Shown here one piece after another: positions 1-64,000 of a stretch of 64,000 nucleotides of DNA. Where the stretch lies: positions 1 to 64,000 of the forward strand of contig NZ_FTPU01000003.1 in the NCBI RefSeq assembly GCF_900108115.1. Direction: 5' to 3'. Each line of letters starts with the position of its first letter. The stretch's first letter is position 1. This DNA is from Epilithonimonas bovis DSM 19482. GTDB taxonomy: Bacteria; Bacteroidota; Bacteroidia; Flavobacteriales; Weeksellaceae. A model generated the notes under the pieces. The model did not search any database and had not been told where the DNA came from. It saw only the letters and a list, made by a program, of their open reading frames with translations. The translations under genes and the position numbers were made by a program.

Positions 1-2
1 TT

Positions 3-293
3 GATAATCAAAGCATTGTTTTCACGGATAAAAGCACATCATACGTTGATATTTCAGATTTTGTTGAACTTCATATCACCGAAAAATCTGATAAAGAAAC
101 TACCAACGAAACCTTAAAATGGGTTCACATCACCATCAGCAATGCTAAAAGAAATCTATTGGGAAATTATCATAAAATCAAAAGAAAATATCTTCAATTG
201 TATCTCAACGAATTTATTTACAAACTAAATCGAAGATATTTCGGAGACAAACTATTCGAAAGGCTCATTATTGCTAATATTACAGCAGTATGA
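3..293 (+). CDS. C-terminal part of an IS1595/ISXO2-like transposase (cut by window edge)
   Basis: An open frame runs in from the left edge and stops at a TGA at 291-293, giving 96 residues. The segment WVHITISNAKRNLLGNYHKI followed by YLNEFIYKLNRRY is the typical end of ISXO2-like (IS1595 family) DDE transposases, where the conserved N and the YLNEF..R.NRR block lie near the C-terminus. The protein would catalyse cut-and-paste movement of its own element. The catalytic DDE residues and the left end are outside the window, so it cannot be said whether the copy is intact. I could not identify the right inverted repeat in the AT-rich sequence after the stop. Confidence 0.8.
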   Translation, partial: DNQSIVFTDKSTSYVDISDFVELHITEKSDKETTNETLKWVHITISNAKRNLLGNYHKIKRKYLQLYLNEFIYKLNRRYFGDKLFERLIIANITAV

Positions 294-365
294 TTAAAAA
301 CGGATATACATATTTTTTTTTGTTATCTAAAAAAAATACGTGGTGTTCTAAAAATAGTCATTTTA

Positions 366-411
366 AAATTTAAAAAAGGAAAAGCTGCCTTTGCCAATGC
401 AAAGACAGCTT
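366..411 (-). terminator. Rho-independent terminator of the M43 protease gene
   Basis: A 13 bp stem (382-394 with 399-411, one G-T wobble when read on the minus strand) is followed on the minus strand by a T-rich run at 371-381. It lies just after the protease stop codon. Confidence 0.75.
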
Positions 412-434
412 CGTGATATAATGTATAATTTATA

Positions 435-1403
435 TTAATAAACTCTTAGTCCAGATCTAGATCCACCGGAAGCTACTACTGACTGAATTCTGCTTTTTTG
501 ACCAGCCGAGAACATAAACATTGCGGCATCATTTACATAGTCCATGTAATTCATAAACATAACAGATCTAGAAGTTCCGCTACAAGTATTATACAACGGA
601 TATGTTGGTGTTCCATAGTTTGCACCAGTCTGAGTAGGTGTATCAGCAACCAAGTCATTACCGCAAGTCGCATCACCCCAGATGTGTCTTAGGTTTAGAT
701 AATGACCAACCTCGTGCGTCGCCGTTCTACCAAGGTTGTAAGGCGATGTAGCGCCTGTTTTTCCAAAATAGGGTGCAGCAATTACAACACCGTCATTCCA
801 TAATCCTGCGGATTCTGGGAATGTAGCATAGCCAAGGACTCCGCCCATATTTCCAACTACCCAAAGATTGAAGTAGCTGCTTGGAGTTGTGGCGTCAATA
901 CCACCCGTGGATGCTTTTTTCATAGCATCATTCGTTCCCCATTTTGTCTTTGTTGTAGATTTTCTAACCGTTTTAATCAGGTGAAATCTGACTTTTGTAT
1001 CACCTGCTTTTACACCTGAAAATTCTGTTGGAATTTTTGATGCGTCAGTGTTTGTTCCAGCGAAATCAGCGTTGAGAATGGCAATTTGCTCAGCGATTCT
1101 TGCATCTGAAATGTTTTCTGCACTGGTTTTATAAATGACGTTTACGACAACTGGAATATCAACACTACCATCAGCTAAAACCTTTCCCGCAAAAGATTGT
1201 ACAGCAGATTCTATATTAGCATAACGTTGTCTTGCTGATGCATCACTTTTTAAAAGCTCAGCACGAATTTCTTCCGAAGGACAACTTCTTCTGGATGCTG
1301 TGGACGTGGTTGGGTTCTCAGAAGTTATGCTTTCTGTTTCATTAGTGTTGTTACATGCTGTAAGAACAGCAGCAGAGATCAAGTAAAAGAATGTTTTCTT
1401 CAT
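435..1403 (-). CDS. Secreted M43 (pappalysin/cytophagalysin-type) zinc metalloprotease, lipoprotein
   Basis: The protein has 322 residues if it starts at the ATG at 1403. The longer frame from 1448 adds a non-signal-like 15-residue leader, so I prefer 1403, which begins MKKTFFYLISAAVLTAC, a signal peptide with a lipobox Cys at residue 17. The zinc site is HEVGHYLNLRH near residue 230 (HExxHxxxxxH; the usual Gly is Asn here). A Met-turn MNYMDY lies further on, and a Cys pair sits just after the zinc site (DATCGND and YNTCSG). Members of this family are exported and digest proteins or peptides outside the cell. The gene stands alone, with its own terminator and with the clpB terminator upstream. 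Substrate is unknown. Confidence 0.85.
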   Translation of the reverse strand: MKKTFFYLISAAVLTACNNTNETESITSENPTTSTASRRSCPSEEIRAELLKSDASARQRYANIESAVQSFAGKVLADGSVDIPVVVNVIYKTSAENISDARIAEQIAILNADFAGTNTDASKIPTEFSGVKAGDTKVRFHLIKTVRKSTTKTKWGTNDAMKKASTGGIDATTPSSYFNLWVVGNMGGVLGYATFPESAGLWNDGVVIAAPYFGKTGATSPYNLGRTATHEVGHYLNLRHIWGDATCGNDLVADTPTQTGANYGTPTYPLYNTCSGTSRSVMFMNYMDYVNDAAMFMFSAGQKSRIQSVVASGGSRSGLRVY

Positions 1404-1539
1404 AGGATTATATTTATAATTGTACTCAAAAGTATAAATTATTATCAATTAAACAAATAAAATAGTAATGAATATTTAAGTATAGTTGTATTATGTTAAG
1501 AATGAGTTATTTTAAAACAATGTATAAAAATTGGTTAAG

Positions 1540-1578
1540 TCAAACAAAAACTGCGTTTTACAATTTGTAAAACGCAGT
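1540..1578 (-). terminator. Terminator of clpB
   Basis: Perfect stem CTGCGTTTTAC / GTAAAACGCAG (1551-1561 with 1567-1577) extended by one A-T pair, with a T-rich tract on the minus strand at about 1540-1550. The loop and inner stem (ACAATTTGTAAAAC) closely resemble the terminator at 10299-10330. Confidence 0.85.
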
Positions 1579-1616
1579 ATGTAAAGAGTTTTTAATATGA
1601 AGAAAAATTTAAATTT

Positions 1617-4208
1617 TTATTCCACCGGTCTGAAAACCAAACCTGTTTCCTCAAAATAATCTAGGGTAATTCTGTCGCCATCATTGATATTGCCGGCAAG
1701 GATTTCTTTGGAAAGTTTATTGAGGACTTCCTGCTGAATCACTCTTTTCAACGGTCTTGCTCCGAAAACTGGATCGTAACCTTTGTTGGTGAGATAATCC
1801 AAAGCATCTTGTGTTGCAGTCATAATGATATTGCGTTTTGCTAACATATCATTAAAGCCTCTCAGCTGATATTGAACGATTTTTGCGATTTCTTTTTTTC
1901 TTAAAGGCTGGAATAAAACTATTTCATCAATTCTGTTGAGGAATTCCGGACGAAGTGTTTGTTTTAATAAATCAAAAACCTGAATTTTGGTTTTATCAAC
2001 AATTTCATCTTGGTTTTCTTCTGTGATATTTTCAAAATTCTCCTGAATGATATGCGAACCTAAATTCGAAGTCATAATGATAATCGAGTTTTTGAAATTC
2101 ACAACTCTACCTTTGTTATCCGTTAATCGTCCGTCATCCAAAACCTGCAACAACGTGTTGAAAACATCAGGATGCGCTTTTTCGATTTCGTCTAAAAGTA
2201 CCACAGAATAAGGTCTTCTTCGAACTGCTTCAGTTAATTGTCCACCTTCATCATAACCTACATATCCCGGAGGAGCACCAACTAATCTCGAAACACTATG
2301 ACGCTCCTGATATTCACTCATATCAATTCTCGTCATATTGTTTTCATCATCAAATAAAAACTCAGCCAAGGCTTTTGCCAGCTCGGTTTTTCCGACTCCG
2401 GTTGTTCCTAAAAATAAGAACGAACCAATTGGTTTTTTATCGTCGCTTAATCCTGCTCTGTTTCTTCGGATTGCATTTGCCACGGCTTCAATGGCTTCTT
2501 CCTGGCCGACCACTCTCTTGTGGAGCTCGTCCTCCAGATGTAATAATTTTTCTCTTTCGGATTGTAAAAGTTTGGTGACAGGTATACCTGTCCATTTTGC
2601 GATGACTTCGGCGATGTTTTCAGAAGTTACTTCTTCCTTAATCAGCTCATTTTGGTCATTCTGCATTTCCAGTTCCAGTTTCTGCAGTTGATCTTCTTTT
2701 TCACGGAGTTTCCCATATTGGATTTCTGCAACTTTGGCATAATCTCCGGTTCTGGAAGCACGTTCAGCTTCTAATTTCAGAGCTTCAATCTCTTTCTTAA
2801 CCTGTGTAAGATCTTCAGATTTTTGTTTTTCTTTCAGCCATTTTGCATTGATTTCATTTCTCTGTTCAGAAATTTTAGCAATATCTTCCTTCAAATGGTC
2901 AATTTTCGCCTGATTTCCTTCTCTTGAAATGGCCGCCAATTCAATTTCCAACTGCATCAATCGTCTGTCGAGAACATCCAGCTCTTCTGGTTTTGAATTG
3001 ATTTCCATTCTCAGTTTAGCCGAAGCTTCATCAATCAAATCAATCGCTTTATCCGGTAGAAATCGGTCTGAAATATATCGTTGAGACATTTCCACTGCCG
3101 CAATAATCGCTTCGTCTTTGATTCTTACTTTGTGATGCGCTTCATATTTATCTTTGATACCACGAAGGATCGAAATTGCAGATTCGGTATCCGGTTCTTC
3201 CACCATTACCTTTTGGAAACGTCTTTCCAGCGCTTTATCTTTTTCAAAATATTTTTGATATTCGCTGAGTGTGGTTGCACCAATGGCACGCAATTCACCT
3301 CTTGCCAAAGCAGGTTTTAGGATATTAGCAGCATCCATGGCGCCTTCTCCGCCTCCGGCTCCCACCAAAGTATGGATTTCATCAATGAAAAGGATAATCT
3401 GTCCGTCTGATTTGATAACCTCATTCACAACAGATTTCAAACGCTCTTCAAACTCACCTTTATATTTTGCACCGGCAATTAAAGCACCCATATCTAAGGA
3501 GTACAAAGTTTTATCCTGCAAGTTTTCAGGAACGTCACCATTGATAATTCTGTGTGCAATTCCTTCTGCAATCGCAGTTTTACCAACTCCGGGTTCACCA
3601 ATCAGAATCGGATTGTTTTTGGTTCTTCTTGAAAGAATTTGTAAAACTCTTCTGATTTCTTCATCACGACCGATTACAGGGTCAAGTTTCCCTTCTGCAG
3701 CGAGTTCGTTGAAATTTTTAGCATATTTATTTAAAGACTGATACGTTTCTTCTGAACTTGCAGAAGTCGCTTTCGAACCTTTTCTCAATTCTTTGATTCC
3801 GCCTTCCAAAAGGTTTTTCGTAACGCCCATATCTTTTAGCATTTTTGAAGCTTCTGAATTGGTTTCTAAAAGTGAAAGCCATAAATGTTCAATCGTTACG
3901 AATTCATCGCCCATTTTTTTGGCGATGTTGACCGCATCAAGCAAAACTTTGTTTGCTGATTGGGAAAGGTAGATGTTTCCACCTTCAACTTTTGGTAGTC
4001 TTTCCAGATTTTCGCGGTTGCGTTCTCTCAAAAGATTGGCATCCACTTCAGATTTTTTGAGTAGAAAAGGAGAAATATTTTCGTCTACCTGAAAGATGCC
4101 TTCCAGCAGATGTTGAGGTTCGATTTGTTGGTTGCCAAATTCCAGTGCTACCTGTTGGGCCGCCTGAATGGCTTCCTGTGATTTTACAGTGTATTGGTTT
4201 AGATTCAT
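1617..4208 (-). CDS. clpB: ATP-dependent chaperone ClpB (disaggregase)
   Basis: The 863-residue length is normal for ClpB. In order: N-terminal Clp repeat domain (about 1-145), first AAA+ domain with Walker A GEPGVGKTAIAEG near residue 205, a long Glu/Lys-rich coiled-coil middle domain (about 400-525) that separates ClpB from ClpA/ClpC, and the second AAA+ domain with GTTGVGKTELAKA near residue 605 and FLNRIDE further on. The protein forms cytoplasmic hexamers that pull polypeptides out of aggregates together with DnaK. It is a single gene with its own terminator. No CIRCE sequence is visible upstream, but there is a strong hairpin at 4290-4328 in the leader region. Confidence 0.97.
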   Translation of the reverse strand: MNLNQYTVKSQEAIQAAQQVALEFGNQQIEPQHLLEGIFQVDENISPFLLKKSEVDANLLRERNRENLERLPKVEGGNIYLSQSANKVLLDAVNIAKKMGDEFVTIEHLWLSLLETNSEASKMLKDMGVTKNLLEGGIKELRKGSKATSASSEETYQSLNKYAKNFNELAAEGKLDPVIGRDEEIRRVLQILSRRTKNNPILIGEPGVGKTAIAEGIAHRIINGDVPENLQDKTLYSLDMGALIAGAKYKGEFEERLKSVVNEVIKSDGQIILFIDEIHTLVGAGGGEGAMDAANILKPALARGELRAIGATTLSEYQKYFEKDKALERRFQKVMVEEPDTESAISILRGIKDKYEAHHKVRIKDEAIIAAVEMSQRYISDRFLPDKAIDLIDEASAKLRMEINSKPEELDVLDRRLMQLEIELAAISREGNQAKIDHLKEDIAKISEQRNEINAKWLKEKQKSEDLTQVKKEIEALKLEAERASRTGDYAKVAEIQYGKLREKEDQLQKLELEMQNDQNELIKEEVTSENIAEVIAKWTGIPVTKLLQSEREKLLHLEDELHKRVVGQEEAIEAVANAIRRNRAGLSDDKKPIGSFLFLGTTGVGKTELAKALAEFLFDDENNMTRIDMSEYQERHSVSRLVGAPPGYVGYDEGGQLTEAVRRRPYSVVLLDEIEKAHPDVFNTLLQVLDDGRLTDNKGRVVNFKNSIIIMTSNLGSHIIQENFENITEENQDEIVDKTKIQVFDLLKQTLRPEFLNRIDEIVLFQPLRKKEIAKIVQYQLRGFNDMLAKRNIIMTATQDALDYLTNKGYDPVFGARPLKRVIQQEVLNKLSKEILAGNINDGDRITLDYFEETGLVFRPVE

Positions 4209-4289
4209 ATTATTTTTATTAATGTTATTATTTAGTATTGCAGCAAATTTTATGCAATTTCTATCCTTAGAAATTATTTTTTTTGAAAA

Positions 4290-4328
4290 CCTAAGAGATT
4301 AAAAGTTTTTCATTTTAATCTCTTAAGG
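4290..4328. other. Long hairpin in the 430 bp gap between clpB and the paaG-like gene
   Basis: CCTAAGAGATTAAAA pairs with TTTTAATCTCTTAAGG across an 8-base loop, about 15 bp with one bulge. Reading on the minus strand it is followed by a T-rich stretch, so it could end or regulate transcription toward clpB. No gene that would need a terminator lies upstream on that strand. The rest of 4209-4616 is AT-rich and I see no credible gene in it. Confidence 0.5.
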
Positions 4329-4616
4329 CTTCTGTCAATTATTTATTCTTCAACAGCTTCTCAAAAAGTATTCATTTTAGTTTTTATGTTGAAATTAGGA
4401 AAAAATGTCTGGTTATCATATTGTTTGCTGTAGTTTTGAGTGACTTTCTGTCGTGTTTTTAGTGACCGATTCGATTTTTAAATTTAATAAATTTTGATCA
4501 TAAAAGTTTCTTATAATCTTAGCAAACTTTTGACAAAGATAAAATAAATAAGTGAACCTTTCTGGAAATCTAATCTTGTAAGCGTAGCTGTTTTTCGTTA
4601 AATTGTAAATAATCTT

Positions 4617-4624
4617 TATATTTG
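4617..4624 (+). promoter_or_regulatory. Candidate -7 element TATATTTG before the paaG-like gene
   Basis: TATATTTG matches the Bacteroidetes TAnnTTTG consensus and lies 14 bases before the ATG at 4639. I do not see a well-spaced TTG at -33, so the call is tentative. Confidence 0.45.
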
Positions 4625-4638
4625 AAAAAACCAAAATT

Positions 4639-5430
4639 ATGTATTCGCAAATAGATATAGACACGCACTTTGATGGGCGGTTACAGCTGATCCATCTTAA
4701 CCAGCCCGAGAGCTACAACAGTCTCACGCAAATTATGTTACACGAATTGCGCACTGCAATCCATAAGTGTAGCGAAGATGCCAATGTCAGATGTGTCGCC
4801 ATTACAGGGAAAGGAAAAGCTTTTTGCGCAGGCCAAAACCTGAAAGAAGCGTTGGCTTTTGGGGACGGCGACAGGTCTATCCAGAGATTTGTGATAGAAT
4901 ATTATAATCCGCTTGTACAGGAGATTGTAAACTGCAGAAAACCTGTGATAGCAGTGGTTAATGGCCCTGCTGTGGGTGCTGGTGCGATGCTGGCTTCGAT
5001 TTGTGATTTTACTTTAGCGACAGAAAGTTCTTATTTTTCTTTTGCTTTCGCTAATATTGGTTTGATTCCTGATACGGCAGGAACGTATTATTTACCGAAA
5101 TTAGTAGGAAGACAGTTGGCGAGTTATTTATCTTTCACAGGGAAAAAAGTTCCAGCGACAGAAGCTAAAAAAATTGGCTTGATTGCTGATGTTTTTTCTG
5201 ACGCAGAGTTTGTGGAGAAGTCTATGGAAGTTTTGACACAATTGTCTCATGCTGCAACAAAAGCATTGTCTTTCACCAAAAAAGCCTTTAACAAATCCTA
5301 CGATGCAACACTGAAGGAACAGCTGGATTATGAATCCATTATTCAACAAGATGCAGCAGAAACCGAAGATTTCAAAGAAGGCGTTGCTGCCTTTATCGAA
5401 AAACGGCTGCCAAAATATAGAGGTAAATAA
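4639..5430 (+). CDS. Enoyl-CoA hydratase/isomerase, PaaG-like
   Basis: The 263-residue crotonase-fold protein most resembles PaaG, the ring-1,2-epoxyphenylacetyl-CoA isomerase of phenylacetate breakdown. Features seen are the oxyanion-hole segments GKGKAFCAGQNL (about 53-64) and NGPAVGAGAMLA (about 111-122), GLIPDTAGTYYLP near 140-152 (the Asp in IPD is the PaaG catalytic acid position) and the C-terminal EGVAAFIEKRLPKYRGK, very close to the PaaG ending. The stop codon abuts the start of the thioesterase gene, so the two are probably co-transcribed. The rest of a phenylacetate operon (paaABCDE, paaZ, paaK) is not here, so another CoA-ester isomerisation is possible. Confidence 0.75.
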   Translation: MYSQIDIDTHFDGRLQLIHLNQPESYNSLTQIMLHELRTAIHKCSEDANVRCVAITGKGKAFCAGQNLKEALAFGDGDRSIQRFVIEYYNPLVQEIVNCRKPVIAVVNGPAVGAGAMLASICDFTLATESSYFSFAFANIGLIPDTAGTYYLPKLVGRQLASYLSFTGKKVPATEAKKIGLIADVFSDAEFVEKSMEVLTQLSHAATKALSFTKKAFNKSYDATLKEQLDYESIIQQDAAETEDFKEGVAAFIEKRLPKYRGK

Positions 5431-5844
5431 ATGACAGCAAGAGAAACAGCAGATTATATCTTTTCCAAAGACCAATTTTCGCAATGGTTAGGAATAGAAT
5501 TATTAGATATCAAAGACAATTACTGCCTTATAAAAATGCCTATAAAATCTGAAATGATTAATGGTTTGGGAACTGTTCATGGCGGCGTTACATTCGCTTT
5601 TGCAGATTCGGCACTGGCTTTTTCCTCCAATAACAACGGCGATGCTGCGGTGGCGCTCAATTGTTTTATCAGTTTTTCAAAAGCGGTAAGAGAAGGGGAT
5701 ATTCTGGTTGCGGAAAGCGTGCTTCTTACCGATACCAGAAAAACGGCGGTATACGATATCATCATTACAAATCAGGATGATGAGGTGGTTGCAGGTTTCC
5801 GCGGGACAGTTTATAAAATAGGCAAGAAGGTTACTGAGTTATAA
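5431..5844 (+). CDS. Hotdog-fold acyl-CoA thioesterase, PaaI-like
   Basis: The 137-residue single-hotdog protein contains NGLGTVHGGVTFAFADSALAFSSN (given here from about residue 46 to 69), with the HGG loop and the Asp of the PaaI active site. PaaI-type enzymes hydrolyse phenylacetyl-CoA derivatives and are thought to rescue CoA from dead-end ring intermediates. The start codon follows the paaG-like stop directly, and this pairing matches the neighbourhood of these two genes in phenylacetate operons. No promoter is visible between them. Substrate is inferred from context only. Confidence 0.78.
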   Translation: MTARETADYIFSKDQFSQWLGIELLDIKDNYCLIKMPIKSEMINGLGTVHGGVTFAFADSALAFSSNNNGDAAVALNCFISFSKAVREGDILVAESVLLTDTRKTAVYDIIITNQDDEVVAGFRGTVYKIGKKVTEL

Positions 5845-5846
5845 TT

Positions 5847-5935
5847 TTTGGGCAGCTTATCCGCGCTCCGTTCCCGCTATTTTTTTGCATGGCTTATCCA
5901 TCACAAAAAAATGAGCTCCACTCAGCTCGGGCTGC
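5847..5935. repeat. Intergenic hairpin element with GGGCAGC / GGGCTGC ends
   Basis: Directly after the thioesterase stop, GCAGC at 5852-5856 can pair with GCTGC at 5931-5935. The centre forms ATTTTTTT (5878-5885) paired with AAAAAAAT (5905-5912) enclosing ATGG/CCAT. Two further segments inside are GC-rich (CGCGCTCCGTTCCCGC and GAGCTCCACTCAGCTC). The layout resembles the elements at 25910, 32905 and 50519. An open frame runs through it into the next gene but looks non-coding. Confidence 0.6.
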
Positions 5936-5977
5936 AAGCAATTCTACGCATAAATATCAAAAACTTCAGAATTTATT

Positions 5978-6018
5978 TTGAAGTTTTGATTTATTTTATA
6001 ACTTTGTATTTCAAAGTT
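5978..6018 (+). promoter_or_regulatory. Promoter with overlapping palindrome AACTTTG-N5-CAAAGTT
   Basis: TTG at 5978-5980, an 18 bp spacer and TAACTTTG at 5999-6006 form a textbook Bacteroidetes promoter. A perfect 7-5-7 palindrome, AACTTTG tattt CAAAGTT, covers 6000-6018 and so overlaps the -7 box and start region. The ATG at 6025 follows 6 bases later. A repressor bound there would block transcription; the winged-helix protein encoded at 6755 is the obvious candidate (inference). Confidence 0.75.
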
Positions 6019-6024
6019 CTTTTT

Positions 6025-6642
6025 ATGGAATCAAAAAATTATCAGGATGAGTTAGCGCATATCCGTCAGATGATGGAGCGCAGCTCAAGATTTATTTCAT
6101 TAAGCGGATTGTCCGGCGTTATTGCAGGAATTGTCGCTTTGTTGGGTTCTGTTTATGTCTATTTCATTTTCCAGAGGGAAGGCATCAATTATTTTGATGG
6201 ACAAAGAAATATTTACACACCATCTTTAGCCAAAGAATTATTTTTTGTAGCTATTATGGTCTTGATTTTGGCGATCTCCAGTGGATACATTTTCACAGCA
6301 CGGAAAAGCAAAAAACAAAACCTCAGAGTTTGGGATGCTACTACCAAGAGGCTTCTGATCAACTTTGCGATTCCGTTGGTTGCTGGTGGTTTTTTCTGTC
6401 TGGCACTTTGGTATCACCATTATTTTCCTTTAATTGCGCCTTCAATGCTCATTTTTTATGGATTAGCTCTGATTAATGCTGAGAGATACACTTTGTCCGA
6501 TGTCAAATACCTGGGGATTTGTGAAGTCATTCTTGGTATAATTGCCTTGTTCTGGCTTGGTTGGGGATTAATTTTTTGGGCGATAGGTTTTGGTTTTCTG
6601 CATATTTTTTATGGTACTATGATGTATAGGAAGTATGATTAA
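6025..6642 (+). CDS. Polytopic membrane protein of unknown function
   Basis: I do not recognise a named family. The frame is open from 5848, but the ATG at 6025 (MESKNYQDELAHIRQMMERS) is preferred because the longer version would read through a hairpin element and a promoter. The 205 residues hold a short charged N-terminus and about six hydrophobic segments (roughly 22-48, 68-92, 110-130, 135-153, 165-180 and 183-200). It is the first gene of a cluster with a winged-helix regulator, another small membrane protein, a phosphoesterase and a DUF4153/4173 protein, and carries the palindrome shared by three promoters of the cluster. A role in the inner membrane linked to that regulator is an inference. 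Confidence 0.75.
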   Translation: MESKNYQDELAHIRQMMERSSRFISLSGLSGVIAGIVALLGSVYVYFIFQREGINYFDGQRNIYTPSLAKELFFVAIMVLILAISSGYIFTARKSKKQNLRVWDATTKRLLINFAIPLVAGGFFCLALWYHHYFPLIAPSMLIFYGLALINAERYTLSDVKYLGICEVILGIIALFWLGWGLIFWAIGFGFLHIFYGTMMYRKYD

Positions 6643-6754
6643 ACGATAATTGTCAAATCATCTATTTCAAAATTCATTATAAATATATTCATTGAAAATT
6701 ATCATAGGAAAAAAGATAAAATTAATAAAATAACAACAGATCAGCTGACAACTA

Positions 6755-7045
6755 ATGCTAAACATCAATCAACTCAACAAAGAATTTGAAAGCCGTGTAA
6801 GACTGGGCATTATGTCCGTTCTTATGGTAAACGACTGGGTTGATTTTACCGAAATGAAAAACCTGTTGAAAGCAACTGATGGTAATCTTGCAAGCCACAG
6901 CTCAGCTCTTGAAAAGGCTGAATATATAGAGGTGAAGAAAGAATTTGTTGGTAAAAAACCGAAAACCTCTTACCGTGTCACTCAAAAAGGACGAAGTGCT
7001 TTCACCGAACACATTAATAATCTCGAAAAACTACTGGGTAAATAA
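6755..7045 (+). CDS. Winged helix-turn-helix regulator (PF13601/HTH_34-like)
   Basis: The 96-residue protein is a single winged-helix domain of the small MarR/ArsR-like type. It has FESRVRLGIMSVLMVNDWVDF (split here as FESRVRLGIMSVL and MVNDWVDF), a recognition region LKATDGNLASHSSALEKAEYI and a basic wing KKEFVGKKPKTSYRVTQKG. No metal-binding Cys or His cluster or ligand domain is visible, so the signal it senses is unknown. It lies 112 bases after the membrane protein and 56 bases before the next one, in the same direction. Three genes around it carry the same ACTTTG-N5-CAAAGT palindrome at their promoters, which suggests it is their repressor (inference). Its own upstream region lacks a clear copy. 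Confidence 0.85.
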   Translation: MLNINQLNKEFESRVRLGIMSVLMVNDWVDFTEMKNLLKATDGNLASHSSALEKAEYIEVKKEFVGKKPKTSYRVTQKGRSAFTEHINNLEKLLGK

Positions 7046-7065
7046 TCTCAATTTTTTTTGGAAAA

Positions 7066-7084
7066 TAACTTTGTAATTCAAAGA
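7066..7084 (+). promoter_or_regulatory. Second cluster promoter box with palindrome CTTTG-N5-CAAAG
   Basis: TAACTTTG at 7066-7073 matches TAnnTTTG, and CTTTG taatt CAAAG spans 7069-7083. The ATG of the small membrane protein is at 7102. Spacer length and arm sequence equal those at 6000-6018. Confidence 0.7.
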
Positions 7085-7101
7085 ACTTTTAAATTTATAT
7101 T

Positions 7102-7390
7102 ATGATGACAACTAAAAAAAGAATTCTATTGTACACCGTTCCTCTGGTGTTTTTATCAATCCCTTTTGTCGCTGGATTTTTCACAAAAGAAGTTAATTGG
7201 TCTGTAACTGATTTTATAATCGCTGGTGTGTTATTATTTACGACCGCATTTACAGTGGATTTTATTTTGTCAAAAGTAAAAAATGAGAGGTCGGCAGTTT
7301 CTCTACATTTCATTAATCCTTATAGCACTTTTCCTGATTTGGGCAGAACTGGCCGTTGGCATTTTCGGAAGTCCATTCGCAGGTAATTAA
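7102..7390 (+). pseudogene. Small membrane protein, reading frame broken at an A6 tract
   Basis: The frame from 7102 encodes two hydrophobic segments (about 9-27 and 37-55), then after KVKN turns into an arginine-rich tail ending at 7386. In the next frame, from 7283, the sequence reads YISLILIALFLIWAELAVG then IFGSPFAGN and stops at 7390, which is the natural third membrane segment and C-terminus of this family of about 95-residue proteins. Removing one A from the run at 7278-7283 joins the two parts into one protein. This may be a real frameshift mutation, a sequencing error, or slippage on the A-tract. The ATG at 7283 could also start the second part separately. Function is unknown; it sits between the regulator and the phosphoesterase. 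Confidence 0.75.
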
Positions 7391-7405
7391 AAATTTTCAC
7401 TTTCA

Positions 7406-7422
7406 ACTTTGAAATTCAAAGT
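7406..7422 (+). promoter_or_regulatory. Third copy of the palindrome, before the phosphoesterase gene
   Basis: ACTTTG aaatt CAAAGT, perfect 6-5-6. The -7 position reads CAACTTTG, one base from TAnnTTTG. The ATG at 7429 follows 6 bases after the palindrome, the same distance as in the copy at 6000-6018. Confidence 0.7.
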
Positions 7423-7428
7423 AAACTT

Positions 7429-8265
7429 ATGACCCGGAAATCATTCATCAAAAAATCGTTTTTAGCAACCGCTGGTATATCGTTGCTGTACAGTTGGAAA
7501 ATAGAACCCTTTATGCTGGAATTTGTCCACCAGGATTTACCCATCAAAAATTTGCCTTCCCGGCTTCATAACAAAATTCTTATGCAGATTTCGGATTTGC
7601 ACGTGGGCAATCGTTTTGATTGGCATTACCTGATTGATTCTTTCAAAAAAGCAAAAACCTACCAACCGGATTTTGTAGTTTACACAGGCGACTTTGTCTG
7701 TTGGGAAGATAATCCGGAACAATTTGAACAGTTGAAAATCGTCATGAAGGAAGCTGTTCTCGGGACTTTAGGAACTGTTGCCATCCTCGGAAATCACGAT
7801 TATGGCGCAGAGTGGAGGGATGAGTTTGTAGCCAACGAGGTTTCTAAAATTCTCAGCAATTCTAATATTGAGGTTCTGAGGGACTCAAAAGCAGAGATCA
7901 ACGGGCTCCATATCTATGGATTCGAAGAATTGTGGGGAACCAATTTCCATCCAGAAAAATTGACTAAGATTGTTAATCCAAGCGAAGCCAATCTGGTGCT
8001 TTGCCATAATCCTGACGTTTGCGATTTGGATGTCTGGAATGGTTATAAAGGCTGGATCTTGTCTGGGCATACACATGGCGGGCAATGCAAACCGCCATTC
8101 CTGCCACCACTCATTCTGCCGGTAAAAAACAGAAAATATACCTCAGGCCTTTTTGACTTAGAAGACGGACGCATGCTTTACATCAACAGAGCTTTGGGCC
8201 ATTCTTACCAGGTACGCTTCAATTGCAGGCCGGAGATCACCATTTTTACACTTAAATCTATCTAA
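7429..8265 (+). CDS. Metallophosphoesterase, YaeI-like, membrane-anchored or exported
   Basis: The 278-residue calcineurin-like phosphoesterase shows all metal-binding motifs in order: ISDLHVG (about 55-61), YTGDFV (about 84-89), LGNHDYG (about 120-126), CHNPD (about 190) and GHTHGGQ (about 213-219). The N-terminus MTRKSFIKKSFLATAGISLL is a basic plus hydrophobic export or anchor signal, as in YaeI-type enzymes that act on lipid or nucleotide phosphates at the membrane. Substrate is unknown. It is followed after 5 bases by the DUF4153/4173 gene, so the two are very likely one transcript, under the palindrome at 7406. Confidence 0.88.
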   Translation: MTRKSFIKKSFLATAGISLLYSWKIEPFMLEFVHQDLPIKNLPSRLHNKILMQISDLHVGNRFDWHYLIDSFKKAKTYQPDFVVYTGDFVCWEDNPEQFEQLKIVMKEAVLGTLGTVAILGNHDYGAEWRDEFVANEVSKILSNSNIEVLRDSKAEINGLHIYGFEELWGTNFHPEKLTKIVNPSEANLVLCHNPDVCDLDVWNGYKGWILSGHTHGGQCKPPFLPPLILPVKNRKYTSGLFDLEDGRMLYINRALGHSYQVRFNCRPEITIFTLKSI

Positions 8266-8270
8266 AAATT

Positions 8271-9662
8271 ATGAAAAAACAACACCTTATCTTCATCACC
8301 TTATTAGCGGTTATTATTCTTTTTTACAGAGAATATATTGCACTGAACCTTGGGATTTTGGGAATCCTTCTCAGTATTTTAACGTTTACACAAACAGAAC
8401 CAAGACTTAGGACGAGGAAGTTTATGGCACTTTTTGTAACTTCTGTATTTTCATCATTGGCATTTGCATGGTTTGGAGATGCTATTTCTTTCGTCGCTGT
8501 CTTTGTTTCTGTATTTTTATTGAGGTTCACCGGGACTTATCCTCGCCTAAAACCATTGTTCTACATTGAGATTTTGTTTTTTAATCTCTTTACATTTTTC
8601 GGCAGAGTATTCGATATAGAACAGTGGTACGCAAAATCGAGCGAACGGAGTTTTACCAAGAAGCTAATTACTTTTATCCTGATTCCGGGATTGTTTGTTA
8701 TTATTTTCTTTTTCATCTACGCATTCGGGAGCGATCATTTTGCAAGTCTTTTCAGGGATTCTGAGTGGGATTTTCAGCCATTAACATTCATAGTTGTTGC
8801 AATGATTGGATTTTATTTAGGTTTTATTTTCTGGAATTTCGGTGTAGAAAAATTCATTTTTAAACAAAATAATTGGCTTAATGATAATTTTGTAGATTCG
8901 GAAAAACCTGAAAAACCAACATTTTCTTTTCTGGATATCAATTCTGAAAGAACAAGTGGTGTTATCACATTTTTTGCGCTGAATATATTGTTGTTGATTT
9001 TTATAATCACGTATAATTATGAACAGTTTTTTGAGGTCAAAAGCCTGCCGAGAGATTTAAGCGCAGAGACGCATGAACGCGTCAATGCGGTTATCATGTC
9101 TATTGTGATGGCAATTTTGGTTATATTATTTTACTTTAAAAAAGGATTTAATTTTGATAAGAAATCACAAATTCTTAAAATCTCAGCCAAATTATGGATC
9201 ATTCTGAATGCTGTTTTGGTAATGTCGGCATCGCTGAAAAACTCAGAGTATATCGTCAATTTTGGGTTTACGTATAAACGTCTGGGTGTCTGCGGTTTTC
9301 TGGCTATGGCCCTCATTGGTTTGATTTTCACCTTTGTCAAAATTCAGAAGAAAAAGACCAATGCTTTTCTTTTTAACAGGATGTTTTGGGCTTGTTATGG
9401 CTTGATTTTGGTTTGCAGTTACGTCAATTGGGGCGGGATAATTACATCAGCCAATATTAAGAGACAGGACTTTTCTGTGAATTACCATTTAGAAAATGTT
9501 AATTACAATGAAGCAATTTTGCTCGATTATGCTAACAAAACGGCCAATCCAAAACTGAAAACTCAACTCACGGAAAGAATCAGATTTTATCAGAATGAAA
9601 CTTTTCTTTCAAAAATTTTATTTTATGAATTCGTGACGATTGAGAAACATAAACAACAATAA
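8271..9662 (+). CDS. DUF4153/DUF4173-type polytopic membrane protein
   Basis: The 463-residue protein consists of about ten to twelve hydrophobic segments with only short loops. It matches the general plan of the DUF4153/DUF4173 families, including the central VVNYNYEQFFEV-like stretch (here ITYNYEQFFEV near 245) and a soluble C-terminal tail of about 75 residues (NVNYNEAILLDYANK onward). Members of these families are often next to small winged-helix regulators. Function is not established. The gene follows the phosphoesterase by 5 bases and likely shares its promoter. Assignment of the exact DUF number is from memory of the pattern, not a search. Confidence 0.7.
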   Translation: MKKQHLIFITLLAVIILFYREYIALNLGILGILLSILTFTQTEPRLRTRKFMALFVTSVFSSLAFAWFGDAISFVAVFVSVFLLRFTGTYPRLKPLFYIEILFFNLFTFFGRVFDIEQWYAKSSERSFTKKLITFILIPGLFVIIFFFIYAFGSDHFASLFRDSEWDFQPLTFIVVAMIGFYLGFIFWNFGVEKFIFKQNNWLNDNFVDSEKPEKPTFSFLDINSERTSGVITFFALNILLLIFIITYNYEQFFEVKSLPRDLSAETHERVNAVIMSIVMAILVILFYFKKGFNFDKKSQILKISAKLWIILNAVLVMSASLKNSEYIVNFGFTYKRLGVCGFLAMALIGLIFTFVKIQKKKTNAFLFNRMFWACYGLILVCSYVNWGGIITSANIKRQDFSVNYHLENVNYNEAILLDYANKTANPKLKTQLTERIRFYQNETFLSKILFYEFVTIEKHKQQ

Positions 9663-9748
9663 TGATTGGCGGTTGCAAATGATTTAAAAGAAAAATATCT
9701 CCATATGAAACAATTAATATCAATTCAAATTCTAAATGATAATAGACA

Positions 9749-10246
9749 ATGAAAACACTGAACTTCACAAAATTACCAAAAACTAGTATTAAATATTTAG
9801 CATTGATACCTCTATTGATGGTCGCCTGTAAAAAAGAACCGGCGGTAACAGAACAGAAAGTAGATACCATTAGTACAGTAGAAAAACCTGTGGACACAAT
9901 CTCTACAATTCTGAAAACCGAGAAAGAATCCAATCAGAATATTATAAGCGTGGATGCGTCGAAGTTGCCTATCCGCCTTAACTTGGAAATCAAAAATCCT
10001 GATGATCAGATTATACTGAAACTGCAACATCTCAATCAACCCAAGATTCATGCTTATCTCAAAACGGAAAAGCCAATGAATGTCCGTTTTAATCAGATCA
10101 GGATGCCTGATAATACATTTGATGGCCCATTTTCGCAAACCCTGGATTATGATACTAAGCAGGAAGGTGAGTACTGGTTGATTCTTGCAAAAAGCAATAT
10201 GGCGTCAGGCAATCCTACCGGAAAATTCTTTTTGAAAGTTGAATAA
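9749..10246 (+). CDS. Putative lipoprotein of unknown function
   Basis: The 165-residue protein has a basic N-terminus, a hydrophobic core and the lipobox LMVACKK with Cys near residue 27. A Thr/Ser/Val-rich linker (about 30-65) precedes a compact C-terminal domain of about 95 residues with alternating beta-type sequence, ending GKFFLKVE. I do not recognise the domain. It follows the DUF4153/4173 gene by 86 bases, and no promoter is obvious between them. It converges on the glycine-zipper gene, sharing the terminator at 10299-10330. Confidence 0.75.
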   Translation: MKTLNFTKLPKTSIKYLALIPLLMVACKKEPAVTEQKVDTISTVEKPVDTISTILKTEKESNQNIISVDASKLPIRLNLEIKNPDDQIILKLQHLNQPKIHAYLKTEKPMNVRFNQIRMPDNTFDGPFSQTLDYDTKQEGEYWLILAKSNMASGNPTGKFFLKVE

Positions 10247-10298
10247 AAAATTGAGAATTTCTATTAACTCCTACGATCTCATAAACATTCCCATAAAA

Positions 10299-10330
10299 AA
10301 AGCTGTTTCACAATTTGTAAAACAGCTTTT
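10299..10330. terminator. Bidirectional terminator between converging genes
   Basis: AAAGCTGTTT (10299-10308) pairs with AAACAGCTTT (10320-10329), flanked by A-rich sequence on the left and T-rich sequence on the right, so it works on both strands. The loop ACAATTTGTAAAAC nearly repeats that of the clpB terminator. Confidence 0.85.
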
Positions 10331-10355
10331 TTTATGTAATTGTCTTAATAATTCG

Positions 10356-10907
10356 TTACTTTTTTTGGACCCTTCCCGATTTTCGGTCATCGGCTCTACC
10401 AATGGTATAACCTGTAGCGCCTCCCGCTATACCACCTATGACAGCTCCTAATCCTGGGTTTTTCTTGGAAATAATTGCACCGGCTGCCGCACCACCTACT
10501 GTACCAATTACAGTCCCTTTAGCTGCGCTGCTCCAGCCTTTTTTCTTTGTGGCAGTAGTTCCTGAAGTGCCTGACGAAGCGGCAGATGAAGATGATGAAT
10601 TATTAGAAGCAACGCTACCTGAAGAAGAATTTTTTGAAGTTGATTTTCTTTTGCTGACGCTGCGGTTAACTTCTTCCTTGCGTGCCTGTTCTTTGTCTTC
10701 TGCCACTTTATTAAGGCTGTCTTTTTGACGTTCGAAGTTGATTTTCTCTTTTTCTATTGCTAATTTTTGCTTTTCCAGATCAATCTGCCTGCTTTGGTAA
10801 TCCAGCTTTTGCTGCTCAAGCGATGCTGTCTGCATCTTTTCGTCATCTTTTTTACAAGAAGATAACGTGATGATAGATAGTGTTGCTAGTAAAAATAATC
10901 CTTTCAT
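10356..10907 (-). CDS. Lipoprotein with coiled coil and C-terminal glycine zipper
   Basis: The 183-residue protein starts with a signal peptide and lipobox (LSIITLSSCKK, Cys near 18). It continues with a charged coiled coil of QKLxIExEK repeats (about 30-80), a Ser-rich linker (about 88-125) and a glycine-zipper domain with repeated GxxxG spacing (GTVIGTVGGAAAGAII and GLGAVIGGIAGGATGYTIG). Glycine zippers of this kind insert in or line the outer membrane. Function is not known. Single gene, converging on the lipoprotein gene at 9749. Confidence 0.8.
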   Translation of the reverse strand: MKGLFLLATLSIITLSSCKKDDEKMQTASLEQQKLDYQSRQIDLEKQKLAIEKEKINFERQKDSLNKVAEDKEQARKEEVNRSVSKRKSTSKNSSSGSVASNNSSSSSAASSGTSGTTATKKKGWSSAAKGTVIGTVGGAAAGAIISKKNPGLGAVIGGIAGGATGYTIGRADDRKSGRVQKK

Positions 10908-11033
10908 AACTTTTAATTTTTCACAAAAATGTGAGTTCTAAATAAAGACATTCCAATTTTGATTCCAAATTGAAAAAATGCCTGTTAAAATTTGTTAAGT
11001 AGGATTCGCTGTTTAATATTTAGGGCAAATAAA

Positions 11034-11059
11034 AAGCCGGAAGAGTAACCTTCCGACTT
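11034..11059 (-). terminator. Terminator of the peroxiredoxin gene
   Basis: AAGCCGGAAG (11034-11043) pairs with CTTCCGACTT (11050-11059), one wobble, and minus-strand T residues follow at about 11029-11035. Confidence 0.75.
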
Positions 11060-11089
11060 CTATCTAATCATCCTTTTAAGATTTCAATA

Positions 11090-11725
11090 TTATTTATTGG
11101 GCTGCGGTGTATACCTAAGATAAGGTTTTACCACTTTTACGCCTTTTGTAAATTTTTTCTCAGCATCTTCCTGTGATACAGCCGGCGGAATAATGACTTC
11201 ATCACCATCTTTCCAGTCAACCGGGGTTGCGATACCGTAGCCGTCAACCAATTGCAGAGAATCCAAAACACGAAGGATCTCTGTAAAATTTCTGCCGGTG
11301 GAAGCCGGATAAGTAATAATCAATCTTACTTTTTTGTTCGGATCAATAATTAATAAAGACCTTACTGTTAACGATGCACTGGCGTTGGGATGAATAAAAT
11401 CATAAAGTTCAGACACTTTTCTGTCCTGATCTGCAATAATTGGGAATTCAACTTCCGTATTTTGAGTTTCATTAATATCAGAGATCCAGCCCTTGTGGTT
11501 ATCAACACCATCTACGCTCAGGGCGAGGACTTTGGTATTCCTCTTATCAAATTCGGGTTTCAGAGAAGCGGTTTTTCCTAATTCGGTGGTACAGACAGGT
11601 GTATAATCTGCAGGGTGCGAAAACAAAATTCCCCAGGAATCCCCGAGATAATCATATAAATTAATTGTTCCTAAACTGCTGTCAGCTGTAAAATCCGGAG
11701 CAGTGTCACCTAGTTTAATAGACAT
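11090..11725 (-). CDS. 1-Cys peroxiredoxin (Prx6 type)
   Basis: The 211-residue AhpC/TSA-family enzyme reduces peroxides in the cytoplasm. The active-site motif PADYTPVCTTELG (PxxxTxxC, Cys near residue 45) is present, and this is the only Cys in the protein, so there is no resolving Cys. The length and the C-terminal arm (VDWKDGDEVIIPP then VKVVKPYLRYTPQP) are as in Prx6. The gene is a single unit between two terminators. Expression may be oxidant-responsive, but no operator is recognisable. Confidence 0.93.
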   Translation of the reverse strand: MSIKLGDTAPDFTADSSLGTINLYDYLGDSWGILFSHPADYTPVCTTELGKTASLKPEFDKRNTKVLALSVDGVDNHKGWISDINETQNTEVEFPIIADQDRKVSELYDFIHPNASASLTVRSLLIIDPNKKVRLIITYPASTGRNFTEILRVLDSLQLVDGYGIATPVDWKDGDEVIIPPAVSQEDAEKKFTKGVKVVKPYLRYTPQPNK

Positions 11726-11818
11726 ATTGTAAATATTTTTTGATTAACGGATAACAAATGTAGTAAATAAAAGAAATAATTCATACTAAGTTAGTATAAA
11801 TTATTATTAATTAAAAAA

Positions 11819-11842
11819 AAACCGCTCTGTTCAGAACGGTTT
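11819..11842 (-). terminator. Terminator of the lipoprotein gene at 11861
   Basis: AAACCG and TCTG pair with CAGA and CGGTTT across a short loop, and the minus strand continues into eight T residues (11813-11820). Confidence 0.8.
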
Positions 11843-11860
11843 AGTCTTATTTAAGATATA

Positions 11861-12400
11861 TTATTTCAGCGTTGTTACGTTGCTGTCATTGATGTTATAT
11901 TTTTTAATCACATCCTCATATGACATTTTGCGGAGATCCGTAGCGTTTGCATTTTTATTACCATAAATAGTAGGAACTAATACAACTCTAAAAGTTTGAT
12001 TGTTCATATACCTACTTTTAATATCTGAGGTTGCGGCGCTTAGATTAAAACTTGAATCTAAATTAATCTGTACATTATTTGTAACAAAATTATAATTATA
12101 TTCCAAACTACCATTATCAACATAATAAGTTTTAGGTAACGATTGCCAGTATGGTGCATTATTATTGTCATAATCTCTTCTATATACAAGAATAATATCC
12201 TGACTCAGCATCCCACTAAAATCATGAGGATAATAATAAGTAAAATCGTTAACCTTCGTGAAGTTAAAAGTTAAGTCAAATACAGCTGGATATTCTACAT
12301 TAACATTGTTATTATTTGAATCATTGTCATCACTGTTATCACAGCTAATTATAAACAAGCTGGAAATCAACAGAATTAGTAAAGGCCAAAATTTTTTCAT
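11861..12400 (-). CDS. Putative lipoprotein of unknown function
   Basis: The 179-residue protein begins MKKFWPLLILLISSLFIISC, a signal peptide with lipobox Cys at about residue 20, followed by an Asp/Asn-rich stretch (DNSDDNDSNNNN) typical of surface-exported flavobacterial lipoproteins. The rest is rich in Tyr and Asn and probably beta-stranded. I do not recognise a domain. Single gene, divergent from the GH3 gene. A CAAAAATA sequence at about 12447 (TATTTTTG on the minus strand) may be its -7 element. Confidence 0.75.
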   Translation of the reverse strand: MKKFWPLLILLISSLFIISCDNSDDNDSNNNNVNVEYPAVFDLTFNFTKVNDFTYYYPHDFSGMLSQDIILVYRRDYDNNNAPYWQSLPKTYYVDNGSLEYNYNFVTNNVQINLDSSFNLSAATSDIKSRYMNNQTFRVVLVPTIYGNKNANATDLRKMSYEDVIKKYNINDSNVTTLK

Positions 12401-12516
12401 AAGTTTTATTATTTACGTTGTTATTTTTAGTTACAAATTACAGACCACAAAAATAGCATTTATCACAGGAATTAATATCTTTATGGAAACTTTCTAAAAA
12501 TATAGATTCCCAAATA

Positions 12517-14268
12517 ATGAAAAGGTTAAGTGTTCTGGCTCTCATTCTTGTTTCAAAATTGTATAACGCACAATATCAGCCTAGAAATATTTCTGATTCC
12601 GAAATCAAAACAGCCAATGATTGGGTTAATAATACTTACAATTCACTTTCTCAGGATGAGAAATTAGGCCAGCTTTTCATCGTAGCGCTTTATACCAACA
12701 AAGATGAAGCTCATATCAATCAAGTCAGAACGATTGTAACTCAGGATAAAATTGGTGGATTAATCCTGATGCAGGATGATGCGGCAAGAGAAATCAGCCT
12801 CGTTAACGAGTTTCAGTCCAAATCAAAAGTCCCGCTTATGATTGGGATGGATGCAGAATGGGGAGTTTTCCAAAGGATTGCCAAAGCGCACAAATATCCC
12901 TGGGCGATTGCTTTGGGAGCCATTCAGGACAAGAATCTCATCTACGAGATGGCTGCTAAAATTGCTGCAGATTGCAAAAGAATGGGAATTAACTGGGATT
13001 TTGCGCCGGTTGTGGACGTGAATACCAATCCCAATAATCCGATTATTGGGAACCGGAGTTTTGGTTCTGATGTGGGTAATGTTGTGAATTCAGCTGTAGC
13101 ATATGCTAATGGTTTGCAAGATAACCGGATTCTTGCAGCCATCAAACATTTCCCTGGCCACGGCGATACGGATAAAGATTCTCATCTGGATTTGCCGGTT
13201 GTTTCCCATAATATTGACCGATTGGAAAGAACAGAGATAGCGCCTTTCAAAGCATTGATGAATAAAGGCATTGGCGGCGTGATGGTAGCGCATCTTTATG
13301 TCCCAAGCCTGGAAAATCAAAAAGGGATTCCGGCTTCTGTTTCTTCAAAAATAGTTACAGGACTTCTGAAAGAAAAATTAGGTTACAAAGGTTTGATTAT
13401 AACTGATGCCCTTAATATGGGAGCTGTAGCCAACAAATTTAAAGCCGGGGAACTGGATGCAATGGCTTTCAAAGCGGGAAATGACATTATGCTTTTCTCT
13501 CAGGATGTCGCGACAGGTAAAAAGCTGATTCAGAAAGCCATTGACAATGGAGAGATCCCACAAAGCAGGGTAGAGGAGAGTGTTAAAAAAATCCTGTTAA
13601 CCAAATATTATCTTGGGCTTGATCATTACAATAATATAAATCCCGAAAACATTAATAATGATCTCAATAATGCATCACATTCAGTTCTGGTTCAGAAAAT
13701 GTATGCTAATGCACTGACTTTGCTGAAAGATGATAGAAAGTTGCTGCCGTTGGATTGTAAAGGCACTTATTATTACGTCCCTCTGGAAGAAGCGCCTTAT
13801 GAAACGTTCTTCAACCAACTGAATACTAAGACGGCTGTCATCGTAAAAAAAGCTTCTGAAATTAATACAATACCTGCCAATTCTAAAGTAATTGTCGGTT
13901 TTCATAAAGATAATTCCACAGCATATAAACCTTACAAAATCTCTGAAGCCAGCAAAAAAGTTTTATCAGATCTAAGTAAAAATCAAAATGTCATTCTGGA
14001 TGTTTTTGGAAGTCCGTATGCTCTGAAAGATATTGATATTTCCAAAGTTTCCACAGTTTTAGTTTCTTACGAAAATAATGATGATGCCATGAAAGCTTCA
14101 GCAAAAGGCATCTTGGGACAAACAAAAATCTGGGGAAGGCTTCCTGTTTTGGTTAATGATAACCTGCGATACGGGATGGGAATAGATGTTGATATACAAA
14201 ATCCAACCAATGCATCTGATAGAAAAAATAATTCGGAAACGAAAAATTCTAAAATTGTAATTGAGTAA
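12517..14268 (+). CDS. Glycoside hydrolase family 3, NagZ-like beta-N-acetylglucosaminidase, exported
   Basis: The 583-residue protein has a signal peptide (MKRLSVLALILVSKLYNAQ). The GH3 catalytic domain (about 35-365) carries the NagZ signature KHFPGHGDTDKDSHLDLP near 210, with the His-Asp general-acid pair of the NagZ subfamily, and the nucleophile Asp in IITDALNMG near 293. A second alpha/beta domain follows (about 385-555). NagZ-type enzymes cut GlcNAc from muropeptides during wall recycling. Relatives in Bacteroidetes often have an extra C-terminal beta-lactamase-like domain of about 400 residues; that is absent, and the sequence ends in a Ser/Asn-rich tail before the GxxExxY element at 14276. 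Confidence 0.88.
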   Translation: MKRLSVLALILVSKLYNAQYQPRNISDSEIKTANDWVNNTYNSLSQDEKLGQLFIVALYTNKDEAHINQVRTIVTQDKIGGLILMQDDAAREISLVNEFQSKSKVPLMIGMDAEWGVFQRIAKAHKYPWAIALGAIQDKNLIYEMAAKIAADCKRMGINWDFAPVVDVNTNPNNPIIGNRSFGSDVGNVVNSAVAYANGLQDNRILAAIKHFPGHGDTDKDSHLDLPVVSHNIDRLERTEIAPFKALMNKGIGGVMVAHLYVPSLENQKGIPASVSSKIVTGLLKEKLGYKGLIITDALNMGAVANKFKAGELDAMAFKAGNDIMLFSQDVATGKKLIQKAIDNGEIPQSRVEESVKKILLTKYYLGLDHYNNINPENINNDLNNASHSVLVQKMYANALTLLKDDRKLLPLDCKGTYYYVPLEEAPYETFFNQLNTKTAVIVKKASEINTIPANSKVIVGFHKDNSTAYKPYKISEASKKVLSDLSKNQNVILDVFGSPYALKDIDISKVSTVLVSYENNDDAMKASAKGILGQTKIWGRLPVLVNDNLRYGMGIDVDIQNPTNASDRKNNSETKNSKIVIE

Positions 14269-14275
14269 ATTTATC

Positions 14276-14786
14276 ACCACAAAAGTCACAACAGTTTTTT
14301 TCATTATTAAGTTATAAAATGGAATAAAGCTAAAGCATAAATGATGATAACACAATCCTATTTGACTGATTTAACCTACAAAATAAATGGTGGATTGTTG
14401 GAAAGTGTTTATTCTGAAGCTTTGAAACAGGAGTTAGCTTTGAGAAATATCAATTTCAAAGCTGAATTTAAAATTGATATTTTTTATAAAAGTAAAATGT
14501 TAAATTGTGATTTCCGATGCGATTTTTTAATTGAAGAAATAATTGTATTAGAAATAAAATCTGTCAAAAATTTTGATGAAATCCACAAAGCACAATTGTT
14601 AAATTATATGGGATTATTAAAGGTTCCGAAAGGAATACTTATTAATTTTAATGTGAAAAATATTGTTCACGAAGGACAACAAACGTTTGTAAATAAATAC
14701 TACGAACAATTGATGTAGGTGAATACCTTATTTTTACTTTAGAACGAAATCATATTATTAAATATATCTTTTATGACTTTTGTGGT
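14276..14786 (+). mobile_element. GxxExxY element A, bounded by 13 bp inverted repeats
   Basis: ACCACAAAAGTCA at 14276-14288 is repeated exactly in inverse orientation at 14774-14786. The left end continues CAA(C)AGTTTT and the right end is preceded by CTTTTA, both as in element B at 38595-39155. The 511 bp unit contains a single gene, 65 bases after the left end. No target duplication is evident. Mobility is inferred from two independent copies with the same ends and cargo. Confidence 0.7.
14341..14718 (+). CDS. GxxExxY protein (PD-(D/E)XK nuclease-like, PF13366), internally deleted
   Basis: The 125-residue protein has the motif GLLESVY and the nuclease-like core CDFLIEEIIVLEIKS (Asp, then E-x-K). 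Compared with the paralogue at 38648, it lacks 11 residues (ACIEVHKILGP) just before GLLESVY, an in-frame loss that removes the conserved Glu and His there, so activity is doubtful. The remaining sequence is close to the paralogue throughout, ending FVNKYYEQLM against FVNKYYETLR. The family is small, multicopy in many genomes and of unknown role. The gene lies inside inverted repeats and has no functional link to the GH3 or bshA genes beside it. Confidence 0.88.
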   Translation: MMITQSYLTDLTYKINGGLLESVYSEALKQELALRNINFKAEFKIDIFYKSKMLNCDFRCDFLIEEIIVLEIKSVKNFDEIHKAQLLNYMGLLKVPKGILINFNVKNIVHEGQQTFVNKYYEQLM

Positions 14787-14807
14787 AAAAAAAATAATTC
14801 GTTAAAA

Positions 14808-15968
14808 ATGAAAATAGGAATACTTTGTTATCCCACCTACGGCGGCAGCGGAATTGTAGCTACAGAACTGGGAATGAGCCTTGCCGATAAAGGCTATGAA
14901 GTTCATTTTATAAGTTCGGCTTTGCCCGCCCGTCTGGATGTTACCAATCCGAATATCTTCTTTCACAAAGTGAATGTGCAGACCTATCCGCTGTTCCAGT
15001 ATCAGCCTTATGATATCGCGTTGTCATCGATGATTTACCGTGTTGTGAATCTTTATAAGCTGGATATTCTGCACGCACATTATGCGATTCCTTATGCATA
15101 CGCAGCCTTTACCGCCAAACAAATGCTGAAAGCCGAAGGCAAGGATGTTCCGTTGGTTACGACATTGCACGGTACAGACATCACTTTGGTAGGGCAACAT
15201 CCGAGTTACAAACATGCCGTTGAGTTTTCGATTAATCAGAGTGATACGATTACTTCGGTTTCTGAAAGTTTGAAAAAAGATACGCTTCAGTTTTTCCATA
15301 TCAAAAAGGAGATTCAGGTGATTACCAATTTTATTGATAATACAGAATTTGAAGAGTGTACAAGCTGCCAGCGCAGTCAGTTTGCCAATCCCGATGAAAA
15401 GATCCTGATTCACGTGTCTAACCTGAGACCGGTAAAACGAATCCAGGATGTTTTGGAGATATTTAAAAATGTCAACAAAAAGGTTAAATCAAAGCTAATA
15501 ATTATTGGTGAAGGGCCTGAGATGGAGAAAATATCGGAGTTCCTGGAGCACAACCCAGAACTGATAGGGCACATCAAATTATTAGGCAAAGTCAACAATC
15601 TTTATCATATTTTGCAGCTCTCAGACGTGTTTCTTCTGCCGTCTGAACAGGAGAGTTTTGGCCTGGCAGCACTTGAAGCGATGGCCGCCAGAACGCCTGT
15701 TATCAGCAGTAATGCCGGCGGAATCCCCGAAGTTAATATACAAGGCGAAACAGGATATCTGGCCGAAACCGGCAATGTAGAAGCAATGTCCAATTACTGT
15801 ATCAAACTTCTAAGCGATGATGAGCTGTTGGCCAAGATGAAAATTAATGCCAAGAACCGTGCATTAGAATTTGATCTTAAAAATATTCTTCCAATTTATA
15901 TTGAGATGTATAAAAATACCATCGCAAAGTTTGAAGAGGCAAAATTGATAGATGCTGAAGTTAAATAA
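14808..15968 (+). CDS. bshA: N-acetyl-alpha-D-glucosaminyl L-malate synthase BshA (bacillithiol synthesis)
   Basis: The 386-residue GT4 glycosyltransferase starts MKIGILCYPTYGGSGIVATE, the characteristic BshA N-terminus with its Gly-rich UDP-GlcNAc loop. It also has TLHGTDITLVG near 123 and the GT4 motif EQESFGLAALEAMAARTPV near 283. The enzyme joins GlcNAc from UDP-GlcNAc to L-malate, the first step of bacillithiol synthesis in the cytoplasm. bshB and bshC are not in the window. It is followed by a terminator, so it is probably transcribed alone. Element A ends only 21 bases upstream of the start, so its promoter may lie in or beyond the element. Confidence 0.95.
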   Translation: MKIGILCYPTYGGSGIVATELGMSLADKGYEVHFISSALPARLDVTNPNIFFHKVNVQTYPLFQYQPYDIALSSMIYRVVNLYKLDILHAHYAIPYAYAAFTAKQMLKAEGKDVPLVTTLHGTDITLVGQHPSYKHAVEFSINQSDTITSVSESLKKDTLQFFHIKKEIQVITNFIDNTEFEECTSCQRSQFANPDEKILIHVSNLRPVKRIQDVLEIFKNVNKKVKSKLIIIGEGPEMEKISEFLEHNPELIGHIKLLGKVNNLYHILQLSDVFLLPSEQESFGLAALEAMAARTPVISSNAGGIPEVNIQGETGYLAETGNVEAMSNYCIKLLSDDELLAKMKINAKNRALEFDLKNILPIYIEMYKNTIAKFEEAKLIDAEVK

Positions 15969-16013
15969 ATAGCTGATAAAAAATCAGTTACATCAAAAAT
16001 ATTTTGTAATTTA

Positions 16014-16046
16014 AACCTTTCGGAGCATTTCCGGAAGGTTTTTTTA
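16014..16046 (+). terminator. Terminator of bshA
   Basis: AACCTTTCGGA (16014-16024) pairs with TCCGGAAGGTT (16030-16040), one wobble, followed by seven T residues. Confidence 0.88.
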
Positions 16047-16066
16047 TTCACTAATACTAATAACCG

Positions 16067-17329
16067 ATGAATGAAGAACTATTACAATACCTATGGAATT
16101 TTAAAAAATTCAGGACGTTTGACTTCGTTTCGATTGACGGAAGAAAAATCGAAATTATAGACTTTGGAGAATGGAATAAAAATTCCGGCCCGGATTTTCT
16201 TCTGGCTAAAATCAAAATTGATGGGATAGTTTTCGTTGGTAATATCGAGATTCATACCAAGGCTTCGGATTGGTTTTTCCATAACCATTCCGGCAATCCC
16301 GAATTTGGTAATCTAATTCTTCATGCTGTTTATGTCAATGATTGTGAAATTCCCGAACTCGATAACCAACAGGTTGCAACGGTAGAACTAAGAGATTATT
16401 TTGATGAAAGCTTGCTCCAAAAGTATCAGCTCCTTTACCAGGAGCATACTTTCATTGCCTGTGAAGATTTATTTGATGTCGATAAAATTCCGCTCTTTTT
16501 TGAAGAAGAAGTTTTGCTCAAAAAACTGGATGAGAAAGCTGAGGGTTTTGAGCTTTCGCTTAAACGAAACCATAATAATTATGAAGCTGTGCTGTTCCAA
16601 AATCTGGCCTATACGTTTGGTTTAAAAGTGAACGCAGAAATCTTTCTTCAGTTGGCAGAGCATCTGGATTTTTCGGTAATTCAGAAAGTCAGGCAGAATC
16701 TGTTACAATTAGAAGCGTTGTTTTTCGGTATTTGTGGTTTTCTGGATTCTCCGTCTGATGATATGATGCAAATCTGGAAACGTGAATTTGCTTTTCTAAA
16801 AGTCAAGTTTAATTTATCAGATCTCCGTATTCACCCCAAGTTTTCCAAGCTTCGCCCACCCAATTTCCCAACAATCCGATTGTCACAATTAGCCAACCTT
16901 TATCATTCACAACCCAATCTTTTTTCAAAATTGATTGAGGCAAAAGGGATTGATGATGTATATAAAATCTTTGAAGATGTTAAGGCTTCTGAATATTGGG
17001 ATAATCATTTTAATTTTGGGAAGATTTCCGCAGTTTATGGTAAGAAGTTGCTGAGCCGGGATTTCATCGATTTGATTATTATCAATACGGTTTTGCCGCT
17101 GAACTATTTTTACCATAAGAATCATAATCCTGAGATTGTTGATGATATTTTCGATTTCTATAAACAGATGAAGCCGGAGAAAAATGCTGTTCTGGATGAT
17201 TGGAAAAAGTTAGGAATTAAATTCCAAAATGCTTTGGAAACACAAGCTTTCCTTTATCAGTATAAGGCATTTTGCAATCAGAAAAAATGCTTAAATTGCA
17301 GTATCGGTTATAAGCTTTTAAAAGAATAG
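16067..17329 (+). CDS. DUF2851 family protein
   Basis: The 420-residue protein starts MNEELLQYLWNFKKFRTFDF and contains NSGPDFLLAKIKIDG and GNIEIHTKASDWFFHNH near 45-75, which are typical of DUF2851, a family conserved across Bacteroidetes without a known function. It ends with a CNQKKCLNCSIGYKLL segment holding three Cys that might bind a metal. The E-I-H and D-W-H pattern in the N-terminal part resembles a nuclease-like core, but that is speculation. It is followed after 2 bases by the PspC-like gene, so the pair is an operon. Confidence 0.85.
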   Translation: MNEELLQYLWNFKKFRTFDFVSIDGRKIEIIDFGEWNKNSGPDFLLAKIKIDGIVFVGNIEIHTKASDWFFHNHSGNPEFGNLILHAVYVNDCEIPELDNQQVATVELRDYFDESLLQKYQLLYQEHTFIACEDLFDVDKIPLFFEEEVLLKKLDEKAEGFELSLKRNHNNYEAVLFQNLAYTFGLKVNAEIFLQLAEHLDFSVIQKVRQNLLQLEALFFGICGFLDSPSDDMMQIWKREFAFLKVKFNLSDLRIHPKFSKLRPPNFPTIRLSQLANLYHSQPNLFSKLIEAKGIDDVYKIFEDVKASEYWDNHFNFGKISAVYGKKLLSRDFIDLIIINTVLPLNYFYHKNHNPEIVDDIFDFYKQMKPEKNAVLDDWKKLGIKFQNALETQAFLYQYKAFCNQKKCLNCSIGYKLLKE

Positions 17330-17331
17330 AA

Positions 17332-17568
17332 ATGAAAGAACCTAAGGTGATTAATAATTTTCGGCATAATGCAGAGCGCGAATGGTTTGGTGTATTGACA
17401 AGATACGGGACCAAGCTGGGTATCCCGGTGTCTAAACTGCGTGTTTTTTTTATTTATTCAACGTTTGCAACCGCTGGTATTTTCTTTCTTTTCTACCTTG
17501 GTTTAGCTTTTATGCTTTGGGTGAAAGACTGTATCGTGATCAAGCGGCCAAGCGTTTTTGATTTGTGA
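17332..17568 (+). CDS. Small PspC-like membrane protein
   Basis: The 78-residue protein has one long hydrophobic stretch, VFFIYSTFATAGIFFLFYLG then LAFMLW (about 39-64), after the segment LGIPVSKLRV. That order matches the PspC domain (PF04024), a small inner-membrane domain tied to envelope stress in other bacteria. The start follows the DUF2851 stop by 2 bases. It ends before a strong bidirectional terminator. The family match is reasonable, but the stress role is not shown here. Confidence 0.72.
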   Translation: MKEPKVINNFRHNAEREWFGVLTRYGTKLGIPVSKLRVFFIYSTFATAGIFFLFYLGLAFMLWVKDCIVIKRPSVFDL

Positions 17569-17660
17569 CCAGTTAAACCGTTTATTGCGATAGATTAATA
17601 ATGCTTAAACGTATGACAGAAATGCTGCCAAAGCAAAAAAGTAATTATACTATATAAAAA

Positions 17661-17690
17661 AATCCGATTGAGTTATCAATCGGATTTTAT
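17661..17690. terminator. Bidirectional terminator between PspC-like gene and sdhB
   Basis: Perfect stem AATCCGATTGA (17661-17671) with TCAATCGGATT (17676-17686), A-rich before and T-rich after. Confidence 0.92.
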
Positions 17691-17735
17691 TTTGGAAGAA
17701 GTCTAATATCTGACTTCTAAAATCTTATTTGCAGA

Positions 17736-18509
17736 TTAGGAATTGGCTGTAGTAATGTTAGCTACAGTATATTCTCTGTTCATTCTTGCAATGACTTCAA
17801 GAGAAATACCTTTAGGGCATTCTACTTCGCAGGCACCAGTGTTAGAGCAGTTTCCGAATCCTTCTTCGTCCATCGCTTTTACCATGTTCAGAACTCTTCT
17901 TTTTGCTTCTATACGACCTTGCGGTAACAGTGCAAACTGAGATACTTTTGCACCAACAAATAACATGGCAGAACCATTTTTGCAGGTGGCAACACAAGCA
18001 CCACAACCGATACAAGCTGCTGCATCCATCGCTTTGTCTGCATCTTCTTTAGGAACCGGGATGGCGTTGGCATCCAAAGTATTACCTGAGGTGTTTACCG
18101 AAACAAATCCGCCGGCTGCCATCACTCTGTCAAATGCACTTCTGTCAACCACCAAATCCTTAATTACCGGAAAAGCGGCACTTCTCCAAGGTTCTATATG
18201 GATGGTTTCGCCATCTTTGAAATGTCGCATATGCAACTGGCAAGTAGTGATACCTGTGTCGGGGCCATGCGCTCTACCATTGATGTATAGGGAACACATT
18301 CCGCAGATGCCTTCACGACAGTCGTGGTCAAATGCTACAGGGTCTTTTCCCTCGTTGATCAGCTGTTCGTTAAGGATATCCAACATTTCCAGGAATGAAG
18401 AATCCGTAGAAACATCAGAGATTTTATAAGTCTCGAACTGTCCTTTTGATTTATTGTTTTTTTGTCTCCAAATTTTCAGCGTAAGATGTAAGCCTTTTTT
18501 TGCACTCAT
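17736..18509 (-). CDS. sdhB: Succinate dehydrogenase/fumarate reductase iron-sulfur subunit
   Basis: The 257-residue protein has an N-terminal 2Fe-2S ferredoxin domain ([16 protein letters not shown] near 66-80, with a later Cys in TTCQLHMRH) and a C-terminal domain with [18 protein letters not shown] and [15 protein letters not shown] for the 4Fe-4S and 3Fe-4S clusters. It carries electrons between the flavin in SdhA and the quinone site in SdhC. It is the last gene of the sdhCAB operon, 23 bases after sdhA, as usual in Bacteroidetes. Confidence 0.96.
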
Positions 18510-18532
18510 TTTTATATATTTTTGAATGGAGA

Positions 18533-20542
18533 TTATTTATAACTTCTGGTTTTAACTTCAATATTTTCATATATCAGTTCTTCTTTATGCACTGTTTCTG
18601 CATTGATGTCAGCACCATTATACTGCCAAGCTGCAACATACTTGTAATGCTCGTCATCACGCTCTGCCTCTCCATCCGGGGTAGAGTGGTCTTCGCGGAA
18701 GTGACCTCCGCAAGATTCGTTTCTGTTCAGCGCATCAATCGCCATCAGCTGTCCAAGTTCCAGGAAGTCTGCAACACGGAAGGCCTTTTCCAGCTCAGGA
18801 TTAAGGTTATCAGCTTCACCAGGAACTTTTACATTCTGCCAGAAATCTTTTCTAACTTCTTCGATCTCCTTGATAGCTTCTCTTAATCCTTCAGGTGTTC
18901 TTGCCATTCCCACTTTGTTCCACATAATGTGCCCAAGCTGTTTATGGAAATGGTCTACGGTATATTGCCCGTTGTTGGTTAAGAAGAAATTGATTTTATC
19001 TTTGACGCCTTTTTCAGCTTCGTCGAACTCTGCAGTGTCTGTAGGGATTTTCCCGGTTCTGATATCTGCAGAAAGATAATCTGCAATGGTATATGGCAAT
19101 ACAAAATAACCGTCTGCCAAACCTTGCATCAAAGCAGAAGCACCAAGTCTGTTAGCCCCGTGATCCGAGAAATTAGCTTCTCCAATGACAAAACATCCAG
19201 GGATTGTTGACATCAGGTTATAATCAACCCAAACGCCACCCATTGTGTAGTGAACAGCCGGATAGATCTTCATTGGTGTTTTGTAAGGATCATCAGCTGT
19301 AATTTTCTCGTACATGACGAAAAGGTTACCATATTTTTCTTCAATCCAGGCTTTTCCAAGATCATAAATCTGCTGATCTGTAGGATTGTGGATGTGTTTT
19401 TCTATGGCTGCTTCTTTACCTTTTTTGATAATCTCGGTAGAGAAATCTAAGAAAACACCTTCTTTAGTTTCATTATTTTCGATACCGAAACCTGCGTCGC
19501 AACGTTCTTTAGCTGCTCTTGAAGCAACATCCCTCGGAACCAGGTTCCCAAATGCAGGATATCTTCTTTCAAGATAGTAATCGCGGTCTTCTTCTTTTAT
19601 ATTCTCTGCTCTTAGCTTCCCTTCACGGATGGCTACTGCATCTTCAATCTTTTTAGGAACCCAGATTCTTCCTGAGTTTCGGAGAGATTCTGACATTAAT
19701 GTCAGTTTAGATTGCTGAGTCCCATGGACAGGGATACATGTTGGGTGTATCTGTACATAGCAAGGATTGGCAAAATAAGCTCCTTTTTTATGGATTTTCC
19801 AGGCAGCAGAAACGTTTGATCCCATCGCATTGGTAGACAGGAAATATACATTACCATAACCTCCCGACGCAATAACAACGGCATGGGCAGAGTGTCTTTC
19901 AATCTCGCCTGTAACCAGGTTTCTTGCGATGATACCTCTTGCTTTTCCGTCTACTATGACAAGTTCCATCATCTCATGACGGTTCATCATTTTGATTCTG
20001 CCTTTACCAATTTGGCGGCTCATTGCAGAATAGGCTCCTAGTAATAATTGTTGCCCCGTTTGTCCTTTGGCGTAAAAAGTTCTTTTTACCTGGACACCAC
20101 CAAAAGAACGGTTGTCTAACTGACCGCCGTAATCTCTACCAAAAGGAACGCCCTGAGAAACACATTGGTCTATAATATTGGCAGAAACCTCAGCAAGCCT
20201 GTAAACATTAGCTTCTCTAGCTCTGTAGTCACCTCCTTTTATGGTGTCATAAAACAATCTGTAAGTCGAGTCACCATCACCCTGATAATTTTTGGCAGCA
20301 TTGATACCGCCCTGTGCAGCAATAGAGTGCGCTCTTCTGGGAGAATCCTGATAACAGAAAGCTTTTACATTGTAGCCCTGTTCTGCAAGTGTTGCAGCGG
20401 CAGAACCACCGGCCAATCCTGTCCCAACGATAATGATGTCTATTTTGTCCCGGTTGTTAGGTGCAACCAGATTCATGTGATCTTTATGATGTTTCCATTT
20501 ATCCTTTAAAGGACCTTCAGGAATTTTTGAATCTAAACCCAT
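18533..20542 (-). CDS. sdhA: Succinate dehydrogenase/fumarate reductase flavoprotein subunit
   Basis: The 669-residue length fits the Bacteroidetes/Wolinella-type flavoprotein. Seen are the FAD-binding loop [20 protein letters not shown] (about 36-55), [17 protein letters not shown] with the His for covalent FAD near 71, the active-site region [15 protein letters not shown] and [17 protein letters not shown], and [12 protein letters not shown] near 430. It oxidises succinate to fumarate, or the reverse, at the inner membrane. It follows sdhC by 14 bases. Confidence 0.97.
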
Positions 20543-20556
20543 AATTTTATTTTATA

Positions 20557-21216
20557 TTATTGAGTAACGAAATGATAAATTGCGATAATAATGAATCCAA
20601 GCGGAATGATAACGGAGTACCAGCTTCCGAAAGCCTTGATAAAAGGCGTGTACTTTGGATGTCTTGCTCCAATGGACTGAAATGATGACTGGAAACCGTG
20701 TGCCAGGTGTAATCCTAATAATACAAATGCAATCACATAAAGAACAACCCTCCATACATCATGGAATTTGTGGTGTAGTTCTTCCCAATATCTCAGTTCA
20801 TCCGGATTGTTGCCTTGTATGTACTTGTAACTAATCTCCGGAACCCAGAAATCATAAAAGTGCAAGGCTAAAAATGCCAGAATCACAGCGCCGGAAATAA
20901 TCATATTTCGGGACATCCATGTAGAGTTGGCAGAACCATTGTTCATCGCATACTTTACAGGTCTCGCCCGGTTATTCTTAATCTCCAGTACAAAGCCCAT
21001 AACGAAGTGGAACACTATTGCAAACATCAGGATGGGCTGCATCAGAAATTGAACTGCAGGATTATATCCCATAAAGTGCGATGCAGCGTTGAAATTGCTC
21101 TCGCTAAAAACGGAGATCATATTGGTGGATAAGTGCATCACCAAAAAAATCAGCAAGAACATTGCTGAAAGTGCCATAGCATATTTTCTGCCTATAGAAG
21201 ACGTAATACCTGCCAT
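20557..21216 (-). CDS. sdhC: Succinate dehydrogenase cytochrome b subunit (SdhC/FrdC type)
   Basis: The 219-residue membrane protein has five hydrophobic segments (about 12-32, 56-78, 103-122, 155-175 and 198-217) and conserved His residues such as LVMHLSTN, IVFHFVMG, LALHFYDF and LGLHLAHGF for two haem b groups. It is the single-subunit diheme anchor used by type B complex II in Bacteroidetes. First gene of sdhCAB. CAAATTTA at 21242-21249 (TAAATTTG on the minus strand) is a likely -7 box. Confidence 0.94.
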   Translation of the reverse strand: MAGITSSIGRKYAMALSAMFLLIFLVMHLSTNMISVFSESNFNAASHFMGYNPAVQFLMQPILMFAIVFHFVMGFVLEIKNNRARPVKYAMNNGSANSTWMSRNMIISGAVILAFLALHFYDFWVPEISYKYIQGNNPDELRYWEELHHKFHDVWRVVLYVIAFVLLGLHLAHGFQSSFQSIGARHPKYTPFIKAFGSWYSVIIPLGFIIIAIYHFVTQ

Positions 21217-21241
21217 AATTCTATTGTTGTTTGAATTTTTA

Positions 21242-21249
21242 CAAATTTA
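21242..21249 (-). promoter_or_regulatory. Candidate -7 element TAAATTTG of the sdhCAB operon
   Basis: Minus-strand TAAATTTG fits TAnnTTTG and lies 25 bases before the sdhC start. A clear TTG at -33 is not seen. Confidence 0.5.
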
Positions 21250-21419
21250 AAAAATAGTTGATTCACTTAATGTTGAGAAATGTCAGAAAATGACAGTTTG
21301 TAATCTTTCTAAATAATATGTTAACATTGCGATGATGCTTGGGGTTAGGAAGGTTTTTTTGTTTTTGAATTGTTGTTTATCCAAATTATTTTAATTTTAA
21401 AACCTTAAAATTTTATAAC

Positions 21420-23027
21420 ATGAAGTTATCATACACTTGTGGCGACTCCAATATCCCGCTGCTGGGTGAAACTATAGGTGAAAATCTTAGAAAGACAGTT
21501 GATCAATTTCCCCAAAGAGAGGCATTAGTCTCTTATCATCAAAATTACAGAGCAACTTACGAAGAGTTCTATAAACAGACAACCCAAGTGGCAAAAGCGC
21601 TTGTCGGTCTTGGTTTGTCAGCTGGTGAGCGTGTTGGTGTGTGGTCTACCAACCGCTACGAATGGGTATTATTGCAATATGCCACAGCAAGGATTGGGGT
21701 CATCCTCGTCAATATTAATCCTGCCTACCGAACCAGTGAACTTATTTTTGTCATTAATCAGTCTGAGATATCTTACATTTTTTCATCATTAACATTTAAG
21801 TCCAGCGATTACAAAAAAATGATTTTAGACGCCAAAGAATTCTGTTCTACTCTCAGATCGGAGATCTTCTTTGATGATAACTGGAACGATTTTTTAGAGG
21901 GTGCCAGTTCTGTTTCTGATGATACTTTGCTGGCTTTTGAAAATGAAGTGCAGTTTGATGATCCAGTTAATATTCAATATACATCGGGAACCACAGGTTT
22001 CCCAAAAGGTGTTACATTGTCACATCATAATATTCTTAACAACGGCTACTTTATAGGAGTCCGCTTAAAGTATACCGAGAATGACCGGGTTTGTATTCCG
22101 GTGCCGTTTTACCATTGTTTTGGTATGGTAATCGGTAATATTTGCTGTACGGCACACGGAGCCTGTATGGTGATTCCTAATGACAGTTTTGATGCAGAAT
22201 TGACGCTGGATGTTGTGTCAAAAGAACGGTGCACCTCTCTGTATGGAGTTCCTACAATGTTTATTGCGGAACTGGCTGTGAAGAATTTTGGAGATTACGA
22301 TTTATCCCATCTCAGGACTGGTGTAATGGCTGGGTCTGTTTGTCCGCCGGAGATTATGAAAAAAGTGGAAAGCCTGATGAATATGAAAGAAGTGTCAATA
22401 TGTTATGGCATGACAGAGACATCACCAGTTTCTACCCAAACACTAATTGGGACACCTCTAGAGAAGCAGGTTTCTACCGTTGGTACAGTTCAGGATCATT
22501 TGGAAATCAAAATTATCGATAATAACGGCAAGATTGTTGAGCGGGGCGTGCATGGCGAGCTTTGTACACGTGGTTACTCGGTGATGCTGAAGTATTGGAA
22601 TGATCCCGAAAATACCAAAAAAGTTATAGACGAGGGCAGGTGGATGCATACCGGCGATCTTGCTGTGATGGATGATGAGGGGTATATCACGATCTCCGGG
22701 CGAATAAAGGATCTAATCATCCGCGGTGGTGAAAATATTTCGCCTAAAGAGATTGAGGATTTTCTATATACTTATCCCAATATTTTGGATGTTCAGATTA
22801 TTGGTGTGCCTAGTGAGCGTTTTGGTGAGGAAGTAATGGCATGGGTAAAAATTAGGGAAGGTTACGAATTGTCTGAGTCTGATCTTTTGGAATATTGCCA
22901 GGGCAAGATTGCGCATTATAAAATCCCAAAGTACTGGAAGTTTGTAGACGAATTCCCGATGACGGTCTCCGGTAAAGTGAGGAAAGTGGAGATGCGGGAG
23001 TTGTCGGTTAAAGAATTAGGTTTGTAA
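21420..23027 (+). CDS. AMP-dependent acyl-CoA synthetase
   Basis: The 535-residue ANL-superfamily enzyme activates a carboxylic acid as acyl-AMP and then acyl-CoA. It has the P-loop YTSGTTGFPKGVTLSH near 181-196, CYGMTETSPVS near 322, the hinge region WMHTGDLAVMDDEGYITISG (residues about 402-421), RIKDLIIRGGENISP after it and the C-terminal catalytic Lys in VSGKVRKVEM. It resembles medium/long-chain fatty acid ligases of the AMP-binding group. The chain length of its substrate cannot be told. Single gene converging on rpoN. Confidence 0.9.
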   Translation: MKLSYTCGDSNIPLLGETIGENLRKTVDQFPQREALVSYHQNYRATYEEFYKQTTQVAKALVGLGLSAGERVGVWSTNRYEWVLLQYATARIGVILVNINPAYRTSELIFVINQSEISYIFSSLTFKSSDYKKMILDAKEFCSTLRSEIFFDDNWNDFLEGASSVSDDTLLAFENEVQFDDPVNIQYTSGTTGFPKGVTLSHHNILNNGYFIGVRLKYTENDRVCIPVPFYHCFGMVIGNICCTAHGACMVIPNDSFDAELTLDVVSKERCTSLYGVPTMFIAELAVKNFGDYDLSHLRTGVMAGSVCPPEIMKKVESLMNMKEVSICYGMTETSPVSTQTLIGTPLEKQVSTVGTVQDHLEIKIIDNNGKIVERGVHGELCTRGYSVMLKYWNDPENTKKVIDEGRWMHTGDLAVMDDEGYITISGRIKDLIIRGGENISPKEIEDFLYTYPNILDVQIIGVPSERFGEEVMAWVKIREGYELSESDLLEYCQGKIAHYKIPKYWKFVDEFPMTVSGKVRKVEMRELSVKELGL

Positions 23028-23044
23028 ATTAAGTTTTAAAAATA

Positions 23045-23072
23045 AAATGCTCCTTTTTTTTCAGGAGCATTT
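23045..23072. terminator. Bidirectional terminator between acyl-CoA synthetase and rpoN
   Basis: AAATGCTCC (23045-23053) pairs with GGAGCATTT (23064-23072) across a T-rich loop, with A's before and T's after. Confidence 0.82.
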
Positions 23073-23075
23073 GTT

Positions 23076-24539
23076 TTATAATTCTTTTCTAAGCCTTGCG
23101 ACAGGAATATTAAGTTGTTCCCGATACTTGGCGATGGTACGTCTTGCGATGTTGTAGCCTTTTTCCTTTAAGATGCCTACAAGCGCATCATCTGTGTACG
23201 GTTTTCTTTTGTTTTCTTTTCCGATGGCTTCTTGCAGGTGCATTTTGATCTCTTTTGTAGAAACTTCTTCACCATCGTCATTGGTAAGCGAGTCGGAGAA
23301 AAGATTTTTGAGGTATACAATACCATTCGGTGTGTCAGCATACTTGCTTTTTACAACCCGTGATATGGTTGAAATATCAAAGCCGGTAATATCAGCCACG
23401 TCTTTTAGAATCATTGGCTTAATGTTTTTCTCATCGCCGGACAAGAAATAATCTTTCTGAAGCTTAACAATTGCTGTGATAGTTTGCAATAATGTATTTT
23501 GCCTTTGGTTAATAGCGTCAATATACCATTTTGCCGCATCCAGCTTTTGTTTGATAAAAAGAGCTGCCTGCTTGTGTTCTGCAGAATTTTTATCATGAGA
23601 GTAGGTCGATAAAATCTCTTTGTATTCGTCAGAAACACGCAATGATGGCGCATTTTTGTTATTGAGCGTTGGGATGACTTGGCCATCTTTGATCTGAATG
23701 GCAAAATCCGGGATAATCTCCTGATTGATGGTGATGGTTTGTGTGTCAAAATTACCACCTACTTTAGGGGATAATCTGGATATCTCATCCAAGGCGTCTT
23801 TCAGGTCTTCTTCTTCGATATCATACTTCTGAAGAATTTTATTGTAATGTTTGTTGGCAAGCGCATCAAATTGATTTCTGAGGATGTTCCCTGCCAGTAT
23901 AATGCTTGGGTTGGAGCTTACTTTTTTCTCTATTTGAAGCAGAAGGCATTCTCTCAGGTCTCTTGCACCTACGCCAGGCGGGTCCAGTTTCTGAATATAA
24001 TTTTCCAGGATGTCTGTTACTTTCTCAATCGTTGTATAAATACCTTGTGAAAAGGCCAGGTCATCAACGATGGATTTGATTTCCCTTCTCAGGTAACCAT
24101 CAGTATCCAGGTTACCAATAATGTATTCTGCAATTTTCAGATCATCATTATCGATATTAATCAGTCTGATCTGCTCTATGAGATAGTCATATAATGTTTG
24201 GCCTTCTGTTAAGAGGGATTGGTTGTCGAATTCCTCGTCATCCGGAGAGTAATTGCTGCTGGCGGTTTTATAGCTGGGTTCGTCATCGTAGAGGTATTCG
24301 TTAACATCAAAATCGGTTTCTATACTCTCGCTACCTTCGTTTTCAAATTCTTCATCAGCCTTAGAAAAATCTTCCTCTGCGTTTTCATCTGCCACTTTTT
24401 CCAGAGCTGGATTTTCTTCCAGTTCTCTTTCCAGTTCCTCTTCAAACTCCAGGGTGTGGAGTTGTATCAGCTTCATCAATTGAATCTGTTGAGGTGCTAA
24501 TTTTTGACCGAGTTTAAGTTGTAGATTTTGCTTTAGCAT
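23076..24539 (-). CDS. rpoN: RNA polymerase sigma-54 factor
   Basis: The 487-residue protein has a Gln/Leu-rich region I (KQNLQLKLGQKLAPQQIQLM), an acidic region II (about 38-110), the core-binding domain, a helix-turn-helix (TGFDISTISRVVKSKYA near 385) and the RpoN box ARRTIAKYREQLNIP near the end. It directs RNA polymerase to -24/-12 promoters and needs an enhancer-binding ATPase. No such activator gene or -24/-12 site was recognised in the window. Confidence 0.96.
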   Translation of the reverse strand: MLKQNLQLKLGQKLAPQQIQLMKLIQLHTLEFEEELERELEENPALEKVADENAEEDFSKADEEFENEGSESIETDFDVNEYLYDDEPSYKTASSNYSPDDEEFDNQSLLTEGQTLYDYLIEQIRLINIDNDDLKIAEYIIGNLDTDGYLRREIKSIVDDLAFSQGIYTTIEKVTDILENYIQKLDPPGVGARDLRECLLLQIEKKVSSNPSIILAGNILRNQFDALANKHYNKILQKYDIEEEDLKDALDEISRLSPKVGGNFDTQTITINQEIIPDFAIQIKDGQVIPTLNNKNAPSLRVSDEYKEILSTYSHDKNSAEHKQAALFIKQKLDAAKWYIDAINQRQNTLLQTITAIVKLQKDYFLSGDEKNIKPMILKDVADITGFDISTISRVVKSKYADTPNGIVYLKNLFSDSLTNDDGEEVSTKEIKMHLQEAIGKENKRKPYTDDALVGILKEKGYNIARRTIAKYREQLNIPVARLRKEL

Positions 24540-24645
24540 AATAAAAATGTGTTATCAGATTTGATTAACGCTGACGAAGTTAGAAATTTTTTTTTGAACC
24601 ACAATAAGTTTAGCACGATTTTTGATGTAATTGTTTTGAAATAAA

Positions 24646-24678
24646 AAACCCTGCCGGTATTACACTCTGGCAGGGTTT
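24646..24678 (-). terminator. Terminator of ribBA
   Basis: AAACCCTGCC (24646-24655) pairs perfectly with GGCAGGGTTT (24669-24678); the minus strand continues into T residues. Confidence 0.85.
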
Positions 24679-24699
24679 ATCTTTATTAGTTATTAAGTC

Positions 24700-25821
24700 C
24701 TACAATGCAACCATCTCTGTGACCTCTACATCATAACCAGAAATAACCGGTTTTATATTCGGGTTTTGTGTAATGACTTTAAACTTGTTAATACCAAGGT
24801 CTTTCAGGATCTGTGTACCAATACCGTAATCCCTAAAGTTGGGGGCAATAGTGGGCTGTTCGCTCGTTCCATCCTGGAAATTGAGGAAGTGCTGAATTTT
24901 GCTGAGCGTACTCTCTTTGCTGGAAACATTATTGATAAACACGACGGCGCCTTTCCCTTCTTTATTAATAAGGTCTGTCACCTGCTGCATCAGTGGGTTT
25001 TCACCATTAGATAATTTGCTGAATACGTCAAAATATGAGTTTGATGACTGTACCCGTACCAGGATTGATTCATCAGCAGACCATGTCCCTTTGGTTAGTG
25101 CATAATGGATTTGTTCGGTAGGTTTTTCCTCAAATACATAAAAATTAAAATCACCAAAATGAGTTTTGATTTGGCGTTCTTCGATTCTTTCTACAAGGCC
25201 GCCCTGTCTCAGTCTGTAATGGATGAGGTCTTCTATAGATATCACTTTCAGGTCATGTTCTTTCCCGAATTCAAGCAATTGTGGTAATCTTGCCATGCTG
25301 CCATCTTCCTTCAGGATTTCGCAGATTACGCCACCTTCCTTAAGCCCGGCAAGTCTTGTAAGATCTATCGCCGCTTCTGTGTGGCCTGCTCTTTTCAGCA
25401 CACCGCCTTCTTTAGCACGCAATGGGAAAATATGGCCGGGGCGCATCAGGTCACCAGGTTTTGTTTCCGGATTCATAATGGCCTGTATTGTTTTTGCACG
25501 GTCTCCTGCACTGATGCCGGTGGTAGCACCTTTGCCAAGAAGGTCAACAGAAATAGTAAAAGCTGTCTCCTTAGGATCTGTAGAATTGGCAACCATAGAT
25601 TGCAGCTCCAGTTCATCACACCGCTTCTCGGTCAATGGCATGCAAATAAGGCCTCTTGCATAGGTTGCCATAAAATTGACTGTTTCTGTAGTTGTAAGTT
25701 CGGCTGCGGCCAAAAGATCGCCTTCGTTTTCACGGTCTTCGTCATCTACAACAATTACCATTTTACCTTTTTTAAGGTCGTCAAGCGCTTCTTCTATTGT
25801 ATTAAGTTGGAGATTATCCAT
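24700..25821 (-). CDS. ribB: 3,4-dihydroxy-2-butanone 4-phosphate synthase with a decayed GTP cyclohydrolase II domain
   Basis: The 373-residue protein has the RibBA layout. The N-terminal domain (about 1-205) keeps the RibB motifs VVDDEDRENEGDLLAAAELT, RPGHIFPLRAKEGGVLKR and RAGHTEAAIDL, so it should make DHBP from ribulose 5-phosphate for riboflavin synthesis. The C-terminal domain (about 210-370) aligns with RibA but lacks the zinc Cys cluster (the usual CLTGDVFGSLRCDC position reads NSYFDVFSKLSNGENP) and the RQEGRGIGL loop (NNVSSKESTL here). It is therefore unlikely to have cyclohydrolase activity. No FMN riboswitch is visible upstream. Minus-strand TATCTTTG at about 25838-25845 may be its -7 box. 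Confidence 0.9.
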   Translation of the reverse strand: MDNLQLNTIEEALDDLKKGKMVIVVDDEDRENEGDLLAAAELTTTETVNFMATYARGLICMPLTEKRCDELELQSMVANSTDPKETAFTISVDLLGKGATTGISAGDRAKTIQAIMNPETKPGDLMRPGHIFPLRAKEGGVLKRAGHTEAAIDLTRLAGLKEGGVICEILKEDGSMARLPQLLEFGKEHDLKVISIEDLIHYRLRQGGLVERIEERQIKTHFGDFNFYVFEEKPTEQIHYALTKGTWSADESILVRVQSSNSYFDVFSKLSNGENPLMQQVTDLINKEGKGAVVFINNVSSKESTLSKIQHFLNFQDGTSEQPTIAPNFRDYGIGTQILKDLGINKFKVITQNPNIKPVISGYDVEVTEMVAL

Positions 25822-25909
25822 TTTTAAAATAATTTTTACAAAGATACTTATTTAGAACCTAAATAAAGATTGTAAAAATCAATTAAAAATATGTAGAAAA
25901 TGAATTTTT

Positions 25910-26027
25910 AGGAGCCGGGAACCTGCTGTCCACTATTATCTTTTTGCTATTGCAAAGAAAGGTCGCAGGACAAAGAACTTTCCAATAATTGCAATAACAA
26001 AAAGGATAGCCGTTTCCATCAGGGCTA
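25910..26027. repeat. Structured intergenic repeat, copy 1 (GGAGCCGGGAACCTGC...CATCAGGGCT)
   Basis: Starts AGGAGCCGGGAACCTGCTG and ends CCGTTTCCATCAGGGCTA. The ends match the element at 32905-33025. It folds as nested stems: AGCC with GGCT, GGGAAC with GTTTCC, ATCTTTTT with AAAAAGGAT, and in the centre TATTGCAA with TTGCAATA, enclosing GAAAG/CTTTC. The centre differs from copy 2 yet is still self-complementary. It fills most of the 324 bp gap between ribBA and tRNA-Cys. Confidence 0.75.
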
Positions 26028-26101
26028 GTATGCAATTCTCTGCAAATACTACTTAATATATTAGAGGTTAAAAAAAAATGAATAAAAAACAGTTAGAGAA
26101 T

Positions 26102-26130
26102 TTGAAATTTAAAAAAAAAGTCTAAATTTG
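26102..26130 (+). promoter_or_regulatory. Promoter of tRNA-Cys
   Basis: TTG at 26102-26104, an 18 bp spacer and TAAATTTG at 26123-26130, a full match to the Bacteroidetes consensus, 15 bases before the tRNA. Confidence 0.8.
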
Positions 26131-26145
26131 CAATCCAAAGAAAAT

Positions 26146-26216
26146 GGTACTTTGGCCGAGTGGCTAGGCAGTGGTCTGCAACACCATCTACAGCGGTTCG
26201 AATCCGCTAGGTACCT
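26146..26216 (+). tRNA. tRNA-Cys (anticodon GCA)
   Basis: A 71-base cloverleaf: acceptor stem GGTACTT with AGGTACC (one G-T pair), anticodon loop CTGCAAC within stem GTGGT/ACCAT, T-arm AGCGG TTCGAAT CCGCT, and discriminator base T, which is the main identity base of tRNA-Cys. CCA is not encoded. It has its own promoter and terminator. Confidence 0.96.
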
Positions 26217-26222
26217 CACAAT

Positions 26223-26259
26223 AAAACCCTAAAACGAAATAAACGTTTTAGGGTTTTTT
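26223..26259 (+). terminator. Terminator of tRNA-Cys
   Basis: AACCCTAAAACG pairs perfectly with CGTTTTAGGGTT across a 7-base loop and is followed by T residues. Confidence 0.92.
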
Positions 26260-26568
26260 GTGATGGTATATTAATATTGGTATCTCCATTTGTGTATGGT
26301 CTTTGGATTTCAAAAGTTAGAAATTCTCAAATATTATAAGCTTTTGTAAATAAACTTCACTGCAAAGTTGAGCAATAATTATATTTTTACCAGATGATCA
26401 TTTTTAACAATATAATTCGCTACAATTGTTAAATTTTTTCTATTTCATTATGTTTTGAGAATTAATCAATTTAATTTTGTCACAATGTTTATATTGAGTT
26501 AATATTTGGCAGATGTTTTGTTTATCAGACCTATATAATTTTCAATTACTACTAATACAATAATAAAG
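26260..26568. other. AT-rich gap without a recognisable gene
   Basis: About 309 bases between the tRNA terminator and the next gene. I see no open frame worth calling and no repeat shared with the rest of the window. TAATTTTG at 26472-26479 fits a -7 box, with a TTG only 14 bases before it, so a promoter for the gene at 26569 is possible but weak. Confidence 0.5.
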
Positions 26569-26985
26569 ATGGAAGCCTCAGAACTTAGACTTAATAATCT
26601 GCTAATGTACGAAGATTCGATTGTGCCAATTATCGGGATGGAGAATAATGACGAGAGTGTTATTGTAAAAATTAATTCATTAACATCAGTCGATTATAAA
26701 AAGCTAAAACCAATTGCGCTGACTGCCGAATGGTTTTCTAGACTTGGGTTTAAAGAAGCTTACCGCTCAAAAAGCAGAGTGAGGTTCGATTTGCCCAATT
26801 ATTGCAGATATGATTTTGATCTCGATTCCAACAAAATTCTTCAGGGTTTTTTATTTTTCGGGAACTATATCAAATGTAATTATCTCCACCAGCTGCAGAA
26901 TATCTATTTCACACTGACTGGTGAAGAGCTCAAAATAGAGCCGGCTATTTCAGCTGTTCCCAAAGTCCAAATCACACTATCATAG
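26569..26985 (+). CDS. Conserved hypothetical protein with HQLQNxYFxLTGEEL motif
   Basis: The 138-residue protein begins MEASELRLNNLLMYEDSIVP and has PIALTAEWFSRLGF in the middle and LHQLQNIYFTLTGEELKIE near the end. This pattern (N-terminal LRIGNYV-like segment, PIPLTEEWLLKFGF, HQLQNLYFALTGEEL) recurs in small proteins of Bacteroidetes genomes and their phages. No function is known to me. No other phage gene is nearby, so this is either a domesticated single gene or a host family. It ends 110 bases before mpl. Confidence 0.75.
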   Translation: MEASELRLNNLLMYEDSIVPIIGMENNDESVIVKINSLTSVDYKKLKPIALTAEWFSRLGFKEAYRSKSRVRFDLPNYCRYDFDLDSNKILQGFLFFGNYIKCNYLHQLQNIYFTLTGEELKIEPAISAVPKVQITLS

Positions 26986-27095
26986 TTATTATCAAAACCT
27001 GATTTTTGCAAGTCAGGTTTTTTATTTCTAAAAATCTGGCATTGGACTTCTGTCATCTGACATCTTTCCTTACTTTTGTGTAAAATTGTTTAGAA

Positions 27096-28433
27096 TTGAA
27101 AACTCATTTCATTGCCATTGGCGGTTCTGCGATGCATAATTTAGCCATTGCGCTCAAAGATAAAGGCTATCAGGTAACTGGTTCCGATGATGCTATTTTC
27201 GAACCTTCAAGATCAAGATTAGAAAAAAAAGGGATTCTGCCGCAGGAACTGGGTTGGTTTCCGGAAAAATTAACATCGGATATTGATGCTGTCATTCTTG
27301 GGATGCACGCCCACGCAGACAATCCCGAGCTGGCAAGAGCAAAAGAATTGGGTCTGAAGATCTATTCTTACCCGGAGTTTCTTTACGAACAATCCAAAGA
27401 AAAAACCAGAGTAGTCATTGGAGGTTCGCACGGGAAAACAACGATTACATCGATGATCCTCCACGTTCTTAATTTTCATCACAAAGACATCGATTATATG
27501 GTTGGTGCTCAGTTGGAAGGCTTCGATTGTATGGTGAAAATCACGAATGACAATGATTTTATGATCCTTGAAGGTGATGAATATCTCTCTTCTCCAATAG
27601 ATCTTCGTTCAAAGTTTCTATTATATCAGCCCAATATCGCTTTGATTTCCGGGATTGCCTGGGATCATATTAATGTTTTCAAGACATTTGATGATTATAT
27701 CGATCAGTTCAGGAAATTTGTTGCAACCATCACGCCCGGTGGCGTTCTGGTTTATAACGAAGAGGATCCGGAAGTGGTAAAAGTCGTGGAAAGTGCCGAG
27801 AATTATTTTAGAAAAATCCCGTACAAAACGCCTGAGTATGAAATCATAGACGGTGTTGTGAATCTAAAAACCGATATGGGCGATGTTTCGTTGTCTGTTT
27901 TTGGTAAGCATAACCTGCTGAATATGGAAGGTGCCAGATTCATCTGTTCCCAGTTGGGGATTATGGAAGAAGAATTCTACGAGGCAATTATGAGCTTCAA
28001 AGGGGCGAGCAAACGACTGGAAAAAGTAGAAAGACCTGACGGTGGTTTGCTTTACAAAGATTTTGCACACGCACCTAGCAAAGTGAAAGCCACGGTGGCT
28101 GCTTTTGCTGAACAATTTTCCAAAACCGAAACCTTCGGCTTCTTAGAATTACATACCTATTCCAGCCTTAATCCAATTTTTCTTGAGCAGTACGATCACG
28201 CTTTGGATGGCCTAGACCACGCTGTGGTTTTCTATTCGGAAGAGGCTTTGAGAATCAAGCGGATGGATCCTATTTCACCGGATTTGATTAAGGAGAAATT
28301 CAGGAATCAGGATCTCAAAGTATTTACTAATGCCGCAGACCTTCATCAATATTGGGAAACGTTAGACAAAACAAAAGGTGCTTTTCTGATGATGAGTTCC
28401 GGTAATTTCGGTGGCTTAGATTTGACAAAATAA
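27096..28433 (+). CDS. mpl: UDP-N-acetylmuramate:L-alanyl-gamma-D-glutamyl-meso-diaminopimelate ligase
   Basis: The 445-residue Mur-ligase family enzyme joins recycled tripeptide to UDP-MurNAc in the cytoplasm. It starts with TTG at 27096. I accept this because the family N-terminus HFIAIGGSAMHNLAIALK follows within three residues and no ATG lies upstream in frame before a promoter-like TACTTTTG at about 27070. The ATP loop is VIGGSHGKTTITSMI near 107-121, then LEGDEYLSSPIDLRSKF, and SKRLEKVERP with DFAHAPSKVKA in the C-terminal part. It supports the recycling theme also seen in the GH3 enzyme and amidase. Stop and next start are 5 bases apart. Confidence 0.95.
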   Translation: MKTHFIAIGGSAMHNLAIALKDKGYQVTGSDDAIFEPSRSRLEKKGILPQELGWFPEKLTSDIDAVILGMHAHADNPELARAKELGLKIYSYPEFLYEQSKEKTRVVIGGSHGKTTITSMILHVLNFHHKDIDYMVGAQLEGFDCMVKITNDNDFMILEGDEYLSSPIDLRSKFLLYQPNIALISGIAWDHINVFKTFDDYIDQFRKFVATITPGGVLVYNEEDPEVVKVVESAENYFRKIPYKTPEYEIIDGVVNLKTDMGDVSLSVFGKHNLLNMEGARFICSQLGIMEEEFYEAIMSFKGASKRLEKVERPDGGLLYKDFAHAPSKVKATVAAFAEQFSKTETFGFLELHTYSSLNPIFLEQYDHALDGLDHAVVFYSEEALRIKRMDPISPDLIKEKFRNQDLKVFTNAADLHQYWETLDKTKGAFLMMSSGNFGGLDLTK

Positions 28434-28438
28434 AAAAA

Positions 28439-28777
28439 ATGAATGCGCTTCCTCAGAAAATATTGGCCCGGCAAAAAGAGATTACCAGTGATTTTATGAA
28501 AATCGTTGATGAGAACCTTGCCGATGTTTTGTCCGGAAAATCTGAGCATATCTACGAAATAAGGGATGTAGCGGAATTGTTGCATATCCATCCGAGGCAT
28601 CTAAGTAATACGATCAAGCTGGTGACAGGCAATTCGCCCTGTTCTTTTGTGGAAGGCAAAATTCTTGACATTGCCAAACAGCATTTAGAAGATAATAAAA
28701 TGAGTATTGCAGAAATCGCAAAAATGCTGACTTATGATCCTTCTAATTTATCCAATTCAAAGCACCGTTTTACCTGA
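28439..28777 (+). pseudogene. AraC-family regulator, truncated at a deletion junction
   Basis: The 112-residue frame starts MNALPQKILARQKEITSDFM and has an AraC-type HTH region: YEIRDVAELLHIHPRHLSNTIK and then SIAEIAKMLTYDPSNLS. Relatives continue after DPSN with about 20-25 more residues of the second HTH helix. Here, from 28753 the frame runs on into unrelated codons (NSKHRFT) and stops. The DNA downstream belongs to a short-chain dehydrogenase in a different frame. The regulator therefore lacks its C-terminal helix and is probably inactive. It follows mpl by 5 bases. Confidence 0.85.
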
Positions 28778-29160
28778 CTCAGAAATCGCTGGAATTACTG
28801 AATGACGGCGGCGGAATTATCAATATTTCTTCCGGTTTGGCAAGATTCTGTTTGCCAGGTTATGGCGCTTATGGTGCATTGAAAGGTGCTGTGGAAGTCC
28901 TTACAAGGTATGAAGCGCAGGAATTTGGCAAGCGCGGCATTAATGTGAATGTTGTTGCTCTGGGTGCGATTGAAACAGATTTCGGTGGCGGCGTTGTAAG
29001 AGACAATGCACAGGTTAATCAGCATATTGCCGGAACAACGGCTTTGGGAAGGGTAGGGCTTCCGGCTGATATTGGCGGTGTTGTCGCCTTTCTTTGTACC
29101 GATGATGCCAAATGGATCAATGCGCAAAGGATAGAAGTTTCCGGCGGTTCAAATTTGTAA
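28753..29160 (+). pseudogene. Short-chain dehydrogenase (SDR), 5' half lost
   Basis: From 28753 the frame reads QFKAPFYLTQKSLELLNDGG, the middle of an SDR, then NISSGLARF with the catalytic Ser, YGALKGAVE with the YxxxK pair, GAIETDFGGG, and the family C-terminus ADIGGVVAFLCTDDAKWINA. The first half, with the NAD(P)-binding TGGxxGxG motif, is missing, so no working enzyme is expected. The 5' boundary coincides with the end of the AraC homology, so one deletion removed the end of one gene and the start of the other. A TTG start at 28837 would give an even shorter product. Confidence 0.88.
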
Positions 29161-29182
29161 AACCTAAATAATTAATGTCTTT

Positions 29183-29214
29183 AACCTCCGGAATTTTTTC
29201 CGGAGGTTTTTTTT
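29183..29214 (+). terminator. Terminator after the SDR remnant
   Basis: AACCTCCGGAA (29183-29193) pairs perfectly with TTCCGGAGGTT (29198-29208), followed by eight T residues. Confidence 0.92.
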
Positions 29215-29264
29215 GTTATGAGGGTTATGTTGGAAAGATTTAAATATTTATTTAGCTAATTAAT

Positions 29265-29295
29265 TTGTTAGATTAATCTAACTTTTATATATTTG
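29265..29295 (+). promoter_or_regulatory. TonB-receptor promoter with 16 bp palindrome GTTAGATTAATCTAAC
   Basis: TTG at 29265-29267, a 20 bp spacer and TATATTTG at 29288-29295 form a consensus promoter. The perfect palindrome GTTAGATTAATCTAAC covers 29267-29282, between the two boxes. TTAG...CTAA arms are reminiscent of DtxR/Fur-like metal-regulator sites, so metal control of the receptor is plausible (inference). Confidence 0.75.
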
Positions 29296-29315
29296 CAATA
29301 TAATATATTAATTAA

Positions 29316-31391
29316 ATGAAGCTAAGATTATTTTCTCTATCAGTTGCTGCTCTTTTCGGTGGTTACCAATTGGCTTACTCACAGGTAGATAGCCTGGCTG
29401 TGCCAGCGGTAAAAAATGATAGTTTAACCACAAAAAAAGAAGTTGTAAAAACAGGAGATATAGAAGATGTGGTGATTACCGGTACAATGAAGGCCGTGAG
29501 CAGGCTGGAAAGCCCGGTTCCCGTAGAGGTTTATACCCCAACATTTTTTAGGAAAAATCCTACACCTAGTATTTTTGATGCTCTGCAAACCGTCAATGGT
29601 GTCCGCCCACAACTTAATTGTAATATCTGTAACACCGGCGATATCCATATCAACGGTTTAGAAGGCCCTTACACGATGGTTTTGATTGACGGAATGCCAA
29701 TCGTGAGTTCTTTAGGAACGGTCTACGGATTGTCCGGGATTCCAAATTCTTTGGTAGAAAGAATCGAGGTGGTAAAAGGTCCTGCCTCTTCTCTCTATGG
29801 GAGTGAAGCAGTTGGAGGTCTTATCAATATTATTACCAAGAAACCTCAGAATGCACCATTGGTGAGTGCCGATCTGTTTTCTACAACCTGGGGCGAATAT
29901 AATGTGGATTTGGGATTTAAATTCAATGCCGGGAAAAAAGCAAGTGTCCTTACCGGGATCAATTATTTTAATTTCCAAAACAGGGTCGACAATAACCATG
30001 ATAACTTTACCGATGTCACCCTGCAAAACAGGATATCTATTTTCCAGAAATGGAATTTTGAACGGAAAGAAAACCGTTTGTTTACACTCGCTGCACGTTA
30101 TATGTACGAGGACCGCTGGGGCGGTGATATGCGCTGGGACAAATCCTACCGTGGCGGCGATGAGATCTATGGCGAGAGTATCTATACCAACCGCGCAGAA
30201 ATTATTGGTAATTACCAGTTACCGGTGAGCGAAAAAATGTTCTTTGGATTTTCCTTCATCAATCACGATCAGGACAGCCGCTACGGTGATGTTTCTTACA
30301 TAGCCAACCAAAAAATCGCTTTTGGGCAGCTGACCTGGGATAAAAAAATAGGGAGACACGATCTCTTGGCAGGTACTGCTCTCAGATATACTTATTACGA
30401 CGACAATACGCCGGCAACAGCCTACTCAAACGGGCAAAATGAACCTGAAAATACCTGGTTGCCCGGGGTTTTTATTCAGGATGAGATTGCGCTGGCAGAA
30501 AAACATAAGCTGTTACTGGGGTTCCGTTATGACCATAACAATATCCACGGCAATATTTTTACCCCAAGAGTGGCTTACAAATGGGCGATTAACAAAAATG
30601 ATATCATCCGCTTGAATGCCGGAACCGGTTACCGTGTCGTTAATCTTTTTACAGAAGACCACGCGGCACTTACCGGAGCGAGGAATGTTATTATTCTTAG
30701 CGATCTGAAACCGGAAAAATCTTATAATGCTAACCTTAATTTTATTAAGAAATTTTATCTTAATTCCGGTAGTTTTATAGGGTTGGATGCTACCGCTTTT
30801 TACACTTATTTTACCAACAGGATTGTTCCGGATTATGATACCAACCCTAATGAAATCCTCTACGACAATCTTGATGGGCATGCGGTGAGCAAAGGTATCA
30901 GTCTTAATGCTGACCTGACATTTTCTAACGGTTTAAAATTCATTCTCGGGGGCACATTGATGGAAAACACATTAACCGAAAACGGAATCACCGAACAACA
31001 GATGCTCACAGAAAAGTTCACAGGAACCTGGGCCGTGTCGTACAAAATTAAACCTTGGCATCTGAGCATCGATTATACCGGTAATGTTTACAGCCCAATG
31101 CGTTTACCTTTACAGGGCGATCTGGATCCAAGACCTGGCATGTCACCTTGGTGGAGCATACAGAATATTCAGTTTACTTATAGTGGAGTCCGAAATTTTG
31201 AATTTTATGCCGGTGTGAAAAACCTACTCAACTGGACACCTGCCAAAGGAACTCCCTTTCTTATATCTCGCTCAAATGATCCTTTTGGCGAGCCTACAGC
31301 AGACAATCCTTTAAATTTTGATACATCATATGTTTACGCGCCAAACCAGGGGATCAGGGGCTTTTTAGGGGTAAGATTTAATTTTGATTAA
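29316..31391 (+). CDS. TonB-dependent outer membrane receptor
   Basis: The 691-residue protein has a signal peptide (MKLRLFSLSVAALFGGYQLAYS), a plug domain (about 50-165) with a TonB-box-like DVVITGTMKAV and the segments LNCNICNTGDIHINGLEG and YTMVLIDGMPI, and a 22-strand-type barrel ending GIRGFLGVRFNFD (aromatic last residue as required). The paired Cys in CNIC near 110 are unusual in the plug and might bind metal or form a disulfide. Upstream lies a metal-regulator-like palindrome, and downstream a thioredoxin-like gene. A metal or metal-chelate substrate is an inference. Confidence 0.9.
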   Translation: MKLRLFSLSVAALFGGYQLAYSQVDSLAVPAVKNDSLTTKKEVVKTGDIEDVVITGTMKAVSRLESPVPVEVYTPTFFRKNPTPSIFDALQTVNGVRPQLNCNICNTGDIHINGLEGPYTMVLIDGMPIVSSLGTVYGLSGIPNSLVERIEVVKGPASSLYGSEAVGGLINIITKKPQNAPLVSADLFSTTWGEYNVDLGFKFNAGKKASVLTGINYFNFQNRVDNNHDNFTDVTLQNRISIFQKWNFERKENRLFTLAARYMYEDRWGGDMRWDKSYRGGDEIYGESIYTNRAEIIGNYQLPVSEKMFFGFSFINHDQDSRYGDVSYIANQKIAFGQLTWDKKIGRHDLLAGTALRYTYYDDNTPATAYSNGQNEPENTWLPGVFIQDEIALAEKHKLLLGFRYDHNNIHGNIFTPRVAYKWAINKNDIIRLNAGTGYRVVNLFTEDHAALTGARNVIILSDLKPEKSYNANLNFIKKFYLNSGSFIGLDATAFYTYFTNRIVPDYDTNPNEILYDNLDGHAVSKGISLNADLTFSNGLKFILGGTLMENTLTENGITEQQMLTEKFTGTWAVSYKIKPWHLSIDYTGNVYSPMRLPLQGDLDPRPGMSPWWSIQNIQFTYSGVRNFEFYAGVKNLLNWTPAKGTPFLISRSNDPFGEPTADNPLNFDTSYVYAPNQGIRGFLGVRFNFD

Positions 31392-31411
31392 TATAATTGA
31401 GAATATCAATA

Positions 31412-31462
31412 GAGGCGGGCTTTAGCCCGTCTCAAAAATTACAATTTAATTAGGCTTTAGCC
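31412..31462. repeat. GGCTTTAGCC hairpin pair between receptor and thioredoxin genes
   Basis: GAG(G)CGGGCTTTAGCCCG(T)CTC at 31412-31433 is a strong hairpin; GGCTTTAGCC recurs at 31453-31462. No T-run follows, so it is not a typical terminator. It looks like a short palindromic intergenic repeat. Confidence 0.6.
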
Positions 31463-31495
31463 AAAATTGATAATTGATTGAGAAACAAAAAGAAA

Positions 31496-31975
31496 ATGAA
31501 AATTCGTGATGCCATATTACGACTGGCGATTCTGGGAAGTATTTTACTTTCCGGAATTTGCTTTTCTCAGGCCAAATCCTATCAGTTTGAAGCGATAGAA
31601 AACTTACAGGAATCAGAAAAAAAAGATGTTGTAGTTTTCATCCATACCAATTGGTGCAATTACTGCAAAGCGATGGAAAATACCACGTTTAATAATCAGA
31701 AAGTGGCTGATCTCATTCAACAGAATTTCTATTTTGTAATATTGGATGCAGAAGAAAAGCGTGATATTAGCTTTGCCGGAAAAACATTCCGATACAAACC
31801 CACAGGAAAAGATACCGGCATCCACCAACTTGCAGAAACATTAATGGGCGGGAAAACAACTTACCCGAGTTTAATCATATTAAATACTAAAAACGAAATC
31901 ATTTTTCAATATAACGGCTATTTAAAATCCTCAGAACTTCTGGATATTCTCAAGAAAATAAAATCAGAACGATAG
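31496..31975 (+). CDS. Exported thioredoxin-fold protein
   Basis: The 159-residue protein, from the ATG at 31496 (an in-frame TTG at 31478 is less likely), has a signal peptide (MKIRDAILRLAILGSILLSG then ICFSQ) and the redox motif NWCNYCKAME (CxxC near 47-50). A second thioredoxin hallmark is the cis-Pro in TTYPSLIIL near 122. It belongs with thioredoxin_7/DUF255-like periplasmic thiol proteins. It follows the TonB receptor, whose plug holds a CNIC pair, so a role in keeping thiols or delivering metal for that receptor is possible but unproven. Confidence 0.82.
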   Translation: MKIRDAILRLAILGSILLSGICFSQAKSYQFEAIENLQESEKKDVVVFIHTNWCNYCKAMENTTFNNQKVADLIQQNFYFVILDAEEKRDISFAGKTFRYKPTGKDTGIHQLAETLMGGKTTYPSLIILNTKNEIIFQYNGYLKSSELLDILKKIKSER

Positions 31976-32051
31976 AAACTCTTTTAGCAAATCAAATTTT
32001 GCTGAGCGAAGCGCCTTTGCGTCTCAAGATATTTCCGATTATTAAAATAAT

Positions 32052-32069
32052 CTTTGCGGCCTTTGCGTT
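32052..32069 (+). repeat. Solo repeat CTTTGCGGCCTTTGCGTT
   Basis: Differs at only two positions from CTCTGCGGACTTTGCGTT at 33135-33152. A related GCGCCTTTGCGTCT lies about 40 bases upstream in the same orientation. The inverse complements resemble the ends of the GxxExxY elements (AACCACAAAAGTCAC). Probably a leftover end of such an element. Confidence 0.5.
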
Positions 32070-32084
32070 AAAATTTTCCATTAA

Positions 32085-32118
32085 GCAAAAAAAAGTGCCC
32101 AGATAGTTCCGAACACTT
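32085..32118 (-). terminator. Terminator of the BI-1 gene
   Basis: AAGTG (32093-32097) pairs with CACTT (32114-32118), and eight minus-strand T residues follow at 32085-32092. The stem is short. Confidence 0.6.
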
Positions 32119-32144
32119 CAATAATAATTGATATTGGTTAAATC

Positions 32145-32828
32145 CTAATCTCTTCTATTCAAGAAAATTCTCAAAATATACCAGAACAGCAGCATTATCG
32201 ACGCAAACATCTGCAAAGCAGCACCAACATATTGCTCTTTGTTATAAACATTCTTGATGTTGTAGGTTTCATAAAGAATACTCGCACTCGCCAATCCAAC
32301 CATTGCCAGGGAAAACCAAAGTCCCAGGTTCCATCCGAAGATAGAGCCGGCAACAATTACTCCTAAAGCTACAAATCCGCCAATCACGATGATATTTCTA
32401 AGAAAAGAAAAATCCTTGTTGGTAAAAAATACCGTTGCTGTTAATCCTGCAAACATAAAAAGCGTTACTAGAGCGGCCTGCGTAATCACCTGAGGTGCGT
32501 ACAGACTTGCGATGCCCAACATTGGCAGGAAGATGACGGCTTCTATCAGGACATACAGACCCAATCCTAAATATTGTGTGTTTCTGGAGAGTGAGAAAGA
32601 CAATTTGGTCGCCAGCATAGATGCCAGCCAAAAAACGCCAATCACGGCCAGCCAGATATACCTTCCCGAAACCATCGCAAGCACCGTTTCCAGCGGAACC
32701 GTTTTCAGCAGCAGATATTCCACTGCGCCAAAAGCTAAAATGGCCACTGCAACGTGCATATACGTTTTTCTGTAAAATTCTGCTTTTTCGATTTCTGACA
32801 GTTGAGAAACCATTAACGAATCATTCAT
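32145..32828 (-). CDS. Bax inhibitor-1/YccA family membrane protein
   Basis: The 227-residue protein starts at the ATG at 32828 (MNDSLMVSQLSEIEKAEFYR); the 11 extra residues of the longer frame are not family-like. It has seven hydrophobic segments from residue 24 on and ends in a short basic tail (LRIFLNRRD). BI-1 family members are inner-membrane proteins related to calcium leak channels, and in E. coli YccA protects against FtsH. No specific role here. Single gene. Confidence 0.88.
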   Translation of the reverse strand: MNDSLMVSQLSEIEKAEFYRKTYMHVAVAILAFGAVEYLLLKTVPLETVLAMVSGRYIWLAVIGVFWLASMLATKLSFSLSRNTQYLGLGLYVLIEAVIFLPMLGIASLYAPQVITQAALVTLFMFAGLTATVFFTNKDFSFLRNIIVIGGFVALGVIVAGSIFGWNLGLWFSLAMVGLASASILYETYNIKNVYNKEQYVGAALQMFASIMLLFWYILRIFLNRRD

Positions 32829-32904
32829 TGTGTGTAAAATTAGTAGTCTCAAAGATAACATTTTATAATATAAAACAGTCCTAAGGCTCTCATAATTCTT
32901 TTTC

Positions 32905-33025
32905 AGGAGCCGGGAACCTGCTGTCCACTGTATCTTTTTCTGCCAAAGCTAAAAACCTCATAGGTTTTCAAAACCTATGAGGTTTCCCCCAGCCAAGAAA
33001 AAGGATGCCGTTCCCATCAGGGCTA
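32905..33025. repeat. Structured intergenic repeat, copy 2
   Basis: Starts AGGAGCCGGGAACCTGCTG and ends CCGTTCCCATCAGGGCTA, as at 25910-26027. GGGAAC pairs exactly with GTTCCC (copy 1 has GTTTCC, a G-U-preserving change), ATCTTTTT pairs with AAAAAGGAT, and the centre has AAACCTCATAGGTTTT paired with AAAACCTATGAGGTTT. The centre is unrelated to that of copy 1. It lies between the BI-1 gene and hmgA. Confidence 0.78.
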
Positions 33026-33134
33026 AGGGTTTCAATATCAAAACAACATACGTCTTCCAAATCAAAATTTAATTCATTTTTTCCACTCAAGTAACTTTTT
33101 GCCTCTTAAAATAGTTTCAATAATTAACAAAAAC

Positions 33135-33174
33135 CTCTGCGGACTTTGCGTTCAGAGAAAAAATATTACATTTG
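33135..33174 (+). promoter_or_regulatory. hmgA promoter built partly from a repeat end
   Basis: TTG at 33146-33148, an 18 bp spacer and TACATTTG at 33167-33174 make a consensus promoter. The TTG lies inside CTCTGCGGACTTTGCGTT (33135-33152), the repeat also found at 32052. The -7 box covers the alternative TTG start codon at 33172, which argues for translation from 33196. Confidence 0.78.
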
Positions 33175-33195
33175 AGAAAAGCCAAATCTAATACA

Positions 33196-34350
33196 ATGAG
33201 ATACATTCAGTTAGGTAAAATTCCGCCAAAAAGACACACGGTTTTCAAATCCGAAGATAACCAGTTTTATTACGAGCAGCTCTTTGGTACAGAAGGTTTT
33301 CACGGCATCGCATCCTTGCTGTATCACGTACATCGCCCAACTCAGATCAAATCCATTGGCAATGTAAAAGACGTAACTCCCAAAATTGCGGTGGAGAAAA
33401 ACGTCACACCAAGAATGATAAAAGGGGCAAAAGTAAAACCCGAAGACGATTTTTTGGAAAGCCGGAAGGTTCTGATGTTTAACAACGATTTGAAAATGGG
33501 TTTGGCAAAGCCCAGACAATCAACTGATTATTTTTATAAAAATGCAGAATGTGATGAGTTGCTCTTTGTCCACCAAGGTAAAGGAACGCTGAAAACAATG
33601 CTTGGCAATATTGACTTTTCTGTCGGCGATTATCTCATCATTCCCAGAGGAACTATTTATCAGTTGGAATTAGATTCGGAGCAAAATGTTTTCTTTTTCA
33701 TAGAAGCGCATTCACCGATTTATACACCAAAACGTTACCGTAATGAGTTTGGGCAATTGTTGGAGCATTCGCCGTTCTGTGAACGCGATATTATTCCTCC
33801 AACTTTTACAGAACCAAAAGATGAAAAAGGCGATTTTCTTATCAAAGTCAAAAAAGAAAATCAAATTACCGATTTCATTTACGCCACTCATCCGTTTGAT
33901 GTCGTTGGCTGGGACGGTTATTTTTATCCTTATAAATTCAATATCAAAAATTTTGAGCCAATTACCGGTCGCATTCATCAGCCGCCTCCGGTTCATCAGA
34001 ACTTCGAAGCACATAATTTTGTGGTTTGTTCATTCTGTGCAAGGATGTATGATTATCATCCGGATGCCATTCCTGCACCTTACAATCATTCCAATATCGA
34101 TTCGGATGAGGTACTGTTTTATACAGAAGGCGATTTTATGAGCAGAAACCACGTAGATCTGATGGATTTTTCATTGCATCCTGGCGGGATTGTCCACGGC
34201 CCGCATCCTGGAGCGATGGAGCGGAGTATCGGTAAAAAATTCACAAACGAATATGCGGTAATGGTAGATCCTTTCCGCCCTTTGAAATTGACAGAGGAAG
34301 CGATCCGAGCAGAAGATCCAACTTACAAAACAAGCTGGCTAGATGCTTAG
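33196..34350 (+). CDS. hmgA: Homogentisate 1,2-dioxygenase
   Basis: The 384-residue enzyme opens the ring of homogentisate to maleylacetoacetate, using Fe(II), in tyrosine catabolism. The start is set at the ATG at 33196 (MRYIQLGKIPPKRHTVFKSE), since a TTG 24 bases earlier overlaps the promoter. Iron-site features lie in the C-terminal part: PPPVHQNFEAHNFVVCSF, DYHPDAIPAPYNHSN, and FSLHPGGIVHGPHPGAMERS, with the conserved His and Glu residues. It is the first of four same-direction genes ending with fahA, but terminators lie between some of them. Confidence 0.95.
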   Translation: MRYIQLGKIPPKRHTVFKSEDNQFYYEQLFGTEGFHGIASLLYHVHRPTQIKSIGNVKDVTPKIAVEKNVTPRMIKGAKVKPEDDFLESRKVLMFNNDLKMGLAKPRQSTDYFYKNAECDELLFVHQGKGTLKTMLGNIDFSVGDYLIIPRGTIYQLELDSEQNVFFFIEAHSPIYTPKRYRNEFGQLLEHSPFCERDIIPPTFTEPKDEKGDFLIKVKKENQITDFIYATHPFDVVGWDGYFYPYKFNIKNFEPITGRIHQPPPVHQNFEAHNFVVCSFCARMYDYHPDAIPAPYNHSNIDSDEVLFYTEGDFMSRNHVDLMDFSLHPGGIVHGPHPGAMERSIGKKFTNEYAVMVDPFRPLKLTEEAIRAEDPTYKTSWLDA

Positions 34351-34413
34351 TTTAGAACGGTTTCAAATCCAAATTAAATGACGATTTATCTGATGGATAG
34401 AATGTTTTTTTTG

Positions 34414-34421
34414 TAAATTTG
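34414..34421 (+). promoter_or_regulatory. Candidate -7 element TAAATTTG before the CoA-transferase gene
   Basis: TAAATTTG fits TAnnTTTG; it lies 80 bases before the ATG at 34502, so the leader would be about 73 bases. No TTG is seen at the right distance. Confidence 0.5.
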
Positions 34422-34501
34422 TAACATTAGGTTATAACACTCTTGCCAATCTTTATTTAGTTAGAAATAATGGGAAGTGTGAGAGGTAAATTCAATATCA
34501 G

Positions 34502-35989
34502 ATGATTGAAAGAATTAGACTGGAAAGTCTGCGCGATAAAGTTACAACAGCTGAGAATGCGGCGCAGATAATCAAAAATGGTATGGTGGTAGGTACCAGC
34601 GGTTTTACAAAAGCCGGAGACAGCAAAGCTGTTTTACCAGCCTTAGCCGAAAAAGGTAAGACAGAAGATCTTAAAATTACGCTCATGACAGGCGCTTCTT
34701 TGGGCCACGGGACAGACGGCAAGTTAGCCGAGGCTGGCGTATTGGCTAAAAGAATGCCTTTTCAGGTAGATCCCATCCTAAGAAAAAAAATCAACGAAGG
34801 CGAAATCCTTTTTATCGATCAGCATCTTAGCGAAAGTGCGGAGATCCTGCACGGCAAAACCAAGCTGGATGTCGCGATTATCGAGGCTGCTTATATTGAC
34901 AGGGACGGGAGCATTGTTCCGACAACATCAGTAGGAAACTCGGTAACTTTTGCCGCCATGGCCAAAAAAGTCATCATCGAAATTAATACGCAGGTTCCCG
35001 AGGAAGTTTATGGTATCCACGATATTTACCAGGCAGAAGATTACCCTCACAGAAACGTTATCCCTATCGTTGCCCCGTGGAACAAAATTGGCCGTAAAAC
35101 CATTCCTGTAGATCCTGATAAGATAGAGGCGATTGTTTTTACCAACGTCAAAGATAGTCCTGCTGACATCGCAGAACCCGATCACAAGACAACAGCCATT
35201 GCCAAACATATTCTCCGATTTTTCGAAAATGAAGTAAAAGAAGGTCGCCTTACAGACCGTTTGCTTCCTTTGCAGGCAGGCATCGGTAAAGTGGCGAATG
35301 CGGTTTTGACAGGTTTTAAACACAGTAATTTTTATGACTTAACCATGTTCTCCGAAGTTCTTCAGGATAGTACTTTTGATTTGATAGATGCCGGCGTTTT
35401 AAGTTTTGCATCAGCTTCATCGGTAACCGTTTCTAAGGAATGTTACGAGCGTGTTTTTGGTAATCTTAGCAAATACAGAGACAAATTTGTTCTCCGCCCT
35501 CAGAATATTTCAAACACGCCAGGGCTTATCAGAAGATTAGGGATTATCGCTATTAATACAGCGATTGAATTTGATATTTATGGCAATGTCAATTCCACCC
35601 ATCTTGTCGGAACCAAAATTATGAATGGTATTGGAGGATCAGGCGATTTTGCCAGAAATGCCTACCTGAGTATTTTCGTAACACAAGCCGCTTCCAAAGA
35701 GAATAAAGTGTCACACGTACTGCCGATGGTTTCTCATACCGATCATACCGAGCACGATGTTGACATCCTGGTAACTGATGTTGGTTTAGCAGATCTCAGA
35801 GGGCTTGCGCCACGGGAAAGAGCGCAGACCATTATAGACAATTGTGTGCATCCGGATTATAAAGAAGAATTGCAATCCTATTTTGACCGTGCTTGTAGGA
35901 GAGGCGGCCACACGCCACATTTGCTGGAGGAAGCCTTCAGTTGGCATATGCGGTTTTCTGAAACCGGGACAATGAAAAAAGATAAATAA
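34502..35989 (+). CDS. Acetyl-CoA hydrolase/CoA-transferase (succinyl-CoA:acetate type)
   Basis: The 495-residue protein has the two-domain class I CoA-transferase fold of Cat1/AarC-like enzymes: GMVVGTSGFTKAGDSKAVLP near residue 29, GASLGHGTDGKLAEAG near 64, and AIEFDIYGNVNSTHLVG then NGIGGSGDFARNAYLS in the C-terminal part, where the catalytic Glu (in AIEFD) binds CoA. The C-terminal LRGLAPRERAQTIIDNCVHP is also typical. It moves CoA between succinyl-CoA and acetate, or hydrolyses acetyl-CoA. It sits among tyrosine-catabolism genes, whose end product acetoacetate feeds acetyl-CoA, but a direct role there is inference. Confidence 0.9.
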   Translation: MIERIRLESLRDKVTTAENAAQIIKNGMVVGTSGFTKAGDSKAVLPALAEKGKTEDLKITLMTGASLGHGTDGKLAEAGVLAKRMPFQVDPILRKKINEGEILFIDQHLSESAEILHGKTKLDVAIIEAAYIDRDGSIVPTTSVGNSVTFAAMAKKVIIEINTQVPEEVYGIHDIYQAEDYPHRNVIPIVAPWNKIGRKTIPVDPDKIEAIVFTNVKDSPADIAEPDHKTTAIAKHILRFFENEVKEGRLTDRLLPLQAGIGKVANAVLTGFKHSNFYDLTMFSEVLQDSTFDLIDAGVLSFASASSVTVSKECYERVFGNLSKYRDKFVLRPQNISNTPGLIRRLGIIAINTAIEFDIYGNVNSTHLVGTKIMNGIGGSGDFARNAYLSIFVTQAASKENKVSHVLPMVSHTDHTEHDVDILVTDVGLADLRGLAPRERAQTIIDNCVHPDYKEELQSYFDRACRRGGHTPHLLEEAFSWHMRFSETGTMKKDK

Positions 35990-35999
35990 TATAATAAGA

Positions 36000-36027
36000 G
36001 AGCTGTTTGTAAAATCAGCTTTTTTTG
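36000..36027 (+). terminator. Terminator of the CoA-transferase gene
   Basis: AGCTG (36001-36005) pairs with CAGCT (36016-36020) followed by seven T residues. Short stem with a sequence (CTGTTTGTAAAA) like two other terminators in the window. Confidence 0.65.
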
Positions 36028-36053
36028 TGTTAATTTAGTTATGTTTTTTAAAA

Positions 36054-36071
36054 AACTAACAATCGTTAGTT
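36054..36071 (+). promoter_or_regulatory. Palindrome AACTAACAATCGTTAGTT upstream of hppD
   Basis: Arms AACTAAC and GTTAGTT pair perfectly around a 4-base centre. Such 7-4-7 sites are typical of TetR-type repressors. It lies 54 bases before the hppD start, where a promoter is expected. No regulator gene is close by. Confidence 0.55.
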
Positions 36072-36125
36072 AGTTTGGTAAAAATGTTTATCTTGGCTTT
36101 GATCATCATAAAATAAAAAAGTCCA

Positions 36126-37256
36126 ATGTCAACACTCACTTTTGCCGAGAAAATCGCACAAGCCGAAAATTTTCTCCCGATCAACGGAACAGATTTTATA
36201 GAGTTTTATGTGGGAAATGCCAAGCAAGCCGCCCATTTTTACAAAACGGCGTTCGGTTTTCAGTCGGTTGCGTACGCTGGCCCGGAAACCGGCGTCAGAG
36301 ACAGAGCATCTTATGTTTTACAGCAAGGGAAAATCCGACTGGTGCTGACTTCCGGGCTCAAATCCGACTCACCGATTTGCCAGCATCAACAAAAGCACGG
36401 CGATGGGGTTAAGGTCTTGGCGCTTTGGGTAGATGATGCAGAAAAAGCCTTTGAAGAAACCACAAAACGTGGCGGAAAAGCTTACCTGGAACCACAAACT
36501 CTGACCGACGAATTTGGTGAAGTGAAGATGTCTGGGATTTATACTTACGGAGAAACTGTTCACATGTTTGTGGAGCGCAACAATTACAGCGGCGCATTTA
36601 TGCCCGGTTTCGAAAAATGGGAAAGTGATTACAATCCTTCGGATGTTGGGTTATTATATGTTGACCATTGCGTGGGAAATGTCGGCTGGGACAGGATGAT
36701 CCCAACGGTTGAATGGTATGAGAAAGTGATGGGATTTGTCAATATCCTTTCGTTTGATGACAAACAAATTAATACAGAATATTCTGCACTGATGTCAAAA
36801 GTGATGTCCAACGGAAATGGTTATGCCAAATTCCCGATCAACGAACCAGCCGAAGGCCAAAAAAAATCCCAGGTAGAAGAATATCTGGATTTCTACGAAG
36901 GAGAAGGCGTTCAGCATATTGCGGTGGCCACCAAGGATATTGTGAAAACAGTAACAGAACTCAAAAACAGAGGTGTGGAATTTTTGTCACCGCCGCCGGA
37001 AGCTTATTACGAGATGATCCCGGAGAGGGTAGGAGATATTGATGAGGATATCAAAAAACTTCAGAATTTGGGGATTCTTGTGGATTGTGACGAGGAAGGT
37101 TACTTGCTTCAGATTTTTACAAAACCTGTGGAAGACCGTCCAACTTTGTTCTACGAAATCATCGAGCGGCACGGTGCGCAAAGCTTCGGAGCCGGGAATT
37201 TCAAAGCACTTTTCGAAGCCTTGGAAAGAGAACAGGAGAGACGGGGTAATTTGTAA
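36126..37256 (+). CDS. hppD: 4-Hydroxyphenylpyruvate dioxygenase
   Basis: The 376-residue VOC-fold enzyme turns 4-hydroxyphenylpyruvate into homogentisate. Iron ligands can be placed at His in YVDHCVGNVGWD (about 178), His in GEGVQHIAVAT (about 260) and Glu in LFYEIIERHG (about 342). The C-terminal AQSFGAGNFKALFEALEREQ is the substrate-gating helix region of the family. It supplies the substrate for hmgA 3 kb upstream. A terminator follows, and a TetR-like palindrome precedes it. Confidence 0.96.
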   Translation: MSTLTFAEKIAQAENFLPINGTDFIEFYVGNAKQAAHFYKTAFGFQSVAYAGPETGVRDRASYVLQQGKIRLVLTSGLKSDSPICQHQQKHGDGVKVLALWVDDAEKAFEETTKRGGKAYLEPQTLTDEFGEVKMSGIYTYGETVHMFVERNNYSGAFMPGFEKWESDYNPSDVGLLYVDHCVGNVGWDRMIPTVEWYEKVMGFVNILSFDDKQINTEYSALMSKVMSNGNGYAKFPINEPAEGQKKSQVEEYLDFYEGEGVQHIAVATKDIVKTVTELKNRGVEFLSPPPEAYYEMIPERVGDIDEDIKKLQNLGILVDCDEEGYLLQIFTKPVEDRPTLFYEIIERHGAQSFGAGNFKALFEALEREQERRGNL

Positions 37257-37278
37257 TTCCATATATTTTTTAAACATC

Positions 37279-37312
37279 AACCCTTTCTGAGTTTCAAACT
37301 CAGAAAGGGTTT
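37279..37312 (+). terminator. Strong hairpin terminator between hppD and fahA
   Basis: AACCCTTTCTGAGTTT pairs perfectly with AAACTCAGAAAGGGTT, with T's on the right. fahA starts 36 bases later, so it either has its own start signal or depends on read-through. Confidence 0.82.
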
Positions 37313-37347
37313 TCAAATTCTTTTTATATTTCAAAATAAATTAAACA

Positions 37348-38598
37348 ATGAAATCCTTTATAAACTATCCTTCAGACTCCGATTTTTCGATTTATAATAT
37401 TCCGTTTGGCGTTTGTGTTTTCAATAAAGAATATATTGCTAATGCAACGCGGATTGGTGATATTGTTATTGACTTGGCAACATTATTTGACCTTGGCTAT
37501 TTTGAAGATATCAAAGGTTTGAGCGACAATGTTTTCGAAGGTTACACGATTAATGAATTTATAGAGCTCGGTAAACCGGTGACCAATCAGGTTCGTGAAA
37601 GAATTCAGGAATTGCTGTTGGAAGATTCTTTATTATCGAAAGATGAGAGAGCTTTGGAAGAATGTTTTTATAATTTGGATGAAATCCAGATGATGATGCC
37701 TTTGCACATCCCAAATTACACCGATTTCTACAGCAGTATCCAGCACGCCACCAATGTAGGAATGATGTTCCGTGACCCCGCGAATGCATTGTTGCCAAAC
37801 TGGAAACATCTGCCGGTTGGCTATCACGGGCGTGCGTCGTCTATTGTTTTGTCAGGGATTGATATTACAAGACCTTGCGGACAAATCAAACAGATTGATT
37901 CTGATCAACCAATATTCAGCGCATCAAAACAACTCGATTTTGAACTGGAAATGGCTTTTGTGTTGAATAAAAATACAGATTTAGGAGAAAGGATTTCTGT
38001 TTCCGAAGCAGAAGATGCAATTTTTGGGATGATGATTTTCAATGATTGGTCGGCGAGAGACATCCAAAGCTGGGAATATGTTCCGTTGGGTCCATTTTTA
38101 GGGAAAAACTTCGGTTCGTCCATTTCGCCTTGGATTGTAACTTTGGAAGCTTTGCAACCATTTAAAACTCAATCTCCAAAGCAAGAACCGGAAGTTTTAG
38201 ATTATTTGAAATTTGAAGGTGATCAAAATTATGACATCAATCTTCAAGTTTATCTAAAACCTCAAAATTCAGAAGACAATCTGATCTCTGAGAGCAATTA
38301 CAAATTGATGTATTGGAATATGTTTCAGCAATTGGCGCATCACACGGTGAATGGCTGTAATGTGGAAGTTGGTGATGTTTATGCCAGTGGGACGATCTCG
38401 GGAGAAGGTGAAAAATCCTATGGTTCTATGCTGGAACTGACCTGGAGAGGAACAAAACCTTTGCAACTGAAAGACGGAATTGAAAGAAAATTCATAGAAG
38501 ATGGCGATACTGTGACAATGAAAGCCTGGTCAGAAAAAGATGGTATCCGGGTTGGTTTTGGGGAAGTGACTGGGAAGATTTTACCTGCCAATTATTAA
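37348..38598 (+). CDS. fahA: Fumarylacetoacetase
   Basis: The 416-residue enzyme hydrolyses fumarylacetoacetate to fumarate and acetoacetate, the last step of tyrosine breakdown. Features are DFYSSIQHATNVGMMFRD (catalytic His near 130), LPVGYHGRASSIV, the metal site ELEMAFVLNK and MIFNDWSARDIQSWEYVPLG then FLGKNFGSSISPW, and a C-terminal GTKPLQLKDGIERKFIEDGD. The last bases of its TAA stop are the first bases of the inverted repeat of GxxExxY element B, so the gene end abuts that insertion. Confidence 0.96.
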   Translation: MKSFINYPSDSDFSIYNIPFGVCVFNKEYIANATRIGDIVIDLATLFDLGYFEDIKGLSDNVFEGYTINEFIELGKPVTNQVRERIQELLLEDSLLSKDERALEECFYNLDEIQMMMPLHIPNYTDFYSSIQHATNVGMMFRDPANALLPNWKHLPVGYHGRASSIVLSGIDITRPCGQIKQIDSDQPIFSASKQLDFELEMAFVLNKNTDLGERISVSEAEDAIFGMMIFNDWSARDIQSWEYVPLGPFLGKNFGSSISPWIVTLEALQPFKTQSPKQEPEVLDYLKFEGDQNYDINLQVYLKPQNSEDNLISESNYKLMYWNMFQQLAHHTVNGCNVEVGDVYASGTISGEGEKSYGSMLELTWRGTKPLQLKDGIERKFIEDGDTVTMKAWSEKDGIRVGFGEVTGKILPANY

Positions 38599-39155
38599 CC
38601 ACAAAAGTCACAAGAGTTTTATTTTTAATATTTAAGTTCAGAAAAGGATGATTACTCAAGCTTATATTACAGATTTGACTTATACAATAAATGGAGCTTG
38701 CATCGAAGTTCACAAAATTCTCGGTCCAGGATTATTGGAAAGTGTTTATCATAAGTGTTTGGAAGAAGAATTTAGACTAAGAAATATTAACTTTCAGTCT
38801 GAGCTGAAAATTCCAATAATTTATAAGGGAAAAGAAATAAACTGTGAATTTTTCTGTGATTTTCTAATTGAAGACTTGATCGTTCTTGAACTAAAATCTG
38901 TTTCATCAATTACAGATATTCATAAAGCTCAGATTATCAATTATATTAATCTTATGAAAAAACCAAAAGGAATTTTAGTGAATTTTAACGTTAAAAACTT
39001 GTATCACGATGGTCAAGAAACTTTTGTGAATAAATATTATGAAACCTTGCGTTAAACCAATTCATTAAAAATACTTTGATTGTCGAAACTTTTGTGTGCT
39101 TTTTACTAATTCAATATTAAACCTAATAAAAAACTTTTATGACTTTTGTGGTTAA
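38595..39155 (+). mobile_element. GxxExxY element B, bounded by 16 bp inverted repeats
   Basis: TTAACCACAAAAGTCA at 38595-38610 is repeated exactly in inverse orientation at 39140-39155. The left end continues CAAGAGTTTTA (element A: CAACAGTTTTT) and the right end is preceded by CTTTTA as in element A. The 561 bp unit holds one gene. Its left end supplies the stop codon of fahA and its right end the first codons of the frame at 39139, so it was inserted exactly between two genes. Confidence 0.75.
38648..39055 (+). CDS. GxxExxY protein (PD-(D/E)XK nuclease-like, PF13366), full length
   Basis: The 135-residue protein is a complete family member. It has INGACIEVHKILGPGLLESV (with the conserved Glu and His and the GxxExxY motif GLLESVY) and CDFLIEDLIVLELKSVSSI, the Asp / E-x-K core of a PD-(D/E)XK nuclease fold. 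It ends GQETFVNKYYETLR. Family members are small, recur many times per genome and have no established role. The inverted repeats around it suggest it is the cargo, and perhaps the driver, of element B (inference). The start follows the left repeat by 37 bases. Confidence 0.92.
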   Translation: MITQAYITDLTYTINGACIEVHKILGPGLLESVYHKCLEEEFRLRNINFQSELKIPIIYKGKEINCEFFCDFLIEDLIVLELKSVSSITDIHKAQIINYINLMKKPKGILVNFNVKNLYHDGQETFVNKYYETLR

Positions 39156-39972
39156 GTCTATAACTCCTTCCGATATTTCTGCAATGCAGCTTCAGCAAGT
39201 AATGCAAACTGCCATTGCGCCGCGGCCAATTGCTTTGGCAAGTACGATTAACAGCAAAGGAAAAATCAATCTTTCGCCGTTCAGTTTCTTCAATATGTTC
39301 AGCACGGTTCCGCCGGTTGTGATTATTTCGCCTTCCAGAAGAGTCCGAGATAATACGACGAAACATACTCTTGAAAACTTGAAAGAAGTCCCGGAATTGG
39401 TCATCGGTAATGTTAATTTCGAGATGGTTCAGCAGGTTTCCCTGGCCAGTACAGAATACGAAGACGGCGTGAATGAATTCCTCAAATCCGGATTAACAAT
39501 GAAACCTGCCGCCATCGTAAAACCACCTTTGATTGCTGAATCTCCCGTTAATTTCGAATGTAAAGTTCTCGAAATTAAATCTCTTGGAAATTTTGGCGGA
39601 GCCGGGAATCTTGTAATTGCAGAAATTGTTAAAATTCATATCAATGAAAAATACCTGGACGAAAACGGGAATCTTGACCAGAAACAATTGGATCTGGTAG
39701 CGAGATTGGGAAGTAATTTCTACTCCAGGAATAATGAGAATAATATCTTCGAAGTGCCTAAACCGCTGGTTACAAAAGGGATTGGTTACGACAAATTGCC
39801 TTATGAAATCAAATCCAGCGATATTTTCACAGGGAACGATTTGGGAATGCTGGCCAATGTAGAAATTTTGCCCATTGGTGACTTTTCTTCGGAAAAAGAT
39901 GTACATTTAGTGGCACAAAAGTTTTTGAAAACTAACGAAATCAAAAGAGCCTGGGAAATTCTTAAACTTTGA
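39139..39972 (+). CDS. Flavin reductase-like FMN-binding protein
   Basis: The 277-residue protein has the flavin-reductase split-barrel fold: TAIAPRPIALASTINSKGKI near 23, NLSPFSFFNMFSTVPPVVII, and GNVNFEMVQQVSLASTEYE. Such enzymes bind FMN and may reduce it for a partner oxygenase. The first codons (MTFVVK) are read from the inverted repeat of element B. Homologues usually begin with a short MK-like lead directly before SITPSDIS, so the native start was probably replaced or is the GTG at 39148. It is downstream of the tyrosine genes and may once have been in their transcript. Confidence 0.82.
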   Translation: MTFVVKSITPSDISAMQLQQVMQTAIAPRPIALASTINSKGKINLSPFSFFNMFSTVPPVVIISPSRRVRDNTTKHTLENLKEVPELVIGNVNFEMVQQVSLASTEYEDGVNEFLKSGLTMKPAAIVKPPLIAESPVNFECKVLEIKSLGNFGGAGNLVIAEIVKIHINEKYLDENGNLDQKQLDLVARLGSNFYSRNNENNIFEVPKPLVTKGIGYDKLPYEIKSSDIFTGNDLGMLANVEILPIGDFSSEKDVHLVAQKFLKTNEIKRAWEILKL

Positions 39973-39999
39973 AAAACTAAAAAAAGCCAAAACTAAACT

Positions 40000-40245
40000 A
40001 TGAGAAGGGCGGTATATCATGCCATTATCAGTATCCTGATTTTGGTAATTCTGGTATCTGTTATCGGTGTGCTCAGTACTTATGTAAGCCTGAAATACGA
40101 AACCGGGAATCCGAAAGATTGTATCTCTGTCGTTACCGGCAGAGATCTTTGCCTGTGGATGAAGACTCAAAAAATTATCATTATTGCTTGCCTGATTGTA
40201 GTGACCGGAATGGTGAGTTTTAGAAATAAATTATTAAAAAGTTAG
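40000..40245 (+). CDS. Small membrane protein of unknown function
   Basis: The 81-residue protein has two hydrophobic segments (about 8-29 and 58-75) around a short outside loop with two Cys (PKDCISVVTGRDLCLW) that could form a disulfide. I do not recognise it. It begins 27 bases after the flavin-reductase-like gene in the same direction and converges on the toxin gene, 8 bases apart. Confidence 0.65.
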   Translation: MRRAVYHAIISILILVILVSVIGVLSTYVSLKYETGNPKDCISVVTGRDLCLWMKTQKIIIIACLIVVTGMVSFRNKLLKS

Positions 40246-40253
40246 AAAAAAAT

Positions 40254-40565
40254 CTACTTTTCTCTATTGATTTTAATGGGATTTTGGCGTGTGTCGAAAA
40301 TATCAACGATTTCAATCCTATTCCTTTCTTTATTAAACCAATAAATTATTTTGTAATTTTTGGAAACCAAATATCTGAAATTTTCTTTTCTGTCAGAGAG
40401 TAAATCTTCTTTTTGTCCTATTTTGATTTGAAAATCTAAAATGTTTGTTTGTTCAATAATTTCGGTAATCAATTTTTGAGCAATTTTAGGGCTTGCTTTT
40501 AATTTATAATAATCGTAAATATTCCTTAACTCTCTTTTAGCGAATGCTGTCCAAAATATTTTCAT
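40254..40565 (-). CDS. RelE/ParE-type toxin
   Basis: The 103-residue protein starts at the ATG at 40565 (MKIFWTAFAKRELRNIYDYY); the TTG two codons upstream is less likely. The RelE/ParE fold is shown by W-x-x-x-A-x-x-x-L-x-x-I-Y-x-Y at the start and by FRYLVSKNYKIIYWFNKERN and EIVDIFDTRQNP at the end. Such toxins cut ribosome-bound mRNA or poison gyrase. The ATG shares one base with the stop of the upstream antitoxin gene, the usual coupling of such modules. Confidence 0.88.
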   Translation of the reverse strand: MKIFWTAFAKRELRNIYDYYKLKASPKIAQKLITEIIEQTNILDFQIKIGQKEDLLSDRKENFRYLVSKNYKIIYWFNKERNRIEIVDIFDTRQNPIKINREK

Positions 40566-40798
40566 TACCAATGTTTGATTTCAGAAAGCAGTTCATTTGA
40601 TTCTGTTACTTTATCGTTTTTAGAATCTTCTAATGAAACGTCTATGCGGTAATTTAATTCTTCAATCGTAAATGGGTTCAATTCTTTCTCAGATTGTTTG
40701 GCTTTTTTCAATAGTTTTTCGAATTGAGAAATTAATTCCTCGCTTTGAAGATTCATAAAAGCCTGAACAAATTCTATTTTTCTCGATTCGATATTCAT
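40565..40798 (-). CDS. Antitoxin of the RelE/ParE-type pair
   Basis: The 77-residue, charged, mostly helical protein (MNIESRKIEFVQAFMNLQSE, then ELISQFEKLLKKAKQSEKE, then NPFTIEELNYRIDVSLEDSK) matches small Bacteroidetes antitoxins found before ParE/RelE genes. It contains no clear DNA-binding domain, so autoregulation is uncertain. Its TAA stop overlaps the toxin ATG by one base. I see no strong promoter just upstream, and the ABC gene ends 57 bases away on the same strand. Confidence 0.82.
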   Translation of the reverse strand: MNIESRKIEFVQAFMNLQSEELISQFEKLLKKAKQSEKELNPFTIEELNYRIDVSLEDSKNDKVTESNELLSEIKHW

Positions 40799-40855
40799 TT
40801 TCAGTATGTTTTAATCAAAATTACAAATTAATTTTTAATCAATATCAAATTGTTT

Positions 40856-42604
40856 TTAAACCAATTTCTCCCCATCCGCGCTCACAACCTGCGCTTTATA
40901 AAGGACAGAATAATAACCATTCTTAGCCAAAAGTTCGTCGTGTGTTCCTTCTTCCACGATCAGTCCGTGATCCATCACGATGATTTTGTCCGCTTTTTCT
41001 ATAGTAGAAAGCCGGTGCGCAATGATGATTGACGTTCTGTTTTTGGTGATTTTTTCAGTCGCTCTTTGGATCAATTTCTCACTTTCCTGGTCAATGGATG
41101 AGGTCGCCTCGTCCAGAATCAGGATTTTAGGATCAGAAAGATAAGCCCGCAAAAATGACAGCAATTGTCTCTGCCCAAGGGAAATAGAAGAGCCTCTTTC
41201 ACTCACGACGTAATCATAATTCCCGGGTAACTGCTCGATAAAATCATCCACTTCAATCTCGTGTGCTGCTTTTTTGACGTCGTCCAGAGTAATGCTTTCA
41301 TCACCCAAAGTCAGGTTTTCAAAAATGCTGCCGTGGAAGAGGAAAACATCCTGCAAGACAACGCCAATGTGGCTCCTCAGATTATACAATTCATAATCCC
41401 TGATGTCCACATCGTCCAGCAATATTTTTCCTGAATTGATATCGTATAATCTGGTTATGAGACTGATGATTGTCGATTTTCCGGCTCCGGTTGCGCCAAC
41501 AATGGCGACAGTTTCGCCCGGATTAACCTTGAAATCGATACCTTTCAGTACTTCCTGCTTGTCGTCATAGGCAAAATGAACATCTCGGAATTCTATTTTC
41601 CCATCAAAATGGTCTTTGGCAATGGTTCCGTTATTGGGCATCGCCTGATCTTCGTCCATCACACCAAGAACTCTTTCCGCGCCTACAATTCCTCTCTGGA
41701 TATTATTGAATCTGTCCGCAATCTGCCTCAGCGGCCGGATCAGCATATTAATAAACTGGATAAAAGCAATGATAACACCCGGCGTAGATTTGATAAAACC
41801 GCCGTAGAACAGGATGAATCCAATGAAAAGCGACGAAATCAATTCGACTACCGGGAAGAATAATGAGAAAATGAACACCGTTCTCAACAGTGCTTTTTTC
41901 AACTCAATATTGATATGGTCAAATTTTGAGAACTCAGCTTCTTGTCTGTTAAAAACCTGTATCAGTGGCATGCCTGCCAAACGTTCCTGTACAAAACTGT
42001 TTTGTGTCGCTGTCCAGCTTCTTTCCAGCCCAAAAGCAACCTTCAGTTTTTTCTGGAAAACCCTGGTGATCACCACCATTATGGGTAGAATAGCCAACGA
42101 AATCAAGCTAAGATGAGTATCTACCTGAAACATGGCAAACAGGACCATCACAATCCTAAGAATATCGCCAAAAACCATCAGGAAGCCGTCTGTATAAACT
42201 GTGGCAATGGTCTCAACATCGCCAACAGCTCTGGTTACCAGATTTCCGATCGCGGTTTTATCAAAAAAAGCGGTTTTGAAGTAAATCAATTTATGATAAA
42301 GCCTTTCCCGGATGTCCCTAATTACATTCTGAGAAATAAAATTGGAGAAATAAACCAGAAAAAAATTGAGAATAGTCTCTGCAACTACCAAACCGATCAG
42401 CAGATAGATATGTTTCATCAGCTGGGCTTTATCCTTCAGTTGCACAATGTCTATATCAACTACATTTTTCGTTAGAATCGGGCGATAAGTGGAAACAATA
42501 GCTAAAACGATAGAGATAATCAGGGTGAGGATAAACCACGAACGGAATTTCATCCCAATCAGAAATAATCGCTTTACTATATCCCAGGTATTTTGTTGTT
42601 TCAT
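40856..42604 (-). CDS. ABC exporter, fused permease and ATPase
   Basis: The 582-residue half-transporter has six membrane segments in the first 320 residues (type I exporter, MsbA-like) and a C-terminal ATPase with Walker A GATGAGKSTIISLI near 375, signature SLGQRQLLSFLRAYLS, Walker B KILILDEATSSID and switch His in IIIAHRLSTIEKAD. It would work as a homodimer, or with a partner half not present here, in the inner membrane. The substrate is unknown; lipids or small drugs are typical. Confidence 0.92.
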   Translation of the reverse strand: MKQQNTWDIVKRLFLIGMKFRSWFILTLIISIVLAIVSTYRPILTKNVVDIDIVQLKDKAQLMKHIYLLIGLVVAETILNFFLVYFSNFISQNVIRDIRERLYHKLIYFKTAFFDKTAIGNLVTRAVGDVETIATVYTDGFLMVFGDILRIVMVLFAMFQVDTHLSLISLAILPIMVVITRVFQKKLKVAFGLERSWTATQNSFVQERLAGMPLIQVFNRQEAEFSKFDHINIELKKALLRTVFIFSLFFPVVELISSLFIGFILFYGGFIKSTPGVIIAFIQFINMLIRPLRQIADRFNNIQRGIVGAERVLGVMDEDQAMPNNGTIAKDHFDGKIEFRDVHFAYDDKQEVLKGIDFKVNPGETVAIVGATGAGKSTIISLITRLYDINSGKILLDDVDIRDYELYNLRSHIGVVLQDVFLFHGSIFENLTLGDESITLDDVKKAAHEIEVDDFIEQLPGNYDYVVSERGSSISLGQRQLLSFLRAYLSDPKILILDEATSSIDQESEKLIQRATEKITKNRTSIIIAHRLSTIEKADKIIVMDHGLIVEEGTHDELLAKNGYYSVLYKAQVVSADGEKLV

Positions 42605-42774
42605 CTGTTTTGGTTAATTGTTCTAAGTTTATTCCGGTATCTTAATCAAAAGATATTGGCTAGAGTTCCTTTATTACACTTAGAATTCAGCAGATTTTTC
42701 CTAAATCGAAAAAAAATCTTTGCAAAAATAAGATTTTCAAAATTGAAATGCTGAGTCAGTCATTTAAATATCAA

Positions 42775-43509
42775 TTAAAAGTCATAGCCGACATCTACCA
42801 GGAAAAGACCCTGTGCAGGTGCGGAAACACCAGCTGAATTCCGGTATTTTTCTTCGATAATTCTTCGCAGATCCTGAGACGCAATTTTTCCGGTTCCAAT
42901 CTCTACCATCGTTCCCACAATGGCGCGTACCATATTTCTCAGGAAACGGTCAGCAGAAATCGTAAACCGCAGTTGATTTCCCAATTGTTCCCATTCTGCT
43001 TTATAAATTTTGCAGATATTGGTCTTATTGTCGGCATGCAGTTTCGCAAAACTCGTGAAATCATCATACTCAAAAAGGATTTTGCAGGCCTCGTTCATAA
43101 GGTTGATATTCAGAGTTTCTTGGCGCCAGTATTGCCAGCTGGAGTCTTTTGAAAACGGATTTTTTTCCAGGGAAATATAATATTCGTAAGTCCGGTAAGT
43201 TGCACTGAACCTGGCGTGCATATCATCATCAACTTTAAAAATTCTTTTAATCGCGATGTGTTCTGATAAGAATGAATTGAGTTTATAAATCAGGTTTTCG
43301 GGAAGTAGCTGATTGGTTTCAAAATGGGCAAACATTTTTTTTGCGTGTACGCCGGTGTCCGTTCGCCCGGCGCCGGTTGTTTTGATCGGCTCCCGAAGAA
43401 TGGTGGATAAGGCTTTTTCCAATTCCTCCTGCACAGAAATCTGTTTGGGCTGGATCTGGTAACCAAAATACGCGGAACCGTTGTAAGAAAACTCTATAAA
43501 ATATCTCAT
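42775..43509 (-). CDS. truA: tRNA pseudouridine(38-40) synthase TruA
   Basis: The 244-residue enzyme has the catalytic motif GAGRTDTGVHAKKM with the Asp near residue 51, the N-terminal FIEFSYNGSAYFGYQIQPKQ and the C-terminal RFLRNMVRAIVGTMVEIGTG. It modifies positions 38-40 in the anticodon arm of many tRNAs. Single gene, 170 bases upstream of the ABC exporter on the same strand. Confidence 0.95.
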   Translation of the reverse strand: MRYFIEFSYNGSAYFGYQIQPKQISVQEELEKALSTILREPIKTTGAGRTDTGVHAKKMFAHFETNQLLPENLIYKLNSFLSEHIAIKRIFKVDDDMHARFSATYRTYEYYISLEKNPFSKDSSWQYWRQETLNINLMNEACKILFEYDDFTSFAKLHADNKTNICKIYKAEWEQLGNQLRFTISADRFLRNMVRAIVGTMVEIGTGKIASQDLRRIIEEKYRNSAGVSAPAQGLFLVDVGYDF

Positions 43510-43715
43510 CTCAGGCGCAAATTTCTTCTTTTTTTTTCAATTATTAAAGTAAGTCATAGTTTAATCACAAAGAGGTAAAATTTGAGAATGATAATTCAAC
43601 TTTTTTAATTACCAAATCCTTTATTGTGACTGAAAGGGCTTTTTAATTTTAGATGATCCGGCTGTACGATAAACTAATAGTAATTCGTAATTTTGTACAT
43701 TATAAAAATAGAAGA

Positions 43716-44021
43716 ATGATGAAACAAACGCCTAAAAATAGACTCTCTCAGCCATCGGAATTTATAAAAATGATGGTTATTATTTTAGTTTTTGTTTCCG
43801 TTTTTCTTTTTAGTAAAAAGATTTCAGAAGAGCAGATTATTGTGAACCTGATCGTTTTACTGATACTTTTTTTTATTCTGCAGTTGGTTTTTGTGGTGAT
43901 GTATAAAAAAGGCGTAAGAAGCGGGGCTTTTTGGTTGCTTATTCTCATTATATTAGCCGGTTTAGCGGCTGGCATAACCATCTGGTATATGCTGCAACCA
44001 CAGCAGATTATCATCCATTAA
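43716..44021 (+). CDS. Small membrane protein of unknown function
   Basis: Taken from the ATG at 43716, it has 101 residues with three hydrophobic segments (about 17-33, 42-61 and 70-90). The frame is open further upstream, but TAATTTTG at 43688-43695 fits a -7 box, which argues against the longer version. I do not recognise a family. It ends 15 bases before the phosphoesterase gene and may be co-transcribed with it and with the Smr gene. Confidence 0.65.
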   Translation: MMKQTPKNRLSQPSEFIKMMVIILVFVSVFLFSKKISEEQIIVNLIVLLILFFILQLVFVVMYKKGVRSGAFWLLILIILAGLAAGITIWYMLQPQQIIIH

Positions 44022-44036
44022 AATCGAAAATTAATA

Positions 44037-44534
44037 ATGAAAAGGATTCTACTTCTCTCAGACACCCATTCTTACATCGATGACAGGATTCTCGATTATG
44101 CTAAAGATGCGGATGAAGTCTGGCATTGCGGCGACTTTGGGAATATGAATGTGATTGAAGAGCTCGAGAAAATCAAGCCTCTGCGCGGTGTTTATGGCAA
44201 TATTGATGACGCTAAAATCAGGACTGTTTTCCCGGAAGTCTTGAGTTTCAGATGTGAAGAAGTCGAAGTATTGATGATTCATATCGGAGGATATCCGGGG
44301 CGTTATTCACCTTTGGCAAAGCAGGAGATTGCAGAGAAAAAACCAAAATTATTCATCTCCGGACATTCTCATATCCTGAAAGCTATGTTTGATAAAACCA
44401 ATAACCTGCTGCATCTTAATCCCGGTGCGTGTGGCAAATCCGGCTGGCACAAAGTAAGGACCATGATGCGTTTCACAATCAATAAAGATGAAATCAAAGA
44501 TCTGGAAGTTATCGAATTAGGAAGTCGGGTTTGA
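44037..44534 (+). CDS. YfcE/MJ0936-type metallophosphodiesterase
   Basis: The 165-residue protein has the compact calcineurin-like metal motifs: LLSDTHSYID (about 5-14), WHCGDFGNMN (about 30-39), GVYGNIDD (about 52-59), MIHIGGYPG (about 81-89) and SGHSHILKAM (about 108-117), then NPGACGKSGW. YfcE-like enzymes split phosphodiester bonds in small substrates. The role here is unknown. It belongs to a small plus-strand cluster with the gene before and the Smr gene after. Confidence 0.9.
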   Translation: MKRILLLSDTHSYIDDRILDYAKDADEVWHCGDFGNMNVIEELEKIKPLRGVYGNIDDAKIRTVFPEVLSFRCEEVEVLMIHIGGYPGRYSPLAKQEIAEKKPKLFISGHSHILKAMFDKTNNLLHLNPGACGKSGWHKVRTMMRFTINKDEIKDLEVIELGSRV

Positions 44535-44606
44535 GCGTTTTAGAATTAAAGAGTTTTTGAATTCTTTATTCATTTATAAATCATCATTTATCAATTATAA
44601 TTAAGG

Positions 44607-45101
44607 ATGAAAGTTGGAGATTTAGTTTCTGTCATTGATGACAATCTGAAAGGAAAAGTTCTGAATATTATTGCCAATCAGGTGAAAATAGAGGACGAAC
44701 ACGGCTTTACCTATAATCTCAACAAAGAGCAATTAACGATTATTGATTCCGGTTTATATGAGAATGTTCCCGTAATCACGAAAAAGGAACCTGCTAAAAT
44801 CACTTCCAAAAAGCATAATAAGGCGCCTTTGAAATTGGATCTTCATTTTAATTTCCTTGTCAAAGATCCGTCAGGTTATGATGCCTTCGAAAGGCTGATG
44901 ATCCAAAAAGAAAAACTATTGGAAACCATCGATTTCTGCCGAAAAAACCATATCAAAAATCTACAGGTTATCCACGGCATAGGCGATGGTGTATTGCAAA
45001 AAATGGTCTATGATGTTCTGGAAGGTCTTACAGGTGTAGAATATGATAGTGACGGATTTTTCTACCATCAGTCAGGGAAAGTTGATGTACGTTTTTTATA
45101 A
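44607..45101 (+). CDS. Smr-domain protein (MutS2-related)
   Basis: The 164-residue protein has an N-terminal SH3-like part (MKVGDLVSVIDDNLKGKVLN) and a C-terminal Smr domain (about 75-160) with the signatures LDLHFN and VIHGIGDGVLQKMVYDVLEG. Smr domains nick DNA or RNA, or cut collided-ribosome mRNA in other bacteria. Free-standing versions with this layout are common in Bacteroidetes. It ends 3 bases before the converging YqgE gene. Confidence 0.83.
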   Translation: MKVGDLVSVIDDNLKGKVLNIIANQVKIEDEHGFTYNLNKEQLTIIDSGLYENVPVITKKEPAKITSKKHNKAPLKLDLHFNFLVKDPSGYDAFERLMIQKEKLLETIDFCRKNHIKNLQVIHGIGDGVLQKMVYDVLEGLTGVEYDSDGFFYHQSGKVDVRFL

Positions 45102-45104
45102 ATA

Positions 45105-45653
45105 TCAATTCAAATTGACATTCTCCGGTGCATTGGCCCACAGAAGAAACTCCCCGCCCAGGTTTTGCATTATTTTTTTCCAGAGGTTTTGGTCATTCGG
45201 CATGGTATAATCCAGATTATAAACATCCACAATAGTCCACATTTTGTTCTGTAGTTCGCTTTCCAGCTGCATCGCGCCCCAACCGGAATATCCCGAAAAA
45301 ACCTTGATGTCATTGATGCTTATTCTGCTTTCTACAATAGATGTAACCACAGCATCTATATCTTCTGTCAGGTAAAAATCATCATTGATTTCAGAATAAT
45401 TCGGGGTGATTTTTTGGCCTTTCAGGATGAAGAACACTTTATCATTTTCCATAGGACCACCTTCATACAGCTCTACAGGAAAACCAAATATATCCAACAG
45501 CCTGGAACTCATATTCAGGTTTTTTTTGTTAAGAATCAGGCCAAAAGCACCATTTTCGTTATGCTCTGTTATCAAAACCACAGAACGGGAAAATATATCT
45601 CCCGAAGAATCCGGAGTTGATATTAATATTTTACCTTTGTAGGAGTAATTCAT
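45105..45653 (-). CDS. YqgE/AlgH family protein
   Basis: The 182-residue protein has the family features YKGKILISTPDSSGDIFSRS, VVLITEHNENGAFGLILNK, EGGPMENDKVFFIL and VFSGYSGWGAMQLESEL. YqgE/AlgH proteins are widespread, small, cytoplasmic and without a settled biochemical role. Single gene. Confidence 0.92.
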   Translation of the reverse strand: MNYSYKGKILISTPDSSGDIFSRSVVLITEHNENGAFGLILNKKNLNMSSRLLDIFGFPVELYEGGPMENDKVFFILKGQKITPNYSEINDDFYLTEDIDAVVTSIVESRISINDIKVFSGYSGWGAMQLESELQNKMWTIVDVYNLDYTMPNDQNLWKKIMQNLGGEFLLWANAPENVNLN

Positions 45654-45898
45654 ATATCAAAGCTATAAAAAAATATTTTTTTTGAAAAATGAAAATGCGA
45701 AGAATTGTGGTTAAAAATTCAAATCCAAACATTTTTTTAGCAACTTAATTGACCTGAGTTAAGACGCAGCATTTGGATAGTCGAGTTTTTTGAAAATATG
45801 ATTTCTGCTTATGTCAACTAAAGAGATTCATGTTTCATAAAAATTATAGCGACATTGTTCTACAGTATATAATTTAGTTTACATCACCCCATCATACC

Positions 45899-46549
45899 AT
45901 GAATAGCGAAAACCTTCACGACAAAAGAAAAGTGTACAACAAATCTCAGCTTATTGAAAGCGAAGTTAGAGAAAATCCTATGGAACAGTTCCGCGATTGG
46001 TTTCTGGAGGCGGAAGAACATCCTGAGATTACCGAAACCAATGCCATGGCCATTTCTACCGTAGAAGATGACGGATGCCCGAGGACGCGGATGGTCTTGC
46101 TGAAGGCTTATAACTGGGAAGGTTTTGTTTTTTATACCAATTATGGCAGCCGCAAGGGCCGGGCAATAGCTGAAACACACAAAGCGTGCCTTCATTTTTT
46201 CTGGCCAAGCCTGGAGCGGCAGATTATTATCAAGGCCAACGTAGAAAAAATTGCAGGTAATCTAAGCGATGGTTATTTCCATTCCCGCCCAAAAGGCAGT
46301 CAGTTGGGGGCTGTGGTTTCGCCACAAAGCCAGGTGATTCCCAATCGGGATTATCTGGAAGATAAACTCAAACAATTAGAAAAAGAATACGAAAACAAAG
46401 AAGTGCCGAGACCGGATAACTGGGGCGGCTATATTGCAAAACCTTACGAAATCGAATTCTGGCAAGGCAGGCCAAACCGTCTTCATGACAGGATTTTGTA
46501 TTCTTTGACAGAGGATTTTGACTGGGAAATTACAAGACTGGCGCCTTAG
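45899..46549 (+). CDS. pdxH: Pyridoxamine/pyridoxine 5'-phosphate oxidase
   Basis: The 216-residue FMN enzyme makes pyridoxal phosphate. It has NAMAISTVEDDGCPRTRMVL near 55, YTNYGSRKGRAIAETHKACL (FMN-phosphate region), HSRPKGSQLGAVVSPQSQVI and the C-terminal signature WQGRPNRLHDRILYSL. Single gene with a gap of 245 bases before and 364 bases after. The latter gap holds the repeat at 46595. Confidence 0.95.
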   Translation: MNSENLHDKRKVYNKSQLIESEVRENPMEQFRDWFLEAEEHPEITETNAMAISTVEDDGCPRTRMVLLKAYNWEGFVFYTNYGSRKGRAIAETHKACLHFFWPSLERQIIIKANVEKIAGNLSDGYFHSRPKGSQLGAVVSPQSQVIPNRDYLEDKLKQLEKEYENKEVPRPDNWGGYIAKPYEIEFWQGRPNRLHDRILYSLTEDFDWEITRLAP

Positions 46550-46594
46550 ATTTCACAAGTGCATATTTATCAGGTTCTTGAAAAGAATTAATAT

Positions 46595-46775
46595 TATAGA
46601 GGTCATAAGATATTTTCATATCACCAAATATTCTTTATTAAAAGGATTTCTGACTATTTTTAATTCTCGCAGATTATTCCGATTACGCTGATGCTAAATT
46701 TACAATCTGTAAAATCAGCCTTATCAGCGAGAATATTACATTTTTTTAGTTTTAAATTAAGCTATGACGTCTATA
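46595..46775 (+). repeat. MITE-like element, copy 1, ends TATAGAGGTCATA / TATGACGTCTATA
   Basis: The 181 bp unit has 13 bp terminal inverted repeats (12 of 13 matching) and an inner hairpin: ATTCTCGC and GCTGAT on the left pair with ATCAGC and GCGAGAAT on the right. Read in this orientation, its first ~90 bases match the inverse complement of 61903-62081 closely, for example AAAGGATTTCTGA followed by TATTTTTA and TTCTCGCA. It has no coding capacity. It occupies half of the 364 bp gap between pdxH and the amidase gene. Confidence 0.78.
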
Positions 46776-46913
46776 AATATTTAAAACTAAAAGTTTTATT
46801 GTGAGTCTTTTATCTACAAAGTCGATTTATTAACAACTTTTATAATTATTTTAACTCATTTTTAACTCGTGTTTTTCGTTATTTGTTTGTAATAACAATG
46901 TAAACAATTAATT

Positions 46914-47495
46914 ATGAAAAATGTATTGAGAATCATCAGCGTGTTGTCACTGGGTGTTCTATTATCCTTTAGTTTGTTGAACACGAAAAAAGTGGTGGTT
47001 ATTGACGCAGGCCATGGCGGAAAAGATTATGGTATCAATCGGGATGGCTTTGTGGAAAAAGACATCGTTTTGCAGGTCGCTAAAAAAATTAAAGAACTTA
47101 ACAAAAATCCCAACCTCGAGATTATATTAACCCGTGATGATGATACTTATCCAACGCTGTCTGAGAGGACAGATCTTGTAAACAAGATAAATCCCGACCT
47201 TACACTTTCGCTTCATATCAATAGTGTATTAAAAGCTGATTCGGAGAAAAAAGGGGCTGAAGTCTATTATAAAGATAATGATGCTTCTAAACAGTTAGCT
47301 GAGAAACTGTCAATCAAATTCAGTCATTGCCCGGTGAAAACACAGAAACTTCATATGCTGAGAATGTCCAATAATCCTGCACTCTTGCTGGAGCTTGGTT
47401 TTGCCAACCAAAAAGATGAACGCGAATACCTGGCCAGTGAAAAAGGACAAAATGAAACAGCAGAGAAAATTTTGAGTTTCCTGAACGAAAATTAG
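46914..47495 (+). CDS. N-acetylmuramoyl-L-alanine amidase (amidase_3)
   Basis: The 193-residue protein has an N-terminal signal or anchor (NVLRIISVLSLGVLLSFSLL), then VVVIDAGHGGKDYG with zinc His and the Glu in GFVEKDIVLQVAKKI, DLTLSLHINS with the second His, and LLELGFANQKDERE with the catalytic Glu. It cleaves the bond between MurNAc and the stem peptide in the periplasm. It is shorter than AmiC-type enzymes and has no AMIN or LysM domain. Confidence 0.9.
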   Translation: MKNVLRIISVLSLGVLLSFSLLNTKKVVVIDAGHGGKDYGINRDGFVEKDIVLQVAKKIKELNKNPNLEIILTRDDDTYPTLSERTDLVNKINPDLTLSLHINSVLKADSEKKGAEVYYKDNDASKQLAEKLSIKFSHCPVKTQKLHMLRMSNNPALLLELGFANQKDEREYLASEKGQNETAEKILSFLNEN

Positions 47496-47510
47496 TATAC
47501 TGATTATTGA

Positions 47511-48302
47511 TTACGCCAGAGGCTTCGGTTCTTTGAGCTTTTCGTCATAATCATGCAGCAGGTTGTGCTCGGGCGTCTGTTCTATGGCGTGCATGATTTT
47601 GTCAAGGATTTCTGTTGCCGATTCGTTATCATAGTCGATATCCAGTGCCGGTTTGAACTCCATTGTTGGTTTTACGCCGGTTACTTTTATCTTAAGGCCT
47701 TTTTTGTCAAAAGCTCTGCGGAAGCCGTTGATTTTGATGGGAATTACAATTGGTCTCTGATTTTTGATCAGTTTGGCGGTACCTTTTCTGCCTTGCGCAT
47801 ATGCTGAAGTTGTCCCCTGCGGAAAGGTGATGACCCAACCGTTGTCCAGAGCTTTCATAATATTTTCAACCTCTGTAAGGTCCACCATACGGTTGACATT
47901 TTTACCTTCTGCACGCCAGGTTCTTTTCACGGTCACGGCCCCGGCAATTTTAAAAATCCTTGCCAAGATCCCTTTGTTCATGGTTTCTTCTGCTGCAACA
48001 TAATAGAAATCCACTTTTGGGTTTAGCAGATAAACCGGATTTTTAATCGTGTTATGATAACCGTTGTTCACAGCGCAAAATGCGTGATACATGGCAGCAA
48101 CATCAGCAAAATAAGTCTGGTGATTTGACACGAAAAGAACATTGGTGTCCGGCAGGTCGGTCAGGTTTTCGGTTCCGGTAATTTTAAGTTTGTTAAAACC
48201 ATTAAACCGTCTGTAAGAAACCAATCCAAGGATGAAAATAATAAGTCTTTTGAGGACATAGATATTGCCAAAAGAATCGGTGAATATATTTTTTTTTGCC
48301 AT
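47511..48302 (-). CDS. 1-Acyl-sn-glycerol-3-phosphate acyltransferase (PlsC family)
   Basis: The 263-residue membrane-associated enzyme has the acyltransferase motif SNHQTYFAD (NHx4D, near 70), the second block TFPQGTTSAYA (Gln replaces the more usual Glu in FPEGT) and KNQRPIVIPIKING. It moves an acyl chain to lysophosphatidate in phospholipid synthesis, or acts on a related acceptor. Single gene converging on the amidase gene. Confidence 0.85.
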   Translation of the reverse strand: MAKKNIFTDSFGNIYVLKRLIIFILGLVSYRRFNGFNKLKITGTENLTDLPDTNVLFVSNHQTYFADVAAMYHAFCAVNNGYHNTIKNPVYLLNPKVDFYYVAAEETMNKGILARIFKIAGAVTVKRTWRAEGKNVNRMVDLTEVENIMKALDNGWVITFPQGTTSAYAQGRKGTAKLIKNQRPIVIPIKINGFRRAFDKKGLKIKVTGVKPTMEFKPALDIDYDNESATEILDKIMHAIEQTPEHNLLHDYDEKLKEPKPLA

Positions 48303-48346
48303 TGATAATCAATTATTGATTTTCTGAACAGAAAATCTCTGCAAAA

Positions 48347-48976
48347 TTAAACATTTTTTAACAAGTTACTGAATTCACTTAAAATCATTGCGGTTGCACC
48401 CCATACAATATAACCGTTAAAATCGATAACAGGAACTTCATGGCCTCTGGTAGAAGGCAGTACAAGCATCTTTGGCTGGTCGGGAAGACCTAATAATGAT
48501 GCGATGGGGAACTCTATCAGTTCAACAGCTTCGGTTTCCTGCAAAAAGAATTGTGGATTTTTCTTGGTGTACGAAATAAAAGAATGCACGTAGAAATTGC
48601 TTGGCGGGATATAGATGGGCGACATCTCGCGGATGATTCTCACATAGTGCATATCAATGCCCAACTCTTCTGAAGTTTCGCGTTTTGCCGTAAAAGAAAA
48701 ATCAGGATCTTCTTTCTCCCGTTTTCCGCCTGGCAGCGAGATTTGCCCACTGTGTCTGTCATTCTCATTAATGCTTCTGACGATTAGGGGAAAATGCCAT
48801 TCATTGTCTTTGAGATAAAGTAAGATATTGACAGCTGCTAATTTGGGATTTTTGGTCAGGATATCTTCATAACTGTACACGGGACGATACGGCGGCGAAT
48901 ATATTTTGTGGGCATTTTCCCCTAATAATTCCGCTTTTCTGATATCTGTAAGTAAGTCTTTTCCAAAGATTGGCAT
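48347..48976 (-). CDS. Nudix hydrolase, CoA pyrophosphatase type
   Basis: The 209-residue protein has IVRSINENDRHSGQISLPGG near 72-91, which is the NuCoA signature joined to the Nudix box, and continues to RETSEELGIDMHYVR. Such enzymes (NudL/CoAse) hydrolyse CoA or its oxidised forms to phosphopantetheine and 3',5'-ADP. It lies 44 bases upstream of the PlsC-like gene on the same strand, so co-transcription is likely. Confidence 0.9.
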   Translation of the reverse strand: MPIFGKDLLTDIRKAELLGENAHKIYSPPYRPVYSYEDILTKNPKLAAVNILLYLKDNEWHFPLIVRSINENDRHSGQISLPGGKREKEDPDFSFTAKRETSEELGIDMHYVRIIREMSPIYIPPSNFYVHSFISYTKKNPQFFLQETEAVELIEFPIASLLGLPDQPKMLVLPSTRGHEVPVIDFNGYIVWGATAMILSEFSNLLKNV

Positions 48977-49045
48977 ATCTCAAATATACGAAAAATCAAA
49001 AGATTTATTATCGCTAATTGGCAAAAATTATAAACCAATAGTTAT

Positions 49046-49078
49046 AAAAAAGCCAATGCCTTAACATTGAAAATTGGC
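49046..49078 (-). terminator. Terminator of the tolC-like gene
   Basis: GCCAAT (49052-49057) pairs with ATTGGC (49073-49078), with minus-strand T residues at 49046-49051. Confidence 0.65.
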
Positions 49079-49091
49079 AGTTATAAGATTC

Positions 49092-50453
49092 TTAAAGTGA
49101 AATCCCTCTTCCCGCATAGAAATCCAATACCTTTATACTGAACAGATAATTGTATTTGGCTTGAGCAACAGAGCCTTGTGCATTAGCATAATTATTTCTG
49201 GCGATATTGACGTCATATATGGTGGAACGTCCGGCTTCATAACTTTTCTCAGCAAAATCCAAAGCCAGTTTTGTGCTTCTTTCAGCTTCAACTGCTGCAA
49301 TATAAGCTTCATAATTAGAATCTGCATTGAACTGTGCCTGCTTAATATCCTGCTTCAGTTGCAGTTTCTGCTGATCCAGATTATTCTTGGCAATCACTTC
49401 ATTAATTTTGGTTTGCTCCACCTGAAGTTTGGTGATCCCTTTGTTGAAAATCGGGATGTTAGCGGATAAGCTGAGCTGTTGTCCAAAGTTATCACTGTAT
49501 TGCTGGGTAAAATTTCTTTCAGTGATTGGGATAGCATTACCTGCGGCATCTATGTTATAGCCAATTGTATTTTTATTCAGAAGATTGTTGTAAAAACTTC
49601 CGATACCGGCAGTAGCACTGATGGTAGGCCAAAAGTTGGTTTTCACCACTTCGGTTTGGGCTTCTGCAGATTTTATTCTCGTTTCGGCCGCTTTTACAAC
49701 CGGCTGATTTTCATAAGCGATATTAATAACCTCTTCTACAGATTCTGTCTGAGGCTGCAAACTGTCCGGGACAGGAATATCCACCACGTCAAAAGTCCTG
49801 TAGTCTGGCAGTTGCAGAAGTTGCGCCATAGCAAATAATGCTTTGTCCACATTGATTTGCGCCGTTTTTACATTCTGTTTTTCTCTCGCCAGAGAGGCTG
49901 TTGCTTCTGCCAAGACCGTTTGAGTTGTGGTGCCTACTTCGGTGGTTATTTTGGCGCGGTCGTACAGTTTTTGGGCATTTTGCATGGCGCTTTCAGAGAT
50001 TTTTTTGATCTCTCTGTTCAGCATCACATTCAGGTATTGTTGCGCAATCTGCAGGGCAATATTATTTTTGATGGTTTCTATATCCTGCAGGTTAGCTTCC
50101 AGGTCATAACTGGTTTTACGCACTGTTTTCTCCAGCCTTCCGTTGTTATAAACCAAAATACTGGCGCTCACATTAGCACCGTTATAGTAACTGTCGTTGC
50201 GGATGCTGCTTGTTCCCACAAGCGTCTGTCCAAAATTGGCATTGTTGGAGATTGTTCCAGAAACCGAAGGCAGATACTGTCTTTTTGCCATGTCCAGATT
50301 TTTGGCCTGCACATCTTTGTTGTAGGTCTGCGCCTGGATTTGCAGGTTATTTTTAATGGCGTAATCCACACATTCCTGAATGGTCCATTTCTTTTGGGAA
50401 AATCCCAAAATCCCTACAGACAAAAGCGAAATACAGAAAACCTTTCTTAGCAT
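49092..50453 (-). CDS. TolC-family outer membrane efflux protein
   Basis: The 453-residue protein has a signal peptide (MLRKVFCISLLSVGILGFSQ) and the two-fold repeated coiled-coil plan of OEP proteins: WTIQECVDYAIKNNLQIQAQ at the start and the matching repeat from about residue 235 (EEVINIAYENQPVVKAAETR). It forms the outer membrane channel of an export system. It is divergent from the ABC/adaptor operon beginning at 50825, which supplies the inner parts. Confidence 0.92.
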   Translation of the reverse strand: MLRKVFCISLLSVGILGFSQKKWTIQECVDYAIKNNLQIQAQTYNKDVQAKNLDMAKRQYLPSVSGTISNNANFGQTLVGTSSIRNDSYYNGANVSASILVYNNGRLEKTVRKTSYDLEANLQDIETIKNNIALQIAQQYLNVMLNREIKKISESAMQNAQKLYDRAKITTEVGTTTQTVLAEATASLAREKQNVKTAQINVDKALFAMAQLLQLPDYRTFDVVDIPVPDSLQPQTESVEEVINIAYENQPVVKAAETRIKSAEAQTEVVKTNFWPTISATAGIGSFYNNLLNKNTIGYNIDAAGNAIPITERNFTQQYSDNFGQQLSLSANIPIFNKGITKLQVEQTKINEVIAKNNLDQQKLQLKQDIKQAQFNADSNYEAYIAAVEAERSTKLALDFAEKSYEAGRSTIYDVNIARNNYANAQGSVAQAKYNYLFSIKVLDFYAGRGISL

Positions 50454-50518
50454 AACAGAAAATTTATATACAATAAGACATCATAATTATAGAAATGTTA
50501 CGCTTACAAGAAAATTTA

Positions 50519-50700
50519 TTTGGGCGTGTCCCTTTGTTTTTCCTTCACCCTAAGTCAATGGAAAGGAACTTAGATAGAGGAAAAAACAAGCGGGCCGGTC
50601 TGCGGGCAGTCGCTTTTTTGTTTTCAGTCGCTTGGGTCGTTTAATAAACTTTGAGAAGAAAAACAAAAAGAGCTCCGACAATGCCCTTCGCCCTCACGCA
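50519..50700. repeat. Large intergenic hairpin element between tolC and the ABC operon
   Basis: GCGTG at 50524-50528 pairs with CACGC at 50695-50699. Inside are two long stems: TTTGTTTTTCC with GGAAAAAACAAG, and GCTTTTTTGTTTT with AAAACAAAAAGAGC. A GC-rich part (GCGGGCCGGTCTGCGGGC) separates them. The architecture of GGGC-type ends and nested T/A stems resembles the elements at 5847, 25910 and 32905. It fills half of the 371 bp divergent gap and could lie in either 5' leader. Confidence 0.65.
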
Positions 50701-50824
50701 TTGGCAAGCCTTTAAGCTTTTTCCCCTCAGTTCTTTTCTGATTAATTATTTTTTATCATTTAAATTTTAATAATCTTTGTAACATATCGTTATTCCGCTT
50801 TACTTATCATCTAAAATCCCGCAC

Positions 50825-51526
50825 ATGTCTCATCCCATTCTCAAAATAGAAGATCTTAACAAATCCTATGACACGGGGAAAAGCAAACTCCACGTGCTGA
50901 AAGGGATCAACCTTACGATCAACCAGGGTGAGTTTGTGTCTATTATGGGAAGTTCAGGTTCGGGGAAATCAACTTTGCTTAATATCATTGGCATTTTGGA
51001 TGAGGCGGACTCCGGCGTTTATGAGCTGGACGGTTTTCCTATAAAAAATCTGACCGAGGTAAAAGCCGCCGAATACAGGAGCCGCTTTTTGGGTTTTATT
51101 TTCCAGTCATTCAATTTGATTAATTATAAAACGGCATTGGATAATGTGGCTTTGCCATTGTATTATCAAAATGTTTCGCGAAAAGAGCGTACAAAAAAAG
51201 CAGAAGAATATTTGGAGAAAGTGGGATTGCGCGATTGGGCAGAGCATCTGCCCAGTGAACTCTCCGGTGGGCAAAAACAGAGGATTGCCATCGCCAGAGC
51301 GCTGATTACAGACCCAAAACTGATTTTGGCCGATGAACCGACAGGAGCTTTAGACTCCAAAACCACGCACGACATTATGAAGCTGCTTCAGGAGATTAAC
51401 AACGAAGGCAAAACCATCGTAGTGGTAACCCACGAGCCCGATGTAGCCGCACAAACCAAAAGAAACGTAGTCCTGAAAGACGGCCGAATAGAAAGTGACG
51501 AATTTATCAATCAAATTGTTTTATAA
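50825..51526 (+). CDS. ABC transporter ATP-binding protein (MacB/LolD type)
   Basis: The 233-residue ATPase has Walker A GSSGSGKSTLLNIIG near 40-54, the Q-loop in FIFQSFNLINY, signature LSGGQKQRIAIARAL and Walker B LILADEPTGALDS. It drives the two FtsX-type permeases encoded next. The system is mechanotransmitting (MacAB-like), pushing substrate through the adaptor and TolC. First gene of a four-gene plus-strand operon. Confidence 0.93.
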   Translation: MSHPILKIEDLNKSYDTGKSKLHVLKGINLTINQGEFVSIMGSSGSGKSTLLNIIGILDEADSGVYELDGFPIKNLTEVKAAEYRSRFLGFIFQSFNLINYKTALDNVALPLYYQNVSRKERTKKAEEYLEKVGLRDWAEHLPSELSGGQKQRIAIARALITDPKLILADEPTGALDSKTTHDIMKLLQEINNEGKTIVVVTHEPDVAAQTKRNVVLKDGRIESDEFINQIVL

Positions 51527-51651
51527 AGCTGGATGATGGAGGTCGGATGACGGAAATCAATCAACTGAAAAATAAAGTAATTAATCAATAAAATAATGCG
51601 AAAAGCTGGAAACATCAAACTTCCAACTTCGAGCTTCCAACCTAAAAAAAT

Positions 51652-52881
51652 ATGTTTGACCTAGACCGCTGGCAGGAGATATTCAGTTCCATTCGCAGTA
51701 ATGTATTGCGGACGGTACTTTCCGGCTTTACGGTAGCTTTGGGATTATTTATCTTCATCGTTCTTTTTGGTATTGGTAATGGTCTCAATAATTCGTTTTC
51801 CAAAGCCTTTATGCGGGATGCTACCAATCTCATTATGATCTATGCCGGGAAAACAACAGTTCCTTATGCCGGATTGCAGTCCGACAGGCAGATATCGTTT
51901 AATAATTCAGATTTTGACGCGATACAGAAGGAAAGCGGAAAAAAAATGGAATATGGCTCACCCAGATATACGAGTAATATGCTTGTAAAATATGGCAACG
52001 AGAGTGGAAATTATCAGGTCAACGGCGTATTGGGTGATGAGAAATTCCTGGAAAACCGTACTATGATAGACGGCCGTTATATCAATGCAATGGATAATGA
52101 GCGCAAACAGAATGTAGCATCTATAGGTAGAATGGCCTGGCGCGATCTGATAAGAGACGGAAACCCCATTGGTAAAGATCTGGAAATCAACGGCACGATG
52201 TTCAAGGTTGTTGGCGTTTTTTCTGATCCCGGCGGAGATAACGACGAGAGGCATATTTCTATACCACTTTCTACGCTCCAGCAGATGAAGAAAAGCTCTG
52301 ATACCGTAAGTACCATTATGTTGTCTTATGATCAGACAATGACGCCCGACCAAGCTGTAAAATATGGTAACGAAATAGAAAAAACGGTGAGGAAAAGACA
52401 TAAAATTTCGCCGGATGACCAGCAGGGTATTTTTGTAAATAATAATGCCAGCAATACCAAGGATTCTTTTGCTTTCCTGTTTGTGATTACGGCTGTTGTA
52501 GGATTTATAGGTCTTGGGACGTTGTTGGCAGGGATTATCGGGATTAGCAATATTATGGTGTATATCGTAAAAGAAAGAACCAAAGAGATTGGCGTAAGAA
52601 AAGCGATTGGTGCTAAACCTGCCGGGATTGTCGCTCTGATTCTTCAGGAGAGTATTGTTATTACAGTAATCTCCGGATTGATAGGCGTTGGGCTTGGTGT
52701 TTTGGCGCTCAAATTAATAGGCAATAATCTGGAAGGTTATTTTATCACAGAACCTTCTGTTGGATGGGGACTGATCGCTGTGGCATTTTTCTGTCTGGTA
52801 ATTTCGGGGACTATCGCGGGGTTTGTGCCGGCTTACCGGGCATCCAAGATAAAACCTATTGAAGCACTGAGAGCAGAATAA
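51652..52881 (+). CDS. ABC transporter permease 1 (MacB periplasmic core plus FtsX domain)
   Basis: The 409-residue protein has one membrane segment at the N-terminus (VLRTVLSGFTVALGLFIFIV near 17-36), a periplasmic core domain (about 45-270), and three C-terminal segments with the FtsX signature VKERTKEIGVRKAIGAKPAG near 305 and IKPIEALRAE at the end. The ATPase lies in a separate gene, unlike MacB of enterobacteria. It is similar to the next permease, and the two may act as a heterodimer. Confidence 0.9.
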   Translation: MFDLDRWQEIFSSIRSNVLRTVLSGFTVALGLFIFIVLFGIGNGLNNSFSKAFMRDATNLIMIYAGKTTVPYAGLQSDRQISFNNSDFDAIQKESGKKMEYGSPRYTSNMLVKYGNESGNYQVNGVLGDEKFLENRTMIDGRYINAMDNERKQNVASIGRMAWRDLIRDGNPIGKDLEINGTMFKVVGVFSDPGGDNDERHISIPLSTLQQMKKSSDTVSTIMLSYDQTMTPDQAVKYGNEIEKTVRKRHKISPDDQQGIFVNNNASNTKDSFAFLFVITAVVGFIGLGTLLAGIIGISNIMVYIVKERTKEIGVRKAIGAKPAGIVALILQESIVITVISGLIGVGLGVLALKLIGNNLEGYFITEPSVGWGLIAVAFFCLVISGTIAGFVPAYRASKIKPIEALRAE

Positions 52882-52993
52882 TTATACGAGTTTAGGAGTC
52901 TGAGGATTGGCGAGTGAGAAAAGAAAGCTTATGAGTTTTCAAATTGTAGAAAATTAATAATATCAACCATTAATTATCATTAATAAATAAAAC

Positions 52994-54262
52994 GTGAACA
53001 TACTTTTTAAAAGAGATACCTGGCAGGAGATTTATTATTCCCTTCGGAATAATAAACTGAGGACCTTTCTTACAATGATAGGCGTGGGTTGGGGTATGTT
53101 CTTGTATGTTAGTCTTTTGGGAGCGGCAAAAGGGATGGAAAACGGATTCAATAAGTTGTTTTCAGGTTTTGCGACCAACTCTATTTTTCTTTGGCCACAA
53201 AAAACCAATATCCCGTATGAGGGTTTTCCCAAAGGGCGAACTATGAATCTTCATCTCAAGGACATTGATTATCTACAGAAAAAAATACCGGAAATCGATT
53301 ATATTTCGCCACAAAGTGTGAGAGGTAATTTTGGAACACCGGGCGATCAGATTTCCCGGAACGGTAAAAAAAACACCTATATGATTACCGGGGATTTCCC
53401 TGTCGGTAATCAGATTTCGCAGAAAAAATTGATTTTTGGACGTTACCTCAATGACCAGGACATCAGCCAGAAAAAAAATGTGATTGTCATAGGAGAAGAA
53501 GTTTACAAAAATTTGTTTGATGCTAAAAAGAACGAAAATCCCATTGGGAAATCTGTCAGTTTAAAAGGCGTTTTTTTTTCGGTAATTGGTGTCTTTCGGG
53601 TTAAAAAAGGTGGCGGAATGGAGAGTGACCGCTCAGCCTACATCCCATTTACAACCTATACAGGTTTGTATAACGAGGGTGATAAAGTTGGTTTTTTTGC
53701 CATTGTCGGCAAACCAAATGCCGATGTTGCCAGCATAGAAACCAAAGTGAAAGAGGAGTTGAAAAAAATCAACCATGTCTCGCCAGAGGATACCAATGCA
53801 TTTGGAAGTTTTAATGTGGGAAAAGAATTTAAAAAACTCACAGGATTCCTCTCCGGGATGCAGTTGCTGACGATTATTGTCGGGACACTGACGATTTTGG
53901 CAGGTGTTATCGCCATCTCAAATATCCTCTTGATCACCGTGAAAGAAAGAACCAAGGAAATAGGCATTAGAAGGGCTTTGGGAGCAAAACCGTCAGAGGT
54001 AAGAAATCAGATACTTTTAGAGAGTGTTGTGATTACTTTGTCTTCCGGATTGTTGGGTTTTTTGTCGGGGATTTTTTTGCTGATGATACTTAATATTGCG
54101 ACGATGAACAATGATGCTTTCCCATTTTATAATCCAACGGTAGATTACAGCAACGTGTTTACAGCCATGGGGATTATGATTGTACTGGGACTGCTTATCG
54201 GCCTGATCCCGGCGCAAAGAGCGGTGAAAATCCGTCCTATTGAGGCATTAAGAACTGAGTGA
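52994..54262 (+). CDS. ABC transporter permease 2 (MacB periplasmic core plus FtsX domain)
   Basis: The 422-residue protein starts with GTG (MNILFKRDTWQEIYYSLRNN, parallel to FDLDRWQEIFSSIRSN of permease 1). It has the same plan: N-terminal membrane segment, periplasmic core, and three C-terminal segments with VKERTKEIGIRRALGAKPSE and IRPIEALRTE. It appears to be an ancient duplicate of the gene before it. It probably pairs with permease 1 over an ATPase dimer. Confidence 0.9.
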   Translation: MNILFKRDTWQEIYYSLRNNKLRTFLTMIGVGWGMFLYVSLLGAAKGMENGFNKLFSGFATNSIFLWPQKTNIPYEGFPKGRTMNLHLKDIDYLQKKIPEIDYISPQSVRGNFGTPGDQISRNGKKNTYMITGDFPVGNQISQKKLIFGRYLNDQDISQKKNVIVIGEEVYKNLFDAKKNENPIGKSVSLKGVFFSVIGVFRVKKGGGMESDRSAYIPFTTYTGLYNEGDKVGFFAIVGKPNADVASIETKVKEELKKINHVSPEDTNAFGSFNVGKEFKKLTGFLSGMQLLTIIVGTLTILAGVIAISNILLITVKERTKEIGIRRALGAKPSEVRNQILLESVVITLSSGLLGFLSGIFLLMILNIATMNNDAFPFYNPTVDYSNVFTAMGIMIVLGLLIGLIPAQRAVKIRPIEALRTE

Positions 54263-54329
54263 TTAATAATCATAAAAATCATTGACTTTATATTGAGTCG
54301 TAAAAAATAACAAACTATATTTCTATATA

Positions 54330-55523
54330 ATGGAAAAAAAGAAATTTACATTCAAAAAGGCTGTTTCCATCGTTCTGGGGATTATTTTTGTCCTGGCGGT
54401 TGTCGGCGGAATCGGTTATCTCGTCAAATCCAATTCTAAGGAGAATGAAGTTTTCCTTACCAGAAAACCTAGTATCCAAAACCTGGATGATAAAGTAATG
54501 GCAACAGGTAAAATCGAGCCTCGGGAAGAGATCGAAATCAAACCTAATATCTCCGGAATTATCCAAAGCATTAATGTGGATGAAGGTGACAAAGTGGTGG
54601 CTGGCCAATTGTTGGCAACCATCAGGATTGTCCCCAATGTTACCGATGTTAACAATGCCACAATGAATGTAAACAATTCTCAAATCCAGTTGAGTAATGC
54701 CAAAATTAATGTTGACAATCAGCAAAAACAGTTTGCAATGCAGGAGAAGCTTTACAAGCAAGGTGTTATCTCTAAGCAGGAATATATCACTTCCCAACAG
54801 CAGTTGCAGACCACGTTACAGCAGCAGAAGCTGGCTGTTCAGCAACTGAATGCGGCTCAAAAACAATTACAAATTGTAAGAACAGGTGCTACGCCGGAAT
54901 TGCAAAGTATGGCAACAACCCAGATCCGTGCAAAAGCTGCCGGGACCGTTCTGGAAATCCCTGTGAAAGTTGGTAGCCAGGTGATTGAGGCTAATGCCTT
55001 CAACGCAGGGACAACGATTTGTTCTATTGCCGACCTTAATTCATTAATCTTCAAAGGTGATATAGATGAAGCCCAGGCCGGAAAACTGAAACAGGGGATG
55101 GAGATGAATGTGGTTATTGGTGCGTTGCAAAACAAAACCTTCCCGGGTAAACTGACTTTGATTGCACCAAAAGGAACCGAGGAAAGCGGAACGATAAAAT
55201 TTGCGGTAGAAGGTGATGTTTACAATAAAACCGGAGAATATATTCGCGCGGGTTTCAGTGCAAACGGGGAAATCTTATTAAGTTCTCAGAAAAATGCATT
55301 GCTTCTGGATGAGTCGCTCATCCAATACGAGAAAGGGAATAACAAAGCTTTTGTAGAAGTAAAACAGCCTAATGGCAGCTTCAAAAAAGTGTATGTAAAA
55401 CTGGGTGCAAGTGACGGTATCAACGTTCAGGTTTTGTCAGGCATTGATAAAAATGCAGAGGTTAAAGTCTGGAACCCGTCTGATAAAGACAAGGAGGAGC
55501 TGAAAGACGCACAAAAAAAATAG
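54330..55523 (+). CDS. Periplasmic adaptor (MacA/HlyD family)
   Basis: The 397-residue protein has an N-terminal membrane anchor (about 10-29), a split biotinyl-lipoyl domain (VMATGKIEPREEIEIKPNIS and later IRAKAAGTVLEIPVKVGSQV), an alpha-helical hairpin between them (about 110-175, Gln-rich coiled coil) that docks on TolC, and beta-barrel/membrane-proximal parts (ITLIAPKGTEES not exact; here LTLIAPKGTEESG). It links the ABC permeases to the TolC channel across the periplasm. Last gene of the operon. Confidence 0.9.
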   Translation: MEKKKFTFKKAVSIVLGIIFVLAVVGGIGYLVKSNSKENEVFLTRKPSIQNLDDKVMATGKIEPREEIEIKPNISGIIQSINVDEGDKVVAGQLLATIRIVPNVTDVNNATMNVNNSQIQLSNAKINVDNQQKQFAMQEKLYKQGVISKQEYITSQQQLQTTLQQQKLAVQQLNAAQKQLQIVRTGATPELQSMATTQIRAKAAGTVLEIPVKVGSQVIEANAFNAGTTICSIADLNSLIFKGDIDEAQAGKLKQGMEMNVVIGALQNKTFPGKLTLIAPKGTEESGTIKFAVEGDVYNKTGEYIRAGFSANGEILLSSQKNALLLDESLIQYEKGNNKAFVEVKQPNGSFKKVYVKLGASDGINVQVLSGIDKNAEVKVWNPSDKDKEELKDAQKK

Positions 55524-55550
55524 ACCTTTAAGTTATAATTGTTAAAAAGG

Positions 55551-55578
55551 AAATGGCTGCAAAATTTTGCAGCCATTT
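55551..55578. terminator. Bidirectional terminator
   Basis: AAATGGCTGCAAAA is followed at once by its inverse complement TTTTGCAGCCATTT, a perfect 28-base palindrome between converging genes. Confidence 0.85.
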
Positions 55579-55601
55579 CTTATGTTTGGAAACCTTTGAT
55601 A

Positions 55602-58181
55602 TTACATTGGCCCTTGTTGTTCATCACCATTATCGTTGGCGTTGATGTCTTTTTTACGTTTTGGCTGGTCGATCTTTTCACCCTGTTTGAATCTGTAGGT
55701 TAAAGAGATGGAAGCCTGTCTCGGTTGCCATTGCATGTAAGAATCTCGTGTACTATTGGCTGTATAGGTTGTCGCACGCATAGATCTGGTGTTGAAGATA
55801 TCCTGAATGTTAAAAGCAATGGTTCCATTGCCATTCCAAATTGTTTTGGATGCTCCAAAATTAACAGCATACATATCTTTCCTGTTCTGGTAATCGGTTT
55901 TTTGCCCGCCTCTGTAAAAACCTTGCAATTGGAGATTTAAAGTTTTATCAATTTTGAATGTAGAAGTTAGTCTAGATCTCGTAGAGATCCCATTTCCACT
56001 AAAGTTAGCTGTTGCTGTAATTGGATTTCCTAATACATCTAGCGTCTCATAAGGTGTGCTACCTTTTATATTGTACCCGAAGACGTCTACATTCCCCATA
56101 AATTTTAGCCAACTGGTAGCATCCCAATTAAAGTTAAGGTCTAACCCATACTTATCTTCAGTACCTAGGTTAATAGGTTTTGTGTGGAATTCTATTCTTT
56201 TACCGGTTTGTTGTATGCCGTTCTCATCAAAATATTCAAAATTTATGGCTTTATTATAAACCAACATCTTGGTGTCATCAGTTTCGTGCTTGAAGTACAA
56301 TGTAGGGTTGATAGTAAATTTCTTTTTAGAAATACTGTAACCTAATTCGTAAGAATCTTCATAAGACGGATTCAGGTCGATGTTTCCATCAAATATATTC
56401 TGGTTATCACTGTAACTAGGATTTGGAATAAGGAAAAAACCTCTTGGCCGATCGATTCTTCTCGTGTAGTTAAGGAGTAGCTGATTGTCCTTTGCAAATT
56501 CGTAGCTTAAAAAGACACTTGGGAAAAGATTGTTGTAGTTTTTCTTCTTATTATCGATCGAATTTGTTCCTGCCAGATTGTGGTAATCGATTGTTACATT
56601 AGACTGTTCATCACGCAAACCAATTTGGTAGCCAACTTTTCCAATCTTACTCTTAAACTGAACATAGAAGGCATTGAAAAGTTCTTTATAATTAGCATCA
56701 AAAGTGTACAGTCCCAAATATTGTAAAGCAGGATTTACTGCAGTACTTTCCTGCACATTATTATCGTAGTTATTATTATTGGAGTCTAGTCTGTATCCAG
56801 CCTCCAGTTTGGAAACTTCTCCAATTGGTAATTCATAATCTGCTTTCAGAACAATATTCTTATTCAGGGTTTTCTGATTGATAATATTCTCAAGCGATGT
56901 TACATCACTGTAATTATCATATTCCTTTATGTTCGAATTATTATTAGAACGGTTTCTCTGTAAACTTAAAGATAATGAAAGATTTTGACCTTTATTATCG
57001 AATTTATGATCCAAACCAAAATCTCCCTGAAATGCTAGGTTATTAATGGTTCCCAAGTTTTTACGAAGCGTATGTGTGTTGTCTGTATTTAGTAAAATAT
57101 AATCATAGTCAATATTACCAGTGTTTTGGCTGTCAAAAGTCCTCACTGTTCCGGAGGCATTTACCGATGTTTTTTCAGAAATGTCATAAACAATTCCTGC
57201 GGAGGCATTATAATTATCCGTTTTGTTATTAATTTCCGAATTCTGATGAGATTCTATTTGGTCACCTATTTTGGATGCATTATTGTAATAATTATCATTA
57301 CGGTTTGTGTTTTTGCTTTCTCGGTAACCACCACCACCATTCAGAAACCAGGTGAAGTTACCTTTTCTCCAGCTCAGGTTGGTGTTGAGGTTGGTTTGGG
57401 GTAGGTATCCTAAAGTCCCGATAACGCTACCATTAAAACCTGTTTTTTTATTTTTCTTGAGGATGATATTAAGAATACCAGCAGTTCCGCTTGCCTCAAA
57501 CTTAGAAGAAGGATTAGTGATTACCTCAATTTTTTCAATCTGATCTGCAGGAATACTTTGCAAGGCATTGGCACCATCATCTATCCCAAGTAGGGCAGAA
57601 GGTTTACCATTAATCAAAAATCTTACATTGGAGCTTCCTCTCATAGATACAGTTCCGTCTGTGTCCACAGAGACAGAAGGCACATTGGTAAGGACATCCT
57701 GCAGGCTTCCGCCTTTGCTAACTAAGTCCTGTGAAGGGTCGTAAGTTTTTTTATCAAGTTCTACTTTGTACGGTTTGGTTGAGGTAGCTGTAATTACAAC
57801 ACCTTGGATATCTGTCGTATTGGTCAGGTTGGCTTTCCCTTCGGAGATGATAATGAAAGGTGCAATAGCTCCGGCCTTTTCTACATTCACGGTCTGCGTG
57901 AATTTTTTATAATCTACAGCCTCGATGCTGACTTCGTAATTGCCGGGCGCAAGTTCCAGCTTGTAGCTGCCGTCTGCATCAGCTAGTACAGCATCGCTCA
58001 GTTGGCTGTTCTGTTGGTTTTTAAAAGTGATGGATGCATAACCTACACCTCCATTTGTATCTTGCACGTTTCCAGAAATATTGACTTTTTGCTGCGCCAT
58101 TATAAAGCTGGCAGCACCAATGGTCAGTGCGAGACCAAAGATTTTTTTCTGAAATACGTTAACAATTTCCGTTCGTTCCAT
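55602..58181 (-). CDS. Outer membrane beta-barrel receptor (CarboxypepD-reg plus OMP_b-brl_3 type)
   Basis: The 859-residue protein has a signal-type segment (FGLALTIGAASFIMAQ), a carboxypeptidase-regulatory-like domain (about 35-110), a plug-like domain (DVLTNVPSVSVDTDGTVSMR and NPSSKFEASGTAGILNIILK near 170-240) and a long beta-barrel ending SISLTYRFKQGEK with a charged Asp/Asn tail. It is a TonB-receptor relative of the OMP_b-brl_3 group, whose substrate is usually unknown. It starts 28 bases after mltG on the same strand and might be co-transcribed with it. Confidence 0.88.
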   Translation of the reverse strand: MERTEIVNVFQKKIFGLALTIGAASFIMAQQKVNISGNVQDTNGGVGYASITFKNQQNSQLSDAVLADADGSYKLELAPGNYEVSIEAVDYKKFTQTVNVEKAGAIAPFIIISEGKANLTNTTDIQGVVITATSTKPYKVELDKKTYDPSQDLVSKGGSLQDVLTNVPSVSVDTDGTVSMRGSSNVRFLINGKPSALLGIDDGANALQSIPADQIEKIEVITNPSSKFEASGTAGILNIILKKNKKTGFNGSVIGTLGYLPQTNLNTNLSWRKGNFTWFLNGGGGYRESKNTNRNDNYYNNASKIGDQIESHQNSEINNKTDNYNASAGIVYDISEKTSVNASGTVRTFDSQNTGNIDYDYILLNTDNTHTLRKNLGTINNLAFQGDFGLDHKFDNKGQNLSLSLSLQRNRSNNNSNIKEYDNYSDVTSLENIINQKTLNKNIVLKADYELPIGEVSKLEAGYRLDSNNNNYDNNVQESTAVNPALQYLGLYTFDANYKELFNAFYVQFKSKIGKVGYQIGLRDEQSNVTIDYHNLAGTNSIDNKKKNYNNLFPSVFLSYEFAKDNQLLLNYTRRIDRPRGFFLIPNPSYSDNQNIFDGNIDLNPSYEDSYELGYSISKKKFTINPTLYFKHETDDTKMLVYNKAINFEYFDENGIQQTGKRIEFHTKPINLGTEDKYGLDLNFNWDATSWLKFMGNVDVFGYNIKGSTPYETLDVLGNPITATANFSGNGISTRSRLTSTFKIDKTLNLQLQGFYRGGQKTDYQNRKDMYAVNFGASKTIWNGNGTIAFNIQDIFNTRSMRATTYTANSTRDSYMQWQPRQASISLTYRFKQGEKIDQPKRKKDINANDNGDEQQGPM

Positions 58182-58209
58182 TATTTTTTAAATTTTCGTT
58201 TCGTTCTTT

Positions 58210-59235
58210 TTATTTTATCTGACGGCTGTTCAGCCAATCTTGGTAAGCCTTGGCATTGCTGGCATGCTGCGCATCATTATCTGTAAACTTATGATAACCA
58301 AATTTCGAAGGATCAGCACACATATAGATATAGTTGTTTTTTTCGGCGTCCAGGACAGCGTTCAAAGAGTTTTTGTCAACAATACAGATCGGCCCCGGCG
58401 GAATGCCTTTGTTAGCGTAAGTGTTGTAAGGCGACGGCTCTTTAAGGTCTTTGAAATAGACTCTTTTGATTTGCTTGGTAAAATTGCTGGCTTTGCTTAC
58501 GGCATAGATAACGGTTGGGTCACTTTGCAGTTTCATCCCTTTTCGGTAACGGTTGATGTATAAACCTGCGATTGTTCTCTGTTCATCGGGTTTTCCCCCA
58601 GATTCTTTATAAACAATCGATGCCAATGCATAGATTTGATCTCTGGTTAACCCGGACTGTTTTTCTTTTGTGATCCTCTCTGCTGTCCAAAAATCTTTGT
58701 AATCGTTATCAAATTTTTCAAAAAATTCTTTTGGTGTTACAGTCCAGAAAAAATCATAAGTGTTATTGAAAAAATATTTCTTGAGATCCTCTGCATTTTT
58801 ATAACCTCTGCTGATGGCGATCTCATCCAACTTTTGGATAAACGTGGCCGAATCTGTCTCCGTCTTTTTGCTCACTCTGCCAATCATCTGATAGACATCA
58901 TCAAAATCTTTGATGCGGAAAGAATTGGGTGTCTGATTACCGGCAAGGATCATATTGGTGATTTCGCGGTTATTCATTCCGCGTTTCAGTTCGTATCGGC
59001 CGGGTTTGAAGTTGTCTTTCAGGTCTTTATCATCAGCAATACTTAGAAAGTTGTCTTTGTTTTTGATGAATGGTGTGATAGAATCCAGGATTTGCTTATA
59101 ACCCGCTTTATGAGGTATAAGGACAAAACCTTCTTTTGCTACATTGTTACCAAGATATTTATTATAAAACCTGAATCCGAAAAATCCGAGGATAACGATT
59201 ATAATGATAAATATGACAGGAATTATTTTTTTCAT
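58210..59235 (-). CDS. mltG: Endolytic murein transglycosylase MltG (YceG-like)
   Basis: The 341-residue protein has an N-terminal membrane anchor (MKKIIPVIFIIIIVILGFFG), a LysM-like part (about 35-110) and a catalytic YceG domain with ALASIVYKESGGKPDEQRTI (catalytic Glu in YKESG near 212), YINRYRKGMKLQSDPTVIYA and NTYANKGIPPGPICI, ending with YMCADPSKFGYHKFTDN. It cuts nascent glycan strands and sets chain length. The start is 6 bases after the dapF stop. Confidence 0.93.
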   Translation of the reverse strand: MKKIIPVIFIIIIVILGFFGFRFYNKYLGNNVAKEGFVLIPHKAGYKQILDSITPFIKNKDNFLSIADDKDLKDNFKPGRYELKRGMNNREITNMILAGNQTPNSFRIKDFDDVYQMIGRVSKKTETDSATFIQKLDEIAISRGYKNAEDLKKYFFNNTYDFFWTVTPKEFFEKFDNDYKDFWTAERITKEKQSGLTRDQIYALASIVYKESGGKPDEQRTIAGLYINRYRKGMKLQSDPTVIYAVSKASNFTKQIKRVYFKDLKEPSPYNTYANKGIPPGPICIVDKNSLNAVLDAEKNNYIYMCADPSKFGYHKFTDNDAQHASNAKAYQDWLNSRQIK

Positions 59236-59241
59236 AATTTT

Positions 59242-60021
59242 TTAAAATGTCAGGCTTTTTATGTTGATTTCTCCTTCAAAAACCTGATTGGCAGGGCCTT
59301 CCAGCCAGATGTTACGGAATCCTTCACCCTCTTTTTCGGCGTATACTTTCAGCCGGCCACCTTTGACTTTTATTCCAACAGATGTTTGATTATTATTTTG
59401 CATAAAAGTTAAAGCAGCCGCCGTTACGCCAGTGCCGCAGCTGTACGTTTCATCTTCTACGCCACGCTCATAAGTTCTTACAAAAAGTTCTTTTTCGGAT
59501 ATCACTTGTACAAAGTTAACATTGATGCCATCTTTTCTATAAGTGTCAGAATTTCTGATTTTGTTACCATTTCTATAAACATCATAGTTGCTAACATCAT
59601 CTACATATTGTATAAAATGAGGTGAACCAGTGTTCAAAACATAACTGTCTCCGTCCTTGGAAATGGAGGCAACATCTCCCATTTTTAGTTTAACTATGCC
59701 GTTATTAATTTCAGCTTCGTGGAGACCATCAATGGCGGAAAAAGTGGTTTTGTCTTCTATAATCCGTAGGAAATGGGCAAAAGCTACAGAACATCTCGCG
59801 CCATTACCACAAAAACTTTTTGATCCGTCGGAATTGTAATAATCCACTTCAAAATCTACACCTTGTGCTGTATTAATTTTGATAAGGCCATCTGCACCAA
59901 TCCCAAACCTGCGGTCACAAAGCTTTTGTATTGTTTCATTAGAAAGATCGTCCCATTCGCCCAAACGGTTGTCTATCATTACAAAATCATTGCCTGTTCC
60001 CTGGTATTTATAAAATTTCAT
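59242..60021 (-). CDS. dapF: Diaminopimelate epimerase
   Basis: The 259-residue enzyme converts LL- to meso-diaminopimelate for peptidoglycan and lysine. The two active-site Cys are in FCGNGARCS near 73 and YSCGTGVTAA near 200. It begins MKFYKYQGTGNDFVMIDNRL, the usual start. With mltG 6 bases downstream it forms a wall-synthesis pair. Confidence 0.96.
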   Translation of the reverse strand: MKFYKYQGTGNDFVMIDNRLGEWDDLSNETIQKLCDRRFGIGADGLIKINTAQGVDFEVDYYNSDGSKSFCGNGARCSVAFAHFLRIIEDKTTFSAIDGLHEAEINNGIVKLKMGDVASISKDGDSYVLNTGSPHFIQYVDDVSNYDVYRNGNKIRNSDTYRKDGINVNFVQVISEKELFVRTYERGVEDETYSCGTGVTAAALTFMQNNNQTSVGIKVKGGRLKVYAEKEGEGFRNIWLEGPANQVFEGEINIKSLTF

Positions 60022-60189
60022 GAGTTACTAATCTGATTTTTAATTAATTAATGATTCTCTTGCTGCAAAAATCAAGCCTGTAAAATTAGTCAATTTATAA
60101 GGATTGCAATCTTGATATTTGTTATTTAAAATCAATCTAAATCTCTGATTGTTATTAACCGGCTTGATAGAATTTCTCAATTCCGGCGT

Positions 60190-60222
60190 TTGGATTTATT
60201 TTAATATTATTATTTATCTTTG
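60190..60222 (+). promoter_or_regulatory. Promoter of the sigma factor gene
   Basis: TTG at 60190-60192, a 22 bp spacer and TATCTTTG at 60215-60222. The -7 box covers the alternative TTG start at 60220, so translation more likely begins at the ATG at 60235 with a very short leader. Confidence 0.7.
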
Positions 60223-60234
60223 TCTATTGAAAAA

Positions 60235-60792
60235 ATGAAAGAAGATCAACTCCTTGCTCTTATCTTAAAGGCCAGAGAAAAAAATCAAAAGGCTCAGACA
60301 CAACTCATTAATCTATTTTGGGTGGATGTTTTTTCTTTTGTGATGAACAGGGTAAAAGATGAGAATGATGCGGATGAAATTACAGTTTCTGTATTTTCAA
60401 AAGTACTCAACAAGCTTGATCTTTTTGATCCCAATTTTCAGTTCAAAACCTGGATACTCACGATTGCACAGAATACGATCATCGATTTCTGGAGAAAAAA
60501 AAGCCGGGAAAACGAAGATGCAAGTGCTGAGTTGCACAACCACAAAAATGATTTTGCAAGATCTCCGGAAGAATTATTGATTTCTGAAGAAGACCAGCAA
60601 AAAATTATTAAGATAATAGAAACAATGGATGCTAAAAATCAGGATATCATCCGCCTGAGGTTTTTTGAAGAAAAAAGCATCAAAGAAATTGCAGAAGAAC
60701 TTAATCTCTCGGTTGCCAATGCAAAAGTGAGAATCATGAGAGCCAAAAAAATCCTGGCAGAACTTTTAAAAGAAGATGAAACGGATTTTTAA
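60235..60792 (+). CDS. ECF-type RNA polymerase sigma factor
   Basis: The 185-residue protein (from the ATG at 60235) has region 2 (about 20-85: FVMNRVKDENDADEITVSVF with ISVF-like core binding and FQFKTWILTIAQNTIIDFWR for -10 recognition) and region 4 (about 120-175: RLRFFEEKSIKEIAEELNLS and VANAKVRIMRAKKILAELL). No anti-sigma gene is adjacent. lipA lies 79 bases downstream in the same direction. The signal it serves is unknown. Confidence 0.9.
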   Translation: MKEDQLLALILKAREKNQKAQTQLINLFWVDVFSFVMNRVKDENDADEITVSVFSKVLNKLDLFDPNFQFKTWILTIAQNTIIDFWRKKSRENEDASAELHNHKNDFARSPEELLISEEDQQKIIKIIETMDAKNQDIIRLRFFEEKSIKEIAEELNLSVANAKVRIMRAKKILAELLKEDETDF

Positions 60793-60871
60793 AACGAATT
60801 AGAATAAGATGTTCGCAGCTGTTGGTTTGCAAGGAAACCTAACACAAGGATAAAAAATCTTAAACCGAGTA

Positions 60872-61729
60872 ATGGAAGAAACAATTGTATCACAAAAACC
60901 CAAATGGATACGCGTAAAATTACCAACTGGTAAAAATTACCGTGAACTGAGAAATTTGGTAGACAAATATAAACTCAACACCATTTGCCAAAGCGGAAGC
61001 TGCCCCAATATGGGCGAGTGCTGGGGCGAGGGAACAGCCACCTTTATGATCTTAGGAAACGTGTGTACACGCTCTTGTGGATTTTGTGGCGTAAAGACCG
61101 GAAAACCCGAGAATGTCAACTGGGACGAGCCGGAAAAGGTAGCCCGGTCTATCAAATTAATGAAAATTAAACATGCTGTTTTAACATCCGTTGACAGAGA
61201 TGACCTCAAAGATATGGGCTCTATCCTGTGGGCAGAAACGGTGAATGCCGTGCGCAGGATTTCTCCCGGAACTACGATGGAAACGCTGATTCCCGATTTT
61301 CAGGGGATTACAAAACATCTGGACAGGATGATAGACGCAGCGCCGGAAGTGATCTCTCATAATATGGAAACTGTGAAACGGCTTACAAGAGAAGTAAGAA
61401 TCCAGGCCAAGTACGAGCGAAGTTTAGACGTTCTCAGATACCTGAAAGAAGCCGGGCAAAACCGCACCAAAACCGGTGTCATGTTGGGCTTGGGCGAAAC
61501 TAAAGATGAGGTTTTCCAAACGATTGAAGATATCAGGAACGCGAATGTGGACGTGATCACGCTGGGGCAATATTTGCAGCCCACCAAAAAGCATCTGCCT
61601 GTGAAAAGTTTTATTACACCAGAGGAGTTTGATGAATTTGGTGAGTTTGCGCGCAATTTAGGTTTTCGACACGTAGAAAGTTCTCCATTGGTGAGAAGTT
61701 CTTACCACGCAGAGAAGCATATCCATTAA
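60872..61729 (+). CDS. lipA: Lipoyl synthase
   Basis: The 285-residue radical-SAM enzyme inserts sulfur at C6 and C8 of octanoyl groups on carrier proteins. It has the auxiliary cluster motif [12 protein letters not shown] (CX4CX5C), the radical-SAM motif CTRSCGFC, and the C-terminal RSSYHAEKH with the Ser ligand. Length and spacing are normal. It follows the sigma gene and ends before a terminator. Confidence 0.97.
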
Positions 61730-61756
61730 TTATTATTGAATTTCAAATATTTATAA

Positions 61757-61789
61757 AAAGTCGGAGGGTTTTAACTTCCGGCTTTTTTA
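61757..61789 (+). terminator. Terminator of lipA
   Basis: AAGTCGGAGG pairs with CTTCCGGCTT (G-T pairs allowed), followed by T residues. Confidence 0.75.
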
Positions 61790-61902
61790 TTGTGAATTAC
61801 AAAACTTAATTATAAAATAAATAAAAGGCTAAAAATCAAAATATTGTAGTTTAAAAATATATCACCAATACGTTTCAAGAACATAAGTAAAAAATTAAAA
61901 TG

Positions 61903-62081
61903 TTTAGAGGTCATCATTTAATTACATACTGAAAAATATAGTGTTCTCAATAATAATGCAGATTTTAAAGATTTAAATTTGAGAATCTGTGTAATCATAA
62001 TAATATGCGAGAACTAAAAATAATCAGAAATCCTTTCAATAAAGGATATTTCGTGATATGAAAAGATCTATGACCTCTAAA
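61903..62081 (-). repeat. MITE-like element, copy 2, ends TTTAGAGGTCAT / ATGACCTCTAAA
   Basis: The 179 bp unit has perfect 12 bp terminal inverted repeats. In inverse complement it aligns over most of its length with 46595-46775 (TAGAGGTCATA, then TTTTCATATCAC, AAATAT, CCTTTATT and GGATTTCTGA). It lies 17 bases from the mtaB stop codon, inside the 369 bp gap between lipA and mtaB; the remaining gap sequence is AT-rich without a visible gene. Confidence 0.8.
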
Positions 62082-62098
62082 AATATTAAATGCAAGTC

Positions 62099-63457
62099 TT
62101 AAACCTTAGCCAAAAAATCCTCAAACTGCGTCGCTTTTATGGATACCGAACCATCTTCCAGAATCTTGTCCAGGATGATATTTTCTATCTGGTTGACAGA
62201 CTGGATATCAAAAGGTTTGGTGACACGGACATAGTTTTCTGTGAAACCGTGCATAAAACCGTTTTTGTCCTCATGTTCCCACAACACTGGCAGTTTTTTA
62301 CCTAACTGCGTTCTGTAGAATTCCATTTTCTTTTTTTCAGAAAGGATACGCAGCATTTTGTTTCTTCGTTTTCGTTCAGGGATGGGAACTGCACCATCCA
62401 TAGAAGCCGCTTCTGTATTTTCTCTTTCGGAATAGGTGAAAACATGAAGATAGCTAATGGGCAAACTGTTCAGGAAATTGTAAGTCTCCATAAACAATGC
62501 TTCTGTCTCGCCGGGAAATCCCACAATTACATCCACGCCAATGGCTGCATCAGGCATGACTTCTCTGATTTTTGCGACACGATTCTTGTACAAAGTGGTC
62601 AGATAACGGCGTTTCATTTTTTTTAGCAATTCATCGCTACCGGATTGTAATGGGATGTGAAAATGCGGTACAAAACTTCTGCTCTTGGAAACTAAGTCTA
62701 TACTTTCATCTTTGAGAAGATTCGGTTCGATGGATGATATTCGGATTCTCTCGATGCCATCAACTTTATCAAGCTCAGTGATAAGATCAAGAAAAGTATG
62801 CTCGTGTTTTTTGTTGCCAAATTCACCTTTGCCGTAATCACCTATATTAACGCCTGTTAAAACAATTTCTTTTATATCTCTCGCAGCAATTTCTTTGGCA
62901 TTATTAACAACATTATCAATGGTATCCGAACGTGAAATCCCTCTGGCTAAAGGAATTGTGCAATACGTGCATTTGTAATCACATCCATCCTGAACTTTGA
63001 GAAAAGCTCGGGTCCTGTCACCAATAGAATAAGAACCTACGAAAAAATCGGCTTCATCTATCTCACAGGAATGGATCTGGGCAAAGCTTTCAGATTTTTC
63101 CAAATCATCGAGATAACTCAGGATGTTAAATTTTTCTTTGGCTCCTAAAACCAAATCCACACCATCAATCGCCGATATCTCCTCCGGTTTCAGTTGGGCA
63201 TAACAGCCAATGATGACCACCAATCCGTCGGGATTTGCTTTTGCTGCCCGTTTCACATGTAGTTTGCACTCTTTATCAGCATTTTCTGTAACAGAACATG
63301 TATTAATGATATATACTTTTGCGGGCTCATCAAAATTAACTTTCTGATAACCGGCATCCGTCAATTGTCGGGCAATGGTAGAGGTTTCTGCAAAATTCAG
63401 TTTGCAGCCAAGTGTATGAAAAGCAACGGTTTTTGGTTGTGAAATTACATCTGACAT
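62099..63457 (-). CDS. mtaB: tRNA N6-threonylcarbamoyladenosine-37 C2-methylthiotransferase
   Basis: The 452-residue protein is of the MiaB/MtaB methylthiotransferase family. N-terminal cluster Cys are in TLGCKLNFAE, INTCSVTENAD and VIIGCYAQLKPEE; the radical-SAM motif is CDYKCTYCTIPLARG near 158; a C-terminal TRAM-like domain ends it. LGCKLN and TCSVT separate MtaB from MiaB and RimO. It adds a methylthio group to t6A37 in tRNAs reading ANN codons. The MITE-like element follows its stop. Confidence 0.93.
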   Translation of the reverse strand: MSDVISQPKTVAFHTLGCKLNFAETSTIARQLTDAGYQKVNFDEPAKVYIINTCSVTENADKECKLHVKRAAKANPDGLVVIIGCYAQLKPEEISAIDGVDLVLGAKEKFNILSYLDDLEKSESFAQIHSCEIDEADFFVGSYSIGDRTRAFLKVQDGCDYKCTYCTIPLARGISRSDTIDNVVNNAKEIAARDIKEIVLTGVNIGDYGKGEFGNKKHEHTFLDLITELDKVDGIERIRISSIEPNLLKDESIDLVSKSRSFVPHFHIPLQSGSDELLKKMKRRYLTTLYKNRVAKIREVMPDAAIGVDVIVGFPGETEALFMETYNFLNSLPISYLHVFTYSERENTEAASMDGAVPIPERKRRNKMLRILSEKKKMEFYRTQLGKKLPVLWEHEDKNGFMHGFTENYVRVTKPFDIQSVNQIENIILDKILEDGSVSIKATQFEDFLAKV

Positions 63458-63513
63458 AAGGATGCAAAGTTATTAATAAAATCCAAAACCTTCCAAATGA
63501 AGTATTTCCAAAA

Positions 63514-63537
63514 AAAATCCGGTAGAAACCGGATTTT
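63514..63537 (-). terminator. Terminator of the DUF6496-like gene
   Basis: AAAATCCGGT (63514-63523) pairs perfectly with ACCGGATTTT (63528-63537) with minus-strand T residues; may act on both strands. Confidence 0.85.
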
Positions 63538-63542
63538 AATAC

Positions 63543-63728
63543 TTAATTTTTCTTTTTTGGGACTTTCAGCCCTTTTTCCCTTGCTTCGGAAATACCTATT
63601 GCAACAGCTTGCTTTCTACTTGTGACTTTGTCACCTGAGCTGGATTTTAGTTTGCCTTCTTTGTATTCCTGCATTACTTTTCCAACTTTATCCTGAGCTT
63701 TGTCAGAATATTTTTTTGTAGTTGCCAT
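63543..63728 (-). CDS. Small basic protein, DUF6496-like
   Basis: The 61-residue, Lys-rich protein contains YSDKAQDKVGKVMQEYKEGK and VTSRKQAVAIGISEAREKGL, the pattern of DUF6496 (short basic proteins in many bacteria, sometimes called histone-like or plasmid-stability-like). Function is not known. It follows the partial gene upstream by 5 bases, so the two are probably one transcript. Confidence 0.78.
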   Translation of the reverse strand: MATTKKYSDKAQDKVGKVMQEYKEGKLKSSSGDKVTSRKQAVAIGISEAREKGLKVPKKKN

Positions 63729-63733
63729 ATATA

Positions 63734-64000
63734 TTATTCTTTGGATTTTGGGACGCTTACCGCCAATTCATAAACTTTGGTATGCATCAGATATTTTGAA
63801 CGCTCCCGAGAGGTTATGTTTTCTACCTCTCCTTTGTATAAAACAATAACTGCATCTTCTTTTATCTGCCAGTCGGCATCAGAGAAATATTTTTCGTCCG
63901 GGCTTTTATCTGTAATTTCTGTTTGTCGTTCTTTGAGTTTATCAGCAATCTCCTGAAAGCCTTCATCAGACGATTGCAAAATTTTGTAATCAGGGCCAGC
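63734..64000 (-). CDS. Hypothetical protein, 5' end beyond the window
   Basis: The frame is open to the right edge (88 residues seen) and the visible TTG at 63979 is probably internal. The part in view is charged and soluble, with EGFQEIADKLKERQTEITDK near the start and a beta-rich end (DAVIVLYKGEVENITSRERS, then VYELAVSVPKSKE). I do not recognise it. It is upstream of the DUF6496-like gene on the same strand. Confidence 0.65.
   Translation of the reverse strand, partial: AGPDYKILQSSDEGFQEIADKLKERQTEITDKSPDEKYFSDADWQIKEDAVIVLYKGEVENITSRERSKYLMHTKVYELAVSVPKSKE

Follow-up and report, generated by a model that had tools for sequence, protein, structure and literature searches.

The window, the whole stretch of 64,000 nucleotides of Epilithonimonas bovis DSM 19482 analysed here, belongs to a draft genome of 3.35 Mb in 96 contigs and holds two short units in which a gene of the GxxExxY family is framed by exact inverted copies of the 13-bp word ACCACAAAAGTCA. 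Copy 1, whose ends are at 14276-14288 (+) and 14774-14786 (-), lies at the junction of a GH3 glycosidase-like gene and bshA, and copy 2, with ends at 38598-38610 (+) and 39140-39152 (-), lies between a fumarylacetoacetase (FAH) gene and a flavin-reductase-like gene. An initial annotation, made from the letters of this DNA, had stated that the gene is framed by the same inverted ends in both copies, that the two contexts are unrelated and that the first protein has an 11-residue deletion. All three statements held: the ends are exact at 14276-14786 and 38598-39152, the neighbours differ, and protein alignment shows that copy 1 lacks the residues ACIEVHKILGP, corresponding to 33 bp missing near 14390. 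The features are:

12517-14268, + strand: upstream host gene of copy 1, GH3 glycosidase-like
14276-14294, + strand: left outer arm of copy 1, ACCACAAAAGTCACAACAG, one change from the 19-bp consensus
14307-14322, + strand: candidate left inner arm of copy 1, a word of the form AAGTT..AAA.. immediately 5' of the gene, read from the sequence
14341-14718, + strand: GxxExxY gene copy 1 (PDDEXK_3, Cas4-like nuclease by family), 125 residues counted from the first ATG
14726-14741, - strand: candidate right inner arm of copy 1, read from the sequence and suggestive only
14768-14786, - strand: right outer arm of copy 1, CTTTTATGACTTTTGTGGT, one change from the consensus
14808-15968, + strand: downstream host gene of copy 1, bshA (TIGR03999)
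38598-38616, + strand: left outer arm of copy 2, ACCACAAAAGTCACAAGAG, whose first base is also the last of the FAH stop codon
38648-39055, + strand: GxxExxY gene copy 2, 135 residues, deletion absent
39134-39152, - strand: right outer arm of copy 2, CTTTTATGACTTTTGTGGT

The proteins of the two copies are 67% identical, and the orthologues of the copy 1 gene start at 14344. The full arm is 19 bp long, with the consensus ACCACAAAAGTCACAAAAG, of which ACCACAAAAGTCA is a 13-bp part; in copy 1 each 19-bp arm has one inner base change. Words akin to the candidate left inner arm of copy 1 were seen again in gene-less elements, although inner arms were not established as a firm feature in the 9 of 19 loci that could be scored (p 0.017 against shuffles, 0.07 against mispairs), the other 10 loci, including both window copies, being unscored because one or both sides yielded no arm. 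The G-to-A change in the right arm (CTTTTATGACTTTTGTGGT) is common to both window copies, though they are non-orthologous, and the consensus base is kept in the bshA-site orthologues and in the FAH-site units of genomes G117 and G252; on these comparisons, the shared change is a hint of concerted arm evolution inside one genome. The right arm of copy 2 also supplies an alternative ATG (39139) for the flavin-reductase-like open reading frame (39139-39972), a gene that in genus relatives has a different N-terminus (ATGAAAACAATC...), and the copy 2 unit thus adjoins, or changes, the start of that gene.

The arms belong to a chromosomal repeat family. With up to two mismatches allowed, ACCACAAAAGTCA has 11 matches in the 64-kb window versus 2.74 expected, and it occurs 14 times in the whole genome versus none for the reversed control. 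The 13-mer was found in all 23 genus genomes, and the 19-mer in 36 of 120 family genomes representing 9 of 33 genera, with up to 66 copies (in genome G180) and none of the reversed control in any genome. In addition to its two gene-bearing units, the window genome has six gene-less inverted pairs of 103-192 bp, while the gene-less pairs from five relatives are simple hairpins of 49-55 bp, intermediate forms, or elements of ~115-136 bp. Gene-less pairs have identical arms and interiors that are unshared save for short AAAGTTCAAAAAAG-type words, and since their spacers differ between copies no recent copying burst is visible. Judged from these alignments, the combination of conserved arms and a free spacer with no recent burst is the REPIN pattern. 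The arms are built of iterated words (ACCACAAAAG TCACAAAAG), and GTGGT at the outer tip alone recalls the GTRG head of REPINs. Next to the pairs, the left-hand base is A in 37 of 38 cases and the right-hand base T in 36 of them, giving an extended palindrome, and no direct target duplication was in view at the flanks of these 38 cases, for which there was no clean empty site for comparison.

Both sites of insertion have a long and varied history. Of 80 fetched loci, 78 have the GH3 gene before bshA, and among the 80 no Chryseobacterium or Kaistella bshA locus outside the Epilithonimonas-like group has a unit. The 14 Epilithonimonas-like loci (L027-L037, L043, L051 and L058) comprise three with a full GxxExxY gene, one with a remnant, three with short gene-less elements whose ends are partly degraded, four that are empty and three with an unrelated open reading frame. 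The remnant, in SC28 (L035), is an internal deletion of the GxxExxY gene that keeps both arms. The gene-less elements that persist upstream of bshA (L029, L043, L051) hold a nested second inverted repeat of the CTCGCAGATT type. On a tree of GH3 and bshA the window is basal within the genus, and ancestral presence with repeated loss is the best reading of that tree for the bshA-site unit. The unit also occurs at the bshA site in G180, of another genus, and the bshA-site proteins, including that of G180, form one clade.

The FAH junction is held by two GxxExxY clades, FAH-I (window copy 2 and eight genomes outside the genus, with the words CACAAAAG or CACAAAG) and FAH-II (four genus genomes and three others, with CACTTAAG or CACATTAG). 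In other genus genomes it contains gene-less hairpins, an unrelated lipoprotein-like open reading frame, a methyltransferase-like one, or nothing. Unrelated small lipoprotein-like frames occur at both the bshA junction (L028, L030, L031) and the FAH junction (L139, L142, L144, L145, L150, L154, L155, L157), and hence these junctions accept several kinds of insert. A recent duplication as the source of the two window copies was ruled out, the copies belonging to different clades that each reach other genera. As reconstructed from these comparisons, both sites are old, not fixed, and re-used. The suggestion of past mobility in the initial annotation therefore survives in part: the ends are a repeat family and both sites vary between species, but the bshA-site unit is old and its variation mostly looks like loss. 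Similarly, of the opposing possibility raised there, that both loci are ancient and fixed across the genus, the antiquity was borne out but the fixation was not.

The arms and the protein appear to have evolved together. Among the bshA-site orthologues of six genomes, the arms are 96.5% identical, compared with 60-71% for the spacers and 71% for third codon positions, and the GxxExxY genes have dN/dS values of 0.04-0.23 throughout, as expected of purifying selection. Compensatory changes, which would be proof of RNA pairing, were not seen in the same orthologues, where the arm changes are single and uncompensated. Across loci, protein distance was correlated with cross-arm similarity, that is, the left arm of one locus compared with the right arm of the other (rho -0.64, reached in 0 of 2000 permutations), and the correlation persisted for the 615 different-site pairs alone (rho -0.54); L108 and L114, which have no protein, are drawn in the tree and were dropped from this test. 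Arm words other than those of the window, ACCGCAAAAG and ACACTTAAG, also occur. The word ACCGCAAAAGNNACAAAAG (spacer not TC) is present in 0-15 copies in each of the nine genomes with the cognate ACCGCAAAAG-armed clade versus a total of 23 in 71 others (p 6e-8), these counts including gene-less and gene-bearing copies and the owners' own arms. Three genomes that carry the ACCGCAAAAG-armed clade (G220, G233, G242) have none of the ACCAC 19-mer of the window, and G180 has 66. The association of the 19-mer with an owner gene, 22 of 23 versus 19 of 57 genomes, is confounded by kinship and is based on all 23 matching and 57 of the 84 non-matching genomes outside the genus.

Arms also occur where the cognate gene does not. 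In genome G015 the 13-mer is present 30 times and GxxExxY is absent; in G002 and G003, which are without a close GxxExxY, positions 14-19 are perfect in 10 of 12 arms versus 46 of 64 in owner genomes (six own-genome pairs in this count having been chosen by a looser rule), and thus no decay of gene-less arms was found in G002 and G003 relative to owner genomes. Intact gene-less arms in genomes that lack the cognate gene count against a strict dependence on GxxExxY. Also weighing against GxxExxY as the enzyme of the arms are the different gene found between such ends in G002 (L240), the differing spacers of gene-less copies, and the failure to see a target duplication or a clean empty site. GxxExxY may be a long-term partner of the arms, much as RAYTs seem to be, without being their sole keeper; alternatively, its loss in G002, G003 and G015 may be recent. 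The initial annotation had proposed a check of whether intact proteins correlate with perfect ends, and such a correlation did not clearly emerge: full 19-mers were not significantly commoner in genomes with an intact owner (p 0.055).

Both window proteins are members of the GxxExxY/PDDEXK_3 family, with scores for copies 1 and 2 of 107 and 136.2 bits to TIGR04256 (cut-off 35) and of 103.6 and 132.6 bits to PF13366 (cut-off 22). Of 148 Bacteroidota genomes sampled, 74 had GxxExxY proteins. The closest solved fold to the predicted model of copy 2 (pLDDT 95.4) is Cas4 SSO0001 (Foldseek E 3.9e-3; Z 9.2 over 102 aligned residues, 24% identity); the rows after it, with Z up to 7.6, prove little, and by sequence alone the likeness to Cas4 has an E value of 0.37. 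On the basis of the model, GxxExxY is a PD-(D/E)XK protein of the Cas4 fold and a predicted nuclease. Across 51 sequences, no variation was seen at G28, E31, Y34, D71, E81 or K83, whereas V21, H22 and G26 are near-invariant. Both copies have the invariant residues and the GxxExxY motif of copy 1 is intact (GLLESVY), but its deletion, which is the second half of helix 1, has taken away V21, H22 and G26, all of which are retained in copy 2. The loss of conserved residues put forward by the initial annotation was thus confirmed. In the models, helix 1 changes from residues 4-25 to residues 5-15 in copy 1 and the confidence drops from 95.4 to 85.0 pLDDT. RecB/Cas4 nucleases rely on His, Asp, Glu and Lys as a set; residue 24 is the first one covered by the VIA alignment to 4ic1, which leaves H22 outside.

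None of the five further bshA-site proteins in the tree has the deletion, and dN/dS of copy 1 against its orthologues is 0.07-0.09 with no excess of amino-acid change, so that any loss of function must be recent. Unlike other family members, copy 1 is without the helix segment that carries the near-invariant histidine, and both the alignment and the model suggest that it is probably recently impaired or inactive; copy 2 looks intact. The earlier proposal that this copy is decaying while its ends remain is consequently supported by the lost residues and the lower pLDDT, but the dN/dS values argue against a long decay. In line with decay, the share of full 19-mers is smaller in the window genome, 5/14, than in any of the other 12 genus genomes covered by both searches (Fisher p 0.003 against the rest, a difference noticed post hoc).

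Framing by matched inverted flanks extends to GxxExxY genes that have other arm words (CACATAG, CGCAAAG, CACAGAG, GCAGATTTT and others), as the left and right flanks of these genes still match. In a phylum-wide set of 30 loci, the matching exceeded that of mispaired flanks, with 20 above the 95th percentile (p 2e-12), and that of flanks shifted by 600 bases (p 1e-8); L188, which is at a contig end and has misplaced flanks, was retained in this set and scored as a miss. Left-right matching also held for the genus GxxExxY set, in which 32 of 37 loci were used (L107 and L133 were duplicates, and L108, L114 and L124 were truncated by contig ends), and for the S23 set, in which 33 of 34 were used (L025 was truncated likewise). 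When each junction was represented by a single locus, the p values were 9e-4 for genus GxxExxY (12 junctions), 3e-4 for S23 (13) and 1e-10 for the phylum (26). A positive control was provided by the Y1/RAYT loci of the genus, of which 29 of the 30 fetched, omitting the weak hit L271, behaved alike as a set, with palindromic REPs of their own (p 8e-14). A RAYT as the owner of the 19-bp ends was ruled out for these 29 loci.

Placement relative to neighbouring genes was similar for the three kinds of gene. Both neighbours are co-directional with GxxExxY at 11 of 12 genus junctions and 19 of 26 phylum junctions, against a background of 19 of 51 window genes, with S23 at 12 of 13 junctions and with RAYT at 24 of 29 loci; gene-less pairs had no bias towards co-directional neighbours. 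As a side observation, the S23 four-helix genes in protein operons (L022-L026, L190-L218), which are almost always co-directional with both neighbours, have iterated inverted words of their own, such as AGATAATAGACGGATAGATGATAGAC and GTTGTCGGTTG. Y1/RAYT genes with palindromic REPs (L251-L280) were found in all but two of the 23 genus genomes, several of these genes lying within ~2 kb of an S23 gene.

What is seen, then, is a sense-oriented GxxExxY gene between same-strand genes, enclosed by inverted arms of short iterated words, and at the bshA site sequence comparison suggests that this gene has been lost repeatedly, once leaving a remnant with both arms. The closest known kind is the RAYT/REPIN system, which, in PMC2817692 and PMC3116915, is defined by an enzyme gene framed by repeats, gene-less inverted doublets, repeats made of a GTRG head and a palindrome, and agreeing phylogenies. 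The two have in common a single small enzyme gene, an inverted repeat pair, gene-less pairs elsewhere, conserved repeats and agreement between enzyme and repeat phylogenies, and RAYT genes are present in the same genomes. However, membership proper fails on the enzyme, which here has the PD-(D/E)XK Cas4 fold and not that of a Y1 (HUH) protein, and on the build of the repeats, which are iterated words and not a GTRG head with a palindrome; moreover, the Y1 genes of the genus own other repeats.

We consider it somewhat probable that the unit works like a RAYT/REPIN element in which the Cas4-fold nuclease GxxExxY replaces the Y1 transposase. By this mechanism, the nuclease would bind and cut its own arm word, as duplex or hairpin, and repair of such cuts would lead to rare copying of arm pairs or to re-entry of the gene into gene-less pairs. 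A broader proposal, which we advance only tentatively, is that Bacteroidota have chromosomal repeat systems of a separate class with GxxExxY nucleases as their enzymes, in which each protein clade would recognise and cut its own iterated word, keep gene-less pairs and re-enter them in a homing-like manner, junctions such as FAH being held by clades in turn, with S23 perhaps a second, parallel class.

Other explanations for the framed gene have to be weighed against this RAYT-like reading. The co-directional neighbours of GxxExxY and S23 genes at nearly all junctions, the complementarity of the arms and the like framing of S23 genes in the same genomes by other words are all consistent with an RNA element comparable to the intervening sequences (IVS) of 23S rRNA, whose arms would pair in the transcript into a stem for RNase III to cut, ridding the host mRNA of the unit so that no harm is done. 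PMC4990558 describes such an element with an S23 gene, namely a short, decay-prone gene within complementary ends and in the sense of the host transcript, the Coxiella IVS ending in a stem of 28 bp, being excised by RNase III and containing an open reading frame in decay. The units studied here differ in lying between protein genes (GH3-bshA, FAH-reductase) and in carrying GxxExxY instead of S23. We regard this explanation as unlikely, given that the arm changes in bshA-site orthologues are uncompensated, that an exact 19-mer across nine genera points to sequence recognition and not to pairing alone, that RAYT genes are also mostly co-directional and their placement is thus not specific to RNA processing, and that gene-less pairs are without the directional bias.

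It is quite improbable that the units are ordinary miniature inverted-repeat elements (MITEs) moved by an unseen transposase that owns the ends, with GxxExxY as a passenger, despite the perfect terminal inverted repeats, the short gene-less forms, the intergenic location and one interval that holds another gene (L240). None of the 29 RAYT loci has such ends, gene-less copies share no inner sequence, and the arm word differs by clade and tracks the GxxExxY tree. In the comparison with MITEs, no target duplication was seen at the flanks examined and no matching transposase was found among the 29 Y1 loci. A further possibility, which appears very doubtful to us, is that the arms are host sites, such as binding sites or mRNA stabilisers, kept for the benefit of the host and that the GxxExxY genes are old lodged host genes. 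The persistence of arms where a cognate GxxExxY is missing and the conservation in place of orthologous arms fit that possibility, but occupancy of the sites changes from one close species to another, and even a single junction carries different words in different protein clades (FAH-I and FAH-II).

If the nuclease does read its own arms, the common family of 'unknown' GxxExxY proteins would gain a testable job, and RAYT/REPIN would be one case of a broader plan in which a domesticated small DNA enzyme is associated with a repeat population. Our literature search, which had most subscription journals and all preprints outside its coverage, found no paper on GxxExxY function or on such ends. 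The window provides a natural pair for further studies, a copy with the near-invariant histidine and a copy without it, both with known arm sequences.

Several loci of the 19-bp family depart from the usual inverted pairs. Two (L247 in G004:C78 and L285 in G258:C1) are direct tandem arrays of arm and inner sequence, in which the listed exact copies are 149-270 bp apart. At L235 (600-980), where there is no gene between such ends, a RAYT-type REP hairpin (TTGGCTTTAGCC) is nested inside a ACCACAAAAG pair, and at L250 (927-1158) a ACCACATAGACACATAG pair is nested within another pair. In genome G002, L240 (600-1290) has a non-GxxExxY gene, presumably encoding a DUF1287 protein, with a short hairpin on one side and one arm of the family on the other.

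Follow-up and report, generated by a model that had tools for sequence, protein, structure and literature searches.

Putative compact mobile elements of Epilithonimonas bovis and other Bacteroidota place a GxxExxY gene between subfamily-specific inverted ends

The GxxExxY gene that separates fahA from a flavin-reductase-like gene in Epilithonimonas bovis probably belongs to a compact mobile-type element, in which a PD-(D/E)XK nuclease would mobilize units that carry its own ends, a partnership resembling that of REPINs and RAYTs. The window, that is, the whole stretch of 64,000 nucleotides of this genome (G000) that was analyzed, contains this element and a second one of the same subfamily. 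Their features and those of their neighbors are as follows.

37348 to 38598, plus strand: fahA (fumarylacetoacetase; TIGR01266, E 1.4e-162), upstream neighbor, co-directional
38595 to 38625, plus strand: left inverted-repeat arm, TTAACCACAAAAGTCACAAGAGTTTTATTTT, which holds the fahA stop codon
38648 to 39055, plus strand: GxxExxY/PDDEXK_3 putative nuclease gene, 135 aa (TIGR04256, PF13366)
39125 to 39155, minus strand: right inverted-repeat arm, which holds the ATG and first codons (MTFVVK) of the flavin-reductase-like frame
39139 to 39972, plus strand: flavin-reductase-like gene (PF01613, E 3.5e-14), downstream neighbor, co-directional
14273 to 14300, plus strand: left arm of the second element (ATCACCACAAAAGTCACAACAG...)
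14344 to 14718, plus strand: second GxxExxY gene (MITQSYLTDLTYKINGG..)
14762 to 14789, minus strand: right arm of the second element, just 5' of bshA (start 14808)

The unit at 38595-39155 is ~560 bp in size. The original prediction described it as bounded by an exact inverted repeat of 16 nt, which is indeed present, with the correction that each arm extends to 31 nt (complementarity is 87% overall and perfect over the terminal 16 nt, TTAACCACAAAAGTCA) and that such ends are a family-wide trait. The left arm consists of two units of ~9-10 nt, CCACAAAAGT CACAAGAG, and paralogous elements have the same ends. Within the window the exact 16-mer occurs only as the two arms of this unit; one or two mismatches bring in a second pair at 14273 and 14789, around the other GxxExxY gene, and up to three mismatches give 5 matches where 1.5 are expected. 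Profile searches found no DDE/D transposase in the unit, whose sole gene is the PDDEXK_3 gene, in agreement with the earlier description of a single nuclease-like gene without a transposase. The codons said to lie within the repeats were both located: the fahA stop (TAA) occupies 38596-38598, inside the left arm, and the flavin-reductase frame opens at 39139 with an ATG inside the right arm. In sister species fahA stops with other codons and the next gene opens with an MKTII-type sequence rather than MTFVVK, and because the relatives differ in this way both junction codons are element sequence. Just past the flavin-reductase region, on the minus strand at 40254-40798, two adjacent small frames resemble a RelE/ParE-type toxin and an antitoxin.

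The 135-aa protein scores far above the curated cut-offs of both of its families (TIGR04256, E 6e-40, 136 bits against 35; PF13366 PDDEXK_3, E 1e-38, 133 bits against 22). Its name-giving motif reads G28LLE31SVY34, and G28, E31, Y34, D71, and E81-x-K83, which include the PD-(D/E)XK catalytic residues, are conserved among GxxExxY proteins. The solved fold nearest to its AlphaFold model (pLDDT 93.6) is that of SSO0001, a Cas4 nuclease (PDB 4ic1; E 6e-3, TM 0.53). Because the catalytic residues are conserved and the predicted fold is nearest to SSO0001, the protein is most likely an active PD-(D/E)XK nuclease. Although the predicted fold is thus like that of the Cas4 and RecB-type enzymes, the protein is much smaller, its sequence similarity to them is marginal, and no CRISPR genes adjoin it. 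GxxExxY proteins are encoded in 188 of 296 sampled Bacteroidia genomes; no relative was found on viral contigs with the query used. In the open-access literature we found no paper that gives GxxExxY a function or links it to repeats, nor any that mentions PDDEXK_3 or TIGR04256; the name GxxExxY turns up in two papers, neither of which deals with repeats, and PF13366 in one.

Inverted ends accompany most of these genes. It had been proposed that GxxExxY loci be collected and searched for conserved ends near the gene, and in genomes of the order the left-versus-right inverted match exceeds the 99th percentile of shuffled sequences at 71 of 93 loci, as compared with 8.9% of mismatched left-right pairs; about a quarter of the order's loci have no detectable inverted repeat. 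Among 77 further loci, nearly all from Bacteroidota, 39 pass the same test, as do up to 27% of mismatched pairs, the latter because one subfamily shares one repeat. The architecture recurs on plasmids of Bacteroides and Bernardetia, as well as in genomes listed under Chlorobiota and Marinimicrobia. The Gemmatimonadota are mixed, with a strong inverted repeat at one Gemmatirosa plasmid locus and not at others, and a Sphingomonas locus has units on its left side only. The long inverted repeat around the GxxExxY gene of the Gemmatirosa plasmid (L317) is made of a different iterated unit, GGACTGAAGAA.

Each end consists of two to four CRCNVAK-type units placed ~10 nt apart. The CRCNVAK unit is enriched about 10-fold in the 50 nt on either side of the gene, lying on the plus strand to the left and on the minus strand to the right, and its spacing peaks at 10 nt, or about one helical turn. 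Each subfamily has its own version: MITQSYLTDLTYKINGACIE occurs with AACCACAAAAGTCACAAAAG, MTQKQITELTYKILGACIEV with AACCACATAGRCACATAG, MTENEISYIVRKAIFNVYNG with TCTCGCAGATTTTGCNGATTTAGCAGAT, and others behave likewise. When only pairs of loci with unrelated flanks are compared, end similarity climbs with protein identity (Mantel test, Spearman rho 0.168 against a maximum of 0.057 in 300 permutations), and the ends of nearest protein neighbors are more alike than those of random loci (p 2e-8). We infer from these correlations that GxxExxY proteins are specific for their own ends.

The same ends are also found without the gene. In the E. bovis genome the 15-mer CCACAAAAGTCACAA has 10 exact occurrences, two of them at GxxExxY genes, and with two mismatches it has 56 matches as opposed to 17 when the pattern is reversed. 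Eight or more loci are palindromes of 71-190 bp that share the ends of the CCACAAAAGTCACAA elements and lack the gene. One palindrome, taken from the fahA junction of a sister species, has relatives in 21 of the 23 genomes of the genus. Across the 296 Bacteroidia genomes, the pattern CRCAGAGNNNCRCAGAG, which represents unit pairs, is present in 65 and its reversed control in 0; it occurs in 56 of the 188 genomes with GxxExxY and in 9 of the 108 without (Fisher p 9e-6, a statistic that ignores phylogeny). The gene-less palindromes have no match in Rfam. Short AT-rich repeats are common, and one might on that account have put the repeats beside this gene down to chance, but the signal stands far above the shuffled, cross-pair, and reversed-pattern controls; this explanation is already refuted and its probability is negligible.

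The window's genome encodes seven GxxExxY genes in all. The second gene in the window lacks a short stretch before GLLESVY that its orthologs have, and it is possibly defective or inactive. The remaining genes include some with inverted flanks of other sequence, for example CGCAAAGGCG, and one further gene (L001; G000:C33:38326-38676) is interrupted by an in-frame TGA. When the copies within each of 12 genomes were compared pairwise, no two gene-bearing ones at separate sites proved near-identical.

Comparison with close relatives, which had been suggested as a way to find the empty site, supports the view that the units are gained and lost as wholes, since empty, full, deleted, gene-less, and nested states are all seen at orthologous junctions. 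The fahA/flavin reductase junction is empty in G013, G002, and three other genera, holds a gene-less palindrome in six species and the window's element in G000, and in G004, G011, G017, and G019 is occupied by a different GxxExxY element whose protein is only ~61% identical. At the bshA site, where the window's second copy lies, five species have a full element and six are empty, G002 and G013 have an internally deleted copy that retains the first GxxExxY codons, and several species have a gene-less copy in which a palindrome of another subfamily is nested. Five of the sufB/sufC junctions are empty and others hold two different subfamilies. One gene-less site is empty in five species and elsewhere carries palindromes of four subfamilies; at another, the flanking genes abut without a gap when the site is empty. 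Reuse of a site by different subfamilies (fahA, sufB/C, bshA, fec, and the gene-less site with four subfamilies) was considered as a sign of strong target choice and set aside, because the copy numbers may allow coincidence.

Some of these gaps have other contents as well. The empty junctions of the L287 site in G014, G003, G020, and G021 (L338-L341) hold TTTTTGTGGTTCC (TTTTCGTGGTTCC in G020), which looks like the outermost part of a right arm and may have been left behind by a lost element. In sister species the sufB/sufC gap also houses unrelated small genes, some of them toxin-antitoxin-like (L216, L219, L220-L224, L229), and in eight species the fahA gap contains a small lipoprotein-like gene; both gaps appear to serve as general landing places.

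The target duplication that was expected at the empty site was not visible: neither the copies in the element's own genome nor the orthologous empty junctions have a clear one, but the insertions are old and AT-rich. GxxExxY might also be a passenger in a MITE that is moved by a conventional transposase encoded elsewhere in the genome. Inverted ends and gene-less copies do resemble a MITE family, yet this explanation is very unlikely: the ends follow the GxxExxY subfamily, the same architecture recurs from Bacteroidota to Marinimicrobia, and no target duplication is visible. The GxxExxY units share with insertion sequences and MITEs a single gene between terminal inverted repeats, internally deleted gene-less derivatives, and nesting; they differ in having no DDE, HUH, or recombinase transposase and in their strong placement by stop codons between co-directional genes.

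At 58 of 63 independent sites between co-directional genes, GxxExxY points in the same direction as its neighbors (p 1.7e-12). The upstream stop codon lies inside the left arm or no more than 30 nt away at 65 of 77 loci, not all of which are independent, and the first unit begins within 20 nt of that stop at 16 of 30 independent sites. Selection, given that insertions elsewhere would be harmful, explains this clustering as well as active targeting does. It was originally proposed that ends bearing both a stop and a start codon render insertion at gene borders harmless. The part concerning the stop codon holds up, as left arms do cluster at the upstream stop; the part concerning the start codon does not extend beyond the fahA/flavin-reductase junction, counterexamples being the window's second copy and the sufB/sufC site, where the downstream gene has an ATG of its own that lies beyond the unit. 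Provision of a start codon thus seems particular to the one junction and not a general rule.

Many copies have been passed on vertically in fixed positions, and synteny of most sites extends throughout the genus. At paaJ, the identity of G000 to G004 and G017 is 99-100% in the GxxExxY gene and 98-100% in the noncoding left end, whereas it is 86-91% in the flanking coding DNA. The block of 98-100% identity starts ~50 nt outside the left end and tails off over the initial ~100 nt of the gene that follows, and the sufB/C site has a similar pattern. The paaJ pattern amounts to recent site-faithful transfer through recombination, as in homing, although ordinary recombination of a segment could also give such a tract. 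One might suppose that the nuclease mainly cuts element-free or differently occupied alleles of a junction, that double-strand-break repair then copies the unit with short flanks, and that moves to new sites are rare. The identical blocks and the general synteny speak for this homing-type scheme, which we nevertheless regard as unlikely given that the same ends lie at many unrelated sites in one genome, that gene-less copies have spread too, and that the junctions of different sites have no obvious common recognition sequence. Homing endonuclease elements are similar in their compact nuclease gene and, apparently, in site-faithful transfer between species with a tract slightly longer than the element; in contrast to them, the GxxExxY units have inverted ends and many dispersed copies, lie in no intron or intein, and encode no LAGLIDADG, GIY-YIG, or HNH enzyme.

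Long-lived GxxExxY copies have dN/dS values of 0.06-0.11, indicative of strong purifying selection, and broken copies exist alongside them. It follows that the gene is kept by selection at some stage of its life cycle. Such selection suggests a benefit to the host and argues against a purely parasitic gene, so that of the earlier notion of a selfish element the gain and loss of the unit as a whole is borne out and the word "selfish" is doubtful for the gene. It could even be that GxxExxY has a cellular role, for example in the control of recombination, and that it binds to the units, whose spread has another cause. Low dN/dS, co-directional placement in operons, and vertical inheritance would all fit; nonetheless, we consider a host benefit quite improbable as the full account, for by itself it leaves unexplained the gain and loss of whole units, the two-ended gene-less copies, and the nested and pseudogenized copies.

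The mobile-type element that we favor finds its closest parallel in REPIN/RAYT systems, in which dispersed intergenic palindromes are formed by inverted pairs of units, with several classes that each have a cognate nuclease gene (Bertels and Rainey 2011, PMC3116915). In both cases, dispersed extragenic palindromes match the repeat that flanks the gene and nonautonomous copies outnumber the gene. RAYTs are Y1/HUH-type tyrosine transposases, whereas the GxxExxY unit has a PD-(D/E)XK enzyme and no cognate Y1 (HUH) transposase; moreover, its ends are arrays of units phased at ~10 nt, and these ends enclose the gene. GxxExxY units would work like REPIN/RAYT systems without being members of them, because the enzyme is unrelated. 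The nuclease would most likely recognize its subfamily's units from a single face of the double helix and cut at them or close by, after which either the whole unit or a palindrome that has its ends and lacks the gene would be copied into gaps between co-oriented genes by a stop codon. Alternatively, spread could occur as recombination re-copies a unit between species at the same site. Internal deletion would give rise to the gene-less copies. This reading draws on the inverted ends and their covariation with the protein, the gene-less copies, the empty and occupied orthologous sites, the enrichment of unit pairs in genomes that have the gene, the site-faithful transfer, and the conserved catalytic residues and nuclease fold. 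What weighs against it is that neither a target duplication nor an exact target was definable, that near-identical gene-bearing copies at separate sites were not seen within a genome, that many copies are inherited vertically, that purifying selection points to a benefit for the host, and that about a quarter of the order's loci have no recognizable inverted repeat.

A broader proposal, plausible and put forward tentatively, is that GxxExxY proteins are the mobilizers of a previously unrecognized, phylum-crossing class of elements: they would read the helically phased ~10-nt units of their own ends and co-evolve with them, seed gene-less palindromes by stop codons, and re-enter the same sites across species. 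If this is true, the class would explain the CCACAGAG/CGCAAAG-type palindromes that are widespread between the genes of many bacteria. The large family of GxxExxY units is apparently undescribed, and it provides a possible source of the abundant palindromes of intergenic DNA and suggests that REPIN-like elements evolved independently. The pairing of subfamily with palindrome makes the orphan GxxExxY family a testable system of nuclease and target, and its natural series of nuclease and recognition-unit pairs may reveal how a PD-(D/E)XK protein shifts its DNA specificity.
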